A stretch of 64,000 nt of DNA, taken from Desulfobacteraceae bacterium. GTDB lineage: Bacteria > Desulfobacterota > Desulfobacteria > Desulfobacterales > Desulfosalsimonadaceae. The stretch lies in assembly GCA_014237465.1 (NCBI GenBank), contig JABZFM010000008.1, positions 62,001 through 126,000 of the forward strand, written 5' to 3'. The translations under genes and the position numbers were made by a program. The notes below the pieces were generated by a model. That model was given only the letters and a program-made list of their open reading frames with translations, searched no databases and was not told where the DNA came from. Below are positions 1-64,000 of this stretch, piece by piece (the first letter of the stretch is position 1; every line of letters begins with the position of its first letter).

Positions 1-317
1 TGGAAACCCTGACCGAATTTGACCGGCTGGGGGCAGTGGAAGATTTTCTGCTGTTTTTTGAGCCGCCCTCCATTGACGACCGGATCATCAACCAGTTTGC
101 CCTGTTTTCGGTCATGCCCAATCCCCGGCGCCGGATCGATGACTGGCTCAATTCGCACCCGGAAGTCTTTCGGTGCATTATTATCCCGGCGGGGCTCAAG
201 TGGGAATGCCGGGACAAGCTGGATCAATGCAATATCACCGAGCGGGTGCTGCTGCCGGGCCTGGGCGGCCTCTGTACCTGGTTGAAGCGGCATTACAGCT
301 CGGGACCTCATAACTAA
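1..317 (+). CDS. FRG domain protein, C-terminal part (5' end outside window)
   Basis: The open frame enters from the left edge (first full codon at base 3) and ends at TAA 315-317, giving about 104 C-terminal residues. The segments INQFALFSVMPNP, IIIPAGLKWECRDKLDQ and ITERVLLPGLGGL followed by WLKRHY match the conserved end of the FRG domain, named after an FxRG motif that would lie upstream of the window. The function of FRG proteins is unsettled; they are frequent in accessory and defence-type neighbourhoods. The N-terminal half and the true start cannot be seen. The next gene belongs to an unrelated por operon after a 356-base gap, so no functional link is implied. The family call is from recognised conserved segments; the role is unknown. 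Confidence 0.8.
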   Translation, partial: ETLTEFDRLGAVEDFLLFFEPPSIDDRIINQFALFSVMPNPRRRIDDWLNSHPEVFRCIIIPAGLKWECRDKLDQCNITERVLLPGLGGLCTWLKRHYSSGPHN

Positions 318-673
318 ATGGACTTTTCGTTCACTGACTACTTAGCCGGATTTCTCACGAGAAATTCTGTCTAACTTTTTTTCCCTCAAGAGTTAACTCA
401 TTAAGCAAAATCCCCACCCACTGTATTCGGAAAATTTTTTTCCGTAATTCCTCCTTGCCGTGTCTGCACTTTGTGCAGGGGCTGCTTCTTGCAATATAAT
501 TGGAAATATTAATTTCTCGAAAATATCTTTTCTGAATAATAATCTAATATATTTAAGTATTTAAATAGGGACTTGATTCTTTTTTCAAATTATTATACAA
601 AAACGGGCTGTTTAAAAAAATTCCCGGCAGGTTTGTGCCTGGCGGGCGAAACAATATGTTTTGGGAGGAAAAG
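318..673. other. Intergenic region upstream of porG
   Basis: AT-rich gap of 356 bases. It holds a small inverted repeat ATTTCTC-AC-GAGAAAT near 351-366 followed after a few bases by a T run, which could be a weak terminator for the FRG gene. A second hairpin, CTGCAC-TTT-GTGCAG, lies near 464-478. A TATAAT hexamer at 495-500 is a possible -10 element for the por operon, without a convincing -35. No coding potential was seen beyond the start of porG. Confidence 0.4.
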
Positions 674-1249
674 ATGTCAAAGTTTTATGAGGTCCGATGG
701 CATGGCCGCGGCGGCCAGGGGACGGTAACCGGTGCAAAATCCCTGGGCGAAGCCGTGCAGGGAGGGGGAAAATTCGTGGTTGCGTTTCCGGAATACGGCC
801 CTGAAAGACGCGGGGCGCCGCTACGCGCGTTTAACCGGTTTTCAGACCATGAAATCCGGATACACACACCGGTCCAGAATCCGGATGTCGTGATTGTGGT
901 GGATCCCACGCTGATCGGCAGCGGTGCGATTATTGCCGGAGTGAAACCGGAAACTCAGTATATTGTCAATACCCGGCGGCCGGCAGGAGAAATCAAAGCG
1001 CTGTTAAAAGCCGATACCCAGAAAGTGTTTACAATTCCGGCAAACCGTATTTCAAGAGAACTTTTTAAAAAGGAGATCCCCAATTCCGCCATGATGGGGG
1101 CATTTGCAAAAGCCGCCGGCCACATTATCTCCATTGACCAGCTCGTTGAAGAAGCGGAACATGTGTTTGCAAAAATGCTCGGGCCCGAGCTGGTGGAAAA
1201 AAATCTTGAGGCCATGCGGCTGGGATATGAATCAGGGGATGTGATATGA
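674..1249 (+). CDS. porG: Pyruvate/2-oxoacid:ferredoxin oxidoreductase gamma subunit
   Basis: A 191-residue gamma subunit of a 2-oxoacid:ferredoxin oxidoreductase, the enzyme that interconverts pyruvate and CoA with acetyl-CoA, CO2 and reduced ferredoxin in the cytoplasm. The N-terminal EVRWHGRGGQGTVTGAKSL segment and FPEYGPERRGAPLRAF are typical of the gamma domain that helps bind CoA. A longer frame opens at 635, but ATG 674 is preferred because GGGAGGA sits just upstream and the protein then starts MSKFYEVRW, as family members do. The stop overlaps the start of porD by four bases (ATGA), and porA and porB follow, so this is the first gene of a porGDAB operon. Pyruvate specificity is inferred from the four-subunit layout; a related 2-oxoacid is possible. 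Confidence 0.92.
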   Translation: MSKFYEVRWHGRGGQGTVTGAKSLGEAVQGGGKFVVAFPEYGPERRGAPLRAFNRFSDHEIRIHTPVQNPDVVIVVDPTLIGSGAIIAGVKPETQYIVNTRRPAGEIKALLKADTQKVFTIPANRISRELFKKEIPNSAMMGAFAKAAGHIISIDQLVEEAEHVFAKMLGPELVEKNLEAMRLGYESGDVI

Positions 1250-1584
1250 AAGATAAATACAGATTAAAAGACTGGCAGGAACTGGCCATTGGCGGCGTTG
1301 TGCCTGACGGCGGTAATTCCGTGGATTATGAAACCGGAACATGGCGAACCTCGCGGCCGATATGGAATGCGGAAAACTGTATCAACTGTTTAAACTGTTG
1401 GGTATTCTGCCCGGAAGACGCCTTTATTTTAAAAGACGGTACAACGAAAAAAGGCACGCCCAGAAAAGAGATTGAACGCATCAATTATTATCATTGCAAG
1501 GGATGCGGCCTTTGTGCAAAAGAGTGCCCGGTGAATAAAAAAGGCAAGAAGACGGCCATTGATTATGTCAAAGAAGAACATTGA
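1246..1584 (+). CDS. porD: Pyruvate:ferredoxin oxidoreductase delta subunit (2[4Fe-4S])
   Basis: A 112-residue ferredoxin-like subunit. It carries two cysteine clusters, CINCLNCWVFCP (about residues 45-56) and CKGCGLCAKECP (about residues 85-96), which bind two [4Fe-4S] centres that pass electrons from the thiamine site to external ferredoxin. Length and spacing fit the separate delta subunit of four-subunit POR enzymes. The ATG overlaps the porG stop, showing translational coupling. The gap to porA is unusually long for this operon (about 210 bases) and is occupied by a heptamer repeat tract, which suggests repeat insertion into an operon that was once tighter. Family assignment is firm; the electron partner cannot be seen. 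Confidence 0.92.
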   Translation: MKDKYRLKDWQELAIGGVVPDGGNSVDYETGTWRTSRPIWNAENCINCLNCWVFCPEDAFILKDGTTKKGTPRKEIERINYYHCKGCGLCAKECPVNKKGKKTAIDYVKEEH

Positions 1585-1592
1585 AATAAAAA

Positions 1593-1713
1593 ACGTTGAA
1601 CATTAAAGGCGGTTATCGTTTTGTGCTTTTGTATAATTGAGAAATTAAAAATATAAAAATGATTAAATTCCTTCTTGGACGTTGAACGTTGGATGTTCGA
1701 TGTTGAATGTTCT
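1593..1713 (+). repeat. Heptanucleotide tandem tract between porD and porA
   Basis: A short piece ACGTTGA-ACATTAA at 1593-1606 starts a few bases after the porD stop. The main tract at 1679-1713 reads as five 7-base units of the form AYGTTSR: ACGTTGA, ACGTTGG, ATGTTCG, ATGTTGA, ATGTTCT. The period is exactly seven, so units shift reading frame and no protein is implied. The same 7-base rhythm, with consensus AGGYTGA, occurs at 27848 and 34778. It resembles in style the short tandemly repeated heptamers (STRR) of cyanobacteria, but no homology is claimed. Confidence 0.75.
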
Positions 1714-1792
1714 TTTTGTAAGTTGACCGTTAAATCATTAATCTTAACATAAAGAAACTTCACCGGAAATTTTCCGGATTTTGGAGACAGTC

Positions 1793-2974
1793 ATGAGTAA
1801 AGTATTAGCAATAACGGGCGCCGGGGCAATGAGCGAAGGGATGCGTCAGATCAATCCGGACGTGGTTCCCGCGTTTCCGATTACACCGTCCACGCAGGTC
1901 ATCGAGGATTTTTCCCAGTTTGTCGCGGACGGCAAAGTAGATACTGAAATGATTACCGTAGAAAGTGAGCACAGTGCCATGAGCGCGTGCATCGGCGCGG
2001 CGGCAGCCGGCGGCCGGGTGATGACCGCAACCAGTTCCGCTGGCATGGCCCTGATGTGGGAAATGCTTTATATTGCATCCAGCATGAGACAGCCCGTAGT
2101 CATGACGCTGATCAATCGCGCCTTGTCCGCGCCGATCAATATTCACGCAGATCACAGCGACTCCATGGGGGCAAGGGACGCGGGGTGGATTCAGCTGTAT
2201 GCGGAAAATAACCAGGAAGCCTATGACAACCTGATTATGGCCCCTAAGATCGCGGAAAAAATGGATGTCCGGTTGCCCGTAATGGTCTGCATGGACGGGT
2301 TTATCATTTCCCATTGTGTCCAGACCATGCAGCTGGAAGACGATGATAAAGTTAAAAAATTTATCGGGGGATTTGAGTCCACATACCCGGTTCTTGATAC
2401 AGAAAACCCGTCAACATGGGGGGCGCTGGATCTCCAGGATTATTACATAGAGCATAAACGGGCTCAGCATATAGCCATGAAAAATGCAAAAGATGCGATC
2501 AAAAAAGTCAGCGAGGAATTTGCAGACATTTTCGGACGAAAATACGAGCTTTTTGAATCCTACCGCATAGATGATGCCGAACGGGTAATCATTGCCATCA
2601 ACTCGGTTTGCGGGGAAATCAAAGAGGTGATTGATGAGCGCAGGGAAGCCGGTGATAAGGTCGGTCTTTTAAAAATCCGGTCATTCCGGCCGTTTCCGTA
2701 CGAAGAAATCGCGGCAGCCTTAGAAAGAGTCAAAATTGTCACTGTTCTGGACCGGTCGGAAAGCATGGGCGCATATGGCCCGCTGTTTACTGAAATACGG
2801 ACCGCGCTGTTTGATGCGCCGGAAAAACCGATGGTTTATAACCGGATATTCGGCCTGGGGGGCCGGGAACTGTTCATGTCTGATATCCATGATATTTTTG
2901 AAGAAAACAAAACATATCTTGAAACCGGCAAGGTGGAAAAGATGTTTGATTACTTGAAGGTCAGGGGAGGTTAA
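1793..2974 (+). CDS. porA: Pyruvate:ferredoxin oxidoreductase alpha subunit
   Basis: A 393-residue alpha subunit with the pyrimidine-binding (PYR) domain of thiamine-diphosphate enzymes and the transketolase C-terminal-like domain. Recognisable segments are PDVVPAFPITPSTQVIEDF near the N-terminus, ESEHSAMSACIGAAAAGGR (the conserved glutamate region that activates ThDP), ATSSAGMALMWEM, and the C-terminal VTVLDRSESMGAYGPLF with GLGGREL. An upstream TTG at 1781 is open, but ATG 1793 is chosen because GGAG lies six bases before it. It forms the catalytic core with porB, whose ATG lies two bases after this stop. The role is central: acetyl-CoA made or consumed here connects to the reductive or oxidative acetyl-CoA pathway suggested by metV-metF at 44 kb. 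Confidence 0.94.
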   Translation: MSKVLAITGAGAMSEGMRQINPDVVPAFPITPSTQVIEDFSQFVADGKVDTEMITVESEHSAMSACIGAAAAGGRVMTATSSAGMALMWEMLYIASSMRQPVVMTLINRALSAPINIHADHSDSMGARDAGWIQLYAENNQEAYDNLIMAPKIAEKMDVRLPVMVCMDGFIISHCVQTMQLEDDDKVKKFIGGFESTYPVLDTENPSTWGALDLQDYYIEHKRAQHIAMKNAKDAIKKVSEEFADIFGRKYELFESYRIDDAERVIIAINSVCGEIKEVIDERREAGDKVGLLKIRSFRPFPYEEIAAALERVKIVTVLDRSESMGAYGPLFTEIRTALFDAPEKPMVYNRIFGLGGRELFMSDIHDIFEENKTYLETGKVEKMFDYLKVRGG

Positions 2975-2976
2975 TT

Positions 2977-3927
2977 ATGCCCAGCTTACAGGAAATGGCG
3001 AAAAAAGAGGGCGCATTTGCCGGCGGGCATCGCATGTGCGCAGGGTGTCCGGTGCCCATATTTACCAAAATGCTCACACGGGTAACCGACGGCTATGAAA
3101 TTGTGGCAGGAAATGCCACGTGCTGCCTGGAGGTGGCGTCTTCAATATTTCCGTATTCCGCATGGAAAATTCCATGGATTCATACGGCATTTGAAAACGT
3201 GGGCGCTTCCATGAGCGGTGTGGAGACCATGTACCGGGCCTTGAAAAAACGCGGCAAAATAACAAAACCCTATAAGTTTATCGCCATCGGCGGTGACGGT
3301 GGTACATACGACATCGGTCTTCAGTCCCTTTCCGGAGCCATGGAAAGAGGCCACGACCTGGTCTATATCTGTTACGACAACGGCGCCTATATGAATACCG
3401 GTGTTCAGCGGAGCAGCGCAACCCCCATGGGTGCGACCACCACCACCACCCCTATGGGCGAGCAGAGTTACGGACGCCAGGGCAACCGGAAAGATCTTTC
3501 GCGGATCATGGTGGCCCATAATATCGGGTATGTGGCCCAGGCCAGCATTCATGATCCGGTGGACCTGTCGGAAAAGCTGAAAAAAGCCATTGAACTCGAC
3601 GGACCGGCCTTTATCAACCTGCTGTCTCCGTGTATTCCCGGTTGGAAAATCGCGCCGGACATGGCGGTTGAATTGGCGCGGCTGGGGGTAGAGACCAAAT
3701 ACTGGCCCCTGTATGAAGTGATTGACGGCGAGTACAAAATTAATTATACGCCTAAAAAAGAGGTGCCGGTCACCGAATGGATGTTTCTCCAGGGAAGGTT
3801 CAAACACCTGAACAAGCCGGAGTACAGCGATGTTGTGGATGCTTTCCAGAAAGATGTGGAACGCAACTGGAACTGGATTGTCAGACAGGCGGCATCGGTT
3901 GAGCTTTTGTCGGCTGAAGTGAACTGA
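2977..3927 (+). CDS. porB: Pyruvate:ferredoxin oxidoreductase beta subunit
   Basis: A 316-residue beta subunit that binds the diphosphate end of thiamine diphosphate and a [4Fe-4S] cluster. The cluster cysteines include HRMCAGCPVPI and NATCCLEVAS near the N-terminus, and a later cysteine in LSPCIPGW. The ThDP fold is marked by AIGGDGGTYDIGLQSLSGA and YDNGAYMNTGVQRS, where GDG begins the metal-binding motif and YMNTG is family-specific, followed by the threonine-rich ATPMGATTTTTPMG loop. It closes the porGDAB operon; a strong bidirectional terminator hairpin starts 57 bases later. A frame of 284 codons on the other strand over this gene is a shadow. Confidence in the enzyme class is high; pyruvate rather than another 2-oxoacid is likely but not proven. 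Confidence 0.94.
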   Translation: MPSLQEMAKKEGAFAGGHRMCAGCPVPIFTKMLTRVTDGYEIVAGNATCCLEVASSIFPYSAWKIPWIHTAFENVGASMSGVETMYRALKKRGKITKPYKFIAIGGDGGTYDIGLQSLSGAMERGHDLVYICYDNGAYMNTGVQRSSATPMGATTTTTPMGEQSYGRQGNRKDLSRIMVAHNIGYVAQASIHDPVDLSEKLKKAIELDGPAFINLLSPCIPGWKIAPDMAVELARLGVETKYWPLYEVIDGEYKINYTPKKEVPVTEWMFLQGRFKHLNKPEYSDVVDAFQKDVERNWNWIVRQAASVELLSAEVN

Positions 3928-3983
3928 ATGCAAATAAATAAAATATAATTTAAAATTTTCAGCCGCATCTGTCGGCTTTTTAT

Positions 3984-4021
3984 AATAGCCGGGCAATCAA
4001 ACGATTTGTCCGGCTATTTTT
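3984..4021. terminator. Bidirectional Rho-independent terminator between porB and the SDR gene
   Basis: The stem ATAGCCGG (3985-3992) pairs with CCGGCTAT (4010-4017), with partial pairing inward and a T run on the plus strand. The minus strand reads an equivalent A/T flank. It lies between convergent genes and overlaps the TAG stop of the SDR gene. A weaker AGCCG...CGGCT hairpin with five T residues precedes it at 3961-3981. Confidence 0.8.
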
Positions 4022-4880
4022 CCGTTTCAGCCTCTGACGTACTGTGGATATATCCTTTTCTGCCCGTGTAGTTTTTCACGCAACTACCCAGACCAATGAG
4101 CAGGGCGATTCTGGCCAGTATAAAATTCGGCACCAGACCGCGCACGATCATCCCGATATATATCTGCCAGGGGATAACCACCAGGTGACGCTTTTTTTTC
4201 AGTGCTTTTTCAACAATGCCTTTGGCAATCACATCGTGATCCTTGACCGGCGGTGCCAGCAAGCGGCCCAGCACATTTAAGGAAAACCCTTCAAACATGC
4301 CGGTGACAATATTTCCCGGGTGGACCGATGTGAACTTGATCCCTTTTTTACCGGCAGTCATGACTTCCAGGCGCAGTACATCGGTAAGCCCCCATACCGC
4401 CCATTTAGATGTTGTGTAGGCGGCCAGCCCCGGCGCACTGGATATGGCAACCCCGGAAGAGACATTCACGATATGCCCTGAGTTTCGCTCCATCATCTCC
4501 GGCAGAAATTCATGGATGCTGTAAAACAGGGCATTTACATTGACATCCATCTGTTTCACGGCATTTTCCACCGGTTGTTCCCAGAACATGCCGTGTCTGA
4601 CAAAACCGGCATTATTGATGAGGATATCCACCTGTCCCATGTCTTTTCTTGCAGCCGCAGCCAGTTCATGGACGCGATCTTTGTCTGAAACATCACACAA
4701 ATAGGCAAATACATTTCCGCCCATTGCCGTAAGTTCCTTTTCAGCCGCATCCAGTTCTTTTTTGCTCAGATCCCAGATCGTCACATCACACCCTTCGCGA
4801 ACAAGGCGCCGGCATGTCGCCAACCCGATCCCCAGTGCCCCGCCGGTTACAATTACTTTTTTTCCCTGTAACTGTTCCAT
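4014..4880 (-). CDS. Short-chain dehydrogenase/reductase
   Basis: A 288-residue classical SDR oxidoreductase using NAD(P)(H). Residues 8-19 contain the Rossmann motif VTGGALGIG, followed by the NNAG motif (INNAGFVRHG), the catalytic serine in NVSSG and the YTTSK tetrad element (Y-x3-K) about 14 residues later. The C-terminus is extended and hydrophobic (IYIGMIVRGLVPNFILARIALLI), which suggests membrane or lipid association, as in SDRs related to the 17-beta-hydroxysteroid dehydrogenase 11/13 group. That extension is observed; the lipid link is inference. It stands alone, convergent with por. The substrate cannot be read from the sequence. Start ATG 4880 has AGGAGC just upstream. Confidence 0.88.
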   Translation of the reverse strand: MEQLQGKKVIVTGGALGIGLATCRRLVREGCDVTIWDLSKKELDAAEKELTAMGGNVFAYLCDVSDKDRVHELAAAARKDMGQVDILINNAGFVRHGMFWEQPVENAVKQMDVNVNALFYSIHEFLPEMMERNSGHIVNVSSGVAISSAPGLAAYTTSKWAVWGLTDVLRLEVMTAGKKGIKFTSVHPGNIVTGMFEGFSLNVLGRLLAPPVKDHDVIAKGIVEKALKKKRHLVVIPWQIYIGMIVRGLVPNFILARIALLIGLGSCVKNYTGRKGYIHSTSEAETEK

Positions 4881-5309
4881 GAACTGCTCCTTTCACAATG
4901 GTTTGAATGATCATTGATATTTTATCTTTTATACATGACGGTGAATTGTTTGTCGAGAATATGTATCTGGAGATACATTATTTTCCGATCGATCGGTTGT
5001 GAAAAGTCCCGGCATCCGCAATGAATTTTTAAGGATTTCTTCCGGAATAAAATACATAGCGAATTCTTGCACGAATTCTCGAATTCTTGTCGGACCAAAT
5101 TAAGCAACTGAAAGGAAAAGATATAAATGCAAAAAGTGGGGTCTTAAACCATCTTAAAGCCAACTTTTAATGGCGAAAAAGAGAGTTTAAGGAGGGGGCC
5201 ATGGACATTCACATCAATTATCCGGCAAGAATCAAAAAAATCCAGGATGGGATGATAAAACGGGTACTTGGGGAATGGGGTCAACAGGCTGAATAGACAA
5301 GTTTTTCTA
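4881..5309. other. Intergenic region between the SDR gene and the CcbP-like gene
   Basis: A 429-base gap with modest structure. Direct repeats of GAATTC occur around 5060-5090 (three EcoRI-like hexamers within about 35 bases). A plus-strand small ORF with a strong ribosome binding site lies at 5201-5296 and is listed separately. Frames on the minus strand at 4922-5107 and 5144-5380 show no protein-like composition and the second overlaps the CcbP-like gene; they are not called. Confidence 0.4.
5201..5296 (+). CDS. Candidate 31-residue small protein
   Basis: ATG 5201 is preceded by AAGGAGGGGG with suitable spacing, one of the strongest ribosome binding sites in the window. It opens a 31-codon frame ending TAG 5294-5296. 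The product has charged residues spaced like an amphipathic helix (RIKKIQDGMIKRVLGEWG). It is too short for family recognition. It could be a real small protein, the surviving start of a decayed gene, or chance. The next gene on this strand is far away, so it is not a coupled leader peptide for a visible gene. No function is proposed. Confidence 0.3.
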   Translation: MDIHINYPARIKKIQDGMIKRVLGEWGQQAE

Positions 5310-5678
5310 TCAAAATTGGTACCCTCTATTAACCCAATAATGCCAGTCTTCGACAGCTTCCCGAGTTTGATCATCTCCATGAATTACCTCGAGCTGCATC
5401 AAAGGAACCGATAGTCCGTTCCTTTCCCACCGTATCATAACAAACATCTCATGTTCACATTCTTCATCTGGAGCCATACCGATCACCTCGACTTCATCTC
5501 CAATTCTTAGAGGTGATATTGTTCTTTTGGTAATACATTTAGTAAAAAAAGAGAAACTTAGCGTATCATCAAGGTAATAGTACCACCCCATTGCTTGCTC
5601 TTCTGGTCCATAAGCATCTACAACAATTTCCATGGATATACGATTCTCACGAACTTTGTCTTTTCGTACCTTTGACAT
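5310..5678 (-). CDS. CcbP-like calcium-binding protein
   Basis: A 122-residue acidic protein. The segments MEIVVDAYGPEEQAMGWYYY, ISPLRIGDEVEVIGMAP, ECEHEMFVMIRW and EDWHYWVNRGYQF match the family of CcbP, the calcium-binding protein first described from heterocyst-forming cyanobacteria and also found in other bacteria. Acidic residues are spread through the chain, fitting calcium binding on a surface rather than an EF-hand. A TTG at 5681 also opens the frame, but ATG 5678 lies next to it with AAGG upstream and is preferred. It appears monocistronic, between the SDR gene and the glycyl radical enzyme operon. Its role here is unknown. Confidence 0.75.
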   Translation of the reverse strand: MSKVRKDKVRENRISMEIVVDAYGPEEQAMGWYYYLDDTLSFSFFTKCITKRTISPLRIGDEVEVIGMAPDEECEHEMFVMIRWERNGLSVPLMQLEVIHGDDQTREAVEDWHYWVNRGYQF

Positions 5679-5744
5679 CAAGCAACCTTTTGTTGTCAGA
5701 TCAAATGATCAAGAATTATACTTTTAATTAACGCCCAACAGGGG

Positions 5745-6716
5745 TTAAGTCACTTTCCGGTTACCTGAAGCGGTTTTAAAATCGATTTGCACCCAGTCTT
5801 CTTCCCCGGGCGCAAAGCAGGAAATGCCATGTTGTTCTAAAAGTTTCGCCGCATCTCCCAGGCGTTCATCGGTCAAAGCGGAAAACTCCGGTGCGGGCGG
5901 CAAATTCAGCCACTGACGCTTTGATCCGCCCAGGTTGTGATACGGCACCAGCGTCAGATAATGAATGCCGATACTGTCAAGAAACTGCGCCCATCCGGTC
6001 AGATTTTCGGTTGTGTCGGTAATTGAAGGAATCAGGGGAAGCCGCGGCCATATGTCGGGTCCGGTTCCGGCAAATGCCATACCGGCCAGACGGGTGAGAT
6101 TTTTTTTAATATAAGTATTTGATTTGCCGCAAAATCTAAGATGCGCCGGTTCATCAAACAATTTAATATCAAACAGCACCAGGTCCATATCAGATAAAAA
6201 CCGTGTATCTGTTTCCGGATCAAAATATCCACAGGTTTCCATGGCAGTATGAATCCCTTCTTTATGCAGGCGATTTGATAATCCGGTGATAAATGAGGGA
6301 AACAGGGTCGGCTCGCCGCCGGAAAAGGTCACCCCGCCGCCGGTATTTTCAAAGTACGGAAACTCCGGGCGAAGTGCTTCCGCCACATCTTCCACCGTGT
6401 AGTATTTCCCGAAACATACCAAAGCGCCGGACGGGCAGTTTTCAACGCATGTAAAACATTGACCGCACTTTTGTAGATCACGGTGGCCGGGCGCGGATAT
6501 GGCCTGTTGCGGACAGGCATTAACACAGGTTTTGCAATCAATACAGAGATGCGCTTTAAATGCCAGTTCCGGGGCAGTACGCCATGATTCCGGGTTCTGG
6601 CACCATGAACATCGCAAGGGGCAGCCTTTAAAAAACACAATACTGCGGACACCCGGGCCGTCATGCAGACAGAAGTGCTGGATGGAAAAAACAGCCGGAT
6701 CTTTTGAGTGCCCCAT
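5745..6716 (-). CDS. Glycyl radical enzyme activase (radical SAM)
   Basis: A 323-residue activating enzyme that uses S-adenosylmethionine and a [4Fe-4S] cluster to generate the glycyl radical on its partner. The radical SAM motif is CPLRCSWC (C-x3-C-x2-C) in the first 40 residues. Two extra ferredoxin clusters follow, CIDCKTCVNACP and CGQCFTCVENCP, the insert typical of activases for diol-dehydratase-like glycyl radical enzymes rather than PFL-activase itself. GGVTFSGGEPTLFP is the usual SAM-binding GGE segment. The frame runs upstream into the partner gene; ATG 6716, one base after the partner TGA, or ATG 6731 inside it, are the plausible starts. The tight spacing shows coupling to the enzyme encoded upstream. 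Confidence 0.9.
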   Translation of the reverse strand: MGHSKDPAVFSIQHFCLHDGPGVRSIVFFKGCPLRCSWCQNPESWRTAPELAFKAHLCIDCKTCVNACPQQAISAPGHRDLQKCGQCFTCVENCPSGALVCFGKYYTVEDVAEALRPEFPYFENTGGGVTFSGGEPTLFPSFITGLSNRLHKEGIHTAMETCGYFDPETDTRFLSDMDLVLFDIKLFDEPAHLRFCGKSNTYIKKNLTRLAGMAFAGTGPDIWPRLPLIPSITDTTENLTGWAQFLDSIGIHYLTLVPYHNLGGSKRQWLNLPPAPEFSALTDERLGDAAKLLEQHGISCFAPGEEDWVQIDFKTASGNRKVT

Positions 6717-6717
6717 A

Positions 6718-9192
6718 TCACCCGATTCCATGGGCGGTCCGTTCAATGATTTCATCCTGAACATCCGGCTGAAGGTCATTGAAATAAGCACAATAACCGG
6801 ACACCCGGACCACCAGGCTAGGATGGGCGCTCGGATCGCGGCGGGCCTCGCGCAGCATCTCGGCATCCAGCACATTGGCCTGGACCTGCATGCCGCCCTG
6901 ATCAAAATAGGTACGGAAAATACCGGTCAATGCATTTCTCCCGGTTTTCCCGGCAACGATTTTTTTATCAAATTTCATATTCAGGGCACAACAGTTAGTC
7001 CACTTATGGCTATCCAGGGATGCGGCTGACCTCAGGACTGCCGTGGGACCGCACCGGTCCAGGCCGTCAATGGGAGACAATCCGTTAGACAGTCGCATAC
7101 CGGCCAGGCGTCCGTTGGGAAGTGCGCCGGTTTTTCTGCCAAACCCGATATGGCAGGTCATGGAATAAATACCGGGCACATATTTGCCGCCCCGGGTATT
7201 TTTGTGGGATGTGATGGCATCTGAATAGACGTCTGCGGCAAGCTGGGTCATGCGGTCAACTTCCGGATTCCCGTTGCCGTAATGGGGGAATTTATTGACC
7301 AGTTCCTGTCGCAGGGCCTCCTGGCCGGAGAAGTTGTTTTTCAGAATATCCACCAGGGCGGATAACGACATCCGTTTTTCTTCAAAAACCAGTTTTTTAA
7401 TCGCATAAAGCGAATCCCCGGCATCGGCCAGCCCCGCCACCTGAATGGAAGTCAGGTCATAAAAACCGCCACCCCAGGTGACATCTTTTCCCTTATCAAG
7501 GCACCCCTCGGTGACAATGGAATTAATGGGGGTGGGCCGTGAAATCCGGTAGGTATTTTCCAGCCAGGAAATTACCTTAACCATCTCACTGACCGAATCA
7601 TTGACCTGCGCCCGGAACGCGGACACCACATCGTCAAATGATTTCATCTGTGTTACCGGTGGTGTGACCGCTCCGAATCGCCTACGGACCGGATTCCATC
7701 CCAGGAATCGCCGGCCCTCGTTTAACGACAGCTCCAGACAAATGGGAAGATTAAACAAACAGGCATCTGACGAATTATAGGTCCGGCCCTGGCTAGCCAT
7801 TTCCACACACCCGATCACTGCGTAATCCCTGGCATGTTCGGTGGTCATCCCGGCTGTTTCAAGGGCCCGGACAACAGCCGCATCCCCAAAAAAGGAAGGT
7901 TTCCCGCACCCCAGTTGAAGGGTCTCCACCGCTTTTTCCAGGAACCACGATGGCGTATTTTTGTGGACCCGCACATGCAGTGCCGGTTCCCGGGTTCGGA
8001 TCTGAGCAAAGGCGTCAAGTATCAAACCGGACAGTTCGTTGGTCACATCATTGCCCTCAGCATCCGTCCCTCCCACGGTGATCCCCTGGGCAACGGCATT
8101 ACCGCTGAAATATTGATCAATTCTCTCTGAATAAAGCGGCATGGTTTCACAGGTTTTCAACTGGAATGAGGCCATGATTTCCGCACCCTTTTCCGGACTC
8201 AGTTGCCCGCTTTCTCTTTCCCTGCTGTACAGGAAATAGAGAATCTGATCCAGCCGGCCGAACGACATCCCCTGTTCAAAATCCTCCAGATTCATGGCCA
8301 CATGGACCAGCCAGCAGGACTGCAGTCCTTCTAAAAAACTCCGGGCCGGATGGTATGGCACGTGACGGCAGGCCGCCGCTGATGTCAGGAGTTCCTGCCG
8401 GCGCTCATCGCTAATTCCCGGTTGGCCGGCTTTTTTTTCCGCTGTATCCGCCAGGTTGGCCGCCATTTGACGGATACCTTCGATAACAATACGCACGGAT
8501 TTAAAAAACGATTCCTGATCCGGGGACAGGGGCGTACCGTCTTTTATTTTCCTTTCATCCAGAGATTGCTTTGCCTTCATATCGGCCCGAACCAGCCCGT
8601 TATGCACCACATCCCCGTAATTGCCCACCTGATGGGCAATGCCCGCTTCCTCGGTGATAAAATATCTTTTGGCCCTGAAGAAATCGAGAAAATGGGAGAA
8701 ACGGCCGGGTCGAAGCAGGGTTTTACCGCCCACACTGGTCAGGCTGGTTTTAATTCCGATTCCGGCCAGCTGGAATTTTTCCCGGGGTGTAAGATATATG
8801 GGAATCTGACGTTTTCCCAGGCGAAAAAGATCTTCTAAAATATTAATTGACCCCCCTTCCGGGTAATAATTGCCGGCCACCCGTTTTGAGGTCATATTGC
8901 CGACAATCAATTCATTATCATATATTTTCGGGGTCCTGTGGGAAAGAATATAGGCAATGGCCATGGCACGACGGATCAAGGGATGGGCTGATTTAGCCTG
9001 CCGGCCTTGCCGGGATTTTTTAAATTTTTCCAGCAGCGTAGGCCGCTCCAGGCAGATGGAGTACCGGGTGCTTAACAATTCTTCCCGGATGGCTGTGATG
9101 CGCATGCTCGGGGTGGTAAGAGAAGGAAATTGTTTAAAAAATTGATTTTCTTCCTGCTGATGAACAGCAGCCTGAGCCAATGAAGCGTTCAT
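6718..9192 (-). CDS. Glycyl radical enzyme of unknown substrate (PFL2/diol-dehydratase-like)
   Basis: An 824-residue glycyl radical enzyme. The C-terminal radical motif is VVRVSGYCAYF, with the radical glycine at about residue 799, and the thiyl cysteine is Cys462 in AVIGCVEMASQG, with the usual base Glu464 two residues on. The GCVE signature places it with diol/choline/hydroxyproline-type lyases and decarboxylases rather than pyruvate formate-lyase, whose active site has two adjacent cysteines. The residues after GCVE (MASQGRTYNSSDACLFNL) do not match subfamilies I can recall with certainty, such as CutC, HypD, glycerol dehydratase or isethionate lyase, so no substrate is given. Its activase follows directly. 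No microcompartment shell genes are nearby. ATG 9192 is preceded by AGGAGG. Confidence 0.9.
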   Translation of the reverse strand: MNASLAQAAVHQQEENQFFKQFPSLTTPSMRITAIREELLSTRYSICLERPTLLEKFKKSRQGRQAKSAHPLIRRAMAIAYILSHRTPKIYDNELIVGNMTSKRVAGNYYPEGGSINILEDLFRLGKRQIPIYLTPREKFQLAGIGIKTSLTSVGGKTLLRPGRFSHFLDFFRAKRYFITEEAGIAHQVGNYGDVVHNGLVRADMKAKQSLDERKIKDGTPLSPDQESFFKSVRIVIEGIRQMAANLADTAEKKAGQPGISDERRQELLTSAAACRHVPYHPARSFLEGLQSCWLVHVAMNLEDFEQGMSFGRLDQILYFLYSRERESGQLSPEKGAEIMASFQLKTCETMPLYSERIDQYFSGNAVAQGITVGGTDAEGNDVTNELSGLILDAFAQIRTREPALHVRVHKNTPSWFLEKAVETLQLGCGKPSFFGDAAVVRALETAGMTTEHARDYAVIGCVEMASQGRTYNSSDACLFNLPICLELSLNEGRRFLGWNPVRRRFGAVTPPVTQMKSFDDVVSAFRAQVNDSVSEMVKVISWLENTYRISRPTPINSIVTEGCLDKGKDVTWGGGFYDLTSIQVAGLADAGDSLYAIKKLVFEEKRMSLSALVDILKNNFSGQEALRQELVNKFPHYGNGNPEVDRMTQLAADVYSDAITSHKNTRGGKYVPGIYSMTCHIGFGRKTGALPNGRLAGMRLSNGLSPIDGLDRCGPTAVLRSAASLDSHKWTNCCALNMKFDKKIVAGKTGRNALTGIFRTYFDQGGMQVQANVLDAEMLREARRDPSAHPSLVVRVSGYCAYFNDLQPDVQDEIIERTAHGIG

Positions 9193-9352
9193 CGGACTGT
9201 CCTCCTGGTTTTTCCCTGCTATCGGTTAATTTTGATGGGTATCAATTTTCGAAAATAAGAAACAAATTTTCGTAAGAAATCAAATATTTTCTGAACCCGG
9301 ATTATGCAACACACCCTGCCTGTCAAAACAAAGTCAGAAAAAAATACGACTT

Positions 9353-10603
9353 TTAGATCATTTCAAGCACCGTTGCCATGGAAACCCCGCCACCGCCGCA
9401 AAGGGTGGCCATTCCGAGATTCTTTCCGCGGTTTTTCATGGCATAAAGCAAGGTTACCATAACACGGGCGCCGGTGGAACCGACCGGATGCCCCAACCCG
9501 ATACCGGAACCGTTCACATTGGTGATCTCCCGGTTCAGGCCCAGTTCAATTTCACATCCCAGGTACTGGGCGGCAAATGCTTCATTGAGTTCGATCAATT
9601 CAAAATCATCCAGTTCCATTCCGCTTTTGTTCAGCAGATCATTGACCGCCGGCACCGGGGAAAGTCCCATAACCGCCGGATGACAGGCGCCTTTACCGGT
9701 TGCCTTGATTCGGGCCATGGGTGTTAATCCCAGTTCTTTGGCTTTGTCCGCGGACATGATCACCATGGCGGTGGCACCGTCATTTAAACCGCTGGAATTA
9801 CCGGCCGTGACTTTACCGATTTTGGGAACAAATGCCGCCGGGAGTTTCTGCAATGCCTCCATGGTGATGCCCGGTCGGAAATGTTCGTCCTTGTCAAAAA
9901 TCAACGCATCTTTTTTACGGCGGGGCACGGAAACCGGAACAATCTCATCTTTAAAATCACCTTCAACCGTTGCCCGTTCCGCATTGTTATGGCTTCTTAA
10001 TGCCACTTCATCCATTGCTTGCCGGCTGATATCATGTTTCTGCGCGATAAATTCAGCCGTCTGTCCCATGATATAAGGTTTTCCGATAAACTGGGAATAT
10101 GGTGCCTGGCTGGAATCCACCGGGCCGTCTTCCGGCAGGGGCATCACATAGGAACCGCAATGAAGCGCCCTGATCAAAGAATCGACAAACACCTGATCCT
10201 GAAGCCGGCAACCCCAGCGGGCTTTCGGCACTTCATAGGGGACGCTGGACATATGTTCCACACCACCGGCAAGAATGACATCCGCCATACCCGCCTGGAT
10301 CATTGCCATGCCGGAAAGCGCGGCTTCCATACCGGAAATACAAACCCGGTTGATGGTGACGGCCGGAATACTATCCGGTATTCCGGCCAGCAGTGCCCCC
10401 ACACGGGTGACGTTCAACGTATCACTCGGATCCATGCAGCATCCGAACCGGACATCATCAATAATCGCCGAGTCAATCCCCGCACGATTCACCGCTTCCT
10501 TCATCACCACACTGGCAAGGGTCGCGCTGTTCAAGTCTTTCATGGTCCCGCCGAAAGCACCAACCGCTGTACGACAGGCAGATACAATTACCACTTCCTT
10601 CAT
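9353..10603 (-). CDS. Acetyl-CoA C-acyltransferase (thiolase)
   Basis: A 416-residue thiolase that condenses or cleaves acyl-CoA thioesters. The nucleophile is Cys88 in NRVCISGMEAA, followed by LNEAFAAQ, His372 in GHPVGSTGAR and Cys402 in ATLCGGGG, the standard catalytic set. The frame is open to 10678, but ATG 10603 is chosen because AGGAGG lies seven bases upstream and the protein then begins KEVVIVSACRTAVG like other thiolases. It is probably monocistronic, on the same strand as the glycyl radical enzyme downstream. It could serve acetoacetyl-CoA formation, polyhydroxybutyrate-type metabolism or beta-oxidation; context does not decide. Confidence 0.92.
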   Translation of the reverse strand: MKEVVIVSACRTAVGAFGGTMKDLNSATLASVVMKEAVNRAGIDSAIIDDVRFGCCMDPSDTLNVTRVGALLAGIPDSIPAVTINRVCISGMEAALSGMAMIQAGMADVILAGGVEHMSSVPYEVPKARWGCRLQDQVFVDSLIRALHCGSYVMPLPEDGPVDSSQAPYSQFIGKPYIMGQTAEFIAQKHDISRQAMDEVALRSHNNAERATVEGDFKDEIVPVSVPRRKKDALIFDKDEHFRPGITMEALQKLPAAFVPKIGKVTAGNSSGLNDGATAMVIMSADKAKELGLTPMARIKATGKGACHPAVMGLSPVPAVNDLLNKSGMELDDFELIELNEAFAAQYLGCEIELGLNREITNVNGSGIGLGHPVGSTGARVMVTLLYAMKNRGKNLGMATLCGGGGVSMATVLEMI

Positions 10604-10825
10604 GTTCATCCTCCTTTTAATCTCTTTTTTATGAAACAGCAAAACATTTTGTATTGGTTCATCAACCATATTTATCACATTGAAAATTGCCGGATGATAT
10701 CGTATTAACGAAAAAAAAATAATACAACTGATTTTTTCAAGGCATCAGGGGAAAGCTGTAGCCTTGCTACCGCGATCCTGTTATAATGCAGCAAAAAGGC
10801 GAATCAAACTTGTGAGAAAAGCGGG
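10604..10825. other. Intergenic region between the thiolase and the RdgC-like genes
   Basis: A 222-base gap holding the thiolase promoter and leader. The stretch around 10735-10800 (CAAGGCATCAGGGG, GCTGTAGCC, TTATAATGCAGC) has the look of the decayed interspersed repeats seen elsewhere, but the termini are not clear, so it is not called as a copy. Confidence 0.3.
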
Positions 10826-11362
10826 CTACCCCTTTGAAGCCTGCTGAATCCATTTTGAAATGTTTTGAACGATGGACGTCTCCCACTCCGGGCTTACCCT
10901 GGATTTGATAAACTGCTGGTACGCATAATTTGTCAGGTCAACCGCTTTCTCATACAGGTAAATTTTTTCAAGCACCGCGCCTTCAACATCCTCGACAGAT
11001 TCTACACGGCCGGTTTCCGGCGACTTCAGCCCCCCGATATTGAGGCTCTCCCCCTTCAGGTTAAACCGCCATTCATTTTCCCCGGCTTTGACCACAAGGT
11101 TGATCTCAGTAACCTTTGCGCCCTTCTGAAGGGCAATCACCCCTTCTTCAAGGCCTGCACCGTCGCCTTTGATGGTAATCATCTCATCGCGGTTGTGGCT
11201 GCTGTTTTCCAGCACAATCCGGTTTCCGATGAACATGTCATCAAGTTCCGCCTTCGGGTCCAATAATTTCTGCGTGTCGGTTTCGATCATGTACCAAAGC
11301 CAGGTTAAAAACTCATGTCCGAGAAACTTATATCGATTATATGCAACAGATACATCAAGCAT
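10826..11362 (-). CDS. RdgC-like C-terminal part, separate polypeptide
   Basis: A 178-residue protein whose start overlaps the end of the RdgC-like gene by eight bases, with AGGGGGC upstream of ATG 11362. The segment HEFLTWLWYMIET, then NRIVLEN and the strand pattern of GVIALQKGAKVTEINLVVK followed by EWRFNLKGESLNIGGLK, fits the second half of RdgC-family proteins, where E. coli RdgC also has strands around EAGKVVTKLALDW. I therefore read it as the C-terminal half of RdgC encoded by its own gene. The first half is the 208-residue upstream product. RdgC binds DNA as a ring dimer and restrains RecA. The C-half assignment is based on order, length and weak similarity, so it is less sure than the N-half. 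Confidence 0.55.
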   Translation of the reverse strand: MLDVSVAYNRYKFLGHEFLTWLWYMIETDTQKLLDPKAELDDMFIGNRIVLENSSHNRDEMITIKGDGAGLEEGVIALQKGAKVTEINLVVKAGENEWRFNLKGESLNIGGLKSPETGRVESVEDVEGAVLEKIYLYEKAVDLTNYAYQQFIKSRVSPEWETSIVQNISKWIQQASKG

Positions 11363-11981
11363 GCTGCCCCCTGTAGAATGTAGTGGGTGAAAGTTTTTCC
11401 AGTTGATCCTTTTGCGTATCTTTCAGACCGCCGGTCAGGACCGCAGCCGTATATGGAAACATCCGGATTAAAGACAACTTGAAGGTTTTTGAAAAAAGGG
11501 TCTCCAGTTCCTCGTTGGCGCCCTTTTGATTGCAAAGAAACCATAAGATTTTCGCTTCATAATTCCAGATCAGATCATACATATTCGGTGTCGCCGGCAT
11601 GCGCATATAAAGCCGGCGGATGACCTCGTCCTTGATCTCGCTTTTCTCATTCCGGTGCAGCGCCTCCCGCTCGGACTGTTCAAGCCGCTTGGCAATGGCC
11701 ATATTCAGATGTTTAGTGACAATTTTTGACGGAATGCTCTTTTTGTCGATTCTCAATGAAAAAATAAGATGCGTGCCGAAGATATACGAAGACCCGCTAA
11801 AATCCGGTTTAAATGGAGATTCAAAACCGGTCCAGCCGACACTTTTATCCTCCGGCTCATTGTCAATCTCCCGGATGGCATTATTAGTCAGAGAATCTGC
11901 CACGGTTTCCAGAAACGAATCCTCTATGGTGCCCTCCACACGGTACTGTGTAATTGAAACACTTGATGATAATACGCCCAT
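11355..11981 (-). CDS. RdgC-family recombination-associated protein, N-terminal part
   Basis: A 208-residue protein starting MGVLSSSVSITQYRVEG with the preferred ATG at 11981, nine bases after GGTGAGGAG; a longer frame reaches 12020. The stretches SVGWTGFESPF, FSLRIDKKSIPSKIV and RMPATPNMYDLIWNYE are those I associate with Desulfobacterota proteins annotated as RdgC. E. coli RdgC is a single chain of about 300 residues; here the frame stops at 208 and the rest appears to be supplied by the overlapping downstream gene. Role by family: DNA binding that modulates RecA-dependent recombination. The gene is divergent from the PHP-UvrD helicase gene, which also acts on DNA; shared regulation is possible but only inferred. 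Confidence 0.68.
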   Translation of the reverse strand: MGVLSSSVSITQYRVEGTIEDSFLETVADSLTNNAIREIDNEPEDKSVGWTGFESPFKPDFSGSSYIFGTHLIFSLRIDKKSIPSKIVTKHLNMAIAKRLEQSEREALHRNEKSEIKDEVIRRLYMRMPATPNMYDLIWNYEAKILWFLCNQKGANEELETLFSKTFKLSLIRMFPYTAAVLTGGLKDTQKDQLEKLSPTTFYRGQHA

Positions 11982-12153
11982 AAACGTTAACTCCTCACCA
12001 GGGTTATTGAGATGAATCAACTCAGTAAAAAAACAAAAAGATAAGCCCTCTCATTAACCGCAATGCCCCAGACAGGCAAGAATTTTTTCCTGTAAAAAAC
12101 AGATTAGAATTGATATGAACATATTGTTATTAAATTAATCAGGAACCCATTAC

Positions 12154-15100
12154 ATGAAATTCATCGCCGACCTGCACATTCATTCCCGGTTTTCACGGGC
12201 AACCGCCAAAAGCCTTGATTTTGAGAATTTATATATGGCCGCCCGCTTAAAAGGGATCACCGTGGTCGGCACCGGAGATTTCACCCACCCGGGCTGGATT
12301 GCGGAAATTTCCGAAAAACTGGTTCCGGCAGAGCCCGGACTGTTCAAGCTCAAAGACGAGCTGGAAGCGGCGTGCGAAAAGCAGCTGCCTTTTACCGACA
12401 AAGCACCGGTTCGGTTTCTCTTAAGCTGTGAAATCAGTAGTATATATAAAAAATCAGGGGCCACCCGTAAAAACCATAACCTGGTATTTCTCCCGGACAT
12501 TGCATCCGCCACCCGGTTTAACGCCAGACTGGACCAGATCGGGAACATTAAATCCGATGGCCGGCCAATACTGGGTCTGGATGCAAAAAACCTGCTGGAA
12601 ATCCTGCTGGAAACATCGGACGATGGTTTTTTGATCCCGGCCCATATCTGGACCCCTTGGTTTTCTTTGTTTGGCTCCAAATCCGGTTTTGATACCATTG
12701 AAGAATGCTTTGAGGACCTGACCCCCCACATATTTGCAGTGGAAACCGGACTGTCATCAGACCCGCCCATGAACTGGCGGGTGGGCAATATTGACGGCAT
12801 CACCCTGGTGTCCAACTCAGATGCCCATTCCCCGGCCAATCTCGGCAGGGAAGCCAACCTGTTTGACACCGACCTGTCATACCCGGCCATCAGGGACACG
12901 TTAAAATCAGGGGATGCCAACCGTTTTTTAGGGACCATCGAATTTTTCCCGGAAGAAGGAAAATATCACCATGACGGCCACCGTAAATGTGAAGTCAATA
13001 TCACGCCCAACAAATCCATAAAGTATAATGACCTGTGCCCGGTATGCGGCAAACCCATGACCCTGGGCGTACTCCACCGGGTTGAGGAACTGGCCACTCG
13101 AAAAGAAGGGGAAAAGCCGGAAAAAACACACCCCTATTATAGTGTCATCCCTTTGGCGGAAATCATATCCGAAATTGTGGGTATGGGCCCGAAAACCAAA
13201 AAAGTAGCCTATCACTACAATAAAGCCATTAAAACACTGGGGCCGGAACTGAACATCCTCCACCGCATGGCCATTGAAAAAATTGCAACCGCACCCGTCC
13301 CTTTTCTGGGAGAAGCCATCCGGCGGATGCGTGAGGGACTGGTCCATATCACCCCGGGTTATGACGGTGAATACGGCCGGATCAAAGTTTTAAACCCTGA
13401 AGAAAAGGACCGGCTGACCGGGCAAAAATCCCTTTTTCAAATTCCGAAAAAAAATGGTCCGCCACCCAAAAAAGGAACAAAAGCTCCCCGGCAATCTTCA
13501 GATAAACAAACCGCTGCCCCAAGCAATCAAAAAGACAAACAAAAGGAAACGGGTAAAACACAGACCGCCGAGACGGATAAAGAATCCGACATACTGGCTG
13601 GTTTAAATGATGACCAGTTAAAGGCTGTCACATATGAAACAGGCCCGCTGCTGATCGTCGCCGGACCGGGAACCGGTAAGACCCGGACCCTGACCTGCCG
13701 GATTGCCCATCTCATCAAAAACAGAGGCGTGAACCCGGAAAACATTCTGGCGGTCACCTTTACCAATAAAGCGGCCGCGGAAATGGCGGCCCGGCTGTCC
13801 GGGATGCTGGGCCAAAAGACGCCATTGCCGCTTACGGCGACATTCCATGCATTTTGTTTTAAACTTTTAAAAGAGATTCATCATAATCGTAGCAAAGACC
13901 ATGCCGTAATCGATGATTTTGACCGCAAAGAACTGGTTGCAGAGGCCATCCACAGCGTCAAAAAATACATCATCGATTTAAACATAAAAACAGATATAGC
14001 GGTTGACCGCATTGTCTGCGCCAAACAGCATTTGCTGGCACCCTCCGATGACCTCGAATCGGTTACTGACGGGCTCAACACAAAGGATTTTGCAGCAGTC
14101 TACGAAGTTTATCAGCATTTACTCGACGGTCAGTATCTCTATGATTATGAAGATTTGATCTTTAAAACCGTCAGTTTTTTCGAATCTGACATGGAGTCAA
14201 AAAATTTCTACAAAACCCGTTTTCCGTATATTTTTGTGGATGAATACCAGGACCTGAATTTTGGCCAGTACAACATCATCAAGGCCCTGGCCCCGGTAGA
14301 CGGCAATATCTGCGTGATCGGAGATCCGGATCAGTCCATCTACGGTTTCCGGGGAGCCGATGTATCATTTTTTCAGAGATTCACAGATGATTTTCCGTCT
14401 GCCCAAAAAATCCGGCTGACACGAAATTATCGGTCTTCCGAGACCATCCTGGCAGCTTCCCACCAGATCATTCAAAAACACTCATTAAACGATTTTACCC
14501 GCCGTGTTTATTCCGGAATAACCGGCCTGAAAGCCATCAGTATCATTGAAACCGAATCTGAAAAATCCGAAGCCGTCGCCGTGGGTAAAACCATTGAACA
14601 GATGGTGGGCGGCACTGGATTTCATTTTGATGATTTCAATACCAATCCGGACGCTCTTCACGGCGAATACCGGGCGTTTTCGGATTTTGCGGTCCTCTAC
14701 CGGACCAGCGCCCAGGGAAAAATCTTTGCTGAAGTCCTGGGCAGCGCCGGCATCCCCTGCCAGACGGCAAGCAAGGAAAACGCTTTTTGCAAAAAAGGGA
14801 TAATAGAACTTCTCTCGCTGCTGAAAATTATTGAAGGATACGGCGCTTACATTGATTTTGAACGGGTCAATGCCGTCATTGATCATGGGATTGAAAAACA
14901 GGATTTGGAAGCCCTCAAGACATGGGGGTATAACAACCGTTACCCGTTGAGCGGGCTTATGGCTGAAGCGGAAAGGCTGGAAATTGACAATTTGACAAAA
15001 CCCGGCCGGCGGCGCCTGGACGTGATGCTGAAATTTATCGCCGGTTATGCCAGGCACATCTCCGGATTGTCCGTTAAAGACAAACTGGTCTATCTTGCAA

Positions 15101-15591
15101 AGCAGGCCCGAAACGCAAACCGCTTAAAATCAGATACCAAAAGCCGCGAGGCCTTTGACCATGTCGTCCGGGTTGCTGAAACGTTTGGCGAAAATGCTTC
15201 CGGGTTTCTGGAAACCGCCGCTTTGCAGAGTGATCCGGATGTTTTTGACACCAAAAGCCAGAAAGTGTCGTTGATGACGATTCATGCTGCTAAAGGGCTG
15301 GAATTTCCGATTGTTTTTATCGCCGGATGTGAAAACGGCCTGATTCCCTTTATCCGTCAAGGTGCGGCATTATGTGATATGGATGAGGAACGCCGGCTGT
15401 TTTACGTGGCTATGACCCGGGCAAAAGATCACTTGTTTTTCACCCGGACAAAAAAACGGACAATATACGGAAAAACAGATACCAGAGACATCTCCCCGTT
15501 TGTTGCCGACATTGAAAACAAGCTTTTGAAAAATGAAATCCAACCCCCCATTAAGAAAAAAAAGGGGCCGGTTCAGATGACGTTGTTTTAA
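12154..15591 (+). CDS. PHP-domain / UvrD-family helicase fusion
   Basis: A 1145-residue two-part protein. Residues 1 to about 420 form a PHP-type metal-dependent phosphoesterase domain (DLHIHSRFS at the start, GTGDFTHPGW, SNSDAHSPANLG) with a zinc-knuckle-like CEVN...CPVCGKP segment. After a charged, low-complexity linker (about 430-480, rich in K, Q, P and T), residues from about 485 form an SF1A helicase: Walker A AGPGTGKTRT near 503, motif II DEYQDL near 695, GDPDQSIYGFRGAD, and C-terminal MTIHAAKGLEFP and YVAMTRAK. The combination suggests DNA unwinding coupled to phosphodiester or nucleotide hydrolysis, perhaps in repair. Fusion is seen directly; the joint function is inference. It is monocistronic. 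Confidence 0.9.
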   Translation: MKFIADLHIHSRFSRATAKSLDFENLYMAARLKGITVVGTGDFTHPGWIAEISEKLVPAEPGLFKLKDELEAACEKQLPFTDKAPVRFLLSCEISSIYKKSGATRKNHNLVFLPDIASATRFNARLDQIGNIKSDGRPILGLDAKNLLEILLETSDDGFLIPAHIWTPWFSLFGSKSGFDTIEECFEDLTPHIFAVETGLSSDPPMNWRVGNIDGITLVSNSDAHSPANLGREANLFDTDLSYPAIRDTLKSGDANRFLGTIEFFPEEGKYHHDGHRKCEVNITPNKSIKYNDLCPVCGKPMTLGVLHRVEELATRKEGEKPEKTHPYYSVIPLAEIISEIVGMGPKTKKVAYHYNKAIKTLGPELNILHRMAIEKIATAPVPFLGEAIRRMREGLVHITPGYDGEYGRIKVLNPEEKDRLTGQKSLFQIPKKNGPPPKKGTKAPRQSSDKQTAAPSNQKDKQKETGKTQTAETDKESDILAGLNDDQLKAVTYETGPLLIVAGPGTGKTRTLTCRIAHLIKNRGVNPENILAVTFTNKAAAEMAARLSGMLGQKTPLPLTATFHAFCFKLLKEIHHNRSKDHAVIDDFDRKELVAEAIHSVKKYIIDLNIKTDIAVDRIVCAKQHLLAPSDDLESVTDGLNTKDFAAVYEVYQHLLDGQYLYDYEDLIFKTVSFFESDMESKNFYKTRFPYIFVDEYQDLNFGQYNIIKALAPVDGNICVIGDPDQSIYGFRGADVSFFQRFTDDFPSAQKIRLTRNYRSSETILAASHQIIQKHSLNDFTRRVYSGITGLKAISIIETESEKSEAVAVGKTIEQMVGGTGFHFDDFNTNPDALHGEYRAFSDFAVLYRTSAQGKIFAEVLGSAGIPCQTASKENAFCKKGIIELLSLLKIIEGYGAYIDFERVNAVIDHGIEKQDLEALKTWGYNNRYPLSGLMAEAERLEIDNLTKPGRRRLDVMLKFIAGYARHISGLSVKDKLVYLAKQARNANRLKSDTKSREAFDHVVRVAETFGENASGFLETAALQSDPDVFDTKSQKVSLMTIHAAKGLEFPIVFIAGCENGLIPFIRQGAALCDMDEERRLFYVAMTRAKDHLFFTRTKKRTIYGKTDTRDISPFVADIENKLLKNEIQPPIKKKKGPVQMTLF

Positions 15592-16067
15592 TAAATTTTC
15601 CGGAAAAATTTATTAATAAAGAACGCATTGATTTATATACAAAATATTCCGTCACCCACCTGTCACACCCGGAGTTCTCCAAACGATTCATCCTCCAAAA
15701 AGTATAATGAATATAAAAACCGCATTCTGTAATAATACGTCTGCCCAAGGGGAAAAAAAACCACCTGATTATTTTTAATTTTTTGCAACGTAATCAATGG
15801 GTTATCCCAGAAATTCGGAAAACAAACCTCAAAATTGATGGATTCGTAAAAAGTCATAAAATGGCTGTTTATTGACTTCTTCCATTAATAAATTCAATGC
15901 GTTAAACGAGCTTCGCTCCTAAAATCCGACTTTTTACGGAGACATCAAACTTGATATTGCGATTTGTAAATGATATAGGAATTTTTTTAAATGTATTGAC
16001 ACTTAAAATTTGTGACCGTACGGCACTTTATAAATACCTGTCAGCAACCTGTAATCGGAGTTTTATT
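15592..16067. other. Intergenic region with MITE-like element
   Basis: A 476-base gap. It contains the 110-bp repeat element at 15837-15946 and little else. The few minus-strand frames here do not look like proteins. The sequence between 15950 and 16057 is AT-rich and presumably carries the promoter for the CBS-hexapeptide gene pair. GGAG at 16057-16060 is the ribosome binding site for the GTG start at 16068. Confidence 0.5.
15837..15946 (+). repeat. 110-bp MITE-like inverted-repeat element, copy 1
   Basis: The left end GATGGATTCGTAAAAAGTC (15837-15855) and the right end GACTTTTTACGGAGACATC (15928-15946) are imperfect 19-bp terminal inverted repeats, matching at 16 of 19 positions. The internal part has no open frame and includes AATAAATTCAAT. 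A second copy of exactly the same length lies inverted at 58637-58746 and shares both ends and this internal block. Size, ends and lack of coding content fit a non-autonomous miniature transposable element; no transposase with matching ends is in the window. Confidence 0.8.
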
Positions 16068-16664
16068 GTGGAAAAATATCTCATTAAGGATCTAATGGTT
16101 CCCATTTCGGAATATGCGACGGTTTCCGAAGGGGCCACCCTGTTTGAAGCGTATCTGGCCCTGGAAAAAGCCCAGGAAGAATATGACCATAACAAGTACC
16201 GGCATCGCGCGATTCTGATCCTGGATAAAAATAATCGGGTCATTGGCAAGGTCGGCCAGTTGGATGTGTTGCGAGCCCTTGAACCAAAAAATGAACAATT
16301 TGAAATGTTCGAGGATATCAGCAAATTCAAATTCAGCTCACACTTTATCATGAGCCTGCGCGAGCAATACCTGATGCAGGATGAACCCCTGATCGATATT
16401 TGTAAAAAGACGGCTCAAATCAAAGTGGAAGATTTAATGCGCACCCCGACCAAAGGCGAGTATGTCGAAGAAGATACCTCTTTAAATATCGCCATCCATC
16501 AACTGGTTCGCGGCTCTCATATGGCACTGCTGGTAGTCAGGAAAAATGAAATTGTGGGTATTTTAAGATTAACGGATGTTTTTGCGGCGATTTTCCACAC
16601 CATGAAGGAATGTGGCTTAGACATTGATTCTGATATTGATAAGAATATTGATAAGGAAACTTAA
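16068..16664 (+). CDS. CBS-domain pair protein (paralogue 1)
   Basis: A 198-residue protein with two CBS motifs (about residues 6-70 and 120-190), which together form a Bateman module that usually senses adenine nucleotides. The start is GTG 16068, seven bases after GGAG; the longer frame from 15951 begins in unrelated AT-rich sequence. It closely resembles the 186-residue protein at 18422: both share IKDLMVP/VIDLMVP, GQLD(V/I)L(R/K)ALEPK, DICKKT/NICKKA, AIHQLV and GILRLTDVF, at roughly half identity. It is followed after five bases by the hexapeptide-repeat gene. A regulatory role toward that protein or the nearby transporter is inferred. The chain ends in an Asp/Ile-rich tail (DIDSDIDKNIDKET). 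Confidence 0.85.
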   Translation: MEKYLIKDLMVPISEYATVSEGATLFEAYLALEKAQEEYDHNKYRHRAILILDKNNRVIGKVGQLDVLRALEPKNEQFEMFEDISKFKFSSHFIMSLREQYLMQDEPLIDICKKTAQIKVEDLMRTPTKGEYVEEDTSLNIAIHQLVRGSHMALLVVRKNEIVGILRLTDVFAAIFHTMKECGLDIDSDIDKNIDKET

Positions 16665-16669
16665 ATATT

Positions 16670-18097
16670 ATGAACGCACTTGAAAAGCTTTTCATCCGAA
16701 TTGTCCAGCGGGTCAATATTAATTTACGGGAGCTTGAATTTGACGCTAGACCATATGTCTGGGACCTTATCCCCAAAAACCAGATGACCAAGTTCTATGC
16801 ATTTTATGGTATTACCCCTGACCATCCGTTAAACCTGCAGTTCAGGCATTCCGGCCTGGCCGGGAGTTATTTTCTGGGCCAGTGCCGCGTTTCCAATTCC
16901 CTGCTTTACAAGTGCGATGTCCGGGGAGATGAACTTAAAAAAAAGGGGGATAAATTCCAGTTTAAAAATTTTAATATCCCGGTTTCCAAGGATGAAGAAA
17001 TCGTGATTGAAGACAGTGCATTTGTCAAAACACTGATCCATAATTATTCCCATGACCCGGAAACCCTGGAAAAATTCTTTATTAAGGACACGATATCCAC
17101 GCATTATGCCAATATCCACGGCGCCCCGTCATCCGGTTGTTTCCTTGGGCCCTTTTCAACCGTGGACCTGACCACCATGAGGGACTGCATCATCGGAACA
17201 TTTTCCTATGTTCAGGCCGGAGAAATCAGCCATTTAAATATTGACCCGGGAACCGTGTGGGTCCGAAGTCCGGATTCGTTTAATTTCCTTTACCATTATC
17301 CTTTGAAAAAGCTCAAAGATTATATTTATTTTGAGGCCGAGAGCCTGCCGCAAGGAATTTTCATTGATTTTATGGAAAGCCGGAAGGAAGATTTCCAGAG
17401 GGTATTTGATGTGGTCAATATTGAACCTTACACCAATGTTCCAACAACCGCCTCACTGGACCGGTATGCCGTCATCAAACCCAAAACAGATATCGGCGAA
17501 AATGTGTTAATTTCTCAACGGGCCTATCTTGAAAACTCATATCTCGGTAAAGGGGCCAATGCCCAGGAGAACTGCTTTATCATCAACTCCCGGCTGGAAG
17601 GCTACAATGTCACAGCCCATGGCGCTAAAATTATTGAAGCAGATCTGGGGCAGAACGTTTTTGTAGGATTCAACAGCTTTCTCCGGGGGCAACCGGAGAG
17701 CCGGCTGACCATCGACAAGGAGAGCATTATCATGCCCCACACCATCGTTGATATCGCCGAACCGCTGACCATTCCGCCGGGGCAGCTTGTATGGGGGCTG
17801 ATAACGAACCGGGATGATCTTGAAACCAACAGCATCTCCATTTCTGAACTGTCAAAAATAAATACCCGTTACTCAAAAGGCAACATGTTTTTTGAAGGTA
17901 GCGGGGCGAGTTTTGTTTCCGCGTTTCAGGGACGGATTCATCACATCCTTGAAGCCAACGGTGCTTTCTTCAACAGCCTAGACAACAGCGGACCGGGTCA
18001 TGCGCAAAAAAACCAGAACATGTCATTTAACACAATACAGCCGTACCCCCGAGGAGACCAGGAAGGATTGTTTCCAACAATTTTGATTCAACCGTAA
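16670..18097 (+). CDS. Left-handed beta-helix (hexapeptide-repeat) protein of unknown function
   Basis: A 475-residue protein. Its middle (about residues 265-390) shows the hexapeptide rhythm of a left-handed beta-helix: AVIKPKTDIGENVLISQRAY, NSYLGKGANAQENCFIINSR, AKIIEADLGQNVFVGFNSF, the fold of acyl- and nucleotidyl-transferases such as LpxA and GlmU. The N-terminal 200 residues are less regular, with a glycine/serine-rich segment GAPSSGCFLGPFSTVD. It resembles proteins annotated as transferases in Desulfobacterota, but no substrate can be named. ATG 16670 overlaps an AAGGAA site in the end of the CBS gene, so the two are cotranscribed. A strong terminator closes the unit at 18136. Catalysis is not shown; a scaffold role is equally possible. 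Confidence 0.7.
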   Translation: MNALEKLFIRIVQRVNINLRELEFDARPYVWDLIPKNQMTKFYAFYGITPDHPLNLQFRHSGLAGSYFLGQCRVSNSLLYKCDVRGDELKKKGDKFQFKNFNIPVSKDEEIVIEDSAFVKTLIHNYSHDPETLEKFFIKDTISTHYANIHGAPSSGCFLGPFSTVDLTTMRDCIIGTFSYVQAGEISHLNIDPGTVWVRSPDSFNFLYHYPLKKLKDYIYFEAESLPQGIFIDFMESRKEDFQRVFDVVNIEPYTNVPTTASLDRYAVIKPKTDIGENVLISQRAYLENSYLGKGANAQENCFIINSRLEGYNVTAHGAKIIEADLGQNVFVGFNSFLRGQPESRLTIDKESIIMPHTIVDIAEPLTIPPGQLVWGLITNRDDLETNSISISELSKINTRYSKGNMFFEGSGASFVSAFQGRIHHILEANGAFFNSLDNSGPGHAQKNQNMSFNTIQPYPRGDQEGLFPTILIQP

Positions 18098-18135
18098 TAA
18101 CAAAAAAAAAATTCATTTTTTTGAGGTAACCCACT

Positions 18136-18178
18136 AAAAACGGCCCTTCTGCTTATTCGGCAGAAGGGCCGTTTTTTT
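18136..18178 (+). terminator. Rho-independent terminator after the hexapeptide gene
   Basis: The stem ACGGCCCTTCTGC pairs perfectly with GCAGAAGGGCCGT around a 7-base loop and is followed by seven T residues. An A run precedes it, so it would also work on the minus strand. It ends the CBS-hexapeptide transcription unit. Confidence 0.93.
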
Positions 18179-18421
18179 GTGCCCAAACGAAAATCGCCAA
18201 TTTTAAATGCGAAAAAAAAATTTATAAGAATATGTTTTTATATCTCTTTCTAAAAATAAAAATTAAAATCGCAGCTCGTTTCAAGTAATTTTTTACATTT
18301 CCGGTTCCGCTTGATTAATGCATTTTTTCATAGTAAATATATTTTTTTCAAAAAATGGATATATTTTTTAAATAATAAATAAAAAAGTTTTTAACTTATT
18401 AGATAATTTGAGGAGGTTCAT
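18179..18421. other. AT-rich leader upstream of the second CBS gene
   Basis: Very AT-rich stretch with long A and T runs. Together with the terminator it makes a 324-base gap without a gene. It presumably holds the promoter of the CBS-SLC13 unit, but no convincing hexamer pair stands out among the A/T runs. GAGGAGG lies just before ATG 18422. Confidence 0.4.
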
Positions 18422-18982
18422 ATGAAATCTTACAAAGTAATAGATTTAATGGTACCTGCAACAGACTACGCCTCTGTTTCCGAAGATGCCACCCTTTACG
18501 AGGCGGTTAAAGCATTGGAGGATGCCCAGAAAAAATTTAAGCAGGATCGTTACCAGCATCGCGGCATCCTGATCTATGACAAAACCAGAAAAATAATCGG
18601 TAAACTGGGCCAGTTGGATATTCTAAAAGCCCTTGAACCAAAATATTTTGAAATGCAGGATCGTCAGGGTTTGAAAAGCCTGGGGTTCAGCAAACAGTTC
18701 ATGAAATCAATGTTGAAAGACTATCGTTTTCTTGATGGCGCGATGGCAAATATCTGCAAAAAAGCCGGTGAAACAAAAGTCACTTCATTCGTGGTGACGC
18801 CCACTGAAGGTGAATTTGTGGATATGGATGACTCCATCAATGAAGCGATTCACCAGCTGGTTCTGGGGCATCATCAGTCGTTACTGGTTACCGATAAAAA
18901 AGGGGACATTATCGGGATTTTGCGACTCACCGACGTATTTTCAACAATTTGTCAAAGCATGCATGAATGCGGCATTGAATAA
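18422..18982 (+). CDS. CBS-domain pair protein (paralogue 2)
   Basis: A 186-residue protein made of two CBS motifs, paralogous to the product at 16068 (shared DLMVP, QHRGILI, GQLDILKALEPK, NICKKA, AIHQLV, GILRLTDVF). The ribosome binding site GAGGAGG is strong and the start is clear. The SLC13-type transporter gene follows after 74 bases on the same strand, so this CBS protein may gate or report on transport in response to adenylates, as CBS modules do in several transporters. That link is inferred from position only. The duplication of the CBS gene on both sides of the hexapeptide gene is an unusual arrangement. Confidence 0.85.
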   Translation: MKSYKVIDLMVPATDYASVSEDATLYEAVKALEDAQKKFKQDRYQHRGILIYDKTRKIIGKLGQLDILKALEPKYFEMQDRQGLKSLGFSKQFMKSMLKDYRFLDGAMANICKKAGETKVTSFVVTPTEGEFVDMDDSINEAIHQLVLGHHQSLLVTDKKGDIIGILRLTDVFSTICQSMHECGIE

Positions 18983-19056
18983 ACGGCTGTACCGGGTGAA
19001 ATTTTTTTCTTTTTAAACCCATACCGCCCGGCAACACCGCAAGGAGGAATCTCTTA

Positions 19057-20541
19057 ATGGATAGCATACAAGTTCCTGAAGAAAATCAAAAAAACTGGAC
19101 TAAAATCATCGCCCTGCTCGGGGGCGTCTTTTTATTTGCCATTGTTTATTATTCTCCCCCCTGGTTTGACGCGGTCGATCCCATGGGTAAACACTTTGCC
19201 TTGTCCCAGGAGGGAAAAGGGGCGCTGGCCGTATTTTTACTGGCCGGTACCTGGTGGGTATTTGAAGTGGTCCCCATCGGCGTGACCAGCCTGATGATCG
19301 GTGTTCTCCAGGTACTGTTTCTGATCCGGCCGGCCAATGTGGCGTTTAAAGATTTCATGGACCCGTCGGTATTGTTTATTTTCGGTTCCATCGTCATCGG
19401 CCTAGTGTTCACCAAAACCGGACTGACACGGCGACTGGCTTACAAAATGCTCATAATTGTCGGAGAGCGCACCAGCATGATCTACCTGGGTTGTTTTCTG
19501 GTAACCGCCGCTCTCTCCCATATTATGGCCCATACTGCCGTGGCAGCCACTATTTATCCGCTGTTAATGGCAATCTATGCATTGTATGGTGAAGGCGATA
19601 ATCAGACCAAATTCGGGAAAGGCCTTTTCATGGGTATGGCCTATGTGGCCGGTGCCGGCAGTATTGTCACCCTGCTGGGCGCCGCACGGGGTGCGGTTGC
19701 GCTTGGTTTTTTCAAGGATGTGATGAACCAGGATATCGGATTTTTCGAACTCACCTATTATATGCTCCCCATCGGCTGGCTGATGACATTTCTGCTGTGG
19801 GGATTTTTCATGATCGTGTGCAAGCCCGAAAAAAAGACCATCCCGGGTTTAAGGGAAAAAGCCAAAGAATTAAACGCTGAACTGGGGTCGATCACCCGCC
19901 AGGAAATTATTGCCGCCCTGATTGTAGGCGCCTGTGTTATCTCCTTAGGTGTCATTGCCGTATTAAAATCGGTTATTCCCGGTTTTCATCCGCCCCATAA
20001 AACAGCCGTGATCCTGTTGTCCACCGTCCTGTTTTTCATTTCCGGTATTCTAACCATTGAAGATCTGGAAGAAATCCCATGGAATATTATCCTGCTGTTT
20101 GCAGGGGCCATGAGTATCGGTTTCTGCCTGTGGCAAACCGGGGCGGCCGAATGGCTGGCCATCAACTGGCTGGTCATGTTCAAGGAAGCCAACTGGTTTG
20201 TGTTTATCATGAGCATTGCCTTTTTTGTCATGATGATGACCAACTTTATTATGAACGTGGCGGCGATCGCCATTTCTCTGCCTGTAGCACTGGTTATCGC
20301 GCCTTATCTGGGCGTGGCCGGAGAAGTTATCCTGTTTTCTTCCCTGGTAACCGCAGGCATGCCGTTCCTGCTGCTGGTCGGTGCGGCGCCCAACGCCATT
20401 GCTTATGATTCCAAACAGTTTACCACTGGTGAATTCTTCCTTTACGGCATCCCGGCCAGTATTCTGCTGATGGTTGTCGTCGGTTTTGCTGTTTTTGTAC
20501 TGTGGCCCATCATGGGCATGCCGATTACCATCGGTGGCTAA
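19057..20541 (+). CDS. SLC13/DASS-family sodium:anion symporter
   Basis: A 494-residue inner-membrane protein with about 11-12 hydrophobic segments. It belongs to the divalent anion:sodium symporter family (SLC13, DASS). Support comes from the paired repeats: LAGTWWVFEVVPIGVTSL in the first half, the PSVLFIFGSIVIGL hairpin, the IMAHTAVAATIYPL segment (counterpart of the SNT motif), and in the second half EEIPWNIILLFAGAMSIGF and MMTNFIMNVAAIAISLP (TNFIMN replaces SNT). Family members carry dicarboxylates, sulfate or phosphate. In a sulfate reducer sulfate or a C4-dicarboxylate is plausible, but residues do not decide. AAGGAGG precedes ATG 19057. It is linked with the CBS gene upstream and closed by a GC-rich hairpin. 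Confidence 0.88.
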   Translation: MDSIQVPEENQKNWTKIIALLGGVFLFAIVYYSPPWFDAVDPMGKHFALSQEGKGALAVFLLAGTWWVFEVVPIGVTSLMIGVLQVLFLIRPANVAFKDFMDPSVLFIFGSIVIGLVFTKTGLTRRLAYKMLIIVGERTSMIYLGCFLVTAALSHIMAHTAVAATIYPLLMAIYALYGEGDNQTKFGKGLFMGMAYVAGAGSIVTLLGAARGAVALGFFKDVMNQDIGFFELTYYMLPIGWLMTFLLWGFFMIVCKPEKKTIPGLREKAKELNAELGSITRQEIIAALIVGACVISLGVIAVLKSVIPGFHPPHKTAVILLSTVLFFISGILTIEDLEEIPWNIILLFAGAMSIGFCLWQTGAAEWLAINWLVMFKEANWFVFIMSIAFFVMMMTNFIMNVAAIAISLPVALVIAPYLGVAGEVILFSSLVTAGMPFLLLVGAAPNAIAYDSKQFTTGEFFLYGIPASILLMVVVGFAVFVLWPIMGMPITIGG

Positions 20542-20556
20542 CCATAAATGTCTGTC

Positions 20557-20588
20557 AGAGACGGCCCTGTTTTTTCCAGGGCCGTCCC
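20557..20588 (+). terminator. Hairpin after the SLC13 gene
   Basis: GACGGCCCTG (20560-20569) and CAGGGCCGTC (20577-20586) form a perfect 10-bp stem around a T-rich loop. There is no T run after it, so it may stabilise the 3' end or act with Rho rather than as a classical intrinsic terminator. Confidence 0.6.
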
Positions 20589-20603
20589 TGATGGCTGCAC
20601 ACT

Positions 20604-20622
20604 GATGGCTTCGTATAAAGCC
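20604..20622 (+). repeat. Solitary terminus of the interspersed repeat family
   Basis: GATGGCTTCGTATAAAGCC is a close match to the 19-bp end of the MITE-like elements. No clear opposite end follows within 250 bases, so it is a remnant or a half element. The 332-base gap 20542-20873 contains this, the hairpin above it and the promoter of the phosphatase gene. Confidence 0.5.
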
Positions 20623-20815
20623 CACCACACTTCAAACAACTGCCGACATTGCGCGTCATTGAAATTCCTTCCGCTTTTCAAGTCTGTCCGCAGCAATAAA
20701 ATTATATTTTTTATCCTGACACCTTAAACCAAAAACCGGGTTGAATATTTCAGCTAACTCTGTCAGCATACTCTTTATTTATTTGTCTTTGGGTACGGTT
20801 CTGCAAATCATCCTT

Positions 20816-20845
20816 TTGGCTATTAACTAATTAATTTTATATAAT
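20816..20845 (+). promoter_or_regulatory. Candidate sigma-70 promoter for the PP2C-kinase genes
   Basis: TTGGCT (20816-20821) and TATAAT (20840-20845) are separated by 18 bases. The -10 is a perfect consensus and lies 28 bases before the ATG of the phosphatase gene. The -35 matches at four of six positions. Confidence 0.5.
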
Positions 20846-20873
20846 TTATCACCCAAACATGTGATATCTGCCT

Positions 20874-21623
20874 ATGAAATACACTGTATTTTCAGCCATG
20901 CTGCTGGGCCCGAGAAGCAAACAGGAAGACTGTATCATTGACGGGATTGATCTCTTTCAGTCGAATCAATTGAATGAAAAAAAAATAATTGATACGGACT
21001 TCCTGCTGCTTGGTGTTTGTGACGGCATGGGCGGCCATGATCAAGGGGAAACTGCCAGCCGCTTTGTGTGCGAACAAATAAAAAATAAATTTAACCGCAC
21101 AATGTTCAGCGCTGAAAAAGTCAAAACACTCTTAACTGAAATCCAGAATTCTGCACAAAAACACCTGCCCGAAAACTGCGGGACGACTGTTGCCGGTCTG
21201 ATGATCATGGACGGTCAAACGATTGTATTTAACGCAGGAGACAGTCGTGTTTATAAAATTTCAACATCCGGCATGGATTATATCTCGCATGATCATTCAC
21301 TGGTGCAGGGCCTGGTTGACAAATCATTTATTCAGAAGGATACGGCGCCGTACCATCCGTTAAAAAACATCATTGATTTTGGTATTGGGCCTTTATTTAA
21401 TGATGTGTGGGAAAATTTTGATATTCATATTTTTGAAGAATCCATTTCAAGAGATGCCTGGTACCTGCTCTGTTCCGATGGCGTTAATGACCTGATGAAT
21501 GAAAAAGAAATACATGAACTTTTGATGCCGTCTCCCATTGAAAATGGAACTATTCTATTACAGGCCTTGCAAAAAAAAGAATTAAAGGACAATACCAGCT
21601 TCATCATCTTACAGGCGAATTGA
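20874..21623 (+). CDS. PP2C-type serine/threonine phosphatase
   Basis: A 249-residue PPM/PP2C family phosphatase, metal dependent, expected to remove phosphate from Ser/Thr residues. Metal-binding and family motifs are GVCDGMGGHDQGETAS near residue 45, NCGTTVAGL, FNAGDSRVY near 120 and the C-terminal LLCSDGVNDLM. It resembles the Stp/PrpC type that partners bacterial Hanks-type kinases. The neighbouring gene on the same strand, 83 bases on, encodes a kinase, so the two probably form an opposing pair. No Shine-Dalgarno is obvious before ATG 20874, and the -10 box is only 28 bases upstream, so the leader is short. Confidence 0.92.
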   Translation: MKYTVFSAMLLGPRSKQEDCIIDGIDLFQSNQLNEKKIIDTDFLLLGVCDGMGGHDQGETASRFVCEQIKNKFNRTMFSAEKVKTLLTEIQNSAQKHLPENCGTTVAGLMIMDGQTIVFNAGDSRVYKISTSGMDYISHDHSLVQGLVDKSFIQKDTAPYHPLKNIIDFGIGPLFNDVWENFDIHIFEESISRDAWYLLCSDGVNDLMNEKEIHELLMPSPIENGTILLQALQKKELKDNTSFIILQAN

Positions 21624-21706
21624 AAGAAGGAATCCTGTTTCCCGGCCGAAGGGACAACCGAAAATGATATTCCGGGTAAGATGAATCAATATTTGGGGAA
21701 GATTGA

Positions 21707-23536
21707 ATGGAAGAGATAATAAAAAAATGCCTTCCAACTTATGAAGTGTTGAGCAGAATCGGAGAAGGTGTTTACGGATTTGTTTTTCATGTGAAAGACA
21801 ACTTAAAGGAAAGAGCGGTTAAAGTTGTTCCGATCATGGTTGAGAGATCCCTGTCTTTTCGAACCCAGCAAGAACTGGATTCCAAAATATCACACGACTT
21901 TTATGCTGTTCAGGAATATTACGGCAAAATCAAAGGAGACGGAGTGATTGAAATCCATGATTTCCATCTCATGGATAAGAAGGTCTCCAAGCAGGAGGCC
22001 AAAGCATATCTCATTATCTTAATGGAGTTTTGCCCTGAAAATCTGTCAGACCATGTAATCGATCATTACCCGCTTTCTCCCCGGCAGGCAAAAAATCTGA
22101 TGCGGGAACTGGCGGAAATTTTAAACCGGCTGTCGAACCGAACCAAAGACGCTTTCATTGTCAAAGACTTAAAACCTTCCAACCTTTTGATAAATAAAAA
22201 CGAACGGTTATTAATTGGCGATCTTGGGGGACTGCAGCGCTTACACAGCATTTCAACCGCCGCGAAAGCACAATTCACGCCTAACTGGTCGGCCCCCGAA
22301 CTGATCATCAACAGTGAAACTGCCAATATCCCGAGCCTGCTGTTTTCTTATGGCCTTGTCTGTTATTTCATATGGTACGGCACGCTTCCCTATGACAAAA
22401 AAGATTTCACGGAAAGAACTCGGCTGATCAAGGACAAGGGACTTGTCTTTTCCCGTGGCGATATGCCTTATTATATACAGGGGATGATAGAAAAATGTCT
22501 GAAATTCGACCCGAAAAAACGCCCCAAGAATTTTAATGAAATCATTAAAATCTTAAGCGGTAATAAACGCTTGATTATTGATGACCCATTATTATCAGCC
22601 GATTCCAAAATTTCCGGTTCCAAATCCGCCAAAATCAGGCCTACCGGATCAAAATCAAAACATAAAAAGTCCGCCGAATCTATCAAACGGAAAAAAGTCA
22701 AAAAAGAAAACATCGTCGACATTGCCGTGGAGCAACTGGAACTTGACAGCAAATCACCGTTTGAAAGACATCAGATCGGGGACTCCTGGCTGGAACCGGT
22801 GACCGGCATGGAATTTACATGGGTTCCCGCCGGGACTTTCCGGATGGGTTCCGGAAGCTGGGACGGGGATGGTAAAAAAGATGAATTTCCGGCTCATACC
22901 GTTTATATCGACGGGTTCTGGATGGGAAAATATCTGATTACCCAGGCGAACTGGAAAAAAGTGATGGCCAGTACATTCTGGAAAAAAGTCAGCCTCTACA
23001 ACTATAACCCTTCCTGGTTTAAAGCGGGACAGGAGTATCCGGTGGAGCGGATTTCATGGAATGAGGCCCAGGAATTCATCCAGAAACTACTATCCTTTAA
23101 CAAAGGCAAGTACCTTTTCCGGCTGCCCACGGAAGCGGAATGGGAGTATGCGGCCAGAAGCTGCGGCAAGCACCAAAAATATGCCGGCGGCAAAAACCTG
23201 GACGCCCTCGCCTGGTATTCAGCCAACAGCGGCATGGCCACGCAGCCGGTGGGCACGAAACTGCCGAACAAACTCGGGCTCTATGACATGAGCGGGAATG
23301 TTTATGAATGGTGCCTGGACGAATACAGTGAGTCGGCCTACAAAAGACATAAAAAAAACAACCCGCTGATTACCGGCGAAGGCACAAAACAGGTAATTCG
23401 CGGCGGCAGTTGGAGCAACTCGCCCCATGAAATGCGCAGCACTTATCGCGCCAGCGTGAACCAGGATTTTAAAGGAAATTATATTGGATTTCGTCTGGTG
23501 ATGACGTCCGTCAACCGGAAGAAGTTTAATAAATAG
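21707..23536 (+). CDS. Ser/Thr kinase fused to a SUMF1/FGE-like domain
   Basis: A 609-residue fusion. Residues 10-285 form a Hanks-type kinase: glycine loop RIGEGVYGFVFHV, VAIK-like RAVKVV, catalytic loop VKDLKPSNLLI and metal-binding DLG in GDLGGL. In the loop the usual HRD is VKD, keeping the catalytic Asp and Lys but losing His and Arg. After a lysine-rich linker (about 300-345), residues 360-600 form a formylglycine-generating-enzyme/SUMF1-like domain (TWVPAGTFRMGS, RLPTEAEWEYAAR, LYDMSGNVYEWC, VIRGGSWSNSP, GFRLV). The two active-site cysteines expected near RGGSW are missing (SNSPHEMRSTYR), so it is probably a binding module rather than an oxidase. It pairs with the PP2C gene. GGGGAA six bases before ATG supports the start. 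Confidence 0.9.
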   Translation: MEEIIKKCLPTYEVLSRIGEGVYGFVFHVKDNLKERAVKVVPIMVERSLSFRTQQELDSKISHDFYAVQEYYGKIKGDGVIEIHDFHLMDKKVSKQEAKAYLIILMEFCPENLSDHVIDHYPLSPRQAKNLMRELAEILNRLSNRTKDAFIVKDLKPSNLLINKNERLLIGDLGGLQRLHSISTAAKAQFTPNWSAPELIINSETANIPSLLFSYGLVCYFIWYGTLPYDKKDFTERTRLIKDKGLVFSRGDMPYYIQGMIEKCLKFDPKKRPKNFNEIIKILSGNKRLIIDDPLLSADSKISGSKSAKIRPTGSKSKHKKSAESIKRKKVKKENIVDIAVEQLELDSKSPFERHQIGDSWLEPVTGMEFTWVPAGTFRMGSGSWDGDGKKDEFPAHTVYIDGFWMGKYLITQANWKKVMASTFWKKVSLYNYNPSWFKAGQEYPVERISWNEAQEFIQKLLSFNKGKYLFRLPTEAEWEYAARSCGKHQKYAGGKNLDALAWYSANSGMATQPVGTKLPNKLGLYDMSGNVYEWCLDEYSESAYKRHKKNNPLITGEGTKQVIRGGSWSNSPHEMRSTYRASVNQDFKGNYIGFRLVMTSVNRKKFNK

Positions 23537-23540
23537 TGGG

Positions 23541-23671
23541 CATCGCATCTTCAAAAATCTTCAACCCATGATCCATCGCATACCAGTTGGCCCGTCCAGG
23601 TGCTTGCCCACTGCCTGAGAAGAAATCGCGTCTTTCCAGAGCCCGCCGATCGGTTTCCGGGTCCATTTCTG
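23541..23671 (-). pseudogene. Decayed partial copy of the 3' end of the SatD-like gene
   Basis: These 131 bases align with 24569-24700, the 3' end of the intact gene at 24545-25237, with about 17 differences counted by eye (roughly 87% identity). One difference is a one-base deletion (GGCCCGTCCAGG against GGCCCGTTCCAGG) that breaks the frame. The similarity ends abruptly at TTTCTG. The fragment therefore encodes only a damaged version of the C-terminal helical segment (WTRKPIGGLWKDA, AVGKHL). It sits immediately downstream of the ATC-hydrolase-like gene, in the same orientation as its parent. Confidence 0.85.
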
Positions 23672-23710
23672 ATACAAATTGCCTTGCGCACCGCAATAAC
23701 AGGGATCGAA

Positions 23711-24325
23711 TTATTCAACCCAGGTAAGGGTATGATCACAATAATCATCCCCATCGATTAATGTTTTGGTGCGAGAGAACCTGACATTCGGGTGATAGGT
23801 TTCCCAGAATACATAATCGCCATAGCACATCCGGTCCGCAATGGCCATTAATCCGACATCCCGTGCCACTTCGTTATAAAAACATCTTTTTACATTTAAG
23901 GATACGGAATTCCCCTTTGGCGACATCACACTGCCTTCAACATTATAATCATGGTCAACCAGGTGCTGCCAGACATGATTCAACATAAACTCTTTAGTAA
24001 AAAGCCGCGCATCGGGAATCATCTGGCCGATGAACTGCAGGGTTGGCGCTTTGATGATTTCTGCGATTTTTTGATTCGCGGTTGATGAATCTTTGCGTTT
24101 TAAGTATTCATATAGATGTTTTAAATAGTTTAGTTTAAACCAGATGCGTTTTTTCCCGGTCTCGGGATAATTGCCCTCCCCCCTGATGATATCTGCAAAA
24201 TGCTTTCCGGAGGCATAGTTTATTGCTTTTACCCCTTCAACCAGACCCAATGTTTTGACGACAGATTTTATTCCGTTTTTTGTCTCTTTGATGTCCGCTG
24301 CACCTAATGCAAAAAGCACCTTCAT
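23711..24325 (-). CDS. ATC-hydrolase-like protein
   Basis: A 204-residue protein. The C-terminal part YHPNVRFSRTKTLIDGDDYC, ending D-H-T, together with NEVARDVGLMAIADRMCYGDY, matches the family of L-2-amino-thiazoline-4-carboxylic acid hydrolases, whose founding member converts ATC toward cysteine. Many relatives in anaerobes have no known substrate. Asp, Cys and His residues near the C-terminus (DGDDYCDH) are conserved in the family. ATG 24325 is preceded by GGGAGAA. It lies between the SatD-like gene and the fragment copied from that gene, so it may have been caught up in a local duplication. Family call is moderate, function unknown. Confidence 0.72.
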   Translation of the reverse strand: MKVLFALGAADIKETKNGIKSVVKTLGLVEGVKAINYASGKHFADIIRGEGNYPETGKKRIWFKLNYLKHLYEYLKRKDSSTANQKIAEIIKAPTLQFIGQMIPDARLFTKEFMLNHVWQHLVDHDYNVEGSVMSPKGNSVSLNVKRCFYNEVARDVGLMAIADRMCYGDYVFWETYHPNVRFSRTKTLIDGDDYCDHTLTWVE

Positions 24326-24544
24326 GGGGTTTTCTCCCTAAAAATATTTTTCCTGATTTCAAAATTACTGTTTACATACTTTCGTTTTATATTTCAAATA
24401 GGTCAATAAAACAATGGTGCTGCGTAAAGGGCAAACAAGGCTTCCCCAAAAATCCAAGGAAACACCGAATTCTGCATAAGAAATTGAGCCGCCGACCCTT
24501 CACGTCAGATACAATTGTGTGGTTCGCTTTTTCTTATTTTATTG

Positions 24545-25237
24545 TTACCAAGGATTAAACAACTTCGACATCGCACCTTCAAAAACCCGCAACCCGTGAT
24601 CCACCGCATACCAGTTGGCCCGTTCCAGGTGCTTGCCAACAGCCTGGGGAGAAACTGCATCTTTCCAGAGACCGCCAATCTGTTTCCGGGTCCATTTCTG
24701 CAATGCCCCGGTCATGGCCAGCGACTGCTTATCCGTCCAGTGATCGGCAAGCGCCCCTGTCATCCTGACAATACCGTCAAGGAGAAGCGCTTCATCAAAA
24801 CCGCTCATCGCAAACCGCATGGTTCCGGACTTGGGAGAAATCATTTGTTCAATCATTTTCCCGGACACCCGAAAAGCCGGGCCGTCTCCGGCAGACACCC
24901 GTCTGTCAGGCACATAATCGATAGAGCCGACACCGATTGCCAGCCGGGAATCAATTTTTTGTTCAGAGTTTTTTTCAGGAGAATGGGCCTTAATGTAGGC
25001 CCGGAAATAAAGGGCGGCACGCAAAGAAAAAACCGGGTCCGTCAACAGGATCTGACATCCGTCTCCCCGGAACACGTCCACTTCATAGGGCATGATCCCG
25101 GGAAATATCTCTGACAGGGCAACCCCACATTTTTTCAGGATAAAATACATGCCCTGCCGCACTTCGACCGGCAAATCTGAAAAACCGATAAAATCACCGG
25201 TAATTATCGCATGGTTTTGTTTCGGGTCAACTTTCAT
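24545..25237 (-). CDS. SatD-like protein with C-terminal helix-turn-helix-like segment
   Basis: A 230-residue protein. ITGDFIGFSDLP near the start, VFRGDGCQILLTDP, RLAIGVGSIDYVPDRRVSAGDGPAF and the strand-helix order recall SatD-family proteins, which have a nucleotidyl-cyclase-like ferredoxin fold without a proven activity. The last 60 residues (LTDKQSL-like WTDKQSLAMTGALQ, WTRKQIGGLWKDAVSPQAVG) look like a helix-turn-helix of the kind that follows SatD domains. This C-terminal segment is the part found as a decayed copy at 23541. The MFS transporter gene lies 23 bases upstream on the same strand, suggesting cotranscription. Role unknown; regulation of the adjacent transporter would be speculation. 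Confidence 0.6.
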   Translation of the reverse strand: MKVDPKQNHAIITGDFIGFSDLPVEVRQGMYFILKKCGVALSEIFPGIMPYEVDVFRGDGCQILLTDPVFSLRAALYFRAYIKAHSPEKNSEQKIDSRLAIGVGSIDYVPDRRVSAGDGPAFRVSGKMIEQMISPKSGTMRFAMSGFDEALLLDGIVRMTGALADHWTDKQSLAMTGALQKWTRKQIGGLWKDAVSPQAVGKHLERANWYAVDHGLRVFEGAMSKLFNPW

Positions 25238-25260
25238 AACAGATCAATCTTCATAACAGC

Positions 25261-26457
25261 TCAAGGAACCTTACCGGCAGTTCCCCTGCGGGTGCCTGTC
25301 CCTAAAATAAACACGATGGTTCCGGCAAGCATGATAACAGATCCCAGGTAAAAGGCATACTGCAGTTTAAAAATATCCATTATGATTCCGGCAAACAAAG
25401 ATCCACACAGCATCCCCATACTGTGTGCAACGGTGATCAGGGACATGACCGCTCCCATAGCTTCCGATTTATTGCCGGAGATCACGGCCAGGGCCATCAA
25501 GGCGGGCATGGAAATTCCGCCGCCGATGCCGAATATGGCATTTGCAACAAACAGCCCCCAAAAACCTTCTGCCGTTCCCACCAGCAATATGGCAACAACG
25601 GTTATCATCCCGCCGGTAATTACAAAAATCCGTTTATCCATTCTGTCCGCAAGCGCGCCCATGGGAAGGTGCAATATGCCGCTGACTGAAACGCCCAGAA
25701 CAATAAGTATACCGATGGATGAACTCGACAGTGCAAAGTTCATATCACCATAAACCGGCAGAAACCCCCAGATAATACCAATACAGGTGGTATATACAAA
25801 CCTGAAAAAAGCAATACTGGCAATGTCACGGTCCCGCAACAGGCGACCCCAGGGAGTGGGTGAATAGCCCCGGATCACTGTTCGTTCCTGCCGTGTGGGC
25901 GGCAAAAAGAAAAAACTCAGGCAAAACGCCCCAAATGCCAACGCACCCATCGCACCGAATGCGACCTGGAGGCTGAAATAATCCTTGATGCCACCCCCCA
26001 GCAGCGGTCCGATACTCAGCCCTAAAAACACCGACATATTAAACATTCCCATGGAAATGCCTTCTTTGCCTTTAGGGGTAATGTCCCCGATATAGGCCTG
26101 GGCCACGGGCATGATCATGGCCGAAGCAATTCCCTGAATCGCCCGGAGCAAGACCAGTCCTTTAATATCCTGAAAAAAAATAAATGCCACTGAGATGATA
26201 AAATAAGAAAAAAGCCCGAACGTGATAAATGGTTTCCGGCCTTTTTGATCGGATAATTTTCCGAACCAGGGAAGAAAAAATGTCCGGGTTAAAGAGAATC
26301 CGCCGAAAATCATCGCAATATAGAATCCGCTGGCCCCAAGGCTGTGGGCATATACCGGAAGCAGGGGGACAACAATGCCAACGCCGGTGACGGCGGCAAA
26401 CAGGGAAAAAAACAGGGCGGTAAATATTTTTTTATCGATTTTTTCGATTGTTTCCAT
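25261..26457 (-). CDS. MFS transporter
   Basis: A 398-residue major facilitator superfamily protein with about 12 predicted membrane helices. Family motif A occurs as GKLSDQKGRKP between helices 2 and 3 and again as GALADRMDKR in the second half, and the motif-C-like region GLSIGPLLGGG follows helix 4. The general look (VVPLLPVYAHSLGASGFYIA, RAIQGIASAMIMPVAQAYIG) is that of drug-efflux type MFS proteins of the DHA1 group. Substrate cannot be told. It is followed closely by the SatD-like gene. No recognisable regulator is next to it. ATG 26457 lies in a GGAAAC context rather than behind a clear Shine-Dalgarno. Confidence 0.88.
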   Translation of the reverse strand: METIEKIDKKIFTALFFSLFAAVTGVGIVVPLLPVYAHSLGASGFYIAMIFGGFSLTRTFFLPWFGKLSDQKGRKPFITFGLFSYFIISVAFIFFQDIKGLVLLRAIQGIASAMIMPVAQAYIGDITPKGKEGISMGMFNMSVFLGLSIGPLLGGGIKDYFSLQVAFGAMGALAFGAFCLSFFFLPPTRQERTVIRGYSPTPWGRLLRDRDIASIAFFRFVYTTCIGIIWGFLPVYGDMNFALSSSSIGILIVLGVSVSGILHLPMGALADRMDKRIFVITGGMITVVAILLVGTAEGFWGLFVANAIFGIGGGISMPALMALAVISGNKSEAMGAVMSLITVAHSMGMLCGSLFAGIIMDIFKLQYAFYLGSVIMLAGTIVFILGTGTRRGTAGKVP

Positions 26458-26556
26458 AAGTAAAGATCCGGGTCCAGAGAGCCCGGCTTTGGGTTAGCCA
26501 GAGGGCATGGTTTACTGCATTGATGATAACCGACACTCAATTTTCATAATCTTAAT

Positions 26557-26613
26557 CATAATCGTAATCTGTCTTTTAATGAAAGACTTTTAGCACCAAA
26601 GATTATGATTATG
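26557..26613. repeat. Nested inverted repeat (possible cruciform)
   Basis: CATAATCGTAATCT (26557-26570) pairs with AGATTATGATTATG (26600-26613) with one mismatch, enclosing a second hairpin GTCTTT-TAATG-AAAGAC (26571-26587). Additional AATC-rich copies extend it to the left. It fills part of the 299-base gap 26458-26756 between the MFS and Smr genes. Flanking T runs on either strand could make it a weak terminator; it may also be a repeat remnant. Confidence 0.6.
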
Positions 26614-26756
26614 GATTTTTCAAGGCATAGCCAAATATCTCTGACCTGACCCAGAGAGGCAGGTTTTTTAAGTTAAAATAAAATCCAGAACCTTCAGATA
26701 TCACCGCCATGGCACACTGACAAGCACCTTTTAAAGAAAGAGATAAGTAACTGAAA

Positions 26757-27026
26757 TTAGGACTTTTTCAGTGCCACCAGTGTCGCCCCCCATCCCCCGG
26801 CGTGCGAAGGCGCATCTGTAATAGAAAGCACATCCGGATGTGCTTTTAAAATCCCCTGTACCCGTTTTTTCAATACCCCGGTTCCCTTGCCATGAATAAT
26901 CCGCAGGGAGAAAATCTCTTTTTCACGGCATGCGGTGATATAATCATACAGCAACAGTTTGACTTCTTTGGGGTTGAACGTATGCAGGTCCAGAACTCCG
27001 TCAATGGGTATTTCAATTGGTTCCAA
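26757..27026 (-). CDS. Small MutS-related (Smr) domain protein
   Basis: An 89-residue protein consisting of a single Smr domain: VLDLHTFNPKEV near the N-terminus carries the DLH motif, and LRIIHGKGTGVLKKRV the HGKG motif, followed by GGWGATLVAL. Smr domains nick or bind branched DNA, or cleave RNA, in different proteins. The start appears to be TTG 27026, seven bases after AAGG; no ATG is available near the N-terminus. Stand-alone single-domain Smr proteins of this length are common. It is a single-gene unit between the repeat-rich gap and the divergent plsY gene. Confidence 0.85.
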   Translation of the reverse strand: MEPIEIPIDGVLDLHTFNPKEVKLLLYDYITACREKEIFSLRIIHGKGTGVLKKRVQGILKAHPDVLSITDAPSHAGGWGATLVALKKS

Positions 27027-27234
27027 AAGATTTCCTTATACAGGCTGTTGAGTAAATAATTCCATGATTCTTGATCTTTATGTAAGGATTGGTTAATTAT
27101 TATAATCGATATCATAATTTACCGGGACAGACACGAAAAATTACTTATATAATCAATCCTGTCATTGAGGGAGGGATGACTGCGAAACGAAATATAACTA
27201 TAATCCTACTGAATGCCATTTAATGGAATAAAAA

Positions 27235-27849
27235 ATGACACCCGCTATAATATATATCATTATTTTCGCTTATTTGATCGGCTCCATTCCCTTTGGGCTG
27301 GTCTTGGCGAAAACATTTAAATCCGTGGATTTACGAGAAATCGGAAGCGGAAATATCGGTGCGACCAATGCCCGAAGAGCCGGTGGGTGGGGATTGGGCC
27401 TTGCCACATTGGCTTGTGATGTTTTAAAAGGGACAATTCCAGTGCTGATTGCCTCAGCTATCAGTCAGGGGAATGAAAATGGATTAAAAGAAGTATGGGT
27501 TGCACTGACCGCAATTTCAGCATTTTGCGGACACCTGTTTCCCGTTTATTTAAAATTTAAAACAGGCGGTAAAGGGGTGGCGACTGCTGTGGGCTGTTTT
27601 GCGGTCATTTCACCCATTGCACTGGCAATATCAATTGTTGCATTTATAATCGCCGCCGGCATTTCAAACCGTGTTTCCGCCGGTTCACTGGCAGCGGCCG
27701 CAACGCTTCCCATCAGCGTGTTCTGGTTGAATCAATCACTAATGCTCTTTGGATGCGCGCTGCTTATCTCTCTGGCCATCATTTTCCGCCATAAAGACAA
27801 TATCAAAAGATTATTCGCCGGAACGGAACCAACGATTGGAAGGGATTAG
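27235..27849 (+). CDS. plsY: Acyl-phosphate glycerol-3-phosphate acyltransferase PlsY
   Basis: A 204-residue integral membrane enzyme that transfers the acyl group from acyl-phosphate to glycerol-3-phosphate, the first step of phospholipid synthesis. The three cytoplasmic motifs are present: GSIPFGLVLAK near residue 17, IGSGNIGATNARR with the conserved SGN and GATN near 40, and KFKTGGKGVATAVG near 108. Five to six membrane segments fit the family, as does the length. Its TAG stop is the first part of a heptamer repeat tract, and a 135-bp repeat separates it from convergent ispH. Assignment is secure. Confidence 0.95.
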   Translation: MTPAIIYIIIFAYLIGSIPFGLVLAKTFKSVDLREIGSGNIGATNARRAGGWGLGLATLACDVLKGTIPVLIASAISQGNENGLKEVWVALTAISAFCGHLFPVYLKFKTGGKGVATAVGCFAVISPIALAISIVAFIIAAGISNRVSAGSLAAAATLPISVFWLNQSLMLFGCALLISLAIIFRHKDNIKRLFAGTEPTIGRD

Positions 27850-27896
27850 GTGGAAGGTTGAAGGTTGAAGACTGAAGGTATAAGGCTGAAGAGGAA
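27848..27896 (+). repeat. Heptanucleotide tandem tract starting in the plsY stop codon
   Basis: Seven contiguous 7-base units read AGGTGGA, AGGTTGA, AGGTTGA, AGACTGA, AGGTATA, AGGCTGA, AGAGGAA. The first unit begins with the last two bases of the plsY TAG stop. The consensus is AGGYTGA. A tract of the same length and consensus begins in the same way at 34778. Confidence 0.85.
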
Positions 27897-27983
27897 AAAG
27901 AAAATGATAGCCATTTATTTCATTACAAAAAATGCCGGATTACGCTCTACGAGCTAATCCGTCCTACGTATTGCTCAGAACTT

Positions 27984-28118
27984 GATGGCAAAGAAAAAAG
28001 TCTCACCAATCTTAAAATATGGCAAGGCGCGCAAAGCCTGGGGAGCGAGGCGTACGAATGTACGTTGAGTGACGAAGGCTGAAGCGTAACGCCGAAATTG
28101 GGCTTTTTGCGAAGCCAA
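27984..28118 (+). repeat. 135-bp interspersed inverted-repeat element
   Basis: The left end GATGGCAAAGAAAAAAGTC (27984-28002) and the right end GGGCTTTTTGCGAAGCCAAC (about 28099-28118) are degenerate versions of the 19-bp termini of the MITE-like family. The centre contains the palindrome GCGTAC-GAAT-GTACGT within GAGCGAGG...GAGTGACG, flanked by CAAGGCGCGC and GCGTAACGCC. It lies between the convergent plsY and ispH genes and reaches the ispH stop codon. Confidence 0.7.
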
Positions 28119-29846
28119 CTATATCAATGCCCACAGGCCAGCTAAAAGCCCGGCAAGAATAAAATGACTTTCCATTAAAAAACCCTGGCGGAACCCGGAC
28201 GGGATCCCGCCCCGTTCATAGGCGGACAAAAACATCAGCATGGACAACGGGCAGATGCTCAGCAAATACCCGAGTGTTGAAACAGCCCCAACGGCACTGG
28301 CGATACACAGAACAATCATCATCAGGCCGGCCAGATTCTTTAACAGCCCCATGGTCTTTTTTTCACCCAGCAGAATGGGGATTGTCTCCTTGCCCACAAT
28401 ACGGCTTCCCTGCATGTCAAGTATGTCAAAAAAAGCGGTCCGCACTAAAACGAGACTAACCGTCCAAGAGAAAATCAGCACCGTGACCAGTCTAATCTGG
28501 CCGAACCCGTCAAGGGCCGGCACAATTGTCGTTACGATTCCCCAGGCCATGGCCACAAGCACGGTTTTGGATCCGGGGATATCTCTAATTTTCGGCTTAA
28601 ACCCGCCGGTAATACTTTGGGGCACCAGGCTGATGATATATACAATCCCCATAAAGCTCATGCACAACAGGAGCAACAAAAACAGCGGCCCCATCTTGTA
28701 GGCGATCAGCAAACCGCCCAGGCCGAATAAACCGGTTAAAGCAGAAAGCAGGTTCCGGTTCTGTTGATAAAAAGTGGCCCGATCCGGATCATTGTAGCGG
28801 TCGGAAGTAATATCAATCAGGTTGTTGAATGTATGCATACACAGCAGGTATAAAACCGCCACCAATATACTGGATAAAGCAGGCTCAATCCCCTGAAGCA
28901 TGGCCGCTGCATACGTCAGACATCCGGCACCGATTGCCAGGTAAATATTTGAAAGAAGAAGATTTCGATGGATGAAAAACCGCCATCGCAGAAAGCCTCT
29001 CCTGTTATACATCATACGATTTTCAAGTTCCCGGTAAACACGCTTGATAATCCAGTTCGGCGTCGATGCGCCCGCGGTGATGGCAATATGCCGAGGGGTT
29101 CCCAGTTGATTGATATCCAGTTCCGCTTCGGTTTCAATGTGAACAGCATGTTTTCCGGCATCCCTGGCGATATCAAAAAGGCGCTTCGTATTTCCGCTCT
29201 CATACCCGCCGACCACGACCACGGCGTCAACTTTTTCGGCCAGGTTCTTGACATCTTCCTGCCGGCTCTCGGTGGAGTCACAGATGGTATTAAACACCTG
29301 GTAATTCAGATGAAGGGTTTCGGCCCACGCGGTAACTTCTTCAAAAAAAGTCTTATTCTGAGTGGTCTGGGCGACGATAATCGCCTTGTCAAATTTCGGC
29401 AATGCGTTTAAGGCGTCCATGTTTTCCGCCACATAACCGTTTTCACCGGCATAGCCCAGCAAGCCGATCACTTCCGGATGCACGCGGTCACCGACAATAA
29501 TAACCGCATACCCCTGTCTTGAGTGTTTGGCGATAATTGACTGCACCTTGATGACTTTGGGGCAGGTGGCATCAATGACGTTAAACCCTGCGGTTCGCAA
29601 CTTTTCCAGATCTTCCGGGGGGACGCCGTGGGCTCTGACCAGAACGGTGCCGGAACCCTTTTCCGGGATTTCCTTGATTACGGAAATTCCTTTTTCCTCA
29701 AGGATATTCAAAACCTGGGGGTTATGGATAAGGGGCCCATAGGTATATATGGGGTCATCCGTCCGGTTGGAGGCGTCTAAAGCCAACTCAACGGCCCGGC
29801 GGACGCCCATACAGAAACCCGCTGTTTTGGCGATCGTAATTTTCAT
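28119..29846 (-). CDS. ispH: IspH (HMBPP reductase) fused to a UbiA-type prenyltransferase-like domain
   Basis: A 575-residue fusion. Residues 1-280 are IspH, which makes isopentenyl and dimethylallyl diphosphate in the MEP pathway using a [4Fe-4S] cluster held by Cys12 (GFCMGVRR), Cys95 (DATCPKV) and Cys189 (NTICDST); RAHGVPP and AGASTPNW are also typical. Residues 290-575 are a hydrophobic domain with about eight membrane helices and two Asp-rich motifs, NNLIDITSDRYNDPDR and DILDMQGSRIVGKETIP, like those binding prenyl diphosphate in UbiA proteins. Joining a prenyl diphosphate producer to a likely prenyl diphosphate user suggests channelling, for example into quinone or lipid synthesis; this is inference. 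ATG 29846 opens directly into the IspH start. Confidence 0.92.
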   Translation of the reverse strand: MKITIAKTAGFCMGVRRAVELALDASNRTDDPIYTYGPLIHNPQVLNILEEKGISVIKEIPEKGSGTVLVRAHGVPPEDLEKLRTAGFNVIDATCPKVIKVQSIIAKHSRQGYAVIIVGDRVHPEVIGLLGYAGENGYVAENMDALNALPKFDKAIIVAQTTQNKTFFEEVTAWAETLHLNYQVFNTICDSTESRQEDVKNLAEKVDAVVVVGGYESGNTKRLFDIARDAGKHAVHIETEAELDINQLGTPRHIAITAGASTPNWIIKRVYRELENRMMYNRRGFLRWRFFIHRNLLLSNIYLAIGAGCLTYAAAMLQGIEPALSSILVAVLYLLCMHTFNNLIDITSDRYNDPDRATFYQQNRNLLSALTGLFGLGGLLIAYKMGPLFLLLLLCMSFMGIVYIISLVPQSITGGFKPKIRDIPGSKTVLVAMAWGIVTTIVPALDGFGQIRLVTVLIFSWTVSLVLVRTAFFDILDMQGSRIVGKETIPILLGEKKTMGLLKNLAGLMMIVLCIASAVGAVSTLGYLLSICPLSMLMFLSAYERGGIPSGFRQGFLMESHFILAGLLAGLWALI

Positions 29847-29886
29847 AATAATTTTAGAACGATATTATTATATGTGTTCATTCCGT

Positions 29887-30027
29887 GATGGTTGAAAAAG
29901 GCATTTCTTCAAGGCAACAGAGCGCAGGGGAACAAGCGCTATTATAACTTATAACAGCAAAACAGATACCGCGGCAAAAAAATGCAGCGTAACGCAGTCC
30001 CGCCCGGGCGGGATTTACGAAGCCATC
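29887..30027 (+). repeat. 141-bp interspersed inverted-repeat element (degenerate)
   Basis: GATGGTTGAAAAAGGC at 29887 and GGATTTACGAAGCCATC at 30011-30027 are degenerate ends of the family seen at 27984. The centre holds GCTATTATAA-C-TTATAACAGC, an inverted repeat with one mismatch, and the block GCAGCGTAACGCAG. CCCGCCCGGGCGGG at about 29999-30012 is a GC-rich palindrome inserted near the right end. Confidence 0.6.
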
Positions 30028-30032
30028 AACAT

Positions 30033-30221
30033 TTACGATTTTTTTAAAAATATCTTATGATCAACCAGAGACAAAGAGTGAATCGTCCCTTTAACAAATT
30101 TCTGTTCACCGAAAATATTAATCAGTTTATACCCGCCATCTTCAGGTTCAACACTGTCAACCGCTTCCATAATCAATTCCTGATTATCTCCGTCAACTAT
30201 ATACGCACTGGCTTCACACAT
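30033..30221 (-). CDS. CooT-family nickel-binding protein
   Basis: A 62-residue protein starting MCEASAYIVDGDNQE. The family of CooT, a small nickel-binding protein first linked to CO dehydrogenase maturation, begins with Met-Cys-(E/L) and has this length and strand pattern (ADSVEPEDG-like VDSVEPEDGGYKLINIFGE). Cys2 is the expected metal ligand. A longer frame reaches 30314, but ATG 30221 is chosen because AAGGAAG lies seven bases upstream and the chain then matches the family N-terminus. The gene next upstream encodes a DUF3842 protein. Nickel delivery to CO dehydrogenase or hydrogenase would suit the acetyl-CoA pathway genes at 44 kb, but no such enzyme is in the window. Confidence 0.78.
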   Translation of the reverse strand: MCEASAYIVDGDNQELIMEAVDSVEPEDGGYKLINIFGEQKFVKGTIHSLSLVDHKIFLKKS

Positions 30222-30310
30222 TTTCTTACTTCCTTGTATTATTTTTAAATTATTTATTTTTACCGGTTCACCATTAGACTGCGCTGAAATATGGGCAAAC
30301 ACCGGTCTCA

Positions 30311-30721
30311 TCAAAACCCGTTTAGATATTTTTCAATCAGCTCATCGATCAGGTGCGGCAACGGAATGGCCGCCGTGCCGACAATCTCCACATTCTCCTG
30401 GGAAAGCGGCAGCAGGATTTTTTTTGCCGGACTGGATGTTACGGCTTCAGCCATTTTAGGCGTCACCTCACCCATCATTGAATTTGCCATTACAATGCCG
30501 ATGGGCCCGATAATCAGATCCACCTGTTTGACGGTCTGTACGATGGCATTTTCACCCGATGCCCCGCGATTGGATTTTGCCTTCAGCATCTGTGATGTCG
30601 CAATGGCATTTGTTCCCAGAGCGATGATATCCAAAGACTCTCCAAATTTTCCCCTGAGCTTTTTAATAATGGTGGCACCGATGCCGCCGCCCTGTCCGTC
30701 GATAACACAAATTTTAATCAT
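30311..30721 (-). CDS. DUF3842 family protein
   Basis: A 136-residue protein beginning MIKICVIDGQGGGIGATIIK, with a glycine-rich Rossmann-like first strand and loop, then LDIIALGTNAIATSQMLKA, a glycine/asparagine segment RGASGENAIV and DLIIGPIGIVMANSMMGEV. I recognise this as the DUF3842 family, which has no assigned function and is often found beside CooT-like genes in anaerobes. The GQGGGIG loop suggests nucleotide binding. It overlaps the NYN nuclease gene by one base upstream and is 89 bases from cooT, so the three are probably cotranscribed. No catalytic residues can be named. Confidence 0.72.
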   Translation of the reverse strand: MIKICVIDGQGGGIGATIIKKLRGKFGESLDIIALGTNAIATSQMLKAKSNRGASGENAIVQTVKQVDLIIGPIGIVMANSMMGEVTPKMAEAVTSSPAKKILLPLSQENVEIVGTAAIPLPHLIDELIEKYLNGF

Positions 30722-31248
30722 TATAATTTTTTCAGTCGCTTCTTATTCAACCGTTTTTTCTTTGGCAGCCGTTTTGACGGGCCTTTTTTTTTGGTGGTCG
30801 GCACCCATCCGTCATCTACTCCTGATTCGGGGGAAATCCCCTTTAAATCCATAAATGCCGCCATTTCCATTTTTTCTTCAAATTCAACGGCGCTTATCGT
30901 GGCCGCTCCCTGTGAAGCGGAGGAATCAGCCACCTCCCGGTCGGAACTCACCACAAGGGCTCTTTGTTTCTCCCGGGTGACCATACGCTTAATCACCGAA
31001 TCAGCGGTTTCCCCATGACGTGAAAATTTTATCAAAATACCTTTTTCATGGTCCCTGTTTTCAAATAAAACCGCTTCCCCGGTACCGTCAAACACCACCG
31101 TAATCTTGTGGCCTTTCAACCGTTTATATGCAGCGAGTTTATCGACAAGCGCCTCACGACCCAACTGTAAATCCTGGCGATCCAATGGCCCGATGACTGG
31201 AGATTGACGAATGACGTTGTAGCCGTCAACAATAATATGAACGGACAT
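30721..31248 (-). CDS. NYN (PIN-like) domain RNase, YacP-like
   Basis: A 175-residue protein of the NYN group of PIN-like nucleases. Acidic residues that would bind metal are in HIIVDGYNVIRQ (Asp at the first strand end), TVVFDGTGE, ETADSVIKRM and LVVSSDREVAD, the order seen in Bacillus YacP/Rae1-type proteins, which cut RNA on the ribosome. The C-terminus is very basic (KKKGPSKRLPKKKRLNKKRL), suiting RNA or ribosome contact. It lies directly downstream of parB on the same strand and overlaps the DUF3842 gene by one base. Nuclease activity is inferred from family; the target is unknown. Confidence 0.82.
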   Translation of the reverse strand: MSVHIIVDGYNVIRQSPVIGPLDRQDLQLGREALVDKLAAYKRLKGHKITVVFDGTGEAVLFENRDHEKGILIKFSRHGETADSVIKRMVTREKQRALVVSSDREVADSSASQGAATISAVEFEEKMEMAAFMDLKGISPESGVDDGWVPTTKKKGPSKRLPKKKRLNKKRLKKL

Positions 31249-31275
31249 ATTTAATAAACCGATAAAAATTCAGAT

Positions 31276-32193
31276 TTAATCAGATTTTAAAAGGCCCAGC
31301 AACCGGTCAAGGTCATCGTTGCCGTAGAATTCAATTTCAACCTTACCTTTTTGCCCCCGCCGCTTAATCATCACTTTGGTGCCGAAATACCGGGCAAGAT
31401 CCTCTTCAAGGTTTAAAAAATAGACATCCGCCGGCCGCTTTTCCGATTTTTTGACACGCTGTTTTTCCGAATTTAACCGCTGGATCAGAGCTTCCGTTGC
31501 TCGAACCGACAACCCCCGAAGTATGACAATTTTCCAGGCCCGGCGCTGAAGCGCGGATGTTTCCGCCCCCAGCAGCGCCCTTGCATGCCCCATACTGATC
31601 AGGCCGTCTTTAATGGATGACTTGATATCATTGGGAAGTTGATTCAGGCGTAAAAAATTGGCCACTGCGGACCGGCTCTTTCCCACCTGCCGGGCAACTT
31701 TCTCCTGGGTCATTTTAAAATCGGTCAGCAGCCTTAAATAGGCTTCCGCTTCTTCCATGGGATTTAAGTTCTGACGCTGAATATTTTCAACAATGGAAAG
31801 TTCCAGAAGCTCGGTGTCACCGATATTCTTTATGATAACCGGCACCTTAAACAAGCCTGCCATCTTAGCCGCGCGTAGACGGCGTTCGCCGGCAATCAGT
31901 TCATATCCATCTGATGAAGACTCTCTGACCAGCAGCGGCTGAAGAATTCCCTGAACCTTGATTGAATCGGCAAGTTCCACCATTTCGTTTTCAGGAAAAT
32001 CCCGGCGCGGCTGATACGGATTCGGGACAATCTTATCTACATCACACTCCAGCAAATTCCCGGATGATTCTTCCTGACTGACGACGATGTCCGGGAAAAG
32101 AGCGTCTAATCCTTTACCAAGGCCGGTTTTTCTCCGTTTTTTCTGTTTTGATCCGCTATCTTTGGATTTTGATTTTGACTTTCCATCCCCCAT
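31276..32193 (-). CDS. parB: Chromosome partitioning protein ParB
   Basis: A 305-residue ParB/Spo0J protein. After a lysine/serine-rich N-terminus and the conserved GLGKGLDALFPD, the CTP-binding ParB domain shows NPYQPRRDFPE, LLVRESSSDGYELIAGERRL and IVENIQRQNLNPMEEA, followed by the helix-turn-helix TQEKVARQVGKSRSAVANFL that binds parS. The C-terminal dimerisation part is shorter and basic. ATG 32193 is preferred over TTG 32199. It lies downstream of parA as in chromosomal par loci, but the two are separated by a 165-bp repeat element, so coupling is loosened. No perfect parS site was noticed in the window. Confidence 0.93.
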   Translation of the reverse strand: MGDGKSKSKSKDSGSKQKKRRKTGLGKGLDALFPDIVVSQEESSGNLLECDVDKIVPNPYQPRRDFPENEMVELADSIKVQGILQPLLVRESSSDGYELIAGERRLRAAKMAGLFKVPVIIKNIGDTELLELSIVENIQRQNLNPMEEAEAYLRLLTDFKMTQEKVARQVGKSRSAVANFLRLNQLPNDIKSSIKDGLISMGHARALLGAETSALQRRAWKIVILRGLSVRATEALIQRLNSEKQRVKKSEKRPADVYFLNLEEDLARYFGTKVMIKRRGQKGKVEIEFYGNDDLDRLLGLLKSD

Positions 32194-32228
32194 TCGCAAA
32201 CCTATACCTGAATTTTAAATGGTTAGTG

Positions 32229-32393
32229 GTTGACCGAAAACCTGAAAATTTTTTCAAGTTCAAGGCGGGCGAAAATTTTAACCGGAGGAATACATTAAGT
32301 ATTTTGAGGATTAAAATTTAAGCCCAACCCAAAATTTAAGCCCAACCCAAAATTTAAGCCGTAAATTGGAAAAATTGGCGGTTTTCGGTCGGG
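32229..32393. repeat. 165-bp inverted-repeat element with internal 18-bp tandem repeats, between parA and parB
   Basis: The ends GTTGACCGAAAACC (32229-32242) and GGTTTTCGGTC (32380-32390) are inverted, with 11 perfect base pairs in GACCGAAAACC. The inner part holds AATAC-ATTAA-GTATT and CAAGGCGGGCGAAAATTTTA, opposed by TTAAAATTTAAG. Units of AAAATTTAAGCCCAACCC occur twice in full (32313-32330, 32331-32348) and once partially (32349-32360). The element runs almost to the parA stop codon. Confidence 0.75.
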
Positions 32394-32399
32394 CACTAT

Positions 32400-33188
32400 T
32401 TACATAATAACAAACTTGTCCTTACGCCGACGACCATTGAGCACTTCTTTTGCCAGTGACAGATAACTTTTTGATCCGGTTGACGATGGATCATAAAATA
32501 TTATCGGTTTACCGTAACTCGGCGCTTCACCCAGTCGAACCGTTTTCGGAATACGGGTCTTGAAAACCATATTTTTAAAATACTTGACCGCATTATCCGC
32601 CACCTGGTTCGAAAGGTTTGTCCGAGAATCGTACATGGTCAGCACAATGCCCTCGATGCTTAAGCCCGGATTCAACCCCTGCTTGATACGCTTAATGGTT
32701 TGCATCAGCTGGCCCAGACCTTCCAATGCATAGAACTCGCATTGCAGGGTAATAAGAATGGAGTTTGCAGCGGTCATTGCATTTAATGTCAACAAACTCA
32801 ATGAGGGCGGACAGTCTATTATGATATAATCATAATCGTTTGCACACTGGGACAGGAGCCGGCTCAGCACCTTATCCCGGGCATCATCGGCCATCATTTC
32901 AATTTCAAACCCGATCAACTCGGTTTTAGACGGAATAAGCGACAATTTACTGATGCCCGTTTCAAAAATAATACCCGCCGCATCCACCTGTCCGATTAAC
33001 CCGTGATACAAAGATTTATCAATGTTTCTTTTATCAATGCCCAGCCCGGTTGTGGCATTGGCCTGGGGGTCACAGTCCACCAGAAGGGTTTTTTTCTTTG
33101 CAACTGACAGCGCTGCTGCCAGATTAACCGCAGTGGTTGTTTTTCCAACCCCGCCTTTTTGATTTGCGATACAAATTGTATGTGCCAT
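32400..33188 (-). CDS. parA: Chromosome partitioning ATPase ParA (Soj type)
   Basis: A 262-residue Walker-type ATPase. The deviant Walker A motif KGGVGKTTTAVNLAAAL starts at about residue 10, Walker A' follows as LLVDCDPQANATTGLG, and Walker B as IIIDCPPSLSLLTLNA. The length and lack of an N-terminal helix-turn-helix mark the chromosomal Soj type rather than plasmid ParA. With ParB it drives segregation of the replication origin region. ATG 33188 is clear. The upstream gene (M48 protease) is divergent across 157 bases containing GTGGATAACAC, which only partly resembles a DnaA box. Replication-origin genes such as rsmG or mnmG are not adjacent. Confidence 0.94.
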   Translation of the reverse strand: MAHTICIANQKGGVGKTTTAVNLAAALSVAKKKTLLVDCDPQANATTGLGIDKRNIDKSLYHGLIGQVDAAGIIFETGISKLSLIPSKTELIGFEIEMMADDARDKVLSRLLSQCANDYDYIIIDCPPSLSLLTLNAMTAANSILITLQCEFYALEGLGQLMQTIKRIKQGLNPGLSIEGIVLTMYDSRTNLSNQVADNAVKYFKNMVFKTRIPKTVRLGEAPSYGKPIIFYDPSSTGSKSYLSLAKEVLNGRRRKDKFVIM

Positions 33189-33345
33189 AATAGTTTAAGC
33201 CTTACCATAAAAATCCATATTTGAAAAGTGGATAACACTGTGTCATAATATAATGTTATGATCAACACTGATATTAGGCCAAACAAATGGCCATTTCAGA
33301 AATATTTAAAAAAATCGATGGCTAACTAATACATTGAATAACCCT

Positions 33346-34779
33346 ATGTGTAAATTTAAAAAATTTATTGCCGCATGGACCGCCGCCGTTATTTTCTCCT
33401 GCGGCCTGATAATACCTGAAACGGCATCTTCATTGACGATCAAAGAAGAAGAAGAGCTGTCTGTTGAATTTCTCAAAGCCGTATTTGAAGCTTATGACAT
33501 CATCAAAGACCCTGTGATTAATGATTATATTAACGAGGTCGGGCAGAAAATCATATCCGCAATGCCCCCCCAGCCCTTGGCCTATAAATTTTATGCGGTT
33601 CGGCAGGATGCATACAATGCGTTTGCCGGTCCCGGGGGAAATATCTTCATATTTTCCGGTTTATTTTGCGCACTGGAAAGCGAAGATGAACTTGCAGCGC
33701 TGCTTGCCCATGAAATCGCCCACGTCTCATGCCGCCACATCTCGGAAATGATGAAGAAATCCAAAAAAACAAATATGGCAACCATGGCCGGTGTAGTTGC
33801 CGGGATTCTTATCGGCCTGGGCGGGGCAGGCACCGTGGGCACTGCGCTGACCATCGGATCCATGGCTGCGGGTCAGTCCATAGCCCTGGCCTATAGCCGG
33901 GAAAATGAAATGCAGGCAGACCAGATCGGGCGAACGTATCTTCAAAAAGCCGGATATAACTTGAACGGCCTTCTTTCCATATTGAAAAAAATTCGGTCGG
34001 TGGACTGGTTTGATGCCGAACAAATCCCGACTTACCTCAAAACCCATCCGGCCACTGAAGAACGGATTATGTACCTTGACAATCTGCTGGAAAACAGAGA
34101 AGCCCCTCCGGCGAAAAAAAATTACGCGTTTGAAAGAGCGCATACCCGGATAGTCGCGCTTTATGGAGATCCGGATACCGCCTTGCGCCTTTTCAAAGGC
34201 CTGGTCGAAGAAAATCCGGACAATTTCATGGCGCAATACGGATACGGTCTTATCCTTAACAGAGAGGGCAACCCGAAAGCCGCAGTTGACCACTTAATAA
34301 TAGCTTTACAAAAAAATCCAACCGACCCCGGTTTTAAAATCGATTTGGGCAAAGCTTACTTTATGGCCGGTGAATATCTTAACGCATTAAAAATACTAGA
34401 AAAAACATCAAAATCAGCCATTGGCACGACGATCGGACATATATATCTTGGACGCTCCCTGATGGCGCTCGGCCGCTATGAGGAGGCTGCCGATACATTT
34501 AACACGCTTATAAAAGACGATCCGGATAATGTGGATGCCTACTTTTTTCTCGGGGAGACTTACGGGAAACTGAATCAATTAACCAGTGCCCATTACAATC
34601 TGGGGCAGTATTACCTGAAAAACAGAAACCTGCAAACCGCAAGATTTCATTTAAATAAAGCCCTGGAGTATGAAAAAAATCCGGAACAAATTGAAAAAAT
34701 CAAACAGCTGCTGAAAGATCTGGATCCCCCCACCAATTTTTTTGGGATCGACAAGGAAAAGGAAACAGATAAAAAATAG
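33346..34779 (+). CDS. M48-family metalloprotease with TPR repeats (BepA-like)
   Basis: A 477-residue exported protein. The N-terminus KFKKFIAAWTAAVIFSCGLI is a signal peptide, probably cleaved near ETASS. The zinc site is HEIAH at about residues 122-126, with the third ligand in SRENEMQADQIG. A glycine-rich hydrophobic segment (VAGILIGLGGAGTVG) lies between them. From about residue 260 to 460 there are TPR-like repeats (AQYGYGLILNREGNPKAAVD, IYLGRSLMALGRYEEAADTF, NLGQYYLKNRNLQTARFHL). This layout is that of BepA/YfgC, a periplasmic protease and chaperone for outer membrane proteins. A TTG at 33334 also opens the frame; ATG 33346 is chosen. The TAG stop is the start of a heptamer repeat tract. 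Confidence 0.92.
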   Translation: MCKFKKFIAAWTAAVIFSCGLIIPETASSLTIKEEEELSVEFLKAVFEAYDIIKDPVINDYINEVGQKIISAMPPQPLAYKFYAVRQDAYNAFAGPGGNIFIFSGLFCALESEDELAALLAHEIAHVSCRHISEMMKKSKKTNMATMAGVVAGILIGLGGAGTVGTALTIGSMAAGQSIALAYSRENEMQADQIGRTYLQKAGYNLNGLLSILKKIRSVDWFDAEQIPTYLKTHPATEERIMYLDNLLENREAPPAKKNYAFERAHTRIVALYGDPDTALRLFKGLVEENPDNFMAQYGYGLILNREGNPKAAVDHLIIALQKNPTDPGFKIDLGKAYFMAGEYLNALKILEKTSKSAIGTTIGHIYLGRSLMALGRYEEAADTFNTLIKDDPDNVDAYFFLGETYGKLNQLTSAHYNLGQYYLKNRNLQTARFHLNKALEYEKNPEQIEKIKQLLKDLDPPTNFFGIDKEKETDKK

Positions 34780-34826
34780 GTTGAAGGTGGAAGGTTTAAG
34801 GCTGAAGGTAGAAAATGGAAGGTTCA
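34778..34826 (+). repeat. Heptanucleotide tandem tract starting in the M48 stop codon
   Basis: Seven 7-base units: AGGTTGA, AGGTGGA, AGGTTTA, AGGCTGA, AGGTAGA, AAATGGA, AGGTTCA. As at 27848, the tract begins with the AG of a TAG stop and is seven units (49 bases) long. Confidence 0.85.
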
Positions 34827-34867
34827 CACCCATACATTATCTATAAAATCAATTTATAGCAAAGCCA

Positions 34868-34903
34868 TTGACATGCGCATACAAACAATGCATATATATA
34901 CAT
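34868..34903 (+). promoter_or_regulatory. vapBC promoter and possible operator
   Basis: TTGACA at 34868-34873 is a perfect -35 box. A -10-like CATATA or TATATA follows at 17 or 19 bases. The -10 is so close to ATG 34904 that the transcript may be leaderless, and no ribosome binding site is visible. TGCGCAT...ATGCATA forms an imperfect inverted repeat over the spacer, a plausible VapBC operator. Confidence 0.5.
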
Positions 34904-35116
34904 ATGAGAACAACATTAAACATAGATGATCAAATATTAAAGAAAGCGTCTTTACTGACCGGTGTCAAAGAAAAAACATCGCTGGTACGCCTTGGCCTTG
35001 AGGCTTTAATTGCGCGTGAAAGCATGAAACGTCTTGCCGTGTTAGGTGGCTCTGAAAAAGAATTGCGCCCCATCCCCCGGCGAAGATCAACGAAAGAAAA
35101 AGATGATTCTTGTTGA
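34904..35116 (+). CDS. vapB: VapB-type antitoxin
   Basis: A 70-residue antitoxin. MRTTLNIDDQILKKAS is the ribbon-helix-helix N-terminus typical of VapB proteins of the DUF2191 type, followed by TSLVRLGLEALIARESMKRL and a basic C-terminus that would wrap the toxin (RPIPRRRSTKEKD). The frame is open from a TTG at 34868, but ATG 34904 gives the family N-terminus. The gene overlaps vapC by 14 bases, the usual translational coupling. It would neutralise the PIN toxin and repress the operon from the inverted repeat upstream. Confidence 0.88.
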   Translation: MRTTLNIDDQILKKASLLTGVKEKTSLVRLGLEALIARESMKRLAVLGGSEKELRPIPRRRSTKEKDDSC

Positions 35117-35471
35117 TACTTCCGTATGGATCAACCATCTCCGCGACGGTGACCGGTACTTGGAGGAGCTGCTTCTTGATGGTGAGGTATGGTCTCATAC
35201 CTTCATTATTAGTGAATTGGCTTGTGGCAATATAAAAAACCGGAAAGAAATTATATCATTATTGCTGGCTTTACCGATGAGTCCTCAAGTTGAATTCAGA
35301 GAATATTTATATTTCATTGAGCGACATCAATTAAATGGCCGGGGAATTGGTTTTGTTGACATACATCTTTTGGCATCCTCACAATTAGGCCAGGTGAAAT
35401 TATGGACGGCTGACAAAAGGCTTATGTCAGCGGCAGCCAATTTAGGATTGAAATACGAAAAGAAAAGATAA
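35103..35471 (+). CDS. vapC: VapC-type PIN-domain toxin
   Basis: A 122-residue PIN-domain ribonuclease. Catalytic acidic residues are Asp5 in ILVDTSVWI, the Glu in IISELACGN, Asp in GFVDIHLLAS and Asp in LWTADKRL, the standard set of four in order. ATG 35103 overlaps the antitoxin gene; the frame is open from 35046 but the upstream part is the antitoxin gene in another frame. VapC toxins cut tRNA or rRNA; the target is not predictable here. The pair opens an AT-rich accessory stretch. Confidence 0.9.
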   Translation: MILVDTSVWINHLRDGDRYLEELLLDGEVWSHTFIISELACGNIKNRKEIISLLLALPMSPQVEFREYLYFIERHQLNGRGIGFVDIHLLASSQLGQVKLWTADKRLMSAAANLGLKYEKKR

Positions 35472-35926
35472 CCGGCATCAGAGCTATATTTTACCCGTAT
35501 TTCTTCACTCCTTTAGTAAAATATCCGTGATGGGATGAGGAGAACCACCATATATTGCGTCGGTCAAATTTCTTTTGAAGTGACGACTTGCTATTGCATT
35601 CTTCACTGGAGGGGTGAATTTTGATGGTGAGGACTGTTGAACGCCAAAATAACCGGCAAATTTAAGCCTTGTGACGATAGGAACAAAGCATCAACTTGTC
35701 CGAGTGCATTTTTTTGTCAGGCATAACAGGATATGTACGATATTACTTAAAAAAAGGTGAGATATTAGATGGGTGTATGAGATTCAACCGTGATAGGTGA
35801 AAAAAGTATCTATTAGTCGGTATGTTATCCATAGCCTGCTCAGGCTCTACTTGATAGACCAAAATGGCACATATAGCACTATATACTTCAAGCTACATTG
35901 GTAAATGTATTGTCTCTACTAAGGGG
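35472..35926. other. 455-base gap after vapBC
   Basis: No protein-like frame, hairpin or repeat family member was recognised. Composition is moderately AT-rich. It could contain decayed sequence from the same accessory region, but nothing identifiable remains. Confidence 0.4.
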
Positions 35927-37732
35927 TCACCCTGACTGATTTAGAGCGCTCATTACGTATTCTCTGCGAGAGTCCAAGGGATCGGAACATTGCAGGAAAT
36001 TGGTAAAACTCTGATTGGATTCACCTACCAGCCCAAGCGCCCGGAATGAAAGCCCTAGGTTGTACCAACCAGTGGCATATCCTGAGTCTAAATCAACCGT
36101 TCTTGTGTAGTATTGACTGGCGGCCTCAAACTTTTTCAGTTTATAGGCAATATTCCCTAAGTTAATTAGAGTATTAATATCATCAGGATGATATTCCAAG
36201 GCTGTAGATAAAAGTTGAGCTGCCTGAGTTAGATCCCCTGATTTCTGACAAAGTAATCCTTTATTAACGAGAGCGCCTAGATCTGTAGGGTCTCTATCAA
36301 GAATCTTGCTGTATAAATCAAAAGCCCCATCATCTCGACCAAGTTTTGAAAGAGTGAGTGCTTTATCAAATTCCCACTGTACTCCCAAAGGGAACTTTTT
36401 CAGTATTTCGTCAAACAATTCAAGAGCTTCTTCGTATCGCCCCAATCGCAGTAGGCTCGCTGCTTTCCTTCCTGTCTCCCAAGGATCAAAAACAGGTTCT
36501 TCTTCAATAGGCGTGTCAATTTCGTTTTTCGCATGGATCGCTTCAAGTAACATGCGTTTTATGTGCTGAAATGACTGTGGACGATCATGAGGCTCTTTTT
36601 GTAAACAATCCTTGGTTATCTTGAATAGTTTATGGAATAAGAATTTTGGCTTCGCCTGTGAGTGAAGGTGGAAATATTGGGATAGAACATTTTCTTTCGC
36701 TACTTTCTTCATCAGCGAAGAAATATCCCCATATGGCCAACGACCTTTGGATATCAACTGATAGAGAATAATACCAAAGCTATAGATATCCGAACGTTCA
36801 TCGCAATCCTTAGCGCTCAAAAATTGTTCAGGAGCCATATATGGAAGGGTTCCCATAATGGCGTTTCCAGTGGTTTGGTTAATTTCAATTTTTCGTCCTG
36901 CAAGATCTGATGAGAATAAAGTGGATTGCGTTAAGCTGGAAATGCCAAAATCCGTTACTTTTGCGACACTCCCATTCTCAATCAATATATTGTCGGGCTT
37001 TAGGTCTCGATGTGCCTTGATCCCCATAGAATACGCATGAGACAAGCCTTCACAGATACCGACACACAAGTTGACGATCTGTTCAATTGGAATATTCGCC
37101 GAGTTGGAAATATAGTCTTGAAGTGACGTGAGGCCATTGTTATTTGGTTCGACAAGCTCCATCAGGATTACAACTTCATCGCCAATTTTGTCTATAAATT
37201 CAGCATGCACAATATGTTTGTGTTGGCCTAAGTTGACCCATAGGTCTGCTTCCTGAATGAATTGGGTACGAGCATGAAGGTCTGTTAATAGTTCGTCTCG
37301 TATGGTTTTAAGTGCAAGAAATTCTTCTATCTCATGCGAATAAACCATGCTGACAATACCAAATCCCCCCATACCAAGAGATCGCATTACTTCATATCGG
37401 TTGTCAATGATAGAGCTATGCCCCAGAAAGTCATTAGGACTGAGATACAAAGTGCCATAGCGGTGCAATAAATCTATTTCTTGCTGTGAAATCTTGATTA
37501 ATCGAGCAGTGTTCAGGCCATCAAAATTATCTAAGGAAAGAGTTATTAAAATTTCTAGTCTGGTTTTATTGGTGACCGGATGCTTCCAACTTGCCCACGT
37601 TTGGAAGGCTGGGTGTTTAAGGGCTTTTTCCCAATTAGGCATGGCGTGATCGATCGCACCGAATAATCTTCGTTGTCTAGCCTTTCTATTTGGCCGACCA
37701 TGCATCCATTCAATCCATTCGTACACATCCAT
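35927..37732 (-). CDS. Serine/threonine protein kinase with C-terminal TPR repeats
   Basis: A 601-residue protein. An N-terminal region of about 110 residues (EWIEWMHGRPNRKARQRRLF and on) is not a family I recognise. The kinase domain spans about 115-400: glycine loop SLGMGGFGIVSMV, catalytic KAHRDLKPDNILIENG with full HRD, DFG in VTDFGISSL, and the APE-like YMAPEQF followed by DERSDIYSFGIILYQLI, so it looks fully active. About residues 430-590 hold TPR repeats (YEEALELFDEILKK, ALVNKGLLCQKSGDLTQAAQ, TLINLGNIAYKLKKFEAASQ, TGWYNLGLSFRALGLV). The start ATG 37732 has GGAG seven bases upstream, so the longer frame to 37756 is rejected. The target is unknown. There is no phosphatase beside it. Confidence 0.9.
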   Translation of the reverse strand: MDVYEWIEWMHGRPNRKARQRRLFGAIDHAMPNWEKALKHPAFQTWASWKHPVTNKTRLEILITLSLDNFDGLNTARLIKISQQEIDLLHRYGTLYLSPNDFLGHSSIIDNRYEVMRSLGMGGFGIVSMVYSHEIEEFLALKTIRDELLTDLHARTQFIQEADLWVNLGQHKHIVHAEFIDKIGDEVVILMELVEPNNNGLTSLQDYISNSANIPIEQIVNLCVGICEGLSHAYSMGIKAHRDLKPDNILIENGSVAKVTDFGISSLTQSTLFSSDLAGRKIEINQTTGNAIMGTLPYMAPEQFLSAKDCDERSDIYSFGIILYQLISKGRWPYGDISSLMKKVAKENVLSQYFHLHSQAKPKFLFHKLFKITKDCLQKEPHDRPQSFQHIKRMLLEAIHAKNEIDTPIEEEPVFDPWETGRKAASLLRLGRYEEALELFDEILKKFPLGVQWEFDKALTLSKLGRDDGAFDLYSKILDRDPTDLGALVNKGLLCQKSGDLTQAAQLLSTALEYHPDDINTLINLGNIAYKLKKFEAASQYYTRTVDLDSGYATGWYNLGLSFRALGLVGESNQSFTNFLQCSDPLDSRREYVMSALNQSG

Positions 37733-37923
37733 ATTAAATCTCCGTAAATGCCTCATTCATATGGCGTAGAAATCTCGGCAGCGTAAGCAGACCAATTTAC
37801 GGGTAGAACGGTTCCAAGCCCTTGAAAATTCAGAAGCAGTCTGAATAGGAAGAATACCAGGCCGTTCGTTTCTGGCCGTAATACATAAATTTGTCTGTAA
37901 AGCTCATCATTTTGAAGCCTCGT

Positions 37924-37985
37924 GGCCATCACCGGCGAGAATGGTGCGCAGCGGAATTCCCGCCCGGGTGCATGGCATGGTTCGG
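37924..37985. other. Imperfect inverted repeat at the 3' end of the orphan gene (attC-like?)
   Basis: On the plus strand GGCCATCACCGG at 37924 pairs imperfectly with CCGGGTGCATGGC near 37966-37978, with single unpaired bases. It is followed by ATGGTTCGG. The orphan protein reads into it and gains the odd tail AMHPGGNSAAHHSRR. Similar tails recur in proteins of other bacteria that run into a mobile repeat. An integron-type attC origin is possible but the core site is not convincing. Confidence 0.3.
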
Positions 37986-38573
37986 ATTTGGCGATTCCAT
38001 TATGCGGGCAATATCTGAACAATCGCCAAGGGTAAGCACTATATGTTCTTCACATTTAATTCGAACGTCACCGACAAGAGCAATCCGGAATTCTTTTTGA
38101 CCGGTATAGCACATGCTTTTTTGAAATATGCCTTCAACCCAATGATACTCCCTGCGACTTCCAGCGTCTTTGTCATAAGTAACCGGGCCGACTTGCATAC
38201 CTCTAATGTCAATTTTTCTTTCTACAACAGCATCCTTTATTCGATTGATAAATGAGAGAGTATCTGTGATTTGAAGAACTGTGTCCCGGTCACGCCACGT
38301 GCTTAAAACAATATTGGGGTCGCTTTCCATAGTTGAGCAAAAAACAAATATAGGATTAAGATAATCGGCGGTGCATCTTACTCCCTGACGAATGGTAACA
38401 CTTGTACTTTCTAATGGGTCACCCCGCTCAAAATCCTCATCCCGTTGAAATATCACCAGGTTTGTAAAATATATAGTTCCTTTTTTAAGGAATTGCTCTG
38501 CCCATTCTCGGGGATATGCTTTAAAAATCCCTGGAAGAACAAACTCTATGCCATTAATAAAGAATGTACTCAT
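37929..38573 (-). CDS. Uncharacterised protein in accessory region
   Basis: A 214-residue soluble protein of no family I can name. It begins MSTFFINGIEFVLPGIFKAY. A segment such as IYFTNLVIFQRDEDFERGDP then LEST recalls a broad group of orphan proteins with a G-x-(I/L)-x-F-x-x-L-x-x-F-x-x-x-ED-x-x-RGD signature that often occurs near defence or toxin genes. That resemblance is only by eye. The last 15 residues look unrelated to the rest and correspond to an imperfect inverted repeat in the DNA. It lies upstream of the TPR kinase on the same strand, separated by 196 bases. ATG 38573 has no strong ribosome binding site. Confidence 0.6.
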   Translation of the reverse strand: MSTFFINGIEFVLPGIFKAYPREWAEQFLKKGTIYFTNLVIFQRDEDFERGDPLESTSVTIRQGVRCTADYLNPIFVFCSTMESDPNIVLSTWRDRDTVLQITDTLSFINRIKDAVVERKIDIRGMQVGPVTYDKDAGSRREYHWVEGIFQKSMCYTGQKEFRIALVGDVRIKCEEHIVLTLGDCSDIARIMESPNPNHAMHPGGNSAAHHSRR

Positions 38574-38718
38574 GCCAATTTAATCCGAACTTATTTATTA
38601 TGTCGCACAACACATTTGTTGAATAATTATTATCATGTTGCAACACTATAATTTTATAACCAAAATCCATATAGCATTCATTTATTCATCTAAAAAAATA
38701 ATATATGTTCTTCTAAGC

Positions 38719-40188
38719 TCAAAATATGCTTAAAATAAAACATCCACCGCCTCCACTACCCCCTCCAGAGTCACTCTCTTTGTTATTATCATCATTATTT
38801 GAAGAATTTTCGTTAATATTATTAATTGTTATTATCACATCATCTGAATGGATGAGGCCACCGTTATCTTCGATGCTCAACTGGAATGTTAAAGTTTCCT
38901 GATCATCCACCAAAGGCGCTATAAACTCTGGCTTGACTTTAGTGTCCCCTGACAAAACCACTGAAGGTCCGTTTATTTGAGTCCACTGGTACTGCGCAAC
39001 CCCATCATCATTATCATTTGATGCTCCTGCATCTAAAGTTACAATGTCACCTTCATTTACAATTTGATCCGGTCCTGCGTCTGCAGAAGGTGGCTGGTTG
39101 ATCCATATTACATTAACGCTACAACTGGCACTATCTGATATCCCGCCTATCGTTGTAATTGTAATTTTAAAAGACAAAGATTCACCATCCGGCCCGACAT
39201 CGGGAGCCCAAAAGGAAGGGCTCAATGCTTTTGCATCTGTTAAAGTAATATCCGGGCCTGAAGTTTGAACCCAATGGAACTCTTCAATTTCAATATTTGA
39301 ATGACTTTTGAAACCATTTAGGGTTACAATTTCACCCTCGCTGGCTGTTAAATTACCACCAGCATCAGCAACAACCTCTATTATAGGCGTTTCTGCGTGG
39401 GGCATTGTCAAATAAGGTTCGTATTCAGTATAGAGGTGTATGTCTAAATCATCCTTTTTATCATAAATCATTTCTTCGATTGTCTCTGTATTACTTGTTC
39501 CCCAGTAATTATTTTTTGCTTCTTCACAGCTTTTGACTGCAATTTGGTCGGAACTCAAAAAGCTATTATATTGAAGTATATGTCTGTAATTTGGAACAAT
39601 TGAGTGATCGAAAATTGCACCATGCTTATTCGGATTTATAAAAACATTATTTTCAATCGTATAATTAGTCGTTGAATTTAATATTATGTGGTCAGACTGG
39701 ACGAAAATATTATTTTTTATTATACCTTCAGCTTCACAACAACCAATATATAAGGAATAATTATATATTTTTGAATTTCTAACTATTACTGTTCTTGTTC
39801 CTTCATCGTGAAGTACTCCGCCTCCTTTTAATATACAATGTTCAAGCTGGATTTTTCCGTCATTTGGCGGAATTCCAGTCGCACCTGATATTCTAACATT
39901 TTCAAATATAATATTGTTTTTTTCATCACCTATAGCGATTAACTCTGCCCCCATAAAGAATTTGATATAATCACTGGAATTCCCAACAACCTTGAATCCC
40001 GGCTCAATTGTAAGCCTCGCGCCTTCGGCCACTTGCACTACCCCTTGGAGTTCATACGGTGAATTTTCTGTCTTCCATACTGTATCAGTATCTATGATGT
40101 TTGAAATATTTTGTGCATACGCTGTATTTAATAATAAAATGCCCAATAATGTGATTAGAAAATTTCCCTTTATGAAATTTTTGTTCAT
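38719..40188 (-). CDS. Secreted beta-helix/PKD-like protein with truncated CFI-box tail
   Basis: A 489-residue exported protein. The N-terminus KFLITLLGILLLNTAYA-like (KGNFLITLLGILLLNTAYA) is a signal peptide ending AYA. Residues 40-260 show parallel beta-helix character (IIKNNIFVQSDHIILNSTTN, NYTIENNVFINPN). Two K319/PKD-like Ig-fold repeats follow, the second starting PSADAGPDQIVNEGDIVTLD. The end is a Ser/Gly-rich linker and GGGGCFI, the start of the CFI-box C-terminal sorting region common in Desulfobacterota surface proteins (usually CFIATAAYG), but here the frame ends six residues after Cys. GGAG stands five bases before ATG 40188. It is probably a surface or periplasmic protein; its ligand is unknown. 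The DNA is clearly more AT-rich than the flanks. Confidence 0.78.
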   Translation of the reverse strand: MNKNFIKGNFLITLLGILLLNTAYAQNISNIIDTDTVWKTENSPYELQGVVQVAEGARLTIEPGFKVVGNSSDYIKFFMGAELIAIGDEKNNIIFENVRISGATGIPPNDGKIQLEHCILKGGGVLHDEGTRTVIVRNSKIYNYSLYIGCCEAEGIIKNNIFVQSDHIILNSTTNYTIENNVFINPNKHGAIFDHSIVPNYRHILQYNSFLSSDQIAVKSCEEAKNNYWGTSNTETIEEMIYDKKDDLDIHLYTEYEPYLTMPHAETPIIEVVADAGGNLTASEGEIVTLNGFKSHSNIEIEEFHWVQTSGPDITLTDAKALSPSFWAPDVGPDGESLSFKITITTIGGISDSASCSVNVIWINQPPSADAGPDQIVNEGDIVTLDAGASNDNDDGVAQYQWTQINGPSVVLSGDTKVKPEFIAPLVDDQETLTFQLSIEDNGGLIHSDDVIITINNINENSSNNDDNNKESDSGGGSGGGGCFILSIF

Positions 40189-40729
40189 AAAATCTCCTAT
40201 TTAAATATTAAAAATATTGTTTTATCTGCTTTGAGTACTGAAAAAATACGATTTTTTATTATGATTTCAATTACCTATCGGCATTAAAAGCTTTTCAATA
40301 CTATCATGAATACTGCGATCAACACTCTTAATAACCAAAAATAAATATTTTGTGTCCCATAAATCAAAATTTTGAGCATATTATCAATTAAAAATCATAA
40401 ATACTATGAAATAATAATATAATGTTTTCGAAATACACTGAATTCGAATATTTAAAGAGGACATATCTATTTTTAAATTAATTGATTATAGTAACGAATA
40501 TTTTAAAAGCTGGTATTGCAGGGATCAGGTTTTTCAAAAAAGGCAATTCTATGACTAACTAAAGAGCGAAATTATACCGGAGGTCCAAAAAAGACAGTAT
40601 TGCAAAAGTTTTTCGCAGTGAAGAATGTCGATAACTTTCATCAACATTATCTGATTTTCAGGCATACAAGATATTGAGATTGGTGAACTTTTATACTTTG
40701 CCGTAGAAATCCGACTTTTAACGACGCCA
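40189..40729. other. 541-base AT-rich gap with a repeat-family terminus
   Basis: Strongly AT-rich and without a credible gene. GACTTTTAACGACGCCATC at 40713-40731 is a degenerate terminus of the interspersed repeat family and overlaps the EF-G stop codon. The rest shows no recognisable structure. It marks the right border of the AT-rich accessory stretch. Confidence 0.5.
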
Positions 40730-42760
40730 TCAGCTTTTATCAAAATGCGAGAATTGCATGGTAAAATTTCCGCGCCCCTGAGAAGAAGATCGCAAGGCCG
40801 TTGAATATCCGAACATTTTCGACAGCGGAACAATGGCTGCAATAATCTGACTGTCTGCTTTTGATGAGATGGATTCAATTTTACCGCCCCGGGCATTCAA
40901 ATCACCGATCACCTCTCCCATGAAAGTTTCCGGCACAAAAACCTCCACATCCATAATCGGCTCAAGCAAAAAGGGCGCTCCTTTTTTTAATGCTTCACGG
41001 CAGGCCATTGACGCACTGACAGTGTACGCCAGCTCTGTTCCCAGGGACTCCTTATAACTGCCGCCGGTAAGGACCGTTTCAATATCCACCACCGGGTAAC
41101 CCATCAAATCCCCATACTCCATGGCATCCTTCACCCCTTTTTCAATGGTGGCTATATAGGTTTCCGGAATAATCTCCGGGCCGATTTCAGATCGAAAATG
41201 GTTGCCGCTGCCGCGGGTCAACGGGTGTACCTTTAATTCAACTTCACCAAAGTGCCGTTGACCAGCCACTTCTTTATCAAATATGGCTGACGCGGAGGCT
41301 TCTTTGGCCAATGTTTCACGATACACTACCTGCGGCTTGCCAATATTCACGTTTGTATTGAACTCCCGCTGCATCCGGCTGGTAATGATTTCAAGGTGAA
41401 GCTCGCCCATCCCGGACAAAATGGTCTGGCCGGTATCCTCATCCTGCTTTACCTGAAGTGTTGGGTCTTCAGCCATCAATTTTTCCAGCACCTGGTCCAG
41501 TTTTTCCTGGTCCGCATGGGTTTTCGGCTCCACTGAAATTGAAATAACCGGTTTATGGAATTCCATCTGCTCAAGCAACACAGGCGCCGTTGATTCGCAA
41601 AGGGTTTCACCTGTGGATGAGTCTTTAAGACCGACAACCCCCACAATACTGCCCGCATCCGCCGTATCCACGCGGTCACGCTTATTGGCATGCATCCTTA
41701 AAATCCGGGAAACTTTTTCTTTTTTCCTTCGGGAAGGATTGTATACGTCTGCCCCGGCCTTCAGCTGTCCGCTATAGACACGGACAAACGACAATTTTCG
41801 CCCTTCCATCATTGAGACCTTAAAAATTAAAGCCACCAAAGGTGCTTTTTTTCTTGCCGTGCATTCCACCAGGTCTCCTGTTTCCGGATGATGCCCCTGA
41901 ATCGGCGTCACGTCGGCCGGACTGGGTAAAAATTTGACAATGGCATCTAACAGCGGCTGTATCCCCTTGTTTTTCAAAGCGGTTCCGCAAAAAACCGGAA
42001 CCAGCTTGAGCTGGAGGGTGGCCTTTCGAATAGCTGTCTTCAGCTGCTCCTCTGGTATGGGGGCCTCCTCCAGGTATGCTTCCATAATTTCGTCATCAAC
42101 TTCAGCGACACGTTCAATCAGCTTATCTCTGAACTCCCTGGCCTGATCAGAATAGTCATCATCAATATCAGTGGTATGAATCTCTGCATTGGGATCATCA
42201 GATTCCCATAAGATCTGCTTCATTTCCAGCAAATCGATCACCCCCTCAAAACTATCTTCATGCCCGATAGGCAGCTGCAGTAGCAGCGGTGTTGCGTGCA
42301 ACCGCAGGGTTATCATGTCAACGGTCCTGAAAAAATCCGCGCCGATGCGATCCATTTTATTGATAAACACCATCTTCGGCACCAGGTATTTATCCGCCTG
42401 ATGCCAAACCGTTTCAGTCTGCGGTTCAACACCACCCACTGCACAAAAAACACCAACCGCGCCGTCAAGAACCCGCAGTGATCGCTCCACCTCTATGGTA
42501 AAATCCACATGCCCGGGGGTATCGATAATCTGAATCTCACTGTTTTTCCAGTTACAGGTGGTCACGGCAGAAGTAATTGTAATCCCCCGTTCCTGCTCAT
42601 CCGGCATCCAGTCCATCACCGCTTCGCCGTCATGAACTTCCCCGATTTTATGAGACCGGCCGGTATAATAAAGAACCCGTTCCGTAACGGTTGTTTTTCC
42701 TGCATCAATATGAGCGATAATCCCAATATTTCTGATTTGACTGATTTGTTTATTTTTCAT
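40730..42760 (-). CDS. Elongation factor G (probable second copy, EF-G2 type)
   Basis: A 676-residue translational GTPase. G1 is AHIDAGKTT (residues 16-24), the switch 2 region is DTPGHVDF, G4 is NKMD, and the order of domains II-V is complete (GMGELHLEI in domain [16 protein letters not shown] and [15 protein letters not shown] in domains IV-V). It is shorter than the usual 690-700 residues, and there are no rpsL, rpsG or tuf genes beside it, so it is probably a paralogue outside the str operon, working in translocation or ribosome recycling. The gene overlaps the GerMN gene by four bases (ATGA). Confidence 0.9.
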
Positions 42761-43347
42761 CTGATTAAAAGCATATCCGCATTTAAAGGGAACCGGATGT
42801 CAATATGACCGGATAATGTTTCCGCTTCCTGGCCCTCTATTAATATTTTGACCTGATCCACCCCGTCAACATTAAGTACCAGTGTATTCACTATTGCATA
42901 AATGGTCATCAATTCCGAAACAATTCCGCCCGGATGCGATGCGGTGACTTCGCGGGTTAAATCAACATAAGCTGTTTTATCATCAATATATATTGCCCTT
43001 AGTTCTGTGGTTGCCGGTATCGTCCGGGCCAGACCGCTTAAAGAGCCCTGAATCAATGCATTAATAATTTGCCGGCAAAATACAACCGGATCATCGGACC
43101 CAAGACCGGGTCTTTCCTCTCCCAGAAGATATTGATTCGTATTGTCCGCAAAATACAGGTATACCGGAAAATCAGCCGCAGAGTCAGAGAAACTTTTTAA
43201 AACCTGTTCTTCCGCCAGCTCCTTTTTTTTCCGGTTATTTACCGGATCATTAATTGCGTGTAAATCAACAGCTGAAAAAAGCCATAAGCAGACCATCCCG
43301 GCAATAATCAGTACATGCTTGTTTTTAACGCAAACTTTATGAATCAT
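42757..43347 (-). CDS. GerMN-domain secreted protein
   Basis: A 196-residue protein with an N-terminal hydrophobic signal ([20 protein letters not shown]). It carries a GerMN domain: [76 protein letters not shown] and [18 protein letters not shown] are the family's conserved blocks. GerMN domains occur in spore germination protein GerM and in many Gram-negative envelope proteins of unknown role. It is coupled to EF-G by overlap, an odd functional pair with no obvious reason. The start is given by ATG 43347, with GGAAG immediately before it. Localisation beyond the inner membrane is inferred. Confidence 0.85.
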
Positions 43348-44081
43348 TCTTCCACGCCAGCATCATATGAACCTGCTATTAAAATCAACGTATTCTATGC
43401 AAGTAAAATTTTTCTGTCAATTTAATAAAACTTCGGTGTTAATAAAACTCCGGCGCATTGAAACTTTTCCTTTCATATGAACTATTAATCAAATCAAAAA
43501 TAACCGGTTTGAAGCTTAGGGTTCACGAAGAAATAAATACACATTTTCTTAAAGTCGAGGCACCCGGCCGTCAAGGCACGAGAAGGGCGAATAGCTGGCT
43601 ATTTAACCGCCGAGAAACGCAGCCGGATGGGATGGATCGGCGCATCAAAATGTGAAGTTATTTTTGAGTGGGCCCTTAATATATTGGCCGCCGAGGTGCT
43701 GGAACATCGCCGGCAGCTTAACCCTTCCTGACGCGGCGGGAAAATGTGTATTTTCAACTATTTAAGAACAAGCTCGAAAATATCTGCAATACCGACATGA
43801 AAATTATCACAGCATCATTTTATATAATTATAAAAAAATCGGCCGGAACTTCCTTGACTTTGTATTTTTTTTCATGTTTTATATCTTTTTCTTTTTTTAA
43901 GATGCCTGATCTGTTTTGTTGGTCACCTTAATAAAAAATGCCCGTATGAATTAATATTAAAGAAACTAATGATATACACTTGAAATAACATATTTTCCGG
44001 TTCTGTTTAAGATCTTCCGCATCGTACAGAAATCTAAAACGGTAGATATTGTTTGTTTCGCTTACAAAGGAGGGAAGCCTC
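43348..44081. other. 734-base gap upstream of metV with a repeat-like GC-rich island
   Basis: The longest gap in the window. Around 43550-43735 lies a GC-richer block with AAAGTCGAGGCACCC, CCGTCAAGGCACGAG, GGCTATTTAACCGCC and GAAACGCAGCCGG. This has the same plan as the other inverted-repeat elements (CAAGGC..., central AT-rich palindrome, ...ACGC) but with unclear ends. The remainder (43740-44081) is AT-rich and presumably carries the metVF-Hdr operon promoter. No coding potential was recognised, although frames of about 60 codons exist. Confidence 0.45.
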
Positions 44082-44759
44082 GTGATTGTTGCAGAAAGAA
44101 AACCTTTTGATGAAATCAAGGAATTGATTCACGGCTATAAAAAAGTTCTGGTCGTCGGGTGCGGAACGTGTGTTGCGGTCTGCCTGACCGGTGGTGAAAA
44201 AGAAGTCAGCGTTTTAAGCGCTGAGCTTAAATTAAGCAATAAAACAGAATCCGCCCCGGCAACGTTTGGGGAAGCCACGGTTCAACGACAATGCGACTTT
44301 GAATTTTTAGATGAGATCAAGGATATCGTGGGTGAATATGATGCCCTGCTTTCCATGGCATGCGGCGCCGGTATCCAGTTTTTAGCTGAACGCTACCCGG
44401 AAATCCCGGTTTTTCCAGCTGTGAACACTACTTTTATCGGTGTCAACAAGGATGTCGGCTGGTACGAAGAACGCTGTAAAGCCTGTGGTACATGCGTTCT
44501 TGGCATGACCGGCGGCATCTGCCCGGTAACCATGTGCGCCAAAAGCCTGTTTAACGGTCCCTGCGGCGGAACAAACCATGAAAGTTGCGAGATTAACTCT
44601 GATCAGCCCTGCGCGTGGCATATGATCTATACCCGGCTTGCCAAACAGGGACGCCTGGACAATATCATAAAAATTTGTCCGGCAAATGACTGGCGCAATC
44701 AGAAGCCTCAGACACTGGTTCAACCGGGTTATGAGGAACGAAAAGCATCAGCAGAGTAG
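44082..44759 (+). CDS. metV: MetV, methylene-tetrahydrofolate reductase small subunit
   Basis: A 225-residue iron-sulfur/zinc protein of the MTHFR C-terminal family (MetV), partner of MetF in acetogens and Desulfobacterota using the acetyl-CoA pathway. GCGTCVAVCLTGGEKEV at the start, CKACGTCVLGMTGGICPVTM and LFNGPCGGTNHESCEI contribute the cysteine ligands. The start is GTG 44082, not the upstream frame from 44049: AGGAGGG lies seven bases before the GTG. MetF follows after 97 bases, then HdrA-, QmoB- and HdrD-like genes. The likely role is to pass electrons between MetF and the Hdr-like proteins during interconversion of methylene- and methyl-tetrahydrofolate. Direction depends on growth mode. 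Confidence 0.9.
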   Translation: MIVAERKPFDEIKELIHGYKKVLVVGCGTCVAVCLTGGEKEVSVLSAELKLSNKTESAPATFGEATVQRQCDFEFLDEIKDIVGEYDALLSMACGAGIQFLAERYPEIPVFPAVNTTFIGVNKDVGWYEERCKACGTCVLGMTGGICPVTMCAKSLFNGPCGGTNHESCEINSDQPCAWHMIYTRLAKQGRLDNIIKICPANDWRNQKPQTLVQPGYEERKASAE

Positions 44760-44856
44760 CCAATTATAATAGCAACCTTTTATATACCATCTTTATCGAT
44801 CCGGTTTTTTAAAAACCCCAACGATAATATGAGAATTTAAAGAAGAGGAACAGATT

Positions 44857-45780
44857 ATGAAATCAGGAAGCACACTTGAAAAGATATTAACAGCCGGACA
44901 CTTTGCTTTCACCGGGGAACTGGGTCCCCCCCGCGGTTCAAATATTGAAGCCATCAAGAAAAAGGCAGCGCCTTTAAAAGGGATGGTTGATTCGGTAAAT
45001 ATTACTGATAACCAGACTGCCGTTGTGCGTATGTCCAGCTGGGCAGCTTCTTTGTTTGCCATTTCCGAAGGACTTGAGCCGAACTACCAGATGGTATGCC
45101 GTGATCGAAACCGTCTGGCCATGCAGGGTGATATCCTGGGCGCATATGCCCACGGGATCAGAAATATGCTGTGCCTGTCCGGCGACCACCAGCAGTTTGG
45201 TGACCACCCCCAGTCCAAAGGGGTTTTTGATATTGATTCCACCCAATTGATCCAGATGGTCAAGAACATGCGGGATGAAGGAACATTTTTAAACGGACAG
45301 GAAATTGATGACGCGCCAAAAATGTTTATCGGCGCTGCGGCAAACCCGTTTGCAGAGCCCTTTGAATGGCGGATTTTCCGGCTGGCCAAAAAAATCCAGG
45401 CCGGCGCTGATTTTATCCAGACCCAGTGCGTTTTCAACATGGAAAAAATGCGGGAATGGATCAAGCGCGCCAATGACATGGGATTAACCGAAAAAACGTA
45501 TATTCTTGCCGGTGTCACCCCCATGAAGAGCCTTGGTATGGCGCGGTATATGAAGGCCAAAGTACCGGGAATGGATGTACCGGACAATATTATCGACCGC
45601 CTCAAGGGTGTGGACAAGAAAAAGCAGTCTGATGAGGGTATCAAAATTGCCTGTGAACAGATTGAAGAATTCAAGGAAATGAAGGGCGTTGCCGGCGTTC
45701 ATCTAATGGCAATCGAATGGGAGCACAAAGTTCCTGAAATTGCTGAGCGGGCAGGCGTACTCCCGAGGCCACAGGTATAA
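44857..45780 (+). CDS. metF: Methylene-tetrahydrofolate reductase large subunit
   Basis: A 307-residue FAD-containing TIM-barrel enzyme that interconverts methylene- and methyl-tetrahydrofolate. Typical segments are FTGELGPPRG, DSVNITDNQTAVVRMSS, LCLSGDHQQFGDHPQ and IQTQCVFNMEKMREW, and AGVTPMKSLGMARYM. Compared with the E. coli NADH-dependent enzyme, it occurs with metV as the second subunit, which in acetogenic-type enzymes provides iron-sulfur centres. In this operon the electron partner is probably the HdrA/QmoB-like proteins rather than NADH directly. GAGGAACAGATT before ATG 44857 gives the start. It belongs to the methyl branch of the Wood-Ljungdahl pathway, reductive or oxidative. Confidence 0.95.
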   Translation: MKSGSTLEKILTAGHFAFTGELGPPRGSNIEAIKKKAAPLKGMVDSVNITDNQTAVVRMSSWAASLFAISEGLEPNYQMVCRDRNRLAMQGDILGAYAHGIRNMLCLSGDHQQFGDHPQSKGVFDIDSTQLIQMVKNMRDEGTFLNGQEIDDAPKMFIGAAANPFAEPFEWRIFRLAKKIQAGADFIQTQCVFNMEKMREWIKRANDMGLTEKTYILAGVTPMKSLGMARYMKAKVPGMDVPDNIIDRLKGVDKKKQSDEGIKIACEQIEEFKEMKGVAGVHLMAIEWEHKVPEIAERAGVLPRPQV

Positions 45781-45847
45781 CATTCCTGTTTAACAAATAG
45801 ACCCTGCGGCATACGCAACTAAAACAATAAAGGAGTGTTAAAAACAA

Positions 45848-47083
45848 ATGAAAGCGAAAAATGTCATGATCATCGGCGGGGGAATCGCCGGGATGACAGC
45901 TGCCTGGGAGCTTGCCGAAGCAGGATTAAATGTAGATCTTGTTGAAAAAAGCGGCTTTCTGGGCGGCCATGCCATCCAGTATACCTGCAAAGCGACAGCT
46001 GAATGTCTGCAGTGCGGGGCATGTTCCGTGGAAAAAATGCTTAAAGACGTTGTCGGAAACGACAAAATAAATGTTCTTTTATCCACTGAAATCGAAAATA
46101 TTGAAAAAAATAATGGATACTCAATAAAAATAAAAAAAAGCGCTGCATTCATTGATGGTAAAAAGTGTACCAATTGCGGTATTTGCTTTGACAAACTAAA
46201 AGAGAATGAAGTCATCATACAGGGATACTCAAAAAATAACGCGCCCCTGTATGCGGTCAACCGGGAAAAAATTGATGAAAATAAAATTGCTTTAAAAGAT
46301 GTCTGCCCGGAAGGGGCGATATCCGTATCTGATAAAGCATCCTATGAAGATCTAACTGCAGACGCCATCGTCGTTGCCACAGGTTTTGATCCGTTTAACC
46401 CTGAACGCAAGGGCACTTACGGATACGCAAAATTTTCCAATGTGATCAGCGGACTAGAGCTTGAACGGATTAAACGTCAAAGCGGATTTCCGGCCAGACC
46501 ATCAGACGGCCAGGCAGCACAAAAAATTGCATTTATCCAGTGCGTCGGCAGCCGGGATGAAAATCTGGGCAATCTGTGGTGCTCTCAGGTCTGCTGTCCT
46601 TACGCACTCCGAACCGCAGAGTCACTCAAGCACAAAAACCCTGACCTGGATATCACGGTATTTTATATGGATATCCAGAACACCGGCAAAAGCTTTCCCG
46701 AATTTTATGAAACATGCAAAAATGACATCCGGTTTATCCGGAGTATTCCGGTCGACATTTTTCCGGCTGAAAATGACAACCTGAATATGCGTCTTTTTGA
46801 TGAAGCCCAAGGCACCACAACAATGGAAACATTTGATCTGGTTGTACTTTCCATCGGCATCATGCCGAATTCAGAAAATGAAAAACTTTCCACGCAAATG
46901 GATATCGCCCTTGACGCGGACGGTTTTTTCAAAAACTCTGAAGGACTCAATAAAACTTCAACCTCAAATGATGATATATTTATTGCCGGCACCGCACAGG
47001 GTCCGAAAAATATTGCCGCTTCAATGGCGCACGCCGGTCAGGCCGCCAGCGGAGTCCTGAAATATCTGGGGGTGACCAAATGA
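45848..47083 (+). CDS. HdrA/QmoA-like FAD protein
   Basis: A 411-residue flavoprotein of the heterodisulfide-reductase subunit A / QmoA family. The FAD site is IIGGGIAGMTAAWELAEAG at residues 9-27, with FLGGHAIQYTC and the cysteine-rich CKATAECLQCGAC just after it. A ferredoxin-like insert carries CTNCGIC (residues 103-109) and a lone DVCPEGAI, so only part of the usual two-cluster set is present. The second half repeats FAD-binding elements (AIVVATGFDPF, VVLSIGIMPN, IFIAGTAQGPKNIAASMAHA). It is shorter than methanogen HdrA and closer in size to QmoA. ATG 45848 follows AAGGAGTG. It overlaps the next gene by four bases and probably forms a flavin-based electron relay with it. Confidence 0.88.
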   Translation: MKAKNVMIIGGGIAGMTAAWELAEAGLNVDLVEKSGFLGGHAIQYTCKATAECLQCGACSVEKMLKDVVGNDKINVLLSTEIENIEKNNGYSIKIKKSAAFIDGKKCTNCGICFDKLKENEVIIQGYSKNNAPLYAVNREKIDENKIALKDVCPEGAISVSDKASYEDLTADAIVVATGFDPFNPERKGTYGYAKFSNVISGLELERIKRQSGFPARPSDGQAAQKIAFIQCVGSRDENLGNLWCSQVCCPYALRTAESLKHKNPDLDITVFYMDIQNTGKSFPEFYETCKNDIRFIRSIPVDIFPAENDNLNMRLFDEAQGTTTMETFDLVVLSIGIMPNSENEKLSTQMDIALDADGFFKNSEGLNKTSTSNDDIFIAGTAQGPKNIAASMAHAGQAASGVLKYLGVTK

Positions 47084-48738
47084 ATACAAATACAAAACTA
47101 CAAACGGATATGGAAAAAATAGACATGGCGACTGATATTGCTGTTATTGGCGGTGGCTATATTGGTCTCAAGGCAGCTTCCCGAATTTCAGAAAGCGGGT
47201 ATAATGTCATCCTGGCACCGCAGCATAATGACACGGACTTAAATTTCTCCATATTGGATGTCCCCTTAACAGAAATGGACCGGATAAAAGCCCTTGAAAC
47301 CGAAGTTGCAAATAACACGAATGTGGAAATATTACCCATGTCCACCCTGGTTGAAGCCAAGGGCGTACCCGGAGATTTCACATTAAAATTTGTATCCGCC
47401 GACACGGTATTAGAAAAAAAAGCAGGTGCTGTTGTTGTTGCCACGGACACCGCTGTCAATCCTTTAAATCACATATACGGCCTGAACCCGGCCCCGAATG
47501 TCGTTTCTTTATCTGAATTTGAAAATCTTCTGGCATCAGAAGAGACAAAAAAGGAGATTCAAAACAACGAAAAAACCGTCGCTTTTCTCGTGGGCTTTGC
47601 CCATGAAGGCAGTCCGCTGTTAATGAAACGCGTTTTAAACAGCGTATCTGAACTTGTCGGCATGGACGGGTGCAGTGCTTATGTTTATGTGAACAATATT
47701 AAAGTTGCCGATGACGGGTTGGAAAGACTTTACAAGCAGTGCAGAGACAACGGCACAATTTATTTCAAACTGCAGAAAGCGCCGACAATTATACAGGAAA
47801 ATGAAAATTTAAGCGTCACCTTTCATGATCCTGTGATCCGCAATGACATCGAACTCAATCCGGATATCATTGTCTACGAGGAAAGCCTGATCGCAGATAA
47901 AACAAATCTTTCCCTGGCCGAAACCTTGCGAATCGATCCGGGGCCCATGGGTTTTCTGCAAAAAGAAAATGTCCACCGGCTGCCGGTCAATTCCAACCGT
48001 GAAGGGATCTTTGTTGTTGGGTCGGCCCGGGACGTTCAGGGTTTATCAAAATCCTGGATTGATGTTGATAATATGGTGCTGCGCGTCAAACAACTCATCG
48101 GGGACGGAACGAAATCGATTTCTACAAAGGCTGTGGTTGACCGTGAAAAATGTACCATATGCCTGACCTGCTACCGCTGCTGCCCCCATGGTGCAATTTC
48201 CTGGGATGATAAAGCGATTATATCTTCACTCGCCTGCCAGGGATGCGGCATATGCGCCAGTGAATGTCCCATGGAGGCCATCCAGCTCATTGATTTTACA
48301 GATGCTGAAATGACAGAGCGTATCAAAGAGGCGGCTGCGGTTGAGGCGCCAAACGCACCTAAAATTGTGGCATTCTGCTGCCAGAACTCTGCTTATGAAG
48401 CGGGTATGGCGGCCAAAGCATTTAATTATGAGCTTCCGGCAGGTCTTCAACTGATAAAAGTGCCGTGTGCAGGGAAAGTCGATATCCATTATATTCTTGA
48501 CGCACTTGTTGAAGGTGCGGATGGTGTTCTGGTTCTGGCCTGTCATCATGGAAACTGTAAATCCGAATCCGGCAACACGTATGCGCAATGGCGAATTAAT
48601 GATGCATATCGGAAACTTGCACAAATCGGAATTGAAAAGGACTGTCTGGAATTTGCAACCCTTGCTTCGAATATGGCAAATGATTTTGCAAGAATTGTTA
48701 TTGACATGGAAAAAAGAATCGGTCAAAAGAAGGATTGA
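47080..48738 (+). CDS. QmoB/HdrA-MvhD-like flavo-iron-sulfur protein
   Basis: A 552-residue fusion protein. Residues 16 to about 345 are a Rossmann FAD domain (DIAVIGGGYIGLKAASRISE, VVVATDTAVNP, EGIFVVGSARDVQG). Residues 360-410 hold two [4Fe-4S] motifs, CTICLTCYRCCPHG and CQGCGICASECP. Residues 435-545 resemble MvhD, the [2Fe-2S] subunit that couples Hdr to hydrogenase: IVAFCCQNSAYEAG, KVPCAGKVDIHYIL, GVLVLACHHGNCKSESGN. The domain order is that of QmoB of the APS-reductase-linked Qmo complex, but no qmoC-type membrane subunit or aprAB genes follow; metVF precede instead. An electron-transfer or bifurcation role with MetVF is therefore more likely. The start overlaps hdrA (ATGA). Confidence 0.88.
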   Translation: MNTNTKLQTDMEKIDMATDIAVIGGGYIGLKAASRISESGYNVILAPQHNDTDLNFSILDVPLTEMDRIKALETEVANNTNVEILPMSTLVEAKGVPGDFTLKFVSADTVLEKKAGAVVVATDTAVNPLNHIYGLNPAPNVVSLSEFENLLASEETKKEIQNNEKTVAFLVGFAHEGSPLLMKRVLNSVSELVGMDGCSAYVYVNNIKVADDGLERLYKQCRDNGTIYFKLQKAPTIIQENENLSVTFHDPVIRNDIELNPDIIVYEESLIADKTNLSLAETLRIDPGPMGFLQKENVHRLPVNSNREGIFVVGSARDVQGLSKSWIDVDNMVLRVKQLIGDGTKSISTKAVVDREKCTICLTCYRCCPHGAISWDDKAIISSLACQGCGICASECPMEAIQLIDFTDAEMTERIKEAAAVEAPNAPKIVAFCCQNSAYEAGMAAKAFNYELPAGLQLIKVPCAGKVDIHYILDALVEGADGVLVLACHHGNCKSESGNTYAQWRINDAYRKLAQIGIEKDCLEFATLASNMANDFARIVIDMEKRIGQKKD

Positions 48739-48833
48739 TCATTAATCTGACAATGATTGAAATCTCATTTTTTTGGTACGATTCAAACGTTACGTACCGG
48801 ATCTTTTGAAATAAGAACGGAGGATAGTTTCAT

Positions 48834-50153
48834 ATGGCTGAACCTGCTATCAAACTTGGCGGAAAGAAAAAAAGTACATTTATAGATAAGGTAAAGAAAA
48901 TTCTGCCGGAAGGCGGAAACCTGAATCTTTGCCTGACCTGTGGTGCCTGCTCATCAGGATGCCCGGCAACGGGACTTGAAGGAATGGATCCACGAAAATT
49001 TCTTCGCATGGCGGCATTAGGAATGGATGAAGAAATCATGAGCACGCCATGGGTGTGGATGTGCACTATGTGCCAGCGATGCGTGTATGTCTGCCCAATG
49101 AAAATCAACATTCCCCAACTGGTTTACAATGCCCGTGCGACCTGGCCCAGAGAGAAACGACCCAAGGGAATATTGGGATCATGTGACATGGCGCTGAAAA
49201 ATGAAAGCTGCAGCGCAATGGGCACCGCCCCGGATGATTTTACATTTGTGGTTGAAGATGTTCTTGAAGAATACCAGGAAGCACAGCCGGAATTCAAGGA
49301 TATGCAGGCCCCCATTGACAAAAAGGGTGCTGAATTCTTTTTAAACCAGAATTCTAGAGAACCGGTCACCGAACCGGATGAAATGCTGCCCCTGTGGAAA
49401 ATCCTCCATTTGGTTGGTGCTGACTGGACATACGGCTCCAAGGGATGGGGTGGTGAGAACTATTGTATGTTTCTTTCCGATGATGATGCCTGGAAACATA
49501 TTGTCCAGACACAAACTGATCAGACCCATGAATTGGGGTGCAAAACATATCTCAATACCGAATGAGGGCACGTTACATTCTCAGTCCGGTTCGGACTGCA
49601 AAAATTTAATATCGATCATCAGTTTGAAGTAAAAAACATTTATGAATACTATGCAAAATGGATCCGTGAAGGAAAATTAAAAGTTAATTCAGACTGGAAC
49701 AAGGATCTGAAAGTAAAATTTACGGTTCAGGATCCCTGCCAGATCGTACGAAAAAGTTTTGGTGATCCCATCGCAGAGGATCTGAGGTTTGTTGTCAAAT
49801 CGGTTGTGGGAGAAGAAAATTTTATCGACATGACCCCTAACCGCTCAAATAATTTCTGCTGCGGCGGTGGCGGCGGGTTCCTTCAGGCAGGATATAAAGA
49901 CGAACGTCTGGAATATGGCCGGTTAAAAGATGAACAGATTAAAGCCACAGGCGCGGACTATTGTATTGCGGGATGCCATAATTGCCATGCGCAAATCCAT
50001 GAACTGAGCGAACACTATGGTGGTCACTATCCGGTTGTTCACTTGTGGACATTGATCTGTCTTTCCCTTGGCATTCTCGGGCCAAATGAACGGGAATACC
50101 TGGGCGACGATCTCAAAGAAGTGAACGTTTTTCACCCGGAAACAGCAATGTAA
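48834..50153 (+). CDS. HdrD-like iron-sulfur protein with in-frame TGA read as selenocysteine (Sec244)
   Basis: One frame of 440 codons, 439 residues long, if TGA 49563-49565 is read as Sec; both sides are in the same phase and complement each other. Residues 33-43 and 77-87 carry [4Fe-4S] motifs CLTCGACSSGCP and CTMCQRCVYVCP. The second half has a CCG domain: Cys302 (VQDPCQ), Cys342-Cys343 (NNFCCGGGGG) and CHNC (381-384), ligands for the non-cubane cluster of Hdr catalytic subunits. The TGA falls in N-T-E-(U)-G-H-V, where related proteins have Cys in ECGH. A 7-bp hairpin starts 17 bases downstream, its loop 24 bases after the TGA. It closes the metVF-Hdr operon and is probably the thiol/disulfide or iron-sulfur output module. 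CGGAGG precedes ATG 48834. Confidence 0.88.
49582..49598 (+). promoter_or_regulatory. Bacterial SECIS-like hairpin for the TGA at 49563
   Basis: CAGTCCG (49582-49588), loop GTT, CGGACTG (49592-49598): a perfect 7-bp stem with a 3-base loop beginning with G. The loop starts 24 bases after the last base of the TGA, inside the range known for bacterial SECIS elements. It lies within the coding sequence (codons for FSVRFGLQ), as expected for bacteria. Confidence 0.75.
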
Positions 50154-50181
50154 TTAGATAATTATCATCTTAAGATCATCA

Positions 50182-50211
50182 GAGGGCGCTGTCTTTCAGC
50201 GCCCTTTTTTT
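50182..50211 (+). terminator. Rho-independent terminator after the metVF-Hdr operon
   Basis: AGGGCGCTG and CAGCGCCCT form a 9-bp stem around TCTTT, followed by seven T residues. It closes the operon after the selenoprotein gene. Confidence 0.93.
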
Positions 50212-50308
50212 ATTTTTCCCCCTGCTATAATTTTCTCCCTCAAATTTTCTTCTTTTATCAACTGCCCGAAAATGTTAATCGTCTTTAAAATAAAGGGGGA
50301 AAAATAAT

Positions 50309-51538
50309 ATGAAAATCAAGACCATCGAACTCTACCATGTGTCCATTCCATTAAAACAAACCTTCTGGCCTTCATGGATTCCGGGCTATCCTCAGACCCA
50401 TAACCGGTTTACATTAATCAAACTCATCACGGATGAAGGGATTACCGGGTATTCCGCCGGCACCTGCATGGGTAAAGAACGCGAAGGCCTAGGCGACCTG
50501 CTGGGCGGATACCTGATCGGCGCGGATCCCACGGACATTAACCGAATCCAGAGTCTATTAAAGCAGGCCGGATTTCTGGGATGGCGAAACTTCTGGATTG
50601 AAGCCGCCTGCTGGGACATTATCGGGAAAAAAGAAAATAAACCGGTATATGAGCTTTTAGGCGGCAGAGTACGGTCCATCGATGTATATCTTTCCACCGG
50701 CGAAATGCATGAACCGGAAAAACGGGTGGATGAATTGCTTGCCATGTCCGAAAGAGGCTATAAAACAGCGAAAATCAGGGTCAAAAATAATACCTTAAAA
50801 GAGGACATCCGCCACATTGAAGTGATCAGCAAAGGGGTTGGCGACAAATTATACTTAGGCGTGGATGTGAACCAGGGTTGGCTGGTCTCTATTGTGGACC
50901 GGGTGCCGGCCTGGGATTTGAACCGGGCCGTCCAGTTTGCGGCTGCCTGCCATGATAACGGGATCAAATGGCTGGAGGAACCCTTAGATTCCAGAGATTA
51001 TGATGGAAATGCCGCACTGCGGAAACAATCAAAAGTTAAAATTTCCGGTGCGGAACTCAACTACGGGTGGGATGAGCTGAAAATCATGTTTGAAAAAGAC
51101 TGTTTTGATATTTACCAGCCGGACGCCACGTTTGCCGGTGGTATTGCCCAGGTCAAGCAGGTGATTGACAAATGCATTGAAACGGATCGCGCATTCAGCC
51201 CCCATACATGGAGCAACGGCATCGGGTTTTACATCAACTGGAATCTTGCTTTGGCCGATCCGCGGGACAGTCATCCACTGGAATACCCTTTGGAAGAACC
51301 CTCATGGATACCGGAATTCCGCGACGGCATCATTGATCCGATTCTGCCGGATACCAACGGTCAGCTCCAGCCCTTTACCCGGCCGGGACTGGGATTTGAA
51401 ATCAACCGTAAAATGCTGAAAAAATACGGCCGGCGTTTTTTCAAGCTCACGGAATTCGGGTTGAAAATCAAGGTGATCCGGGAAAAGGGGGTGAAGGCGG
51501 CCCTGGATTTGAAGAAACGGAAAAAAGGCGGTACATAA
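50309..51538 (+). CDS. Enolase-superfamily enzyme (mandelate racemase/muconate lactonising type)
   Basis: A 409-residue enzyme of the enolase superfamily. The N-terminal capping domain is followed by a barrel with KTAKIRVKN, metal ligands Asp in GVDVNQGW, Glu in WLEEPLDS and Glu in ISGAELNYG, and a conserved His in FSPHTWSNGIG. The KxK-type motif plus a late His resembles the mandelate racemase subgroup, whose members racemise or dehydrate carboxylic acids such as sugar acids. The exact substrate cannot be read. Compared with the typical 370-390 residues it has a basic C-terminal extension (FGLKIKVIREKGVKAALDLK). It is a single-gene unit with a GGGGG site before ATG 50309. Confidence 0.88.
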   Translation: MKIKTIELYHVSIPLKQTFWPSWIPGYPQTHNRFTLIKLITDEGITGYSAGTCMGKEREGLGDLLGGYLIGADPTDINRIQSLLKQAGFLGWRNFWIEAACWDIIGKKENKPVYELLGGRVRSIDVYLSTGEMHEPEKRVDELLAMSERGYKTAKIRVKNNTLKEDIRHIEVISKGVGDKLYLGVDVNQGWLVSIVDRVPAWDLNRAVQFAAACHDNGIKWLEEPLDSRDYDGNAALRKQSKVKISGAELNYGWDELKIMFEKDCFDIYQPDATFAGGIAQVKQVIDKCIETDRAFSPHTWSNGIGFYINWNLALADPRDSHPLEYPLEEPSWIPEFRDGIIDPILPDTNGQLQPFTRPGLGFEINRKMLKKYGRRFFKLTEFGLKIKVIREKGVKAALDLKKRKKGGT

Positions 51539-51553
51539 AAAAAGCACAAGGTG

Positions 51554-51823
51554 TTACTCGAATAAATCAGAATGGGTACCGGTTCTTTCAAAAATAATTT
51601 CAGAACCCGATATTTTGTAAATCATCAACCAATCAGGCTTTATATGGCATTCTCTCCTGCCTTTATAATTGCCTAATAATTTATAGTCCTTATAAACAGC
51701 ATCAAGCGACTCTTCATTTACAAGTTTTGAGATGACTTTCTTGATCAACGCCAGAGGGCTTCCGCGCTTTTCCATTCTTCTCAAATCTTTTGCAAATTGC
51801 CGTGGATAAGATGGTCTTCGCAT
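51554..51823 (-). CDS. YafQ/RelE-type mRNA interferase toxin
   Basis: An 89-residue toxin of the RelE superfamily, YafQ type. The pattern PSYPRQFAKDLRRMEKRG at the start, YKDYKLLGNYKGRRECHIKP in the middle and WLMIYKISGSEIIFERTGTH near the end is that of YafQ, with His (HIKP), Asp (PDWL) and the final RTGTHSDLF carrying likely catalytic residues. It would cleave mRNA on the ribosome. Its ATG abuts the TAA stop of the antitoxin gene (TAAATG), so the pair is translationally coupled. It is convergent with the enolase-superfamily gene 15 bases away, without a visible terminator between them. Confidence 0.88.
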   Translation of the reverse strand: MRRPSYPRQFAKDLRRMEKRGSPLALIKKVISKLVNEESLDAVYKDYKLLGNYKGRRECHIKPDWLMIYKISGSEIIFERTGTHSDLFE

Positions 51824-52084
51824 TTAAATCCCCAAGTTATCGAACATATCATCCGCATTATCACAACGGACCAGATTCCGTTGTGCGTCTGTATCTTTAA
51901 ATACCTTTTCAGTTGTCTTATTGGGGATTACAACGTTAAAGGGTAGCCCATTTCTTAGCTTAACTTGCCGATAGAAAAGATTTAATGCTTCTGTCGTGGT
52001 AAGCCCCATTTTTTGAAAAAGTTTTTCAACGTCTTCTTTCAAACGAGGTTCTATTCTTGCTCTTATTGTCGCTGTTTTTGCCAT
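51824..52084 (-). CDS. RelB/DinJ-type antitoxin
   Basis: An 86-residue antitoxin of the RelB/DinJ family. MAKTATIRARIEPRLKEDVE is the ribbon-helix-helix N-terminus, MGLTTTEALNLFYRQVKLRN the conserved dimerisation core, and GLPFNVVIPN the usual following segment; the acidic C-terminus (DADDMFDNLGI-like NADDMFDNLGI) would block the toxin. The frame is open to 52282, but ATG 52084 is chosen because GGAGGTGA stands six bases upstream and gives the family N-terminus. The operon would be autoregulated from the region just upstream, which also contains the thrS terminator hairpin. Confidence 0.9.
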   Translation of the reverse strand: MAKTATIRARIEPRLKEDVEKLFQKMGLTTTEALNLFYRQVKLRNGLPFNVVIPNKTTEKVFKDTDAQRNLVRCDNADDMFDNLGI

Positions 52085-52158
52085 AATTATCACCTCCGAA
52101 AAAATAATACCCAAATGGGCCACACAACTCAAGATTTTTTTGCAGCCCATTCGGACAT

Positions 52159-52194
52159 AAAAAACCCCAAAGCATTTCTGCTTTGGGGTTTTTA
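52159..52194. terminator. Bidirectional terminator between thrS and the RelB/YafQ operon
   Basis: AAAACCCCAAAGCA and TGCTTTGGGGTTTT form a 14-bp perfect stem around a TTTC loop, with A and T runs on both sides. thrS reads into it on the minus strand and the RelB operon starts beyond it. Confidence 0.9.
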
Positions 52195-52232
52195 TCCGTA
52201 TTTCACAAAAAAAATGAATTTGAAAAAATTCA

Positions 52233-54149
52233 TCAATCGTCAAACATATCCAGTTCCAGCCTTCTATCTTGAATATTCTCATTCGCTAATTTTATAAATT
52301 CCTCTATCAAAACCCCAAACCTCACCTTGCCGTCCAGCGTCCTTACTGAAAGGGTCTTATTTTCCCGTTCCTTTTCACCAGCGGTGATAATCAGCGGAAT
52401 CTGAGACAGCTGGGCTTCTCTGACTTTTTTCTTTAAGCTTTCGGTGCGGTCATCCACTGACGAACGCAGGCCGGCTTTTTCAAATGTCCGGTGGAGTTCT
52501 TCGGCAAAGGGTGCCAGATCGTCATTGATGGGTAATATAACCACCTGGACCGGGGCCATCCACAAAGGAAACTTACCGGCAAAATGTTCAATCAGAATTC
52601 CAATAAACCGTTCAATGGACCCGTAAATCACCCGGTGAATCATGACCGGCTGGTGCTTGTCATTGTCCGCCCCGATGTATGAGAGGTCAAAGCGTTCCGG
52701 AAGCGACATATCCAGCTGGATGGTGCCGCACTGCCAGGTCCGGCCGATGGCATCCTTGATATGGATATCAATCTTGGGCCCGTAAAATGCCCCGTCACCT
52801 TCATTAATTATATATTCCAGTCCATATTCATCCAGGGCCCTGATGAGCCCGTTTGTCGCGCTTTCCCACTGCGCATCACTGCCAATGGATTTTTTCGGGC
52901 GCGTGGAAAGCTCCAGATGAAATCCTAAGCCGAATGTTTTGTACATCCGATCCACCAGGCGCAGGACCCCCAGAATCTCCTCTTTAATCTGATCCGGTGT
53001 CATGAAAATATGCGCGTCGTCCTGGTAAAACGCCCGGACCCGGAACAGGCCGGACAATACGCCGCTGAGTTCATGGCGGTGAACCAGACCGACTTCCGCC
53101 GCTCTTAACGGCAAGTCCTTATACGAATATCGCCGCCGCTTAAACAGCAGCATGCCGCCGGGACAATTCATGGGTTTGATGACAGCTTCGGTTTCATCTA
53201 TCACCACGGTATACATATTGTCCCGGTAATTTTCCCAGTGCCCGCTCTGCTCCCATAGACTCCGGTTTAAAATAATCGGAGTCTGGGTTTCCACATACCC
53301 GGCCGCCCGGTGCTCTTCCCGCCAATAGTCCAAAAGCGCGTTCCAGATGGCCATTCCGTTGGGATGAAAAAACGCCATGCCCGGGGCTTCGTCGTGAAAG
53401 CTGAACAGGTCCAGGGCTGCACCGATCTTACGATGATCCCTCTTGCGGGCTTCTTCAAGCAGGTTCAGGTATGCTTTTAATTCCTTTTTATCAAAAAACG
53501 CGGTGCCGTATATCCGCTGAAGCTGTGGGTTTGCAGGATCTGCGCGCCAATAGGCGCCGGAAACCTTCATCAGCTTAATCGCTTTTATATACCCGGTATT
53601 CGGGACATGAGGCCCCCGGCACAAATCCGTAAATCCACCCTGGGAATAAAATGAGATGGTTCCGTCGTCGATATCCGATATCATTTCAAGCTTATAGGGT
53701 TCGTCTTTGTAGAACTCCACAGCTTCCTTCTTTGAAACCTCACGGCGGACAATGGGCGTCCTGGCTTTTATAATTTTTTTGATTTCCGTTTCAATTTTGG
53801 AAAAATCATCTTCAGATATCGGTTCCATGTCGATATCATAATAAAACCCGTTTTCCACGGTCGGCCCGATTGTCAGTTTGGCATCCGGGTAAAGATTGAG
53901 GATCGCCTGGGCCATGACATGCGCCGCGCTGTGCCGCAGAATTTCCAATGCCCGCTCATCTTTTGTGGTGAGAAAACTGACACCGGCATCCCTGTCAACC
54001 CGTGTGCTCAGATCAACAAGTGTTCCATCCACTTCCATTGCCACACAGTTACGCGCAAAACCCTCGGAAATCGAGGTGGCAACGGCAAATCCATCTGTGG
54101 GTGCTTCAAACTGCTTTACATTTCCATCCGGAAAAGTGATATTGATCAT
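52233..54149 (-). CDS. thrS: Threonyl-tRNA synthetase
   Basis: A 638-residue class II aminoacyl-tRNA synthetase with full bacterial layout: N-terminal TGS domain (ITFPDGNVKQFEAP), the SAD editing domain (LRHSAAHVMAQAIL with HxxxH-type zinc residues, RGPHVPNTG), the catalytic domain with motif 2 LPLRAAEVGLVHRHELSG and zinc-binding Cys in KPMNCPGG, motif 3 ending GSIERFIGILIEHFAG, and the C-terminal anticodon-binding domain (PVQVVILPIND). Length equals the usual 640. ATG 54149 begins MINITFPDG. It is followed by a strong terminator. No T-box or other leader motif was recognised upstream, as expected outside Firmicutes. infC and rplT, which often follow thrS, are not here. Confidence 0.96.
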   Translation of the reverse strand: MINITFPDGNVKQFEAPTDGFAVATSISEGFARNCVAMEVDGTLVDLSTRVDRDAGVSFLTTKDERALEILRHSAAHVMAQAILNLYPDAKLTIGPTVENGFYYDIDMEPISEDDFSKIETEIKKIIKARTPIVRREVSKKEAVEFYKDEPYKLEMISDIDDGTISFYSQGGFTDLCRGPHVPNTGYIKAIKLMKVSGAYWRADPANPQLQRIYGTAFFDKKELKAYLNLLEEARKRDHRKIGAALDLFSFHDEAPGMAFFHPNGMAIWNALLDYWREEHRAAGYVETQTPIILNRSLWEQSGHWENYRDNMYTVVIDETEAVIKPMNCPGGMLLFKRRRYSYKDLPLRAAEVGLVHRHELSGVLSGLFRVRAFYQDDAHIFMTPDQIKEEILGVLRLVDRMYKTFGLGFHLELSTRPKKSIGSDAQWESATNGLIRALDEYGLEYIINEGDGAFYGPKIDIHIKDAIGRTWQCGTIQLDMSLPERFDLSYIGADNDKHQPVMIHRVIYGSIERFIGILIEHFAGKFPLWMAPVQVVILPINDDLAPFAEELHRTFEKAGLRSSVDDRTESLKKKVREAQLSQIPLIITAGEKERENKTLSVRTLDGKVRFGVLIEEFIKLANENIQDRRLELDMFDD

Positions 54150-54276
54150 TGACGATTCATCCGTTTCAAATTAATAGTGATTAATGATTTTTAAAAAAAC
54201 AATTTTAAAATTTATGAAAAATGGCTATCAAGGTCAAGGGGAAATATACTTCAAAATGCTCCGATAATAAAATGAT

Positions 54277-55431
54277 ATGAAAATTTCAGTTCCTGACACA
54301 CTTGTTTATATAAATTCCGCATCCGGTTTAAATGATATCATTGAGGATCTGCGTAAGGAAACCCTGATCGCATTTGATCTTGAAGCGGATTCGATGTTTC
54401 ATTTTAAAGAAAAGGTCTGCCTGATTCAGGTAGCCACCGCGTCATTAAACTATATTATTGATCCGTTGTCCATCCCGGATCTGTCACCATTATCGCAGAT
54501 TTTGTCTGATCCGGATATTACCAAAATTTTCCATGGGGCCGACTACGATGTCCGGAGTTTATACCGGGATTATCAGATCGCCATTCATAACCTGTTTGAT
54601 ACCGAACTTGCCAGCCGCTTTCTGGGAAATGCCGAGACCGGCTTGAATACTGTGTTGCAAAACCGGTTTGGCATCACGCTTGAAAAAAAATATCAGAAAA
54701 AAGACTGGTCCCAACGCCCCCTGCCGAAACCGATGATTGCATATGCGGCCAAAGATGTTCAATACTTAATCCCGCTTTATAAAATTCAACAAAAAGAGTT
54801 GGCTGAAAAAGAACGACTTGAGTGGGTTTCAGAAGAATGCCGGGACCTGACCCTGGTCCGGTCCGGTCCTTTAAACGAACGCCCCCTGTTTACCAAAATG
54901 AAAGGCGCCGGACGCCTTGACAAACGATGCCTTGCAGTTCTTGAAGCGTTGCTGGAATTCCGGCTGAGCATAGCGGAAGCCAAAGACCGCCCCCTGTTTA
55001 AAGTGATCGGCAATGCCTCTTTGACAAAAATTGCCGTTGCCAGGCCCGCTACAATGGAACAATTAATTAAAACCAATGCCTTGAGCGCAAAACAGCTGAA
55101 TATGTACGGCAACCCCATACTCCGACATATCAAAAAAGCCTTGGCCATGCCCGAAGGCAACCTCCCCCAATATCCCTATACACGCCCCCGGCGAATCAGC
55201 AATGACGTATCCGCCAGGTTCAAAACGCTTAAACAGTGGCGTGAGCAAGAGGCGCTGGACCTTGAAATTGACCCAGGCGTGCTTATCAACAACACGGTAT
55301 TAAAAACCATTGCCGAATCAAATCCTCAAAAACCTGAAGACCTTGATGCAATTCCTGTACTCAAAAACTGGCAAAAGAAAGAACTGGGGAAAGAAATCAC
55401 AGCGACTTTAGGGAAACCGGAGACAAATTAA
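54277..55431 (+). CDS. rnd: Ribonuclease D
   Basis: A 384-residue 3'-5' exoribonuclease of the RNase D family, which trims tRNA and other stable RNAs. The DEDD residues are in IAFDLEADSM (Asp and Glu), FHGADYDVRSL (Asp) and YAAKDVQYLIPLY (Tyr and Asp), making it DEDDy. Two HRDC-like helical domains follow, in LDKRCLAVLEALLEFRLSIA and PRRISNDVSARFKTLKQWRE. The order and length fit bacterial RNase D. ATG 54277 has no clear ribosome binding site. The stop overlaps the hydrolase gene start by one base (TAATG), so the two are translated together. Confidence 0.92.
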   Translation: MKISVPDTLVYINSASGLNDIIEDLRKETLIAFDLEADSMFHFKEKVCLIQVATASLNYIIDPLSIPDLSPLSQILSDPDITKIFHGADYDVRSLYRDYQIAIHNLFDTELASRFLGNAETGLNTVLQNRFGITLEKKYQKKDWSQRPLPKPMIAYAAKDVQYLIPLYKIQQKELAEKERLEWVSEECRDLTLVRSGPLNERPLFTKMKGAGRLDKRCLAVLEALLEFRLSIAEAKDRPLFKVIGNASLTKIAVARPATMEQLIKTNALSAKQLNMYGNPILRHIKKALAMPEGNLPQYPYTRPRRISNDVSARFKTLKQWREQEALDLEIDPGVLINNTVLKTIAESNPQKPEDLDAIPVLKNWQKKELGKEITATLGKPETN

Positions 55432-56036
55432 TGGCCGAACAACGTGTTGAATTTAACAGCGACAATGGTATTGTCCTCGAAGGTCTACTATTTGAAGGAT
55501 CATCCGGCCGGGGCGTAGTCATCACCCACCCGCATCCGCTTTATGGCGGCGATATGGCCAATATTGTCGTGGAAACCATTCAAAAAGCCTGCCGAAAAAA
55601 GGGGCACACAACCCTTAGATTTAACTTCCGGGGGGTGGGCAGGAGTAGTGGTCACTATGATGACGGAAACGGTGAGCAGGCGGATGTCATGGCTGCGTTT
55701 AATTTTTTAAGAAAAAAAGGTCTGCAGGTCATTGATCTTGCGGGGTATTCGTTTGGCTCCTGGGTAATTGCCCAAATGATTGATAAAACACCGGCAGATT
55801 CCGTTATTATGGTATCACCGCCGGCAGCCATGATGCAATTTGAATCCACTACACCCATCCCGAATCTGAAACTGGTGGTCACCGGAAGCCACGATGAATT
55901 TGCGCCGCCGGATGTGGTTGAACAGCTATTTCATACGTGGAACCCGGACGCCGCCTTCACGGTCATCAACGGGGCGGATCACTTCTTTTTCGGATATACT
56001 GACCAACTGACTTCAATTCTGCTCAAATACTTGTGA
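55431..56036 (+). CDS. Alpha/beta hydrolase (dienelactone hydrolase/esterase-like)
   Basis: A 201-residue alpha/beta-hydrolase. The nucleophile Ser is in LAGYSFGSWV (G-x-S-x-G), the acid Asp in VTGSHDEFAPP and the His in NGADHFFFGY, giving a complete triad in the right order. The N-terminal HPHPLYGGDMANIVVE and FNFRGVGRSSGHYDDGNGE are typical of the small cytosolic hydrolases of this type in proteobacteria. Substrate unknown. It is coupled to rnd by a one-base overlap. A 15-bp hairpin terminator begins three bases after the TGA. Confidence 0.9.
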   Translation: MAEQRVEFNSDNGIVLEGLLFEGSSGRGVVITHPHPLYGGDMANIVVETIQKACRKKGHTTLRFNFRGVGRSSGHYDDGNGEQADVMAAFNFLRKKGLQVIDLAGYSFGSWVIAQMIDKTPADSVIMVSPPAAMMQFESTTPIPNLKLVVTGSHDEFAPPDVVEQLFHTWNPDAAFTVINGADHFFFGYTDQLTSILLKYL

Positions 56037-56039
56037 AAA

Positions 56040-56087
56040 GATAAAAGGAGCTATCACAACAAAACAATGTAATAGCTCCTTTTATCA
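56040..56087 (+). terminator. Long-stem terminator after the hydrolase gene
   Basis: GATAAAAGGAGCTAT and ATAGCTCCTTTTATC form a perfect 15-bp stem around an 18-base A-rich loop. The T-containing 3' arm can act as the release tract. It is placed between convergent genes and may work in both directions. Confidence 0.8.
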
Positions 56088-56116
56088 CGGAAAGCAGGGC
56101 AAAGATTTATATTGCG

Positions 56117-56437
56117 TTAATCACCGGTAATCGTAGTAGTGGTGGTATTTATAATACCTAAAATGCTGTCATAATGAACATCTACTGTTTTAACTTTGGT
56201 AATACCAGCATCTTTAGCTGCAGTTTTGATACTGGCATCTCCAATTGCCACCCACCCAAGATAGTTAATCATTTGAGAAGTTCCGGTCTTTGCACCTAAC
56301 TGCAACCCACTGGCGTCATCCGGAGTGCTCGCCGGATAATCATAGTTTGATATCAATAGTCCAGGAGAATAAGGTCTAGCACAACCGACGAGCATACAAA
56401 TACTAATTAAAAGAATAAATAAACCAATTTTTTTCAT
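56117..56437 (-). CDS. TRL-like lipoprotein
   Basis: A 106-residue lipoprotein. The signal peptide KKIGLFILLISICMLVGC ends in the lipobox LVGC, so the mature protein begins with acylated Cys followed by ARPYSPG. The rest (GAKTGTSQMINYLGWVAIGD, ASIKTAAKDAGITKVKTVD, ending in a Thr run TTTTTITGD) matches TRL-like proteins, a small family of envelope lipoproteins of unknown function named after the tRNA-linked gene trl. ATG 56437 with AAAGGA upstream is preferred over TTG 56443. It is a single-gene unit between terminators. Confidence 0.82.
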   Translation of the reverse strand: MKKIGLFILLISICMLVGCARPYSPGLLISNYDYPASTPDDASGLQLGAKTGTSQMINYLGWVAIGDASIKTAAKDAGITKVKTVDVHYDSILGIINTTTTTITGD

Positions 56438-56657
56438 AATCAATCCTTTCCTTATTTTAAGCCCTGCATAATATTCATTTTAAAGCTATGGAAAACATAT
56501 GATAACTGGTCAAAAACGAGTTATCAATAGAATAATCGAAATAACTTAATCAATTATCCCCTAAACGGTAATGGATCAATTAATATATTCTTTTACATTG
56601 CAACTATTTATTGATACAAAAAAACATAAACATCGAATAACAATTCAAAAATAATTA

Positions 56658-56948
56658 ATGAACAAAATTTTCACCACATGCACAGACAAACAGATGCTCG
56701 CCGGAATTTTACGATCCGTGCTGATCATTATTTATGTGTATTTACTTGCCGTAAGCATCTGGCTATGCCGGGATTTCAGCCTCGGATACATCATTGACAG
56801 AATCGTCCCGTATGGTCTCCCGCCGCTGCTGACACTGATCACGGCAACCTTTCTGTCCCTTTTTGTCCTGACCCTGGAACAGACCCGAACAGAAACTCTG
56901 CTGTTTTCAATTATCTGCCTGGCATTTGCGGGGCTGAACCTGAATTGA
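56658..56948 (+). CDS. Small membrane protein, possibly a truncated sensor
   Basis: A 96-residue hydrophobic protein with three membrane segments, about residues 17-37, 45-70 and 80-94. It has no recognisable domain. The arrangement resembles the first part of 7TM-type membrane input modules of sensor kinases, and the frame ends just after LAFAGLNLN. It could therefore be a real small protein or the start of a truncated sensor. There is no clear ribosome binding site. The NifA-type regulator gene follows on the same strand after 157 bases. Confidence 0.45.
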   Translation: MNKIFTTCTDKQMLAGILRSVLIIIYVYLLAVSIWLCRDFSLGYIIDRIVPYGLPPLLTLITATFLSLFVLTLEQTRTETLLFSIICLAFAGLNLN

Positions 56949-57105
56949 AAACCTGTACTCCGGACACAGTTAACCCTCTGGATAAAATATAAATAACTTG
57001 ACATATTTGCTTCTTCCCTCTAGTAAAATAAGTGCCAGGCAGATATATGAATCGGAAAACAAACTTTTAATTCTTTATAATTTGTCAATATCAAACGAAA
57101 ATATA

Positions 57106-58635
57106 ATGACCATAGACAAAACTGATCAAATTTCCCTGCTATACCAAATCACCCAGATTTTACACAAAACCGCCGATCTCAAGCAGTCATTGTATAATAT
57201 GCTGGAATTATTATCTAAATCTCAAAACATGATCCGCGGTACAATCACCATTTTAGATCCTTTCAGCGATGAAATCAGCATAGAAGTTGCCCACGGAATT
57301 TCCAAAAGCGCACTGCAAAAAGGAAAGTATAAACTGGGCGAAGGAATTACCGGACAGGTCATCCAAACCGGCGAAGCGGTCACCATCTCTGAATTAAGCA
57401 AAGACAGCCGATTTCTCAACCGAACGGCATCCCGAAAAGCATTTCAGGACCATGAGATCTCATTTATCTGTGTACCGATCAAGAAAGAGAAGCAGGTGAT
57501 CGGCGCTCTCAGCGTTGACAGGCCATATGATGAATCATACTCACTGAAAGGCGGGGAAAAACTGCTGTCTGTTGTGGCGGCGATGATTGCAACCCAGGTC
57601 ATTTATCTTGAAAGGACCCGGGTTGAAAAGGAAAAACTCAGCTCCGAAAATGACCGATTGCAGGCGGAACTAAAAAAAAAATACCGCATGAAAAATATTA
57701 TCGGCAACAGTAATAAAATGCGGGAAGTGTATCAAATGATTTCCCAGGTGGCGGCAAGCAACGCCACGGTTCTCATCCGGGGAGAAAGCGGAACCGGCAA
57801 AGAACTGGTTGCCAACTCCATCCATTACAACAGCCTTCGGGGCAAAAATCCTTTTGTAAAGGTAAACTGTGCGGCACTGCCGGCGAATCTCATTGAGAGT
57901 GAACTCTTTGGGCATGAAAAAGGGGCCTTTACCGGCGCGCTTCACCAGAAAACAGGCAAGTTTGAACTGGCAAACAAAGGGACTCTGTTTTTAGATGAAA
58001 TCGGCTCCATTGAACCGGAAGTGCAGGTCAAGCTTTTACGGGTTTTACAGGAAAAAGAACTGGAACGGGTCGGCGGGAACAAGACCATTAAAGTGGATGT
58101 CCGTATTGTTGCGGCAACCAACAGAAACCTTGAAAACGCGGTAACCGAGGGGCTCTTCAGGGATGACCTTTATTACCGGCTCAATGTATTCCCGATTTAT
58201 CTGCCGCCGCTTCGAGAAAGAAGAACCGATGTTCTGGTTCTGTCAGATTATTTCCTTGAAAAATATGCCATGGAAAACAATAAAAAGATTCTTCGATTCT
58301 CAACACCGTCCATTGATATGCTGATGGCCTACCACTGGCCCGGCAACGTCCGAGAACTTGAAAACTGCATAGAACGGGCAGTGCTTTTATGTGAAGATCA
58401 GGTGATCCACAGTTATCACCTGCCGCCCACACTCCAGACCGGCCAGGTATCCAATACCCTGCCGAATGTATCCCTTGAAAAAGCGGTCAGCCAGCTTGAA
58501 CGGGAAATGATTATCGATGCCCTGAAACACACCCGGGGGAATATCTCCCAGGCGGCCCAGACATTAAACACCACCGTACGGAAATTTTCTTACAAAGCCA
58601 ATAAGTATGATGTTGATCCGCGTCAGTATCATTGA
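57106..58635 (+). CDS. Sigma-54-dependent activator, NifA type (GAF-AAA-Fis)
   Basis: A 509-residue enhancer-binding protein. Residues 10-170 form a GAF sensor domain ([17 protein letters not shown]), residues 195-430 an AAA+ domain with Walker [10 protein letters not shown], the sigma-54 contact loop GAFTGA, Walker [10 protein letters not shown] and arginine-finger region [15 protein letters not shown], and the C-terminus a Fis-type helix-turn-helix ([17 protein letters not shown]). GAF plus AAA plus Fis is the NifA layout, and nearby glnB and glnE deal with nitrogen status, but no nif genes are in the window, so a general nitrogen or other role is possible. ATG 57106 starts the GAF domain; the frame from 56998 is not favoured. 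Confidence 0.9.
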
Positions 58636-58636
58636 T

Positions 58637-58746
58637 GATGTCTCCGTAAAAAGTCGGTGTTTTGGAAAATAGCCTTTCTACCTTATTGAATTTATTGATA
58701 GCAATAGCCCAGAAATAGCTGATTTTTGACTTTTTACGAATCCATC
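58637..58746 (-). repeat. 110-bp MITE-like inverted-repeat element, copy 2
   Basis: It begins one base after the NifA-type stop codon. Ends are GATGTCTCCGTAAAAAGTC (58637-58655) and GACTTTTTACGAATCCATC (58728-58746), the same pair as copy 1 at 15837 but reversed. The length is exactly 110 bp in both. The block ATTGAATTTATTGATAG in the centre is the reverse complement of the AATAAATTCAAT region of copy 1. It separates the convergent NifA-type and glnB genes. Confidence 0.82.
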
Positions 58747-58778
58747 ATTATTGGTTCGGCGTTAATTCGTTTTTAACC

Positions 58779-59447
<669 letters not shown>

Positions 59448-59930
59448 ATGACAGTGAAAATTTATGTCAACGATGACAATACAGCAACATTTGAATGTCC
59501 GAAGTGCCATAAAACAGGCATTAAGGATTTAACCAAATATTTCCAGCAAAAAAAAACAACCCGGTTAAAAGCCAAATGCGCCTGCGGGTATTCTTATGGG
59601 GTATTTCTGGAAAAACGGAAAAAATTCAGAAAGCAGGCCAACCTGCCGGGAACATACAAATTCAGCGCAAACAATTCCGACACCCAGGAATATATTGGTT
59701 CGATGACGGTAAAGGATATTTCTTATACCGGACTTCGTATCAAAATACAAATGATGCCGCGTTTCAAAGTCGGAGACACGCTTTATGTTGAATTCCGCCT
59801 GGATGATACCAACCGATCACAAATCAAAAAAAAAGTGCTCGTCAAAAATATGAAAGGTCTCAGTGCCGGCCTTGCATATACTTCTCCGCAAAACCACGAC
59901 AGTGTTCTGGGATTCTATCTGTTTAATTAG
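59448..59930 (+). CDS. PilZ-domain protein with N-terminal zinc ribbon-like segment
   Basis: A 160-residue protein. The N-terminal FECPKCHKTGIKDLT...CACGYSYG contains two Cys pairs (CPKC and CACG) like a zinc ribbon. The C-terminal half is a PilZ domain, the usual receptor for cyclic di-GMP: KKFRKQANLPGTYKF (basic patch in the position of RxxxR), MTVKDISYTGLRIKI (D-x-S-x-x-G) and the barrel strands VGDTLYVEFRLDD. It may bind c-di-GMP, although the first arginine motif is replaced by lysines in part. Single-gene unit, convergent with glnE across a repeat element. Confidence 0.8.
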   Translation: MTVKIYVNDDNTATFECPKCHKTGIKDLTKYFQQKKTTRLKAKCACGYSYGVFLEKRKKFRKQANLPGTYKFSANNSDTQEYIGSMTVKDISYTGLRIKIQMMPRFKVGDTLYVEFRLDDTNRSQIKKKVLVKNMKGLSAGLAYTSPQNHDSVLGFYLFN

Positions 59931-59946
59931 GAACTGTGCCTCTAAC

Positions 59947-60080
59947 AGGTTGTTTAAAAACGTCATGAGCGTAGTCAAGACAAGGCGAAATTCGGCGAAA
60001 GAGCGGAGTTTATGCCCATAAATGAGCATTTTGAGCCGAATTTTAACGCTGTATTGGCAAGCGCAATAGTTTTTTAACCT
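59947..60080. repeat. 134-bp inverted-repeat element overlapping the glnE stop
   Basis: AGGTTGTTTAAAAACGTC at 59947 and AATAGTTTTTTAACCT ending at 60080 are inverted ends of a different type from the 110-bp family. The centre holds the perfect palindrome TTTATG-CC-CATAAA within GAGCGGAG...GAGCATTTT, flanked by CAAGGCGAAATTCGGCG and GCCGAATTTTAACGC, which are themselves inverted. It lies between convergent genes and contains the glnE TAA. Confidence 0.7.
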
Positions 60081-62992
60081 AAATACTGCTTCCATATCTG
60101 CTTTACCTGATCACGTATTTCAATGAACTGATCCTCTGAAAGCACTGCCGGCCGTTCCTGCAATGTCAGCCGGTGGTTGTAAAAACGAAATACCAGGTAT
60201 GCCTGCTTGAGGATATAGGCAGTTTTATCATCAAAAATACCTGCCAGGGCCAGGCTGTTCAGCTGCCGCACGACATCCGTCCATTTTATCAGAGATGGAA
60301 ACAGGCTGGCATTTAACAAAACAAGAAACTGAACCATAAATTCAATATCCACAATACCGCCCGGATCATTTTTTATATCAAAATGTTCACCTGACGGCAC
60401 GGTTTGTTGAGCTCTCATCCGGGTCCGCATATCACAAATCCCTTCACGCAGTTTGGATTCTTCCCTTTTCATTGAAAGAATCTCTTCACGGATTTTTTCA
60501 AACCGTTCCCGGACATGAACATCACCGGTGATCGCCCTGGCCTTGATGATTGCCTGGTGTTCCCAGGTCCATGCCCTTTTTTTCTGATATTCCTCGAATC
60601 CGTCAATATGAGTAACCAGGATACCGGCACTTCCGCTTGGCCTTAAACGCATATCCGTTTCATACAATTTTCCGGTCTGGGTCATGGCAGTCATCAAATG
60701 GATGATCCGCTGACCTAAACGGACATAGAACTGGGCGTTATCAACAGGCTTCTGGAGGCCGCCCTGCGTATATCCTTTTTCACCGGTATGCAGAAAAACC
60801 AGGTCAAGGTCAGACACGTATCCGAGTTCATACCCACCCAGCTTACCGTAAGCAATGATTCCGAACCCTTTTTGATCAAAATCAATCACTCCCGACGGAA
60901 CCCCGTATTTTTCGACCATATGATCCCATGCCATATCCATCACCCGGTCAAGGATTGATTCCGCCAGGTTGGTTAACCGATCGCTGACTCTCATCAACGG
61001 CATCAGGCCGGCCACATCGGCCGCGCAAATGCGAAGGATATTGATTTGCTTAAATATGCGCAGGCCATCCATTTGGGACTCCAGGTCCGCTTCCGGCAGC
61101 CGGTCGAACCGCAGCTTGATCTCTTCTTTTAGATCCTCTTTTTCAACCGGCGCATAAAGTGTCCGGGGATCCAGCAGTTCATCAAGTAAAAGCGGATGAC
61201 ATGATAAAAATGACATAATCCAGGGGCTGGCTTCGGCCAGCTTAACCAGATGTATCAGCACATCCGTATTTTCAATTAACAGGGAAACATAACAGGAACG
61301 ACCGCGAATGGCTTTAATTAATTCAAAAATCCGCCTCAGCACCCGCACGGGATTTTCTGATGCGGCAGACTCTTTCATAATGTGCGGTACCAGAAGATTA
61401 ACCCGCTTACTGCCCTGCAGGCTGACTTCACTTGATTTGATTATTTCTAAAAAATTTTGAAGAACCAACAGGGCATCATCCGGAGGATCAAAGCCGATTT
61501 TTTTGAGCAGTTCCAGATTGGTCTCGATGTTTGACAAATTGATCCATACATCATTGATGCGTATCATCTGCTCATCTATACGGATTTCCGAATCATCCCT
61601 GAGCAGCAGGGCGCTAAAATGATTATGCACTTTACCCATATGCGCATCCAGGGATTCTGAAAACCCCTGCCAGTCCGTAAAGCCCATTGACAGTGCCAGA
61701 CGGCATTTGCCGCGTAAATCCTCCGGAAGGCTGTGGGTCTGACGATCATCAAACATCTGCAGTCGGTTCTCGATATACCTCAAAAACACATACGCTTCCG
61801 TGAGTTCATCTTTCACAGATTCGGGAATATTGTTGTCATTGGCCAGGGTCTGCAGGATAACCAGAATGCTGCGCTTCTGATAATCAATATTAACGCCGCC
61901 CCGGATCAGCTGAAAAATCTGTCCGAAGAACTCTACTTCACGGATGCCTCCGGGACCAAGCTTGATGTTTGCCTTTATCCCTCTTTGGATAACTTCCCGC
62001 TCTATTTTCCGCTTCATCCCCCGCAGGGATTCAAATATACCGTAATCAAGATACCGCCGGTATACAAAGGGCTTCAAACGTCCCAGCAATACCCGGCCCA
62101 AAGATTTATCACCGGCAACAACCCTTGCCTTTATCAATGCATAGCGCTCCCAATCACGCCCCTGCTCCTGGTAGTAGGATTCCATTGCCTCAAAGCTCAT
62201 GACAATCGGCCCGGACTCTCCATACGGCCGGAGCCGGGCGTCCACACGAAAAACAAACCCCTCCGTCATGTTCTTTCCGATCACATCAATCAGGCGATGG
62301 CACAGACGGGCAAAAAACTCTTCATTGGATATGGGTTTTTCACGGCCTTGTGTTTTTCCGGCTTCCGGAAAAACAAACATCAGATCAACGTCTGATGAAA
62401 AATTCAATTCCCGGCCCCCGAGTTTTCCAAAACCGATCACCGCAAGACGCTGCTGCTTTCCACTCTTTCCCACAGGAGTCCCATGTTCCTCAATCATCCA
62501 TTGATACAACCTGGAAAGCGCGCCTTCCAGGCATGCATCCGCAAGCCCTGTGATCTCATTCATGGTTTCCGGCAGATCAGACCATCCGGCCAGGTCTCGA
62601 AATGCAATGCGAACCATCTCCCGTGTCCGGGTCCTTCTGATCATGACCGACAACGTCTCAAAATCATCAGCAACGCGGCAGTTTTCTGTTATCTTACCTG
62701 CATATTCCGCAATATCATAGGACCGGGCTAAATCTCCCGTTGCAATTAAATTCAAAAACATTTCAGGATTCCGGGCACACCGCTTTGCCACAAACTCACT
62801 AAAAACAAACACCTTTTTTGCTGTCTCAAACACGTCTGCTTCATCCACTTCTGCTTCACCCGGCAACGCCAGGGTACTTTTCTCGCAAGCTTTTGCAAAC
62901 GCCGCCCATTTTTCCACAAAGGCGTCTTGCAATTCTTCGGAAAAATTGCACTCAGGCCGGACTGGGCTTATGTTTAATAAGTTTCGTATCAT
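60074..62992 (-). CDS. glnE: Glutamine synthetase adenylyltransferase/adenylyl-removing enzyme
   Basis: A 972-residue bifunctional enzyme that adds or removes AMP on glutamine synthetase in response to PII and glutamine. It has the two nucleotidyltransferase halves expected: GFGKLGGRELNFSSDVDLMF near residue 200 and YGKLGGYELGYVSDLDLVF near residue 710, each with the G-S-D-x-D-like metal motif, linked by helical regulatory segments (GIREVEFFGQIFQLIRGG, PGGIVDIEFMVQF). Length matches the E. coli protein (946). A TTG at 63010 opens the frame six codons earlier; ATG 62992 is chosen although no strong ribosome binding site is visible. It belongs with glnB in the same nitrogen-control region. Confidence 0.95.
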   Translation of the reverse strand: MIRNLLNISPVRPECNFSEELQDAFVEKWAAFAKACEKSTLALPGEAEVDEADVFETAKKVFVFSEFVAKRCARNPEMFLNLIATGDLARSYDIAEYAGKITENCRVADDFETLSVMIRRTRTREMVRIAFRDLAGWSDLPETMNEITGLADACLEGALSRLYQWMIEEHGTPVGKSGKQQRLAVIGFGKLGGRELNFSSDVDLMFVFPEAGKTQGREKPISNEEFFARLCHRLIDVIGKNMTEGFVFRVDARLRPYGESGPIVMSFEAMESYYQEQGRDWERYALIKARVVAGDKSLGRVLLGRLKPFVYRRYLDYGIFESLRGMKRKIEREVIQRGIKANIKLGPGGIREVEFFGQIFQLIRGGVNIDYQKRSILVILQTLANDNNIPESVKDELTEAYVFLRYIENRLQMFDDRQTHSLPEDLRGKCRLALSMGFTDWQGFSESLDAHMGKVHNHFSALLLRDDSEIRIDEQMIRINDVWINLSNIETNLELLKKIGFDPPDDALLVLQNFLEIIKSSEVSLQGSKRVNLLVPHIMKESAASENPVRVLRRIFELIKAIRGRSCYVSLLIENTDVLIHLVKLAEASPWIMSFLSCHPLLLDELLDPRTLYAPVEKEDLKEEIKLRFDRLPEADLESQMDGLRIFKQINILRICAADVAGLMPLMRVSDRLTNLAESILDRVMDMAWDHMVEKYGVPSGVIDFDQKGFGIIAYGKLGGYELGYVSDLDLVFLHTGEKGYTQGGLQKPVDNAQFYVRLGQRIIHLMTAMTQTGKLYETDMRLRPSGSAGILVTHIDGFEEYQKKRAWTWEHQAIIKARAITGDVHVRERFEKIREEILSMKREESKLREGICDMRTRMRAQQTVPSGEHFDIKNDPGGIVDIEFMVQFLVLLNASLFPSLIKWTDVVRQLNSLALAGIFDDKTAYILKQAYLVFRFYNHRLTLQERPAVLSEDQFIEIRDQVKQIWKQYLG

Positions 62993-63034
62993 AATTATCG
63001 ATATGAACAATTTGCCGGACGAAAACCCTTGTAA

Positions 63035-63997
63035 TCAAAACATTGCGTCGAGTTTAAGTCTTACCTGAGCATCAGGATCGGTGAATTTTGTTTCCGGTAT
63101 ACTTTTTACTGATTCAAAAACATTTAAGGATGATGTTCCGTCATGAAAGACGCCTGCCTGTTTCTCAGATTCATAAGGCACATCGCCCGATTTATTGATT
63201 CTTAATTCTTCCCAGTCAATAAATTCTTCAAAGTCAGGAAGGAAGGATTCACTGATGGTCTTTGGCATCCATTCATCGCCGGTACTTACAACCGGTCCGT
63301 CAACCGCTCTGCAGACAATTGCGATACGACCCTGCTGTATACCGTCCACATTGAAACTTTTGTAATACGATACATCCAGCAGTTCAAAATGGAGCAACCG
63401 CAACAGGTAATCAAGGCAGGAAAATGAAATCTGCCAGTAATTTGTTCCGGGAAAAAATCGGCCGGCATTATTGAAGTACATAAGACATTCATCTTTTTCA
63501 GTAAGGACCGCTGACGTTTCCATGAGCATGATGCCGCCATTTCTCGTCAGTCCCCGAACAGCAGACAGACCGGAAAGGGGGTCGAACATATGATAAAGCA
63601 CACCTGAAAAGATTACTACATCATAGGGGTACAAACCAAAAGGAGAAGTAAACTCCTTTATTTTATTAAGGCTTATTCCCTTTATATAATTAAAAGGAAC
63701 CCCCAAACGCTCTTGAATAAAACTGATCCATTCAGAAAAATCAATCCGGTCATAGGATGTCACTTTCGCTGCTCCCCGTCGCCACAACAGGATTGATATC
63801 ATGCCTTCCATTGCGCCAATGTCCAGACAGTTTCTCCCTTTGACCTGAATTCCTTTTAGCAGTTCCCTGGTGAGGATGACATTTCTGTGTTCGCGGCCCG
63901 GGGTAAAAATTCCGGGCTGAATTTCAATACTGTAATACCAGTCTTTTTTCATCATTGGATGATTTTCGATTTTGCTTTTGGTTTCAGACATCGTCAT
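63035..63997 (-). CDS. SAM-dependent methyltransferase (CmoB/DUF1698-like)
   Basis: A 320-residue class I methyltransferase. Motif I is CLDIGAMEGMISILLWRRGA near residue 57, followed by an acidic TSYDRIDF, and DVVIFSGVLYHMFDPLSGL (post-motif IV with the LYHM stretch) as seen in the CmoB/DUF1698 group, which modifies tRNA wobble uridine or small molecules. An N-terminal W-x-Y segment (KDWYYSIEIQPGIFTPG) matches the start of that group. The substrate is not certain. ATG 63997 or 63991 starts the chain; the window ends three bases upstream, so an earlier start cannot be excluded. The C-terminal 70 residues are variable and acidic. It is tandem with glnE on the same strand. Confidence 0.78.
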   Translation of the reverse strand: MTMSETKSKIENHPMMKKDWYYSIEIQPGIFTPGREHRNVILTRELLKGIQVKGRNCLDIGAMEGMISILLWRRGAAKVTSYDRIDFSEWISFIQERLGVPFNYIKGISLNKIKEFTSPFGLYPYDVVIFSGVLYHMFDPLSGLSAVRGLTRNGGIMLMETSAVLTEKDECLMYFNNAGRFFPGTNYWQISFSCLDYLLRLLHFELLDVSYYKSFNVDGIQQGRIAIVCRAVDGPVVSTGDEWMPKTISESFLPDFEEFIDWEELRINKSGDVPYESEKQAGVFHDGTSSLNVFESVKSIPETKFTDPDAQVRLKLDAMF

Positions 63998-64000
63998 CGA

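Follow-up and report, generated by a model that had tools for sequence, protein, structure and literature searches.

A probable selenocysteine codon in an HdrC-HdrB fusion gene encoded beside metVF in a Desulfobacteraceae bacterium

An in-frame TGA at 49563-49565 raises the question of whether a gene ends there or continues through a selenocysteine (Sec) codon, and, if it continues, what kind of iron-sulfur (Fe-S) protein is made and what it might do beside the genes metV and metF. Positions refer to the window, the whole stretch of 64,000 nucleotides that was analysed.

Reading frame and gene context

Translation of 48834-50153 on the plus strand gives a single frame of 439 residues with the TGA as its sole interruption, in which 48834-49565 comprises 243 codons and the TGA, and 49566-50153 continues in the same phase and ends in TAA. 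The codon stands in the translated context L-N-T-E-(TGA)-G-H. The original prediction, made from the sequence, described two same-phase frames split by the TGA and a perfect 7-bp stem with a 3-base, G-first loop 24 bases past it; the coordinates of the frames were exact on recheck and the hairpin was reproduced exactly. The gene had also been assigned to a metVF-Hdr operon, and metV, metF and two HdrA-type genes do lie upstream, all on the plus strand (Table 1). Terminator-like sites were about as numerous in the region as expected (10 found, 9.5 expected), and the one at 50181-50207, 3' of the gene, has the most pairs. Further downstream, at 51553-52100 on the minus strand, small genes give the impression, from the sequence and open reading frames (ORFs), of a RelE/RelB-type toxin-antitoxin pair.

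Table 1. Positions of the features of the locus in the window
Feature	Position	Strand	Basis
metV-like, partner subunit of MetVF methylene-THF reductase	44049..44759	+	PF12225 121.6 bits, ORF
metF, methylenetetrahydrofolate reductase	44857..45780	+	PF02219 130.7 bits
HdrA-like FAD/Fe-S subunit, N-terminal and middle part	45848..47083	+	NF040770 HdrA2 291 bits, below cut-off of 1100
HdrA C-terminal part with two Fer4 and MvhD/FlpD domain	47080..48738	+	NF040770 219 bits (below cut-off); PF02662 115 bits
Probable Sec-containing HdrCB-fusion (DsrK/TmcB/HmcF/HdrD-like) subunit, 439 residues, UGA read through	48834..50153	+	
Ferredoxin-type (HdrC-like) domain, residues 30-91, two [4Fe-4S] sites	48921..49106	+	PF13183
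Degenerate first CCG domain, borders approximate; 244 the only cluster Cys position kept throughout	49386..49619	+	
UGA codon, very probably selenocysteine 244, motif E-U-G-H	49563..49565	+	homologue comparison
Probable SECIS hairpin, 7 bp, loop GUU	49582..49598	+	comparison
Second CCG domain, residues 297-388, Cys 302, 342, 343, 381, 384; noncubane [4Fe-4S] site by homology	49722..49997	+	PF02754 42 bits
Intrinsic terminator-like hairpin 3' of gene	50181..50207	+	11 pairs, 7 G-C, then T run

Codon 244, hairpin and selenocysteine machinery

At the aligned codon 244, homologous loci from across the phylum (n = 248) have TGA (207), TGC (37) or TGT (4) and no other codon; 207 against 41 is not a frequency, since the rows were partly hand-picked and those with Cys codons, which have no stop, were fetched on purpose. 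Removal of 34 duplicates left 214 distinct proteins, 178 with Sec and 36 with Cys. An alignment of homologues for Cys or Sec at this position had been proposed as a check on the original prediction, and these codon counts bear it out. The TGA had been placed at the Cys of an E-C-G-H motif, which agrees both with the restriction of homologues to TGA and Cys codons and with the E-C-G-H that the host's own DsrK, TmcB and HmcF have at this column. In a class-wide draw, a homologue at E ≤ 1e-30 was found in 369 of 389 genomes, nearly every row among the matches listed being full length with one internal TGA, and the 30 loci from the class-wide search all had TGA at codon 244. The nearest named relatives were Desulfobacteraceae/Desulfococcaceae. 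Other in-frame stops were confined to the C-terminal end (17 in 15 of the 248 loci, all 174-191 codons past 244).

Had a TGC or TGT been turned into TGA in sequencing or assembly, one base would be enough to restore Cys, and Cys forms of the protein exist; yet the same TGA is found in a second copy in the host genome (L047:9657-10973, equivalent to G000:C69:17656-18972; 90% identical) and in other genomes, and this conservation disfavours an error, an explanation that was rejected and has next to no probability. A true stop, at which the standard code would end the frame to leave a pseudogene, or two products, a ferredoxin-type protein of 243 residues and a further piece from downstream, is very improbable. 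The TGA is kept in 80 of 80 loci from a named genome collection (the best 80 of 476 relatives, a set that overlaps the 30 above), the codon swaps with Cys codons only, and the 3' part evidently evolves as coding sequence under purifying selection. Comparison of the window copy with 120 loci (94 distinct DNA sequences) gave 2344, 1182 and 11778 substitutions at codon positions 1, 2 and 3 after the TGA, and nonsynonymous to synonymous codon differences were 2537:10355 after the TGA and 5558:11505 before it. The true stop was rejected on the conserved TGA, the coding selection on the 3' part and the Cys-only alternation.

On a tree built quickly from 151 rows (117 with Sec, 34 with Cys; root not inferred), at least 12 changes between the Sec and Cys states were needed, of which 10 were forced by starred branches. 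One genome (G169) has an 83% identical Sec copy (L050, 7338-8651) and an 82% identical Cys copy (L048, 5785-7104). The two are sisters with support of 100 inside an otherwise Sec group, which suggests a local Sec-to-Cys change. The hairpin is lost in the Cys copy, and neither copy has hdrA or metF adjacent.

The stem of the candidate SECIS element pairs 49582-49588 with 49592-49598 (seven perfect pairs) around the loop GTT at 49589-49591, whose first base is the 24th base after the TGA, with 23 nt between the UGA and the loop. The hairpin conforms to the bSECIS rule in the available text of PMC13188914, which calls for a small apical loop 16-37 nt from the UGA with a G at its first or second position. 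No Rfam match was obtained in the window at gathering thresholds, and the element was therefore assessed by comparison instead. A loop beginning with G occurs in 130 of 130 distinct Sec 45-mers (protein identity ≥ 0.5). Among the 60 of these that align without gaps, 95.2% of cells are paired and the covariation score was 0.369, against 0.163 shuffled, with none of 500 shuffles as high; slid partner registers scored 0.116 or less. Two of the five covariation measures used were weaker, namely pairs varying on both sides (5 of 8; equalled in 9 of 500 shuffles) and further pair types (10; as high in 149 of 500 shuffles). All 95 close Sec rows form at least six of eight pairs, against 4 of 18 close Cys rows, and only 7 of 22 distant Sec rows do so in the exact register. 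Independent pairs from the tree (n = 10) gave a modest result, a mean of 6.4 favouring one direction, 0.4 the other and 3.2 showing no difference (median p 0.031, range 0.008-0.22). Relative to synonymous recodings the mean z was -1.56 for the 117 Sec rows and +0.25 for the 34 Cys rows, with a Mann-Whitney p of 9e-13 that ignores relatedness. The window's own hairpin is unremarkable alone by this measure (z -0.9), so that it is its conservation that carries weight. The SECIS-like hairpin of the original prediction is thus backed by covariation and by loss in most Cys homologues.

The host genome (5.09 Mb, 70 contigs, 99.96% complete) was searched for the Sec machinery. A search for selA, selB, selC and selD elsewhere in the genome had likewise been proposed as a check on the original prediction, and the outcome was positive: selA (614 bits), selB (369), selD (362) and tRNA-Sec (75 bits) were all present above cut-off. 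The host selD itself carries one in-frame TGA. Eleven further matches to the tRNA-Sec model RF01852 fell below its cut-off (L010-L016) and are presumably other tRNAs. A changed code or a suppressor, by which UGA would encode Trp or some other amino acid, is of negligible probability and was rejected, given the Sec machinery and the appearance of Cys codons only as alternatives at 244. In addition, 14 of the window's 31 frames with at least 250 open codons (some of which are not genes) end in TGA, which makes a changed code unneeded.

The alternation of Sec and Cys codons, the full machinery and a covarying hairpin that is mostly lost in Cys homologues together make UGA 49563-49565 very probably selenocysteine 244, as originally predicted. 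SelB and Sec-tRNA would read the codon as Sec, directed by the hairpin at 49582-49598. Confidence is high in this decoding taken together with the assignment of the product to a family of soluble, DsrK/TmcB/HmcF/HdrD-like HdrC-HdrB fusions.

Domains, cysteines and possible role

Its domains and cysteines mark the predicted product as a soluble fusion of HdrC and HdrB types, akin to DsrK, TmcB and HmcF, in which one of two CCG sites is intact. The best NCBIfam models were HmcF, TmcB and DsrK at 166, 160 and 117 bits, none of which reaches its cut-off (750, 735 and 400, respectively). PDB sequence matches linked the N-terminal part to HdrC and the C-terminal part to HdrB, with no chain named DsrK among them. 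All six structures matched by Foldseek at E ≤ 0.001 were B chains of Hdr complexes (HdrB: 5odc_B, 8rvu_b). The AlphaFold2 model was moderately confident (mean pLDDT 78.8, pTM 0.83), and in it the predicted strand 237-241 and helix 245-257 around residue 244 have a counterpart around C381 in strand 376-379 and helix 382-394.

Positions that are Cys or Sec throughout the 151 rows comprise the eight ferredoxin Cys, residue 244 and the five Cys of the second CCG domain (CCG2), two of which are missing in one gapped row. The first CCG site has lost the Cys of its five-Cys motif, with only 244 kept throughout. The original prediction had all CCG cysteines of an Hdr catalytic subunit following the stop; this is correct for the five of one CCG domain (302, 342, 343, 381 and 384) and does not extend to both domains of a full catalytic subunit. 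Its description of the protein as HdrD-like, apt for the HdrB/HdrC fold and the second CCG domain, should be narrowed, since HmcF, TmcB and DsrK are the best models and the site in the first CCG domain is dismantled. That domain lacks the cysteines, and on this ground a canonical HdrD, which would bear two noncubane clusters, was rejected.

When profiles were aligned globally against 25 HdrB-like proteins, all of them below the TIGR03288 cut-off (0 of 59 genomes had one above it), residue 244 matched the leading Cys of their first CxxC, in the first CCG site, with 98.1% probability. With the first CCG domain (CCG1) taken by itself, two local profile alignments gave weak results (0.65% and 6.7%) in which 244 was matched to no cluster cysteine, and comparison of CCG1 and CCG2 profiles gave no informative alignment. 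Residue 244, the only CCG1 Cys position kept, aligns to the CxxC of HdrB-like proteins and is Cys in the host's DsrK, TmcB and HmcF; it thus appears to be the last chalcogen left of a cluster site that has been dismantled.

Two functions of Sec244 were weighed. In one it would not be a free selenol but would, with Cys117 and Cys211, ligate a further Fe-S site in the first CCG domain. In favour, 244 aligns with a ligand Cys of the HdrB-like first CCG domain, and C117 and C211 are Cys in 113 of 113 close rows; this role is nevertheless unlikely, as both are absent from 38 of 38 distant rows, all of which keep 244, and the host DsrK has V and G at those columns, yet Cys at 244. The reading of Sec244 as a catalytic selenol is on balance the probable one, and the analysis leans to it over a cluster ligand. 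A strictly conserved Cys has very probably been exchanged for a more reactive selenium residue in an Fe-S enzyme subunit, and its repeated exchange at 244, as counted on the 151-row tree, singles out the likely reactive atom.

The proposed enzyme would combine an HdrC-like ferredoxin domain carrying two [4Fe-4S] clusters with an HdrB-like half that has one noncubane site, in CCG2, and Sec244 in place of the other. Electrons would pass between the co-encoded HdrA/MvhD flavin and the ferredoxin clusters, and on to the noncubane cluster of CCG2. Sec244, on the opposite side of the same cleft, may attack a disulfide or trisulfide to form a selenosulfide, the other sulfur being taken up at the cluster, and two one-electron steps would cleave the S-S bond. 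In HdrB, two noncubane clusters clamp the heterodisulfide; one HdrB-type cluster would here be replaced by a selenol. A parallel would be the action of DsrK on DsrC-trisulfide, or that of ferredoxin:thioredoxin reductase. A lone catalytic Sec244 selenol beside one noncubane cluster was not met as a proposal in the literature searched, the coverage of which was partial.

Placed in a metVF operon, the enzyme would have as its likeliest task to couple the interconversion of methyl-THF and methylene-THF in the Wood-Ljungdahl pathway to a disulfide pool, with DsrC as the leading candidate substrate. The host genome encodes a DsrC with both C-terminal Cys as well as the CODH/ACS gene cdhC, which makes DsrC a reasonable substrate. 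Besides this DsrC (at C24), six further matches to the DsrC/TusE model lie in two tight groups (G000:C20:35894-37304 and 51432-52052). DsrMK is stated to reduce DsrC-trisulfide (PMC10504309), and the methylene-THF/methyl-THF couple, with an E0' of -200 mV (PMC5861303), is a reasonable donor or acceptor.

Gene neighbourhoods bear on this coupling in both directions. A metF at least 60% identical occurs within 8 kb in at least 24 of the 80 named loci, which rank best among 476 relatives, Desulfonema magnum (L064) being a named locus with metVF; 24 is a lower bound because contig ends cut many loci. Three gene orders are represented: metV-metF-hdrA-hdrA/mvhD upstream in 7, metV-metF directly downstream in 12, and hdrA, mvhD, metV and metF further downstream in 5. 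Within about 6.5 kb of 123 loci, HdrA/FlpD-type genes were neighbours in 64, metV in 27 and metF in 27. Many copies have no hdrA or metF nearby, including the second host copy, which has none of the window's partner genes near it, so that a MetVF-tied role is not universal. The protein could instead be a general soluble disulfide (DsrC) reductase common to several donors, its adjacency to metVF being incidental, as the frequency of such isolated copies and the loci that adjoin HdrA-type and further electron-transfer genes without metF would allow. The recurrence of metF in three gene orders speaks against this, since one or two metF per 4-5 Mb genome would, by our estimate, give well under one case by chance, and a general reductase is a somewhat doubtful possibility. 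Coupling of MetVF to disulfides is put forward tentatively, as a role that the enzyme may possibly have.

Two other features of the neighbourhoods were observed. A conserved protein, mostly of 120-140 amino acids, is encoded on the same strand 28-459 nt downstream of the Sec gene in 26 of the 123 loci, the second host copy included; most of the 26 have no hdrA or metF nearby, and the one example tested (L052:2920-3288) had no Pfam match. Distant homologues in other families of the phylum (L199, L205-L226), most of them with Sec, lie in a different electron-transfer setting, beside HdrA-type, FrhB-like, NAD-binding/DHODB-type and Fer4_22 proteins.

To our knowledge, the mechanism of the DsrK/TmcB/HmcF/HdrD-like enzyme class is unsettled. 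A wider and quite unlikely reading would have Sec244 mark the catalytic chalcogen of this whole class, in which a thiol or selenol, standing in for the second noncubane cluster of HdrB, would break the S-S bond opposite a single noncubane cluster. The selenium version, present in many Desulfobacterota and fed by MetVF and HdrA/MvhD, would then tie the oxidation of methyl-THF (or the reduction of methylene-THF) directly to DsrC-bound sulfur by a soluble route. If true, sulfite reduction and the Wood-Ljungdahl pathway would be joined in solution. Since the same Cys is found in DsrK, TmcB and HmcF, the selenium form would offer a spectroscopic and kinetic handle (77Se) on the noncubane cluster and the disulfide. 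For completely oxidising sulfate reducers, the link to metVF hints at a possible destination of electrons at the methyl-THF step, and the placement beside metVF suggests a testable role linking carbon and sulfur metabolism.

Comparison with known systems

DsrK, TmcB and HmcF are parts of membrane complexes. They are like the window protein in having two cubane sites, one CCG site and a single E-C-G-H Cys (Sec here), and differ in that the window protein scores far below their cut-offs and no membrane subunit is among the Pfam matches of the operon. The host genome has separate DsrK (760.9 bits), TmcB (808.2 bits) and HmcF (935.8 bits) proteins, each above its cut-off. The likeness to DsrK is incomplete because the host DsrK has Asp at the column of Cys384. 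Methanogen HdrB and HdrD resemble the window protein in how the C-terminal half folds and in the five Cys of the second CCG motif, and differ in the first noncubane cluster site, which is gone in the window protein.

A family of Fe-S oxidoreductase-like selenoproteins with the motif UGH (PTHR43551) has been predicted with high confidence (PMC13188914), and a UGH selenoprotein named GlpC is encoded in the Deltaproteobacteria operon glpC-hdrA-frhD-frhG-frhA with a hydrogenase (PMC1794560). As described in the available text of these sources, the published family resembles the window protein in the Sec of U-G-H, in an Fe-S protein with ferredoxin and CCG domains, and in its hdrA operon; the glpC operon differs from the present one, in which metV and metF are among the partners and a hydrogenase large subunit is lacking. 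HdrD4 of Desulfobacterium autotrophicum HRM2 is, as given in part of the report on that genome, Sec-containing and like the window protein a soluble HdrCB fusion (PMC2702500). HdrABC is encoded beside metF in Seep-SRB1g, in a report whose main text has neither the word selenocysteine nor selenoprotein (PMC10553843). An account of a Sec-containing HdrD-like protein beside metVF was not met in the literature searched, which was covered in part, and absence from print is not claimed.

The MetFV-HdrABC-MvhD complex of Moorella thermoacetica (PMC5861303) is, in the available text, like the window operon in that MetV, MetF, HdrA and MvhD are encoded together on one strand, and differs in that its separate HdrB and HdrC are replaced here by one fused protein, probably with Sec and with a single CCG cluster site. 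A Sec protein of the UGH/HdrD kind is thus already published, and the metVF context gives this new member a testable role.
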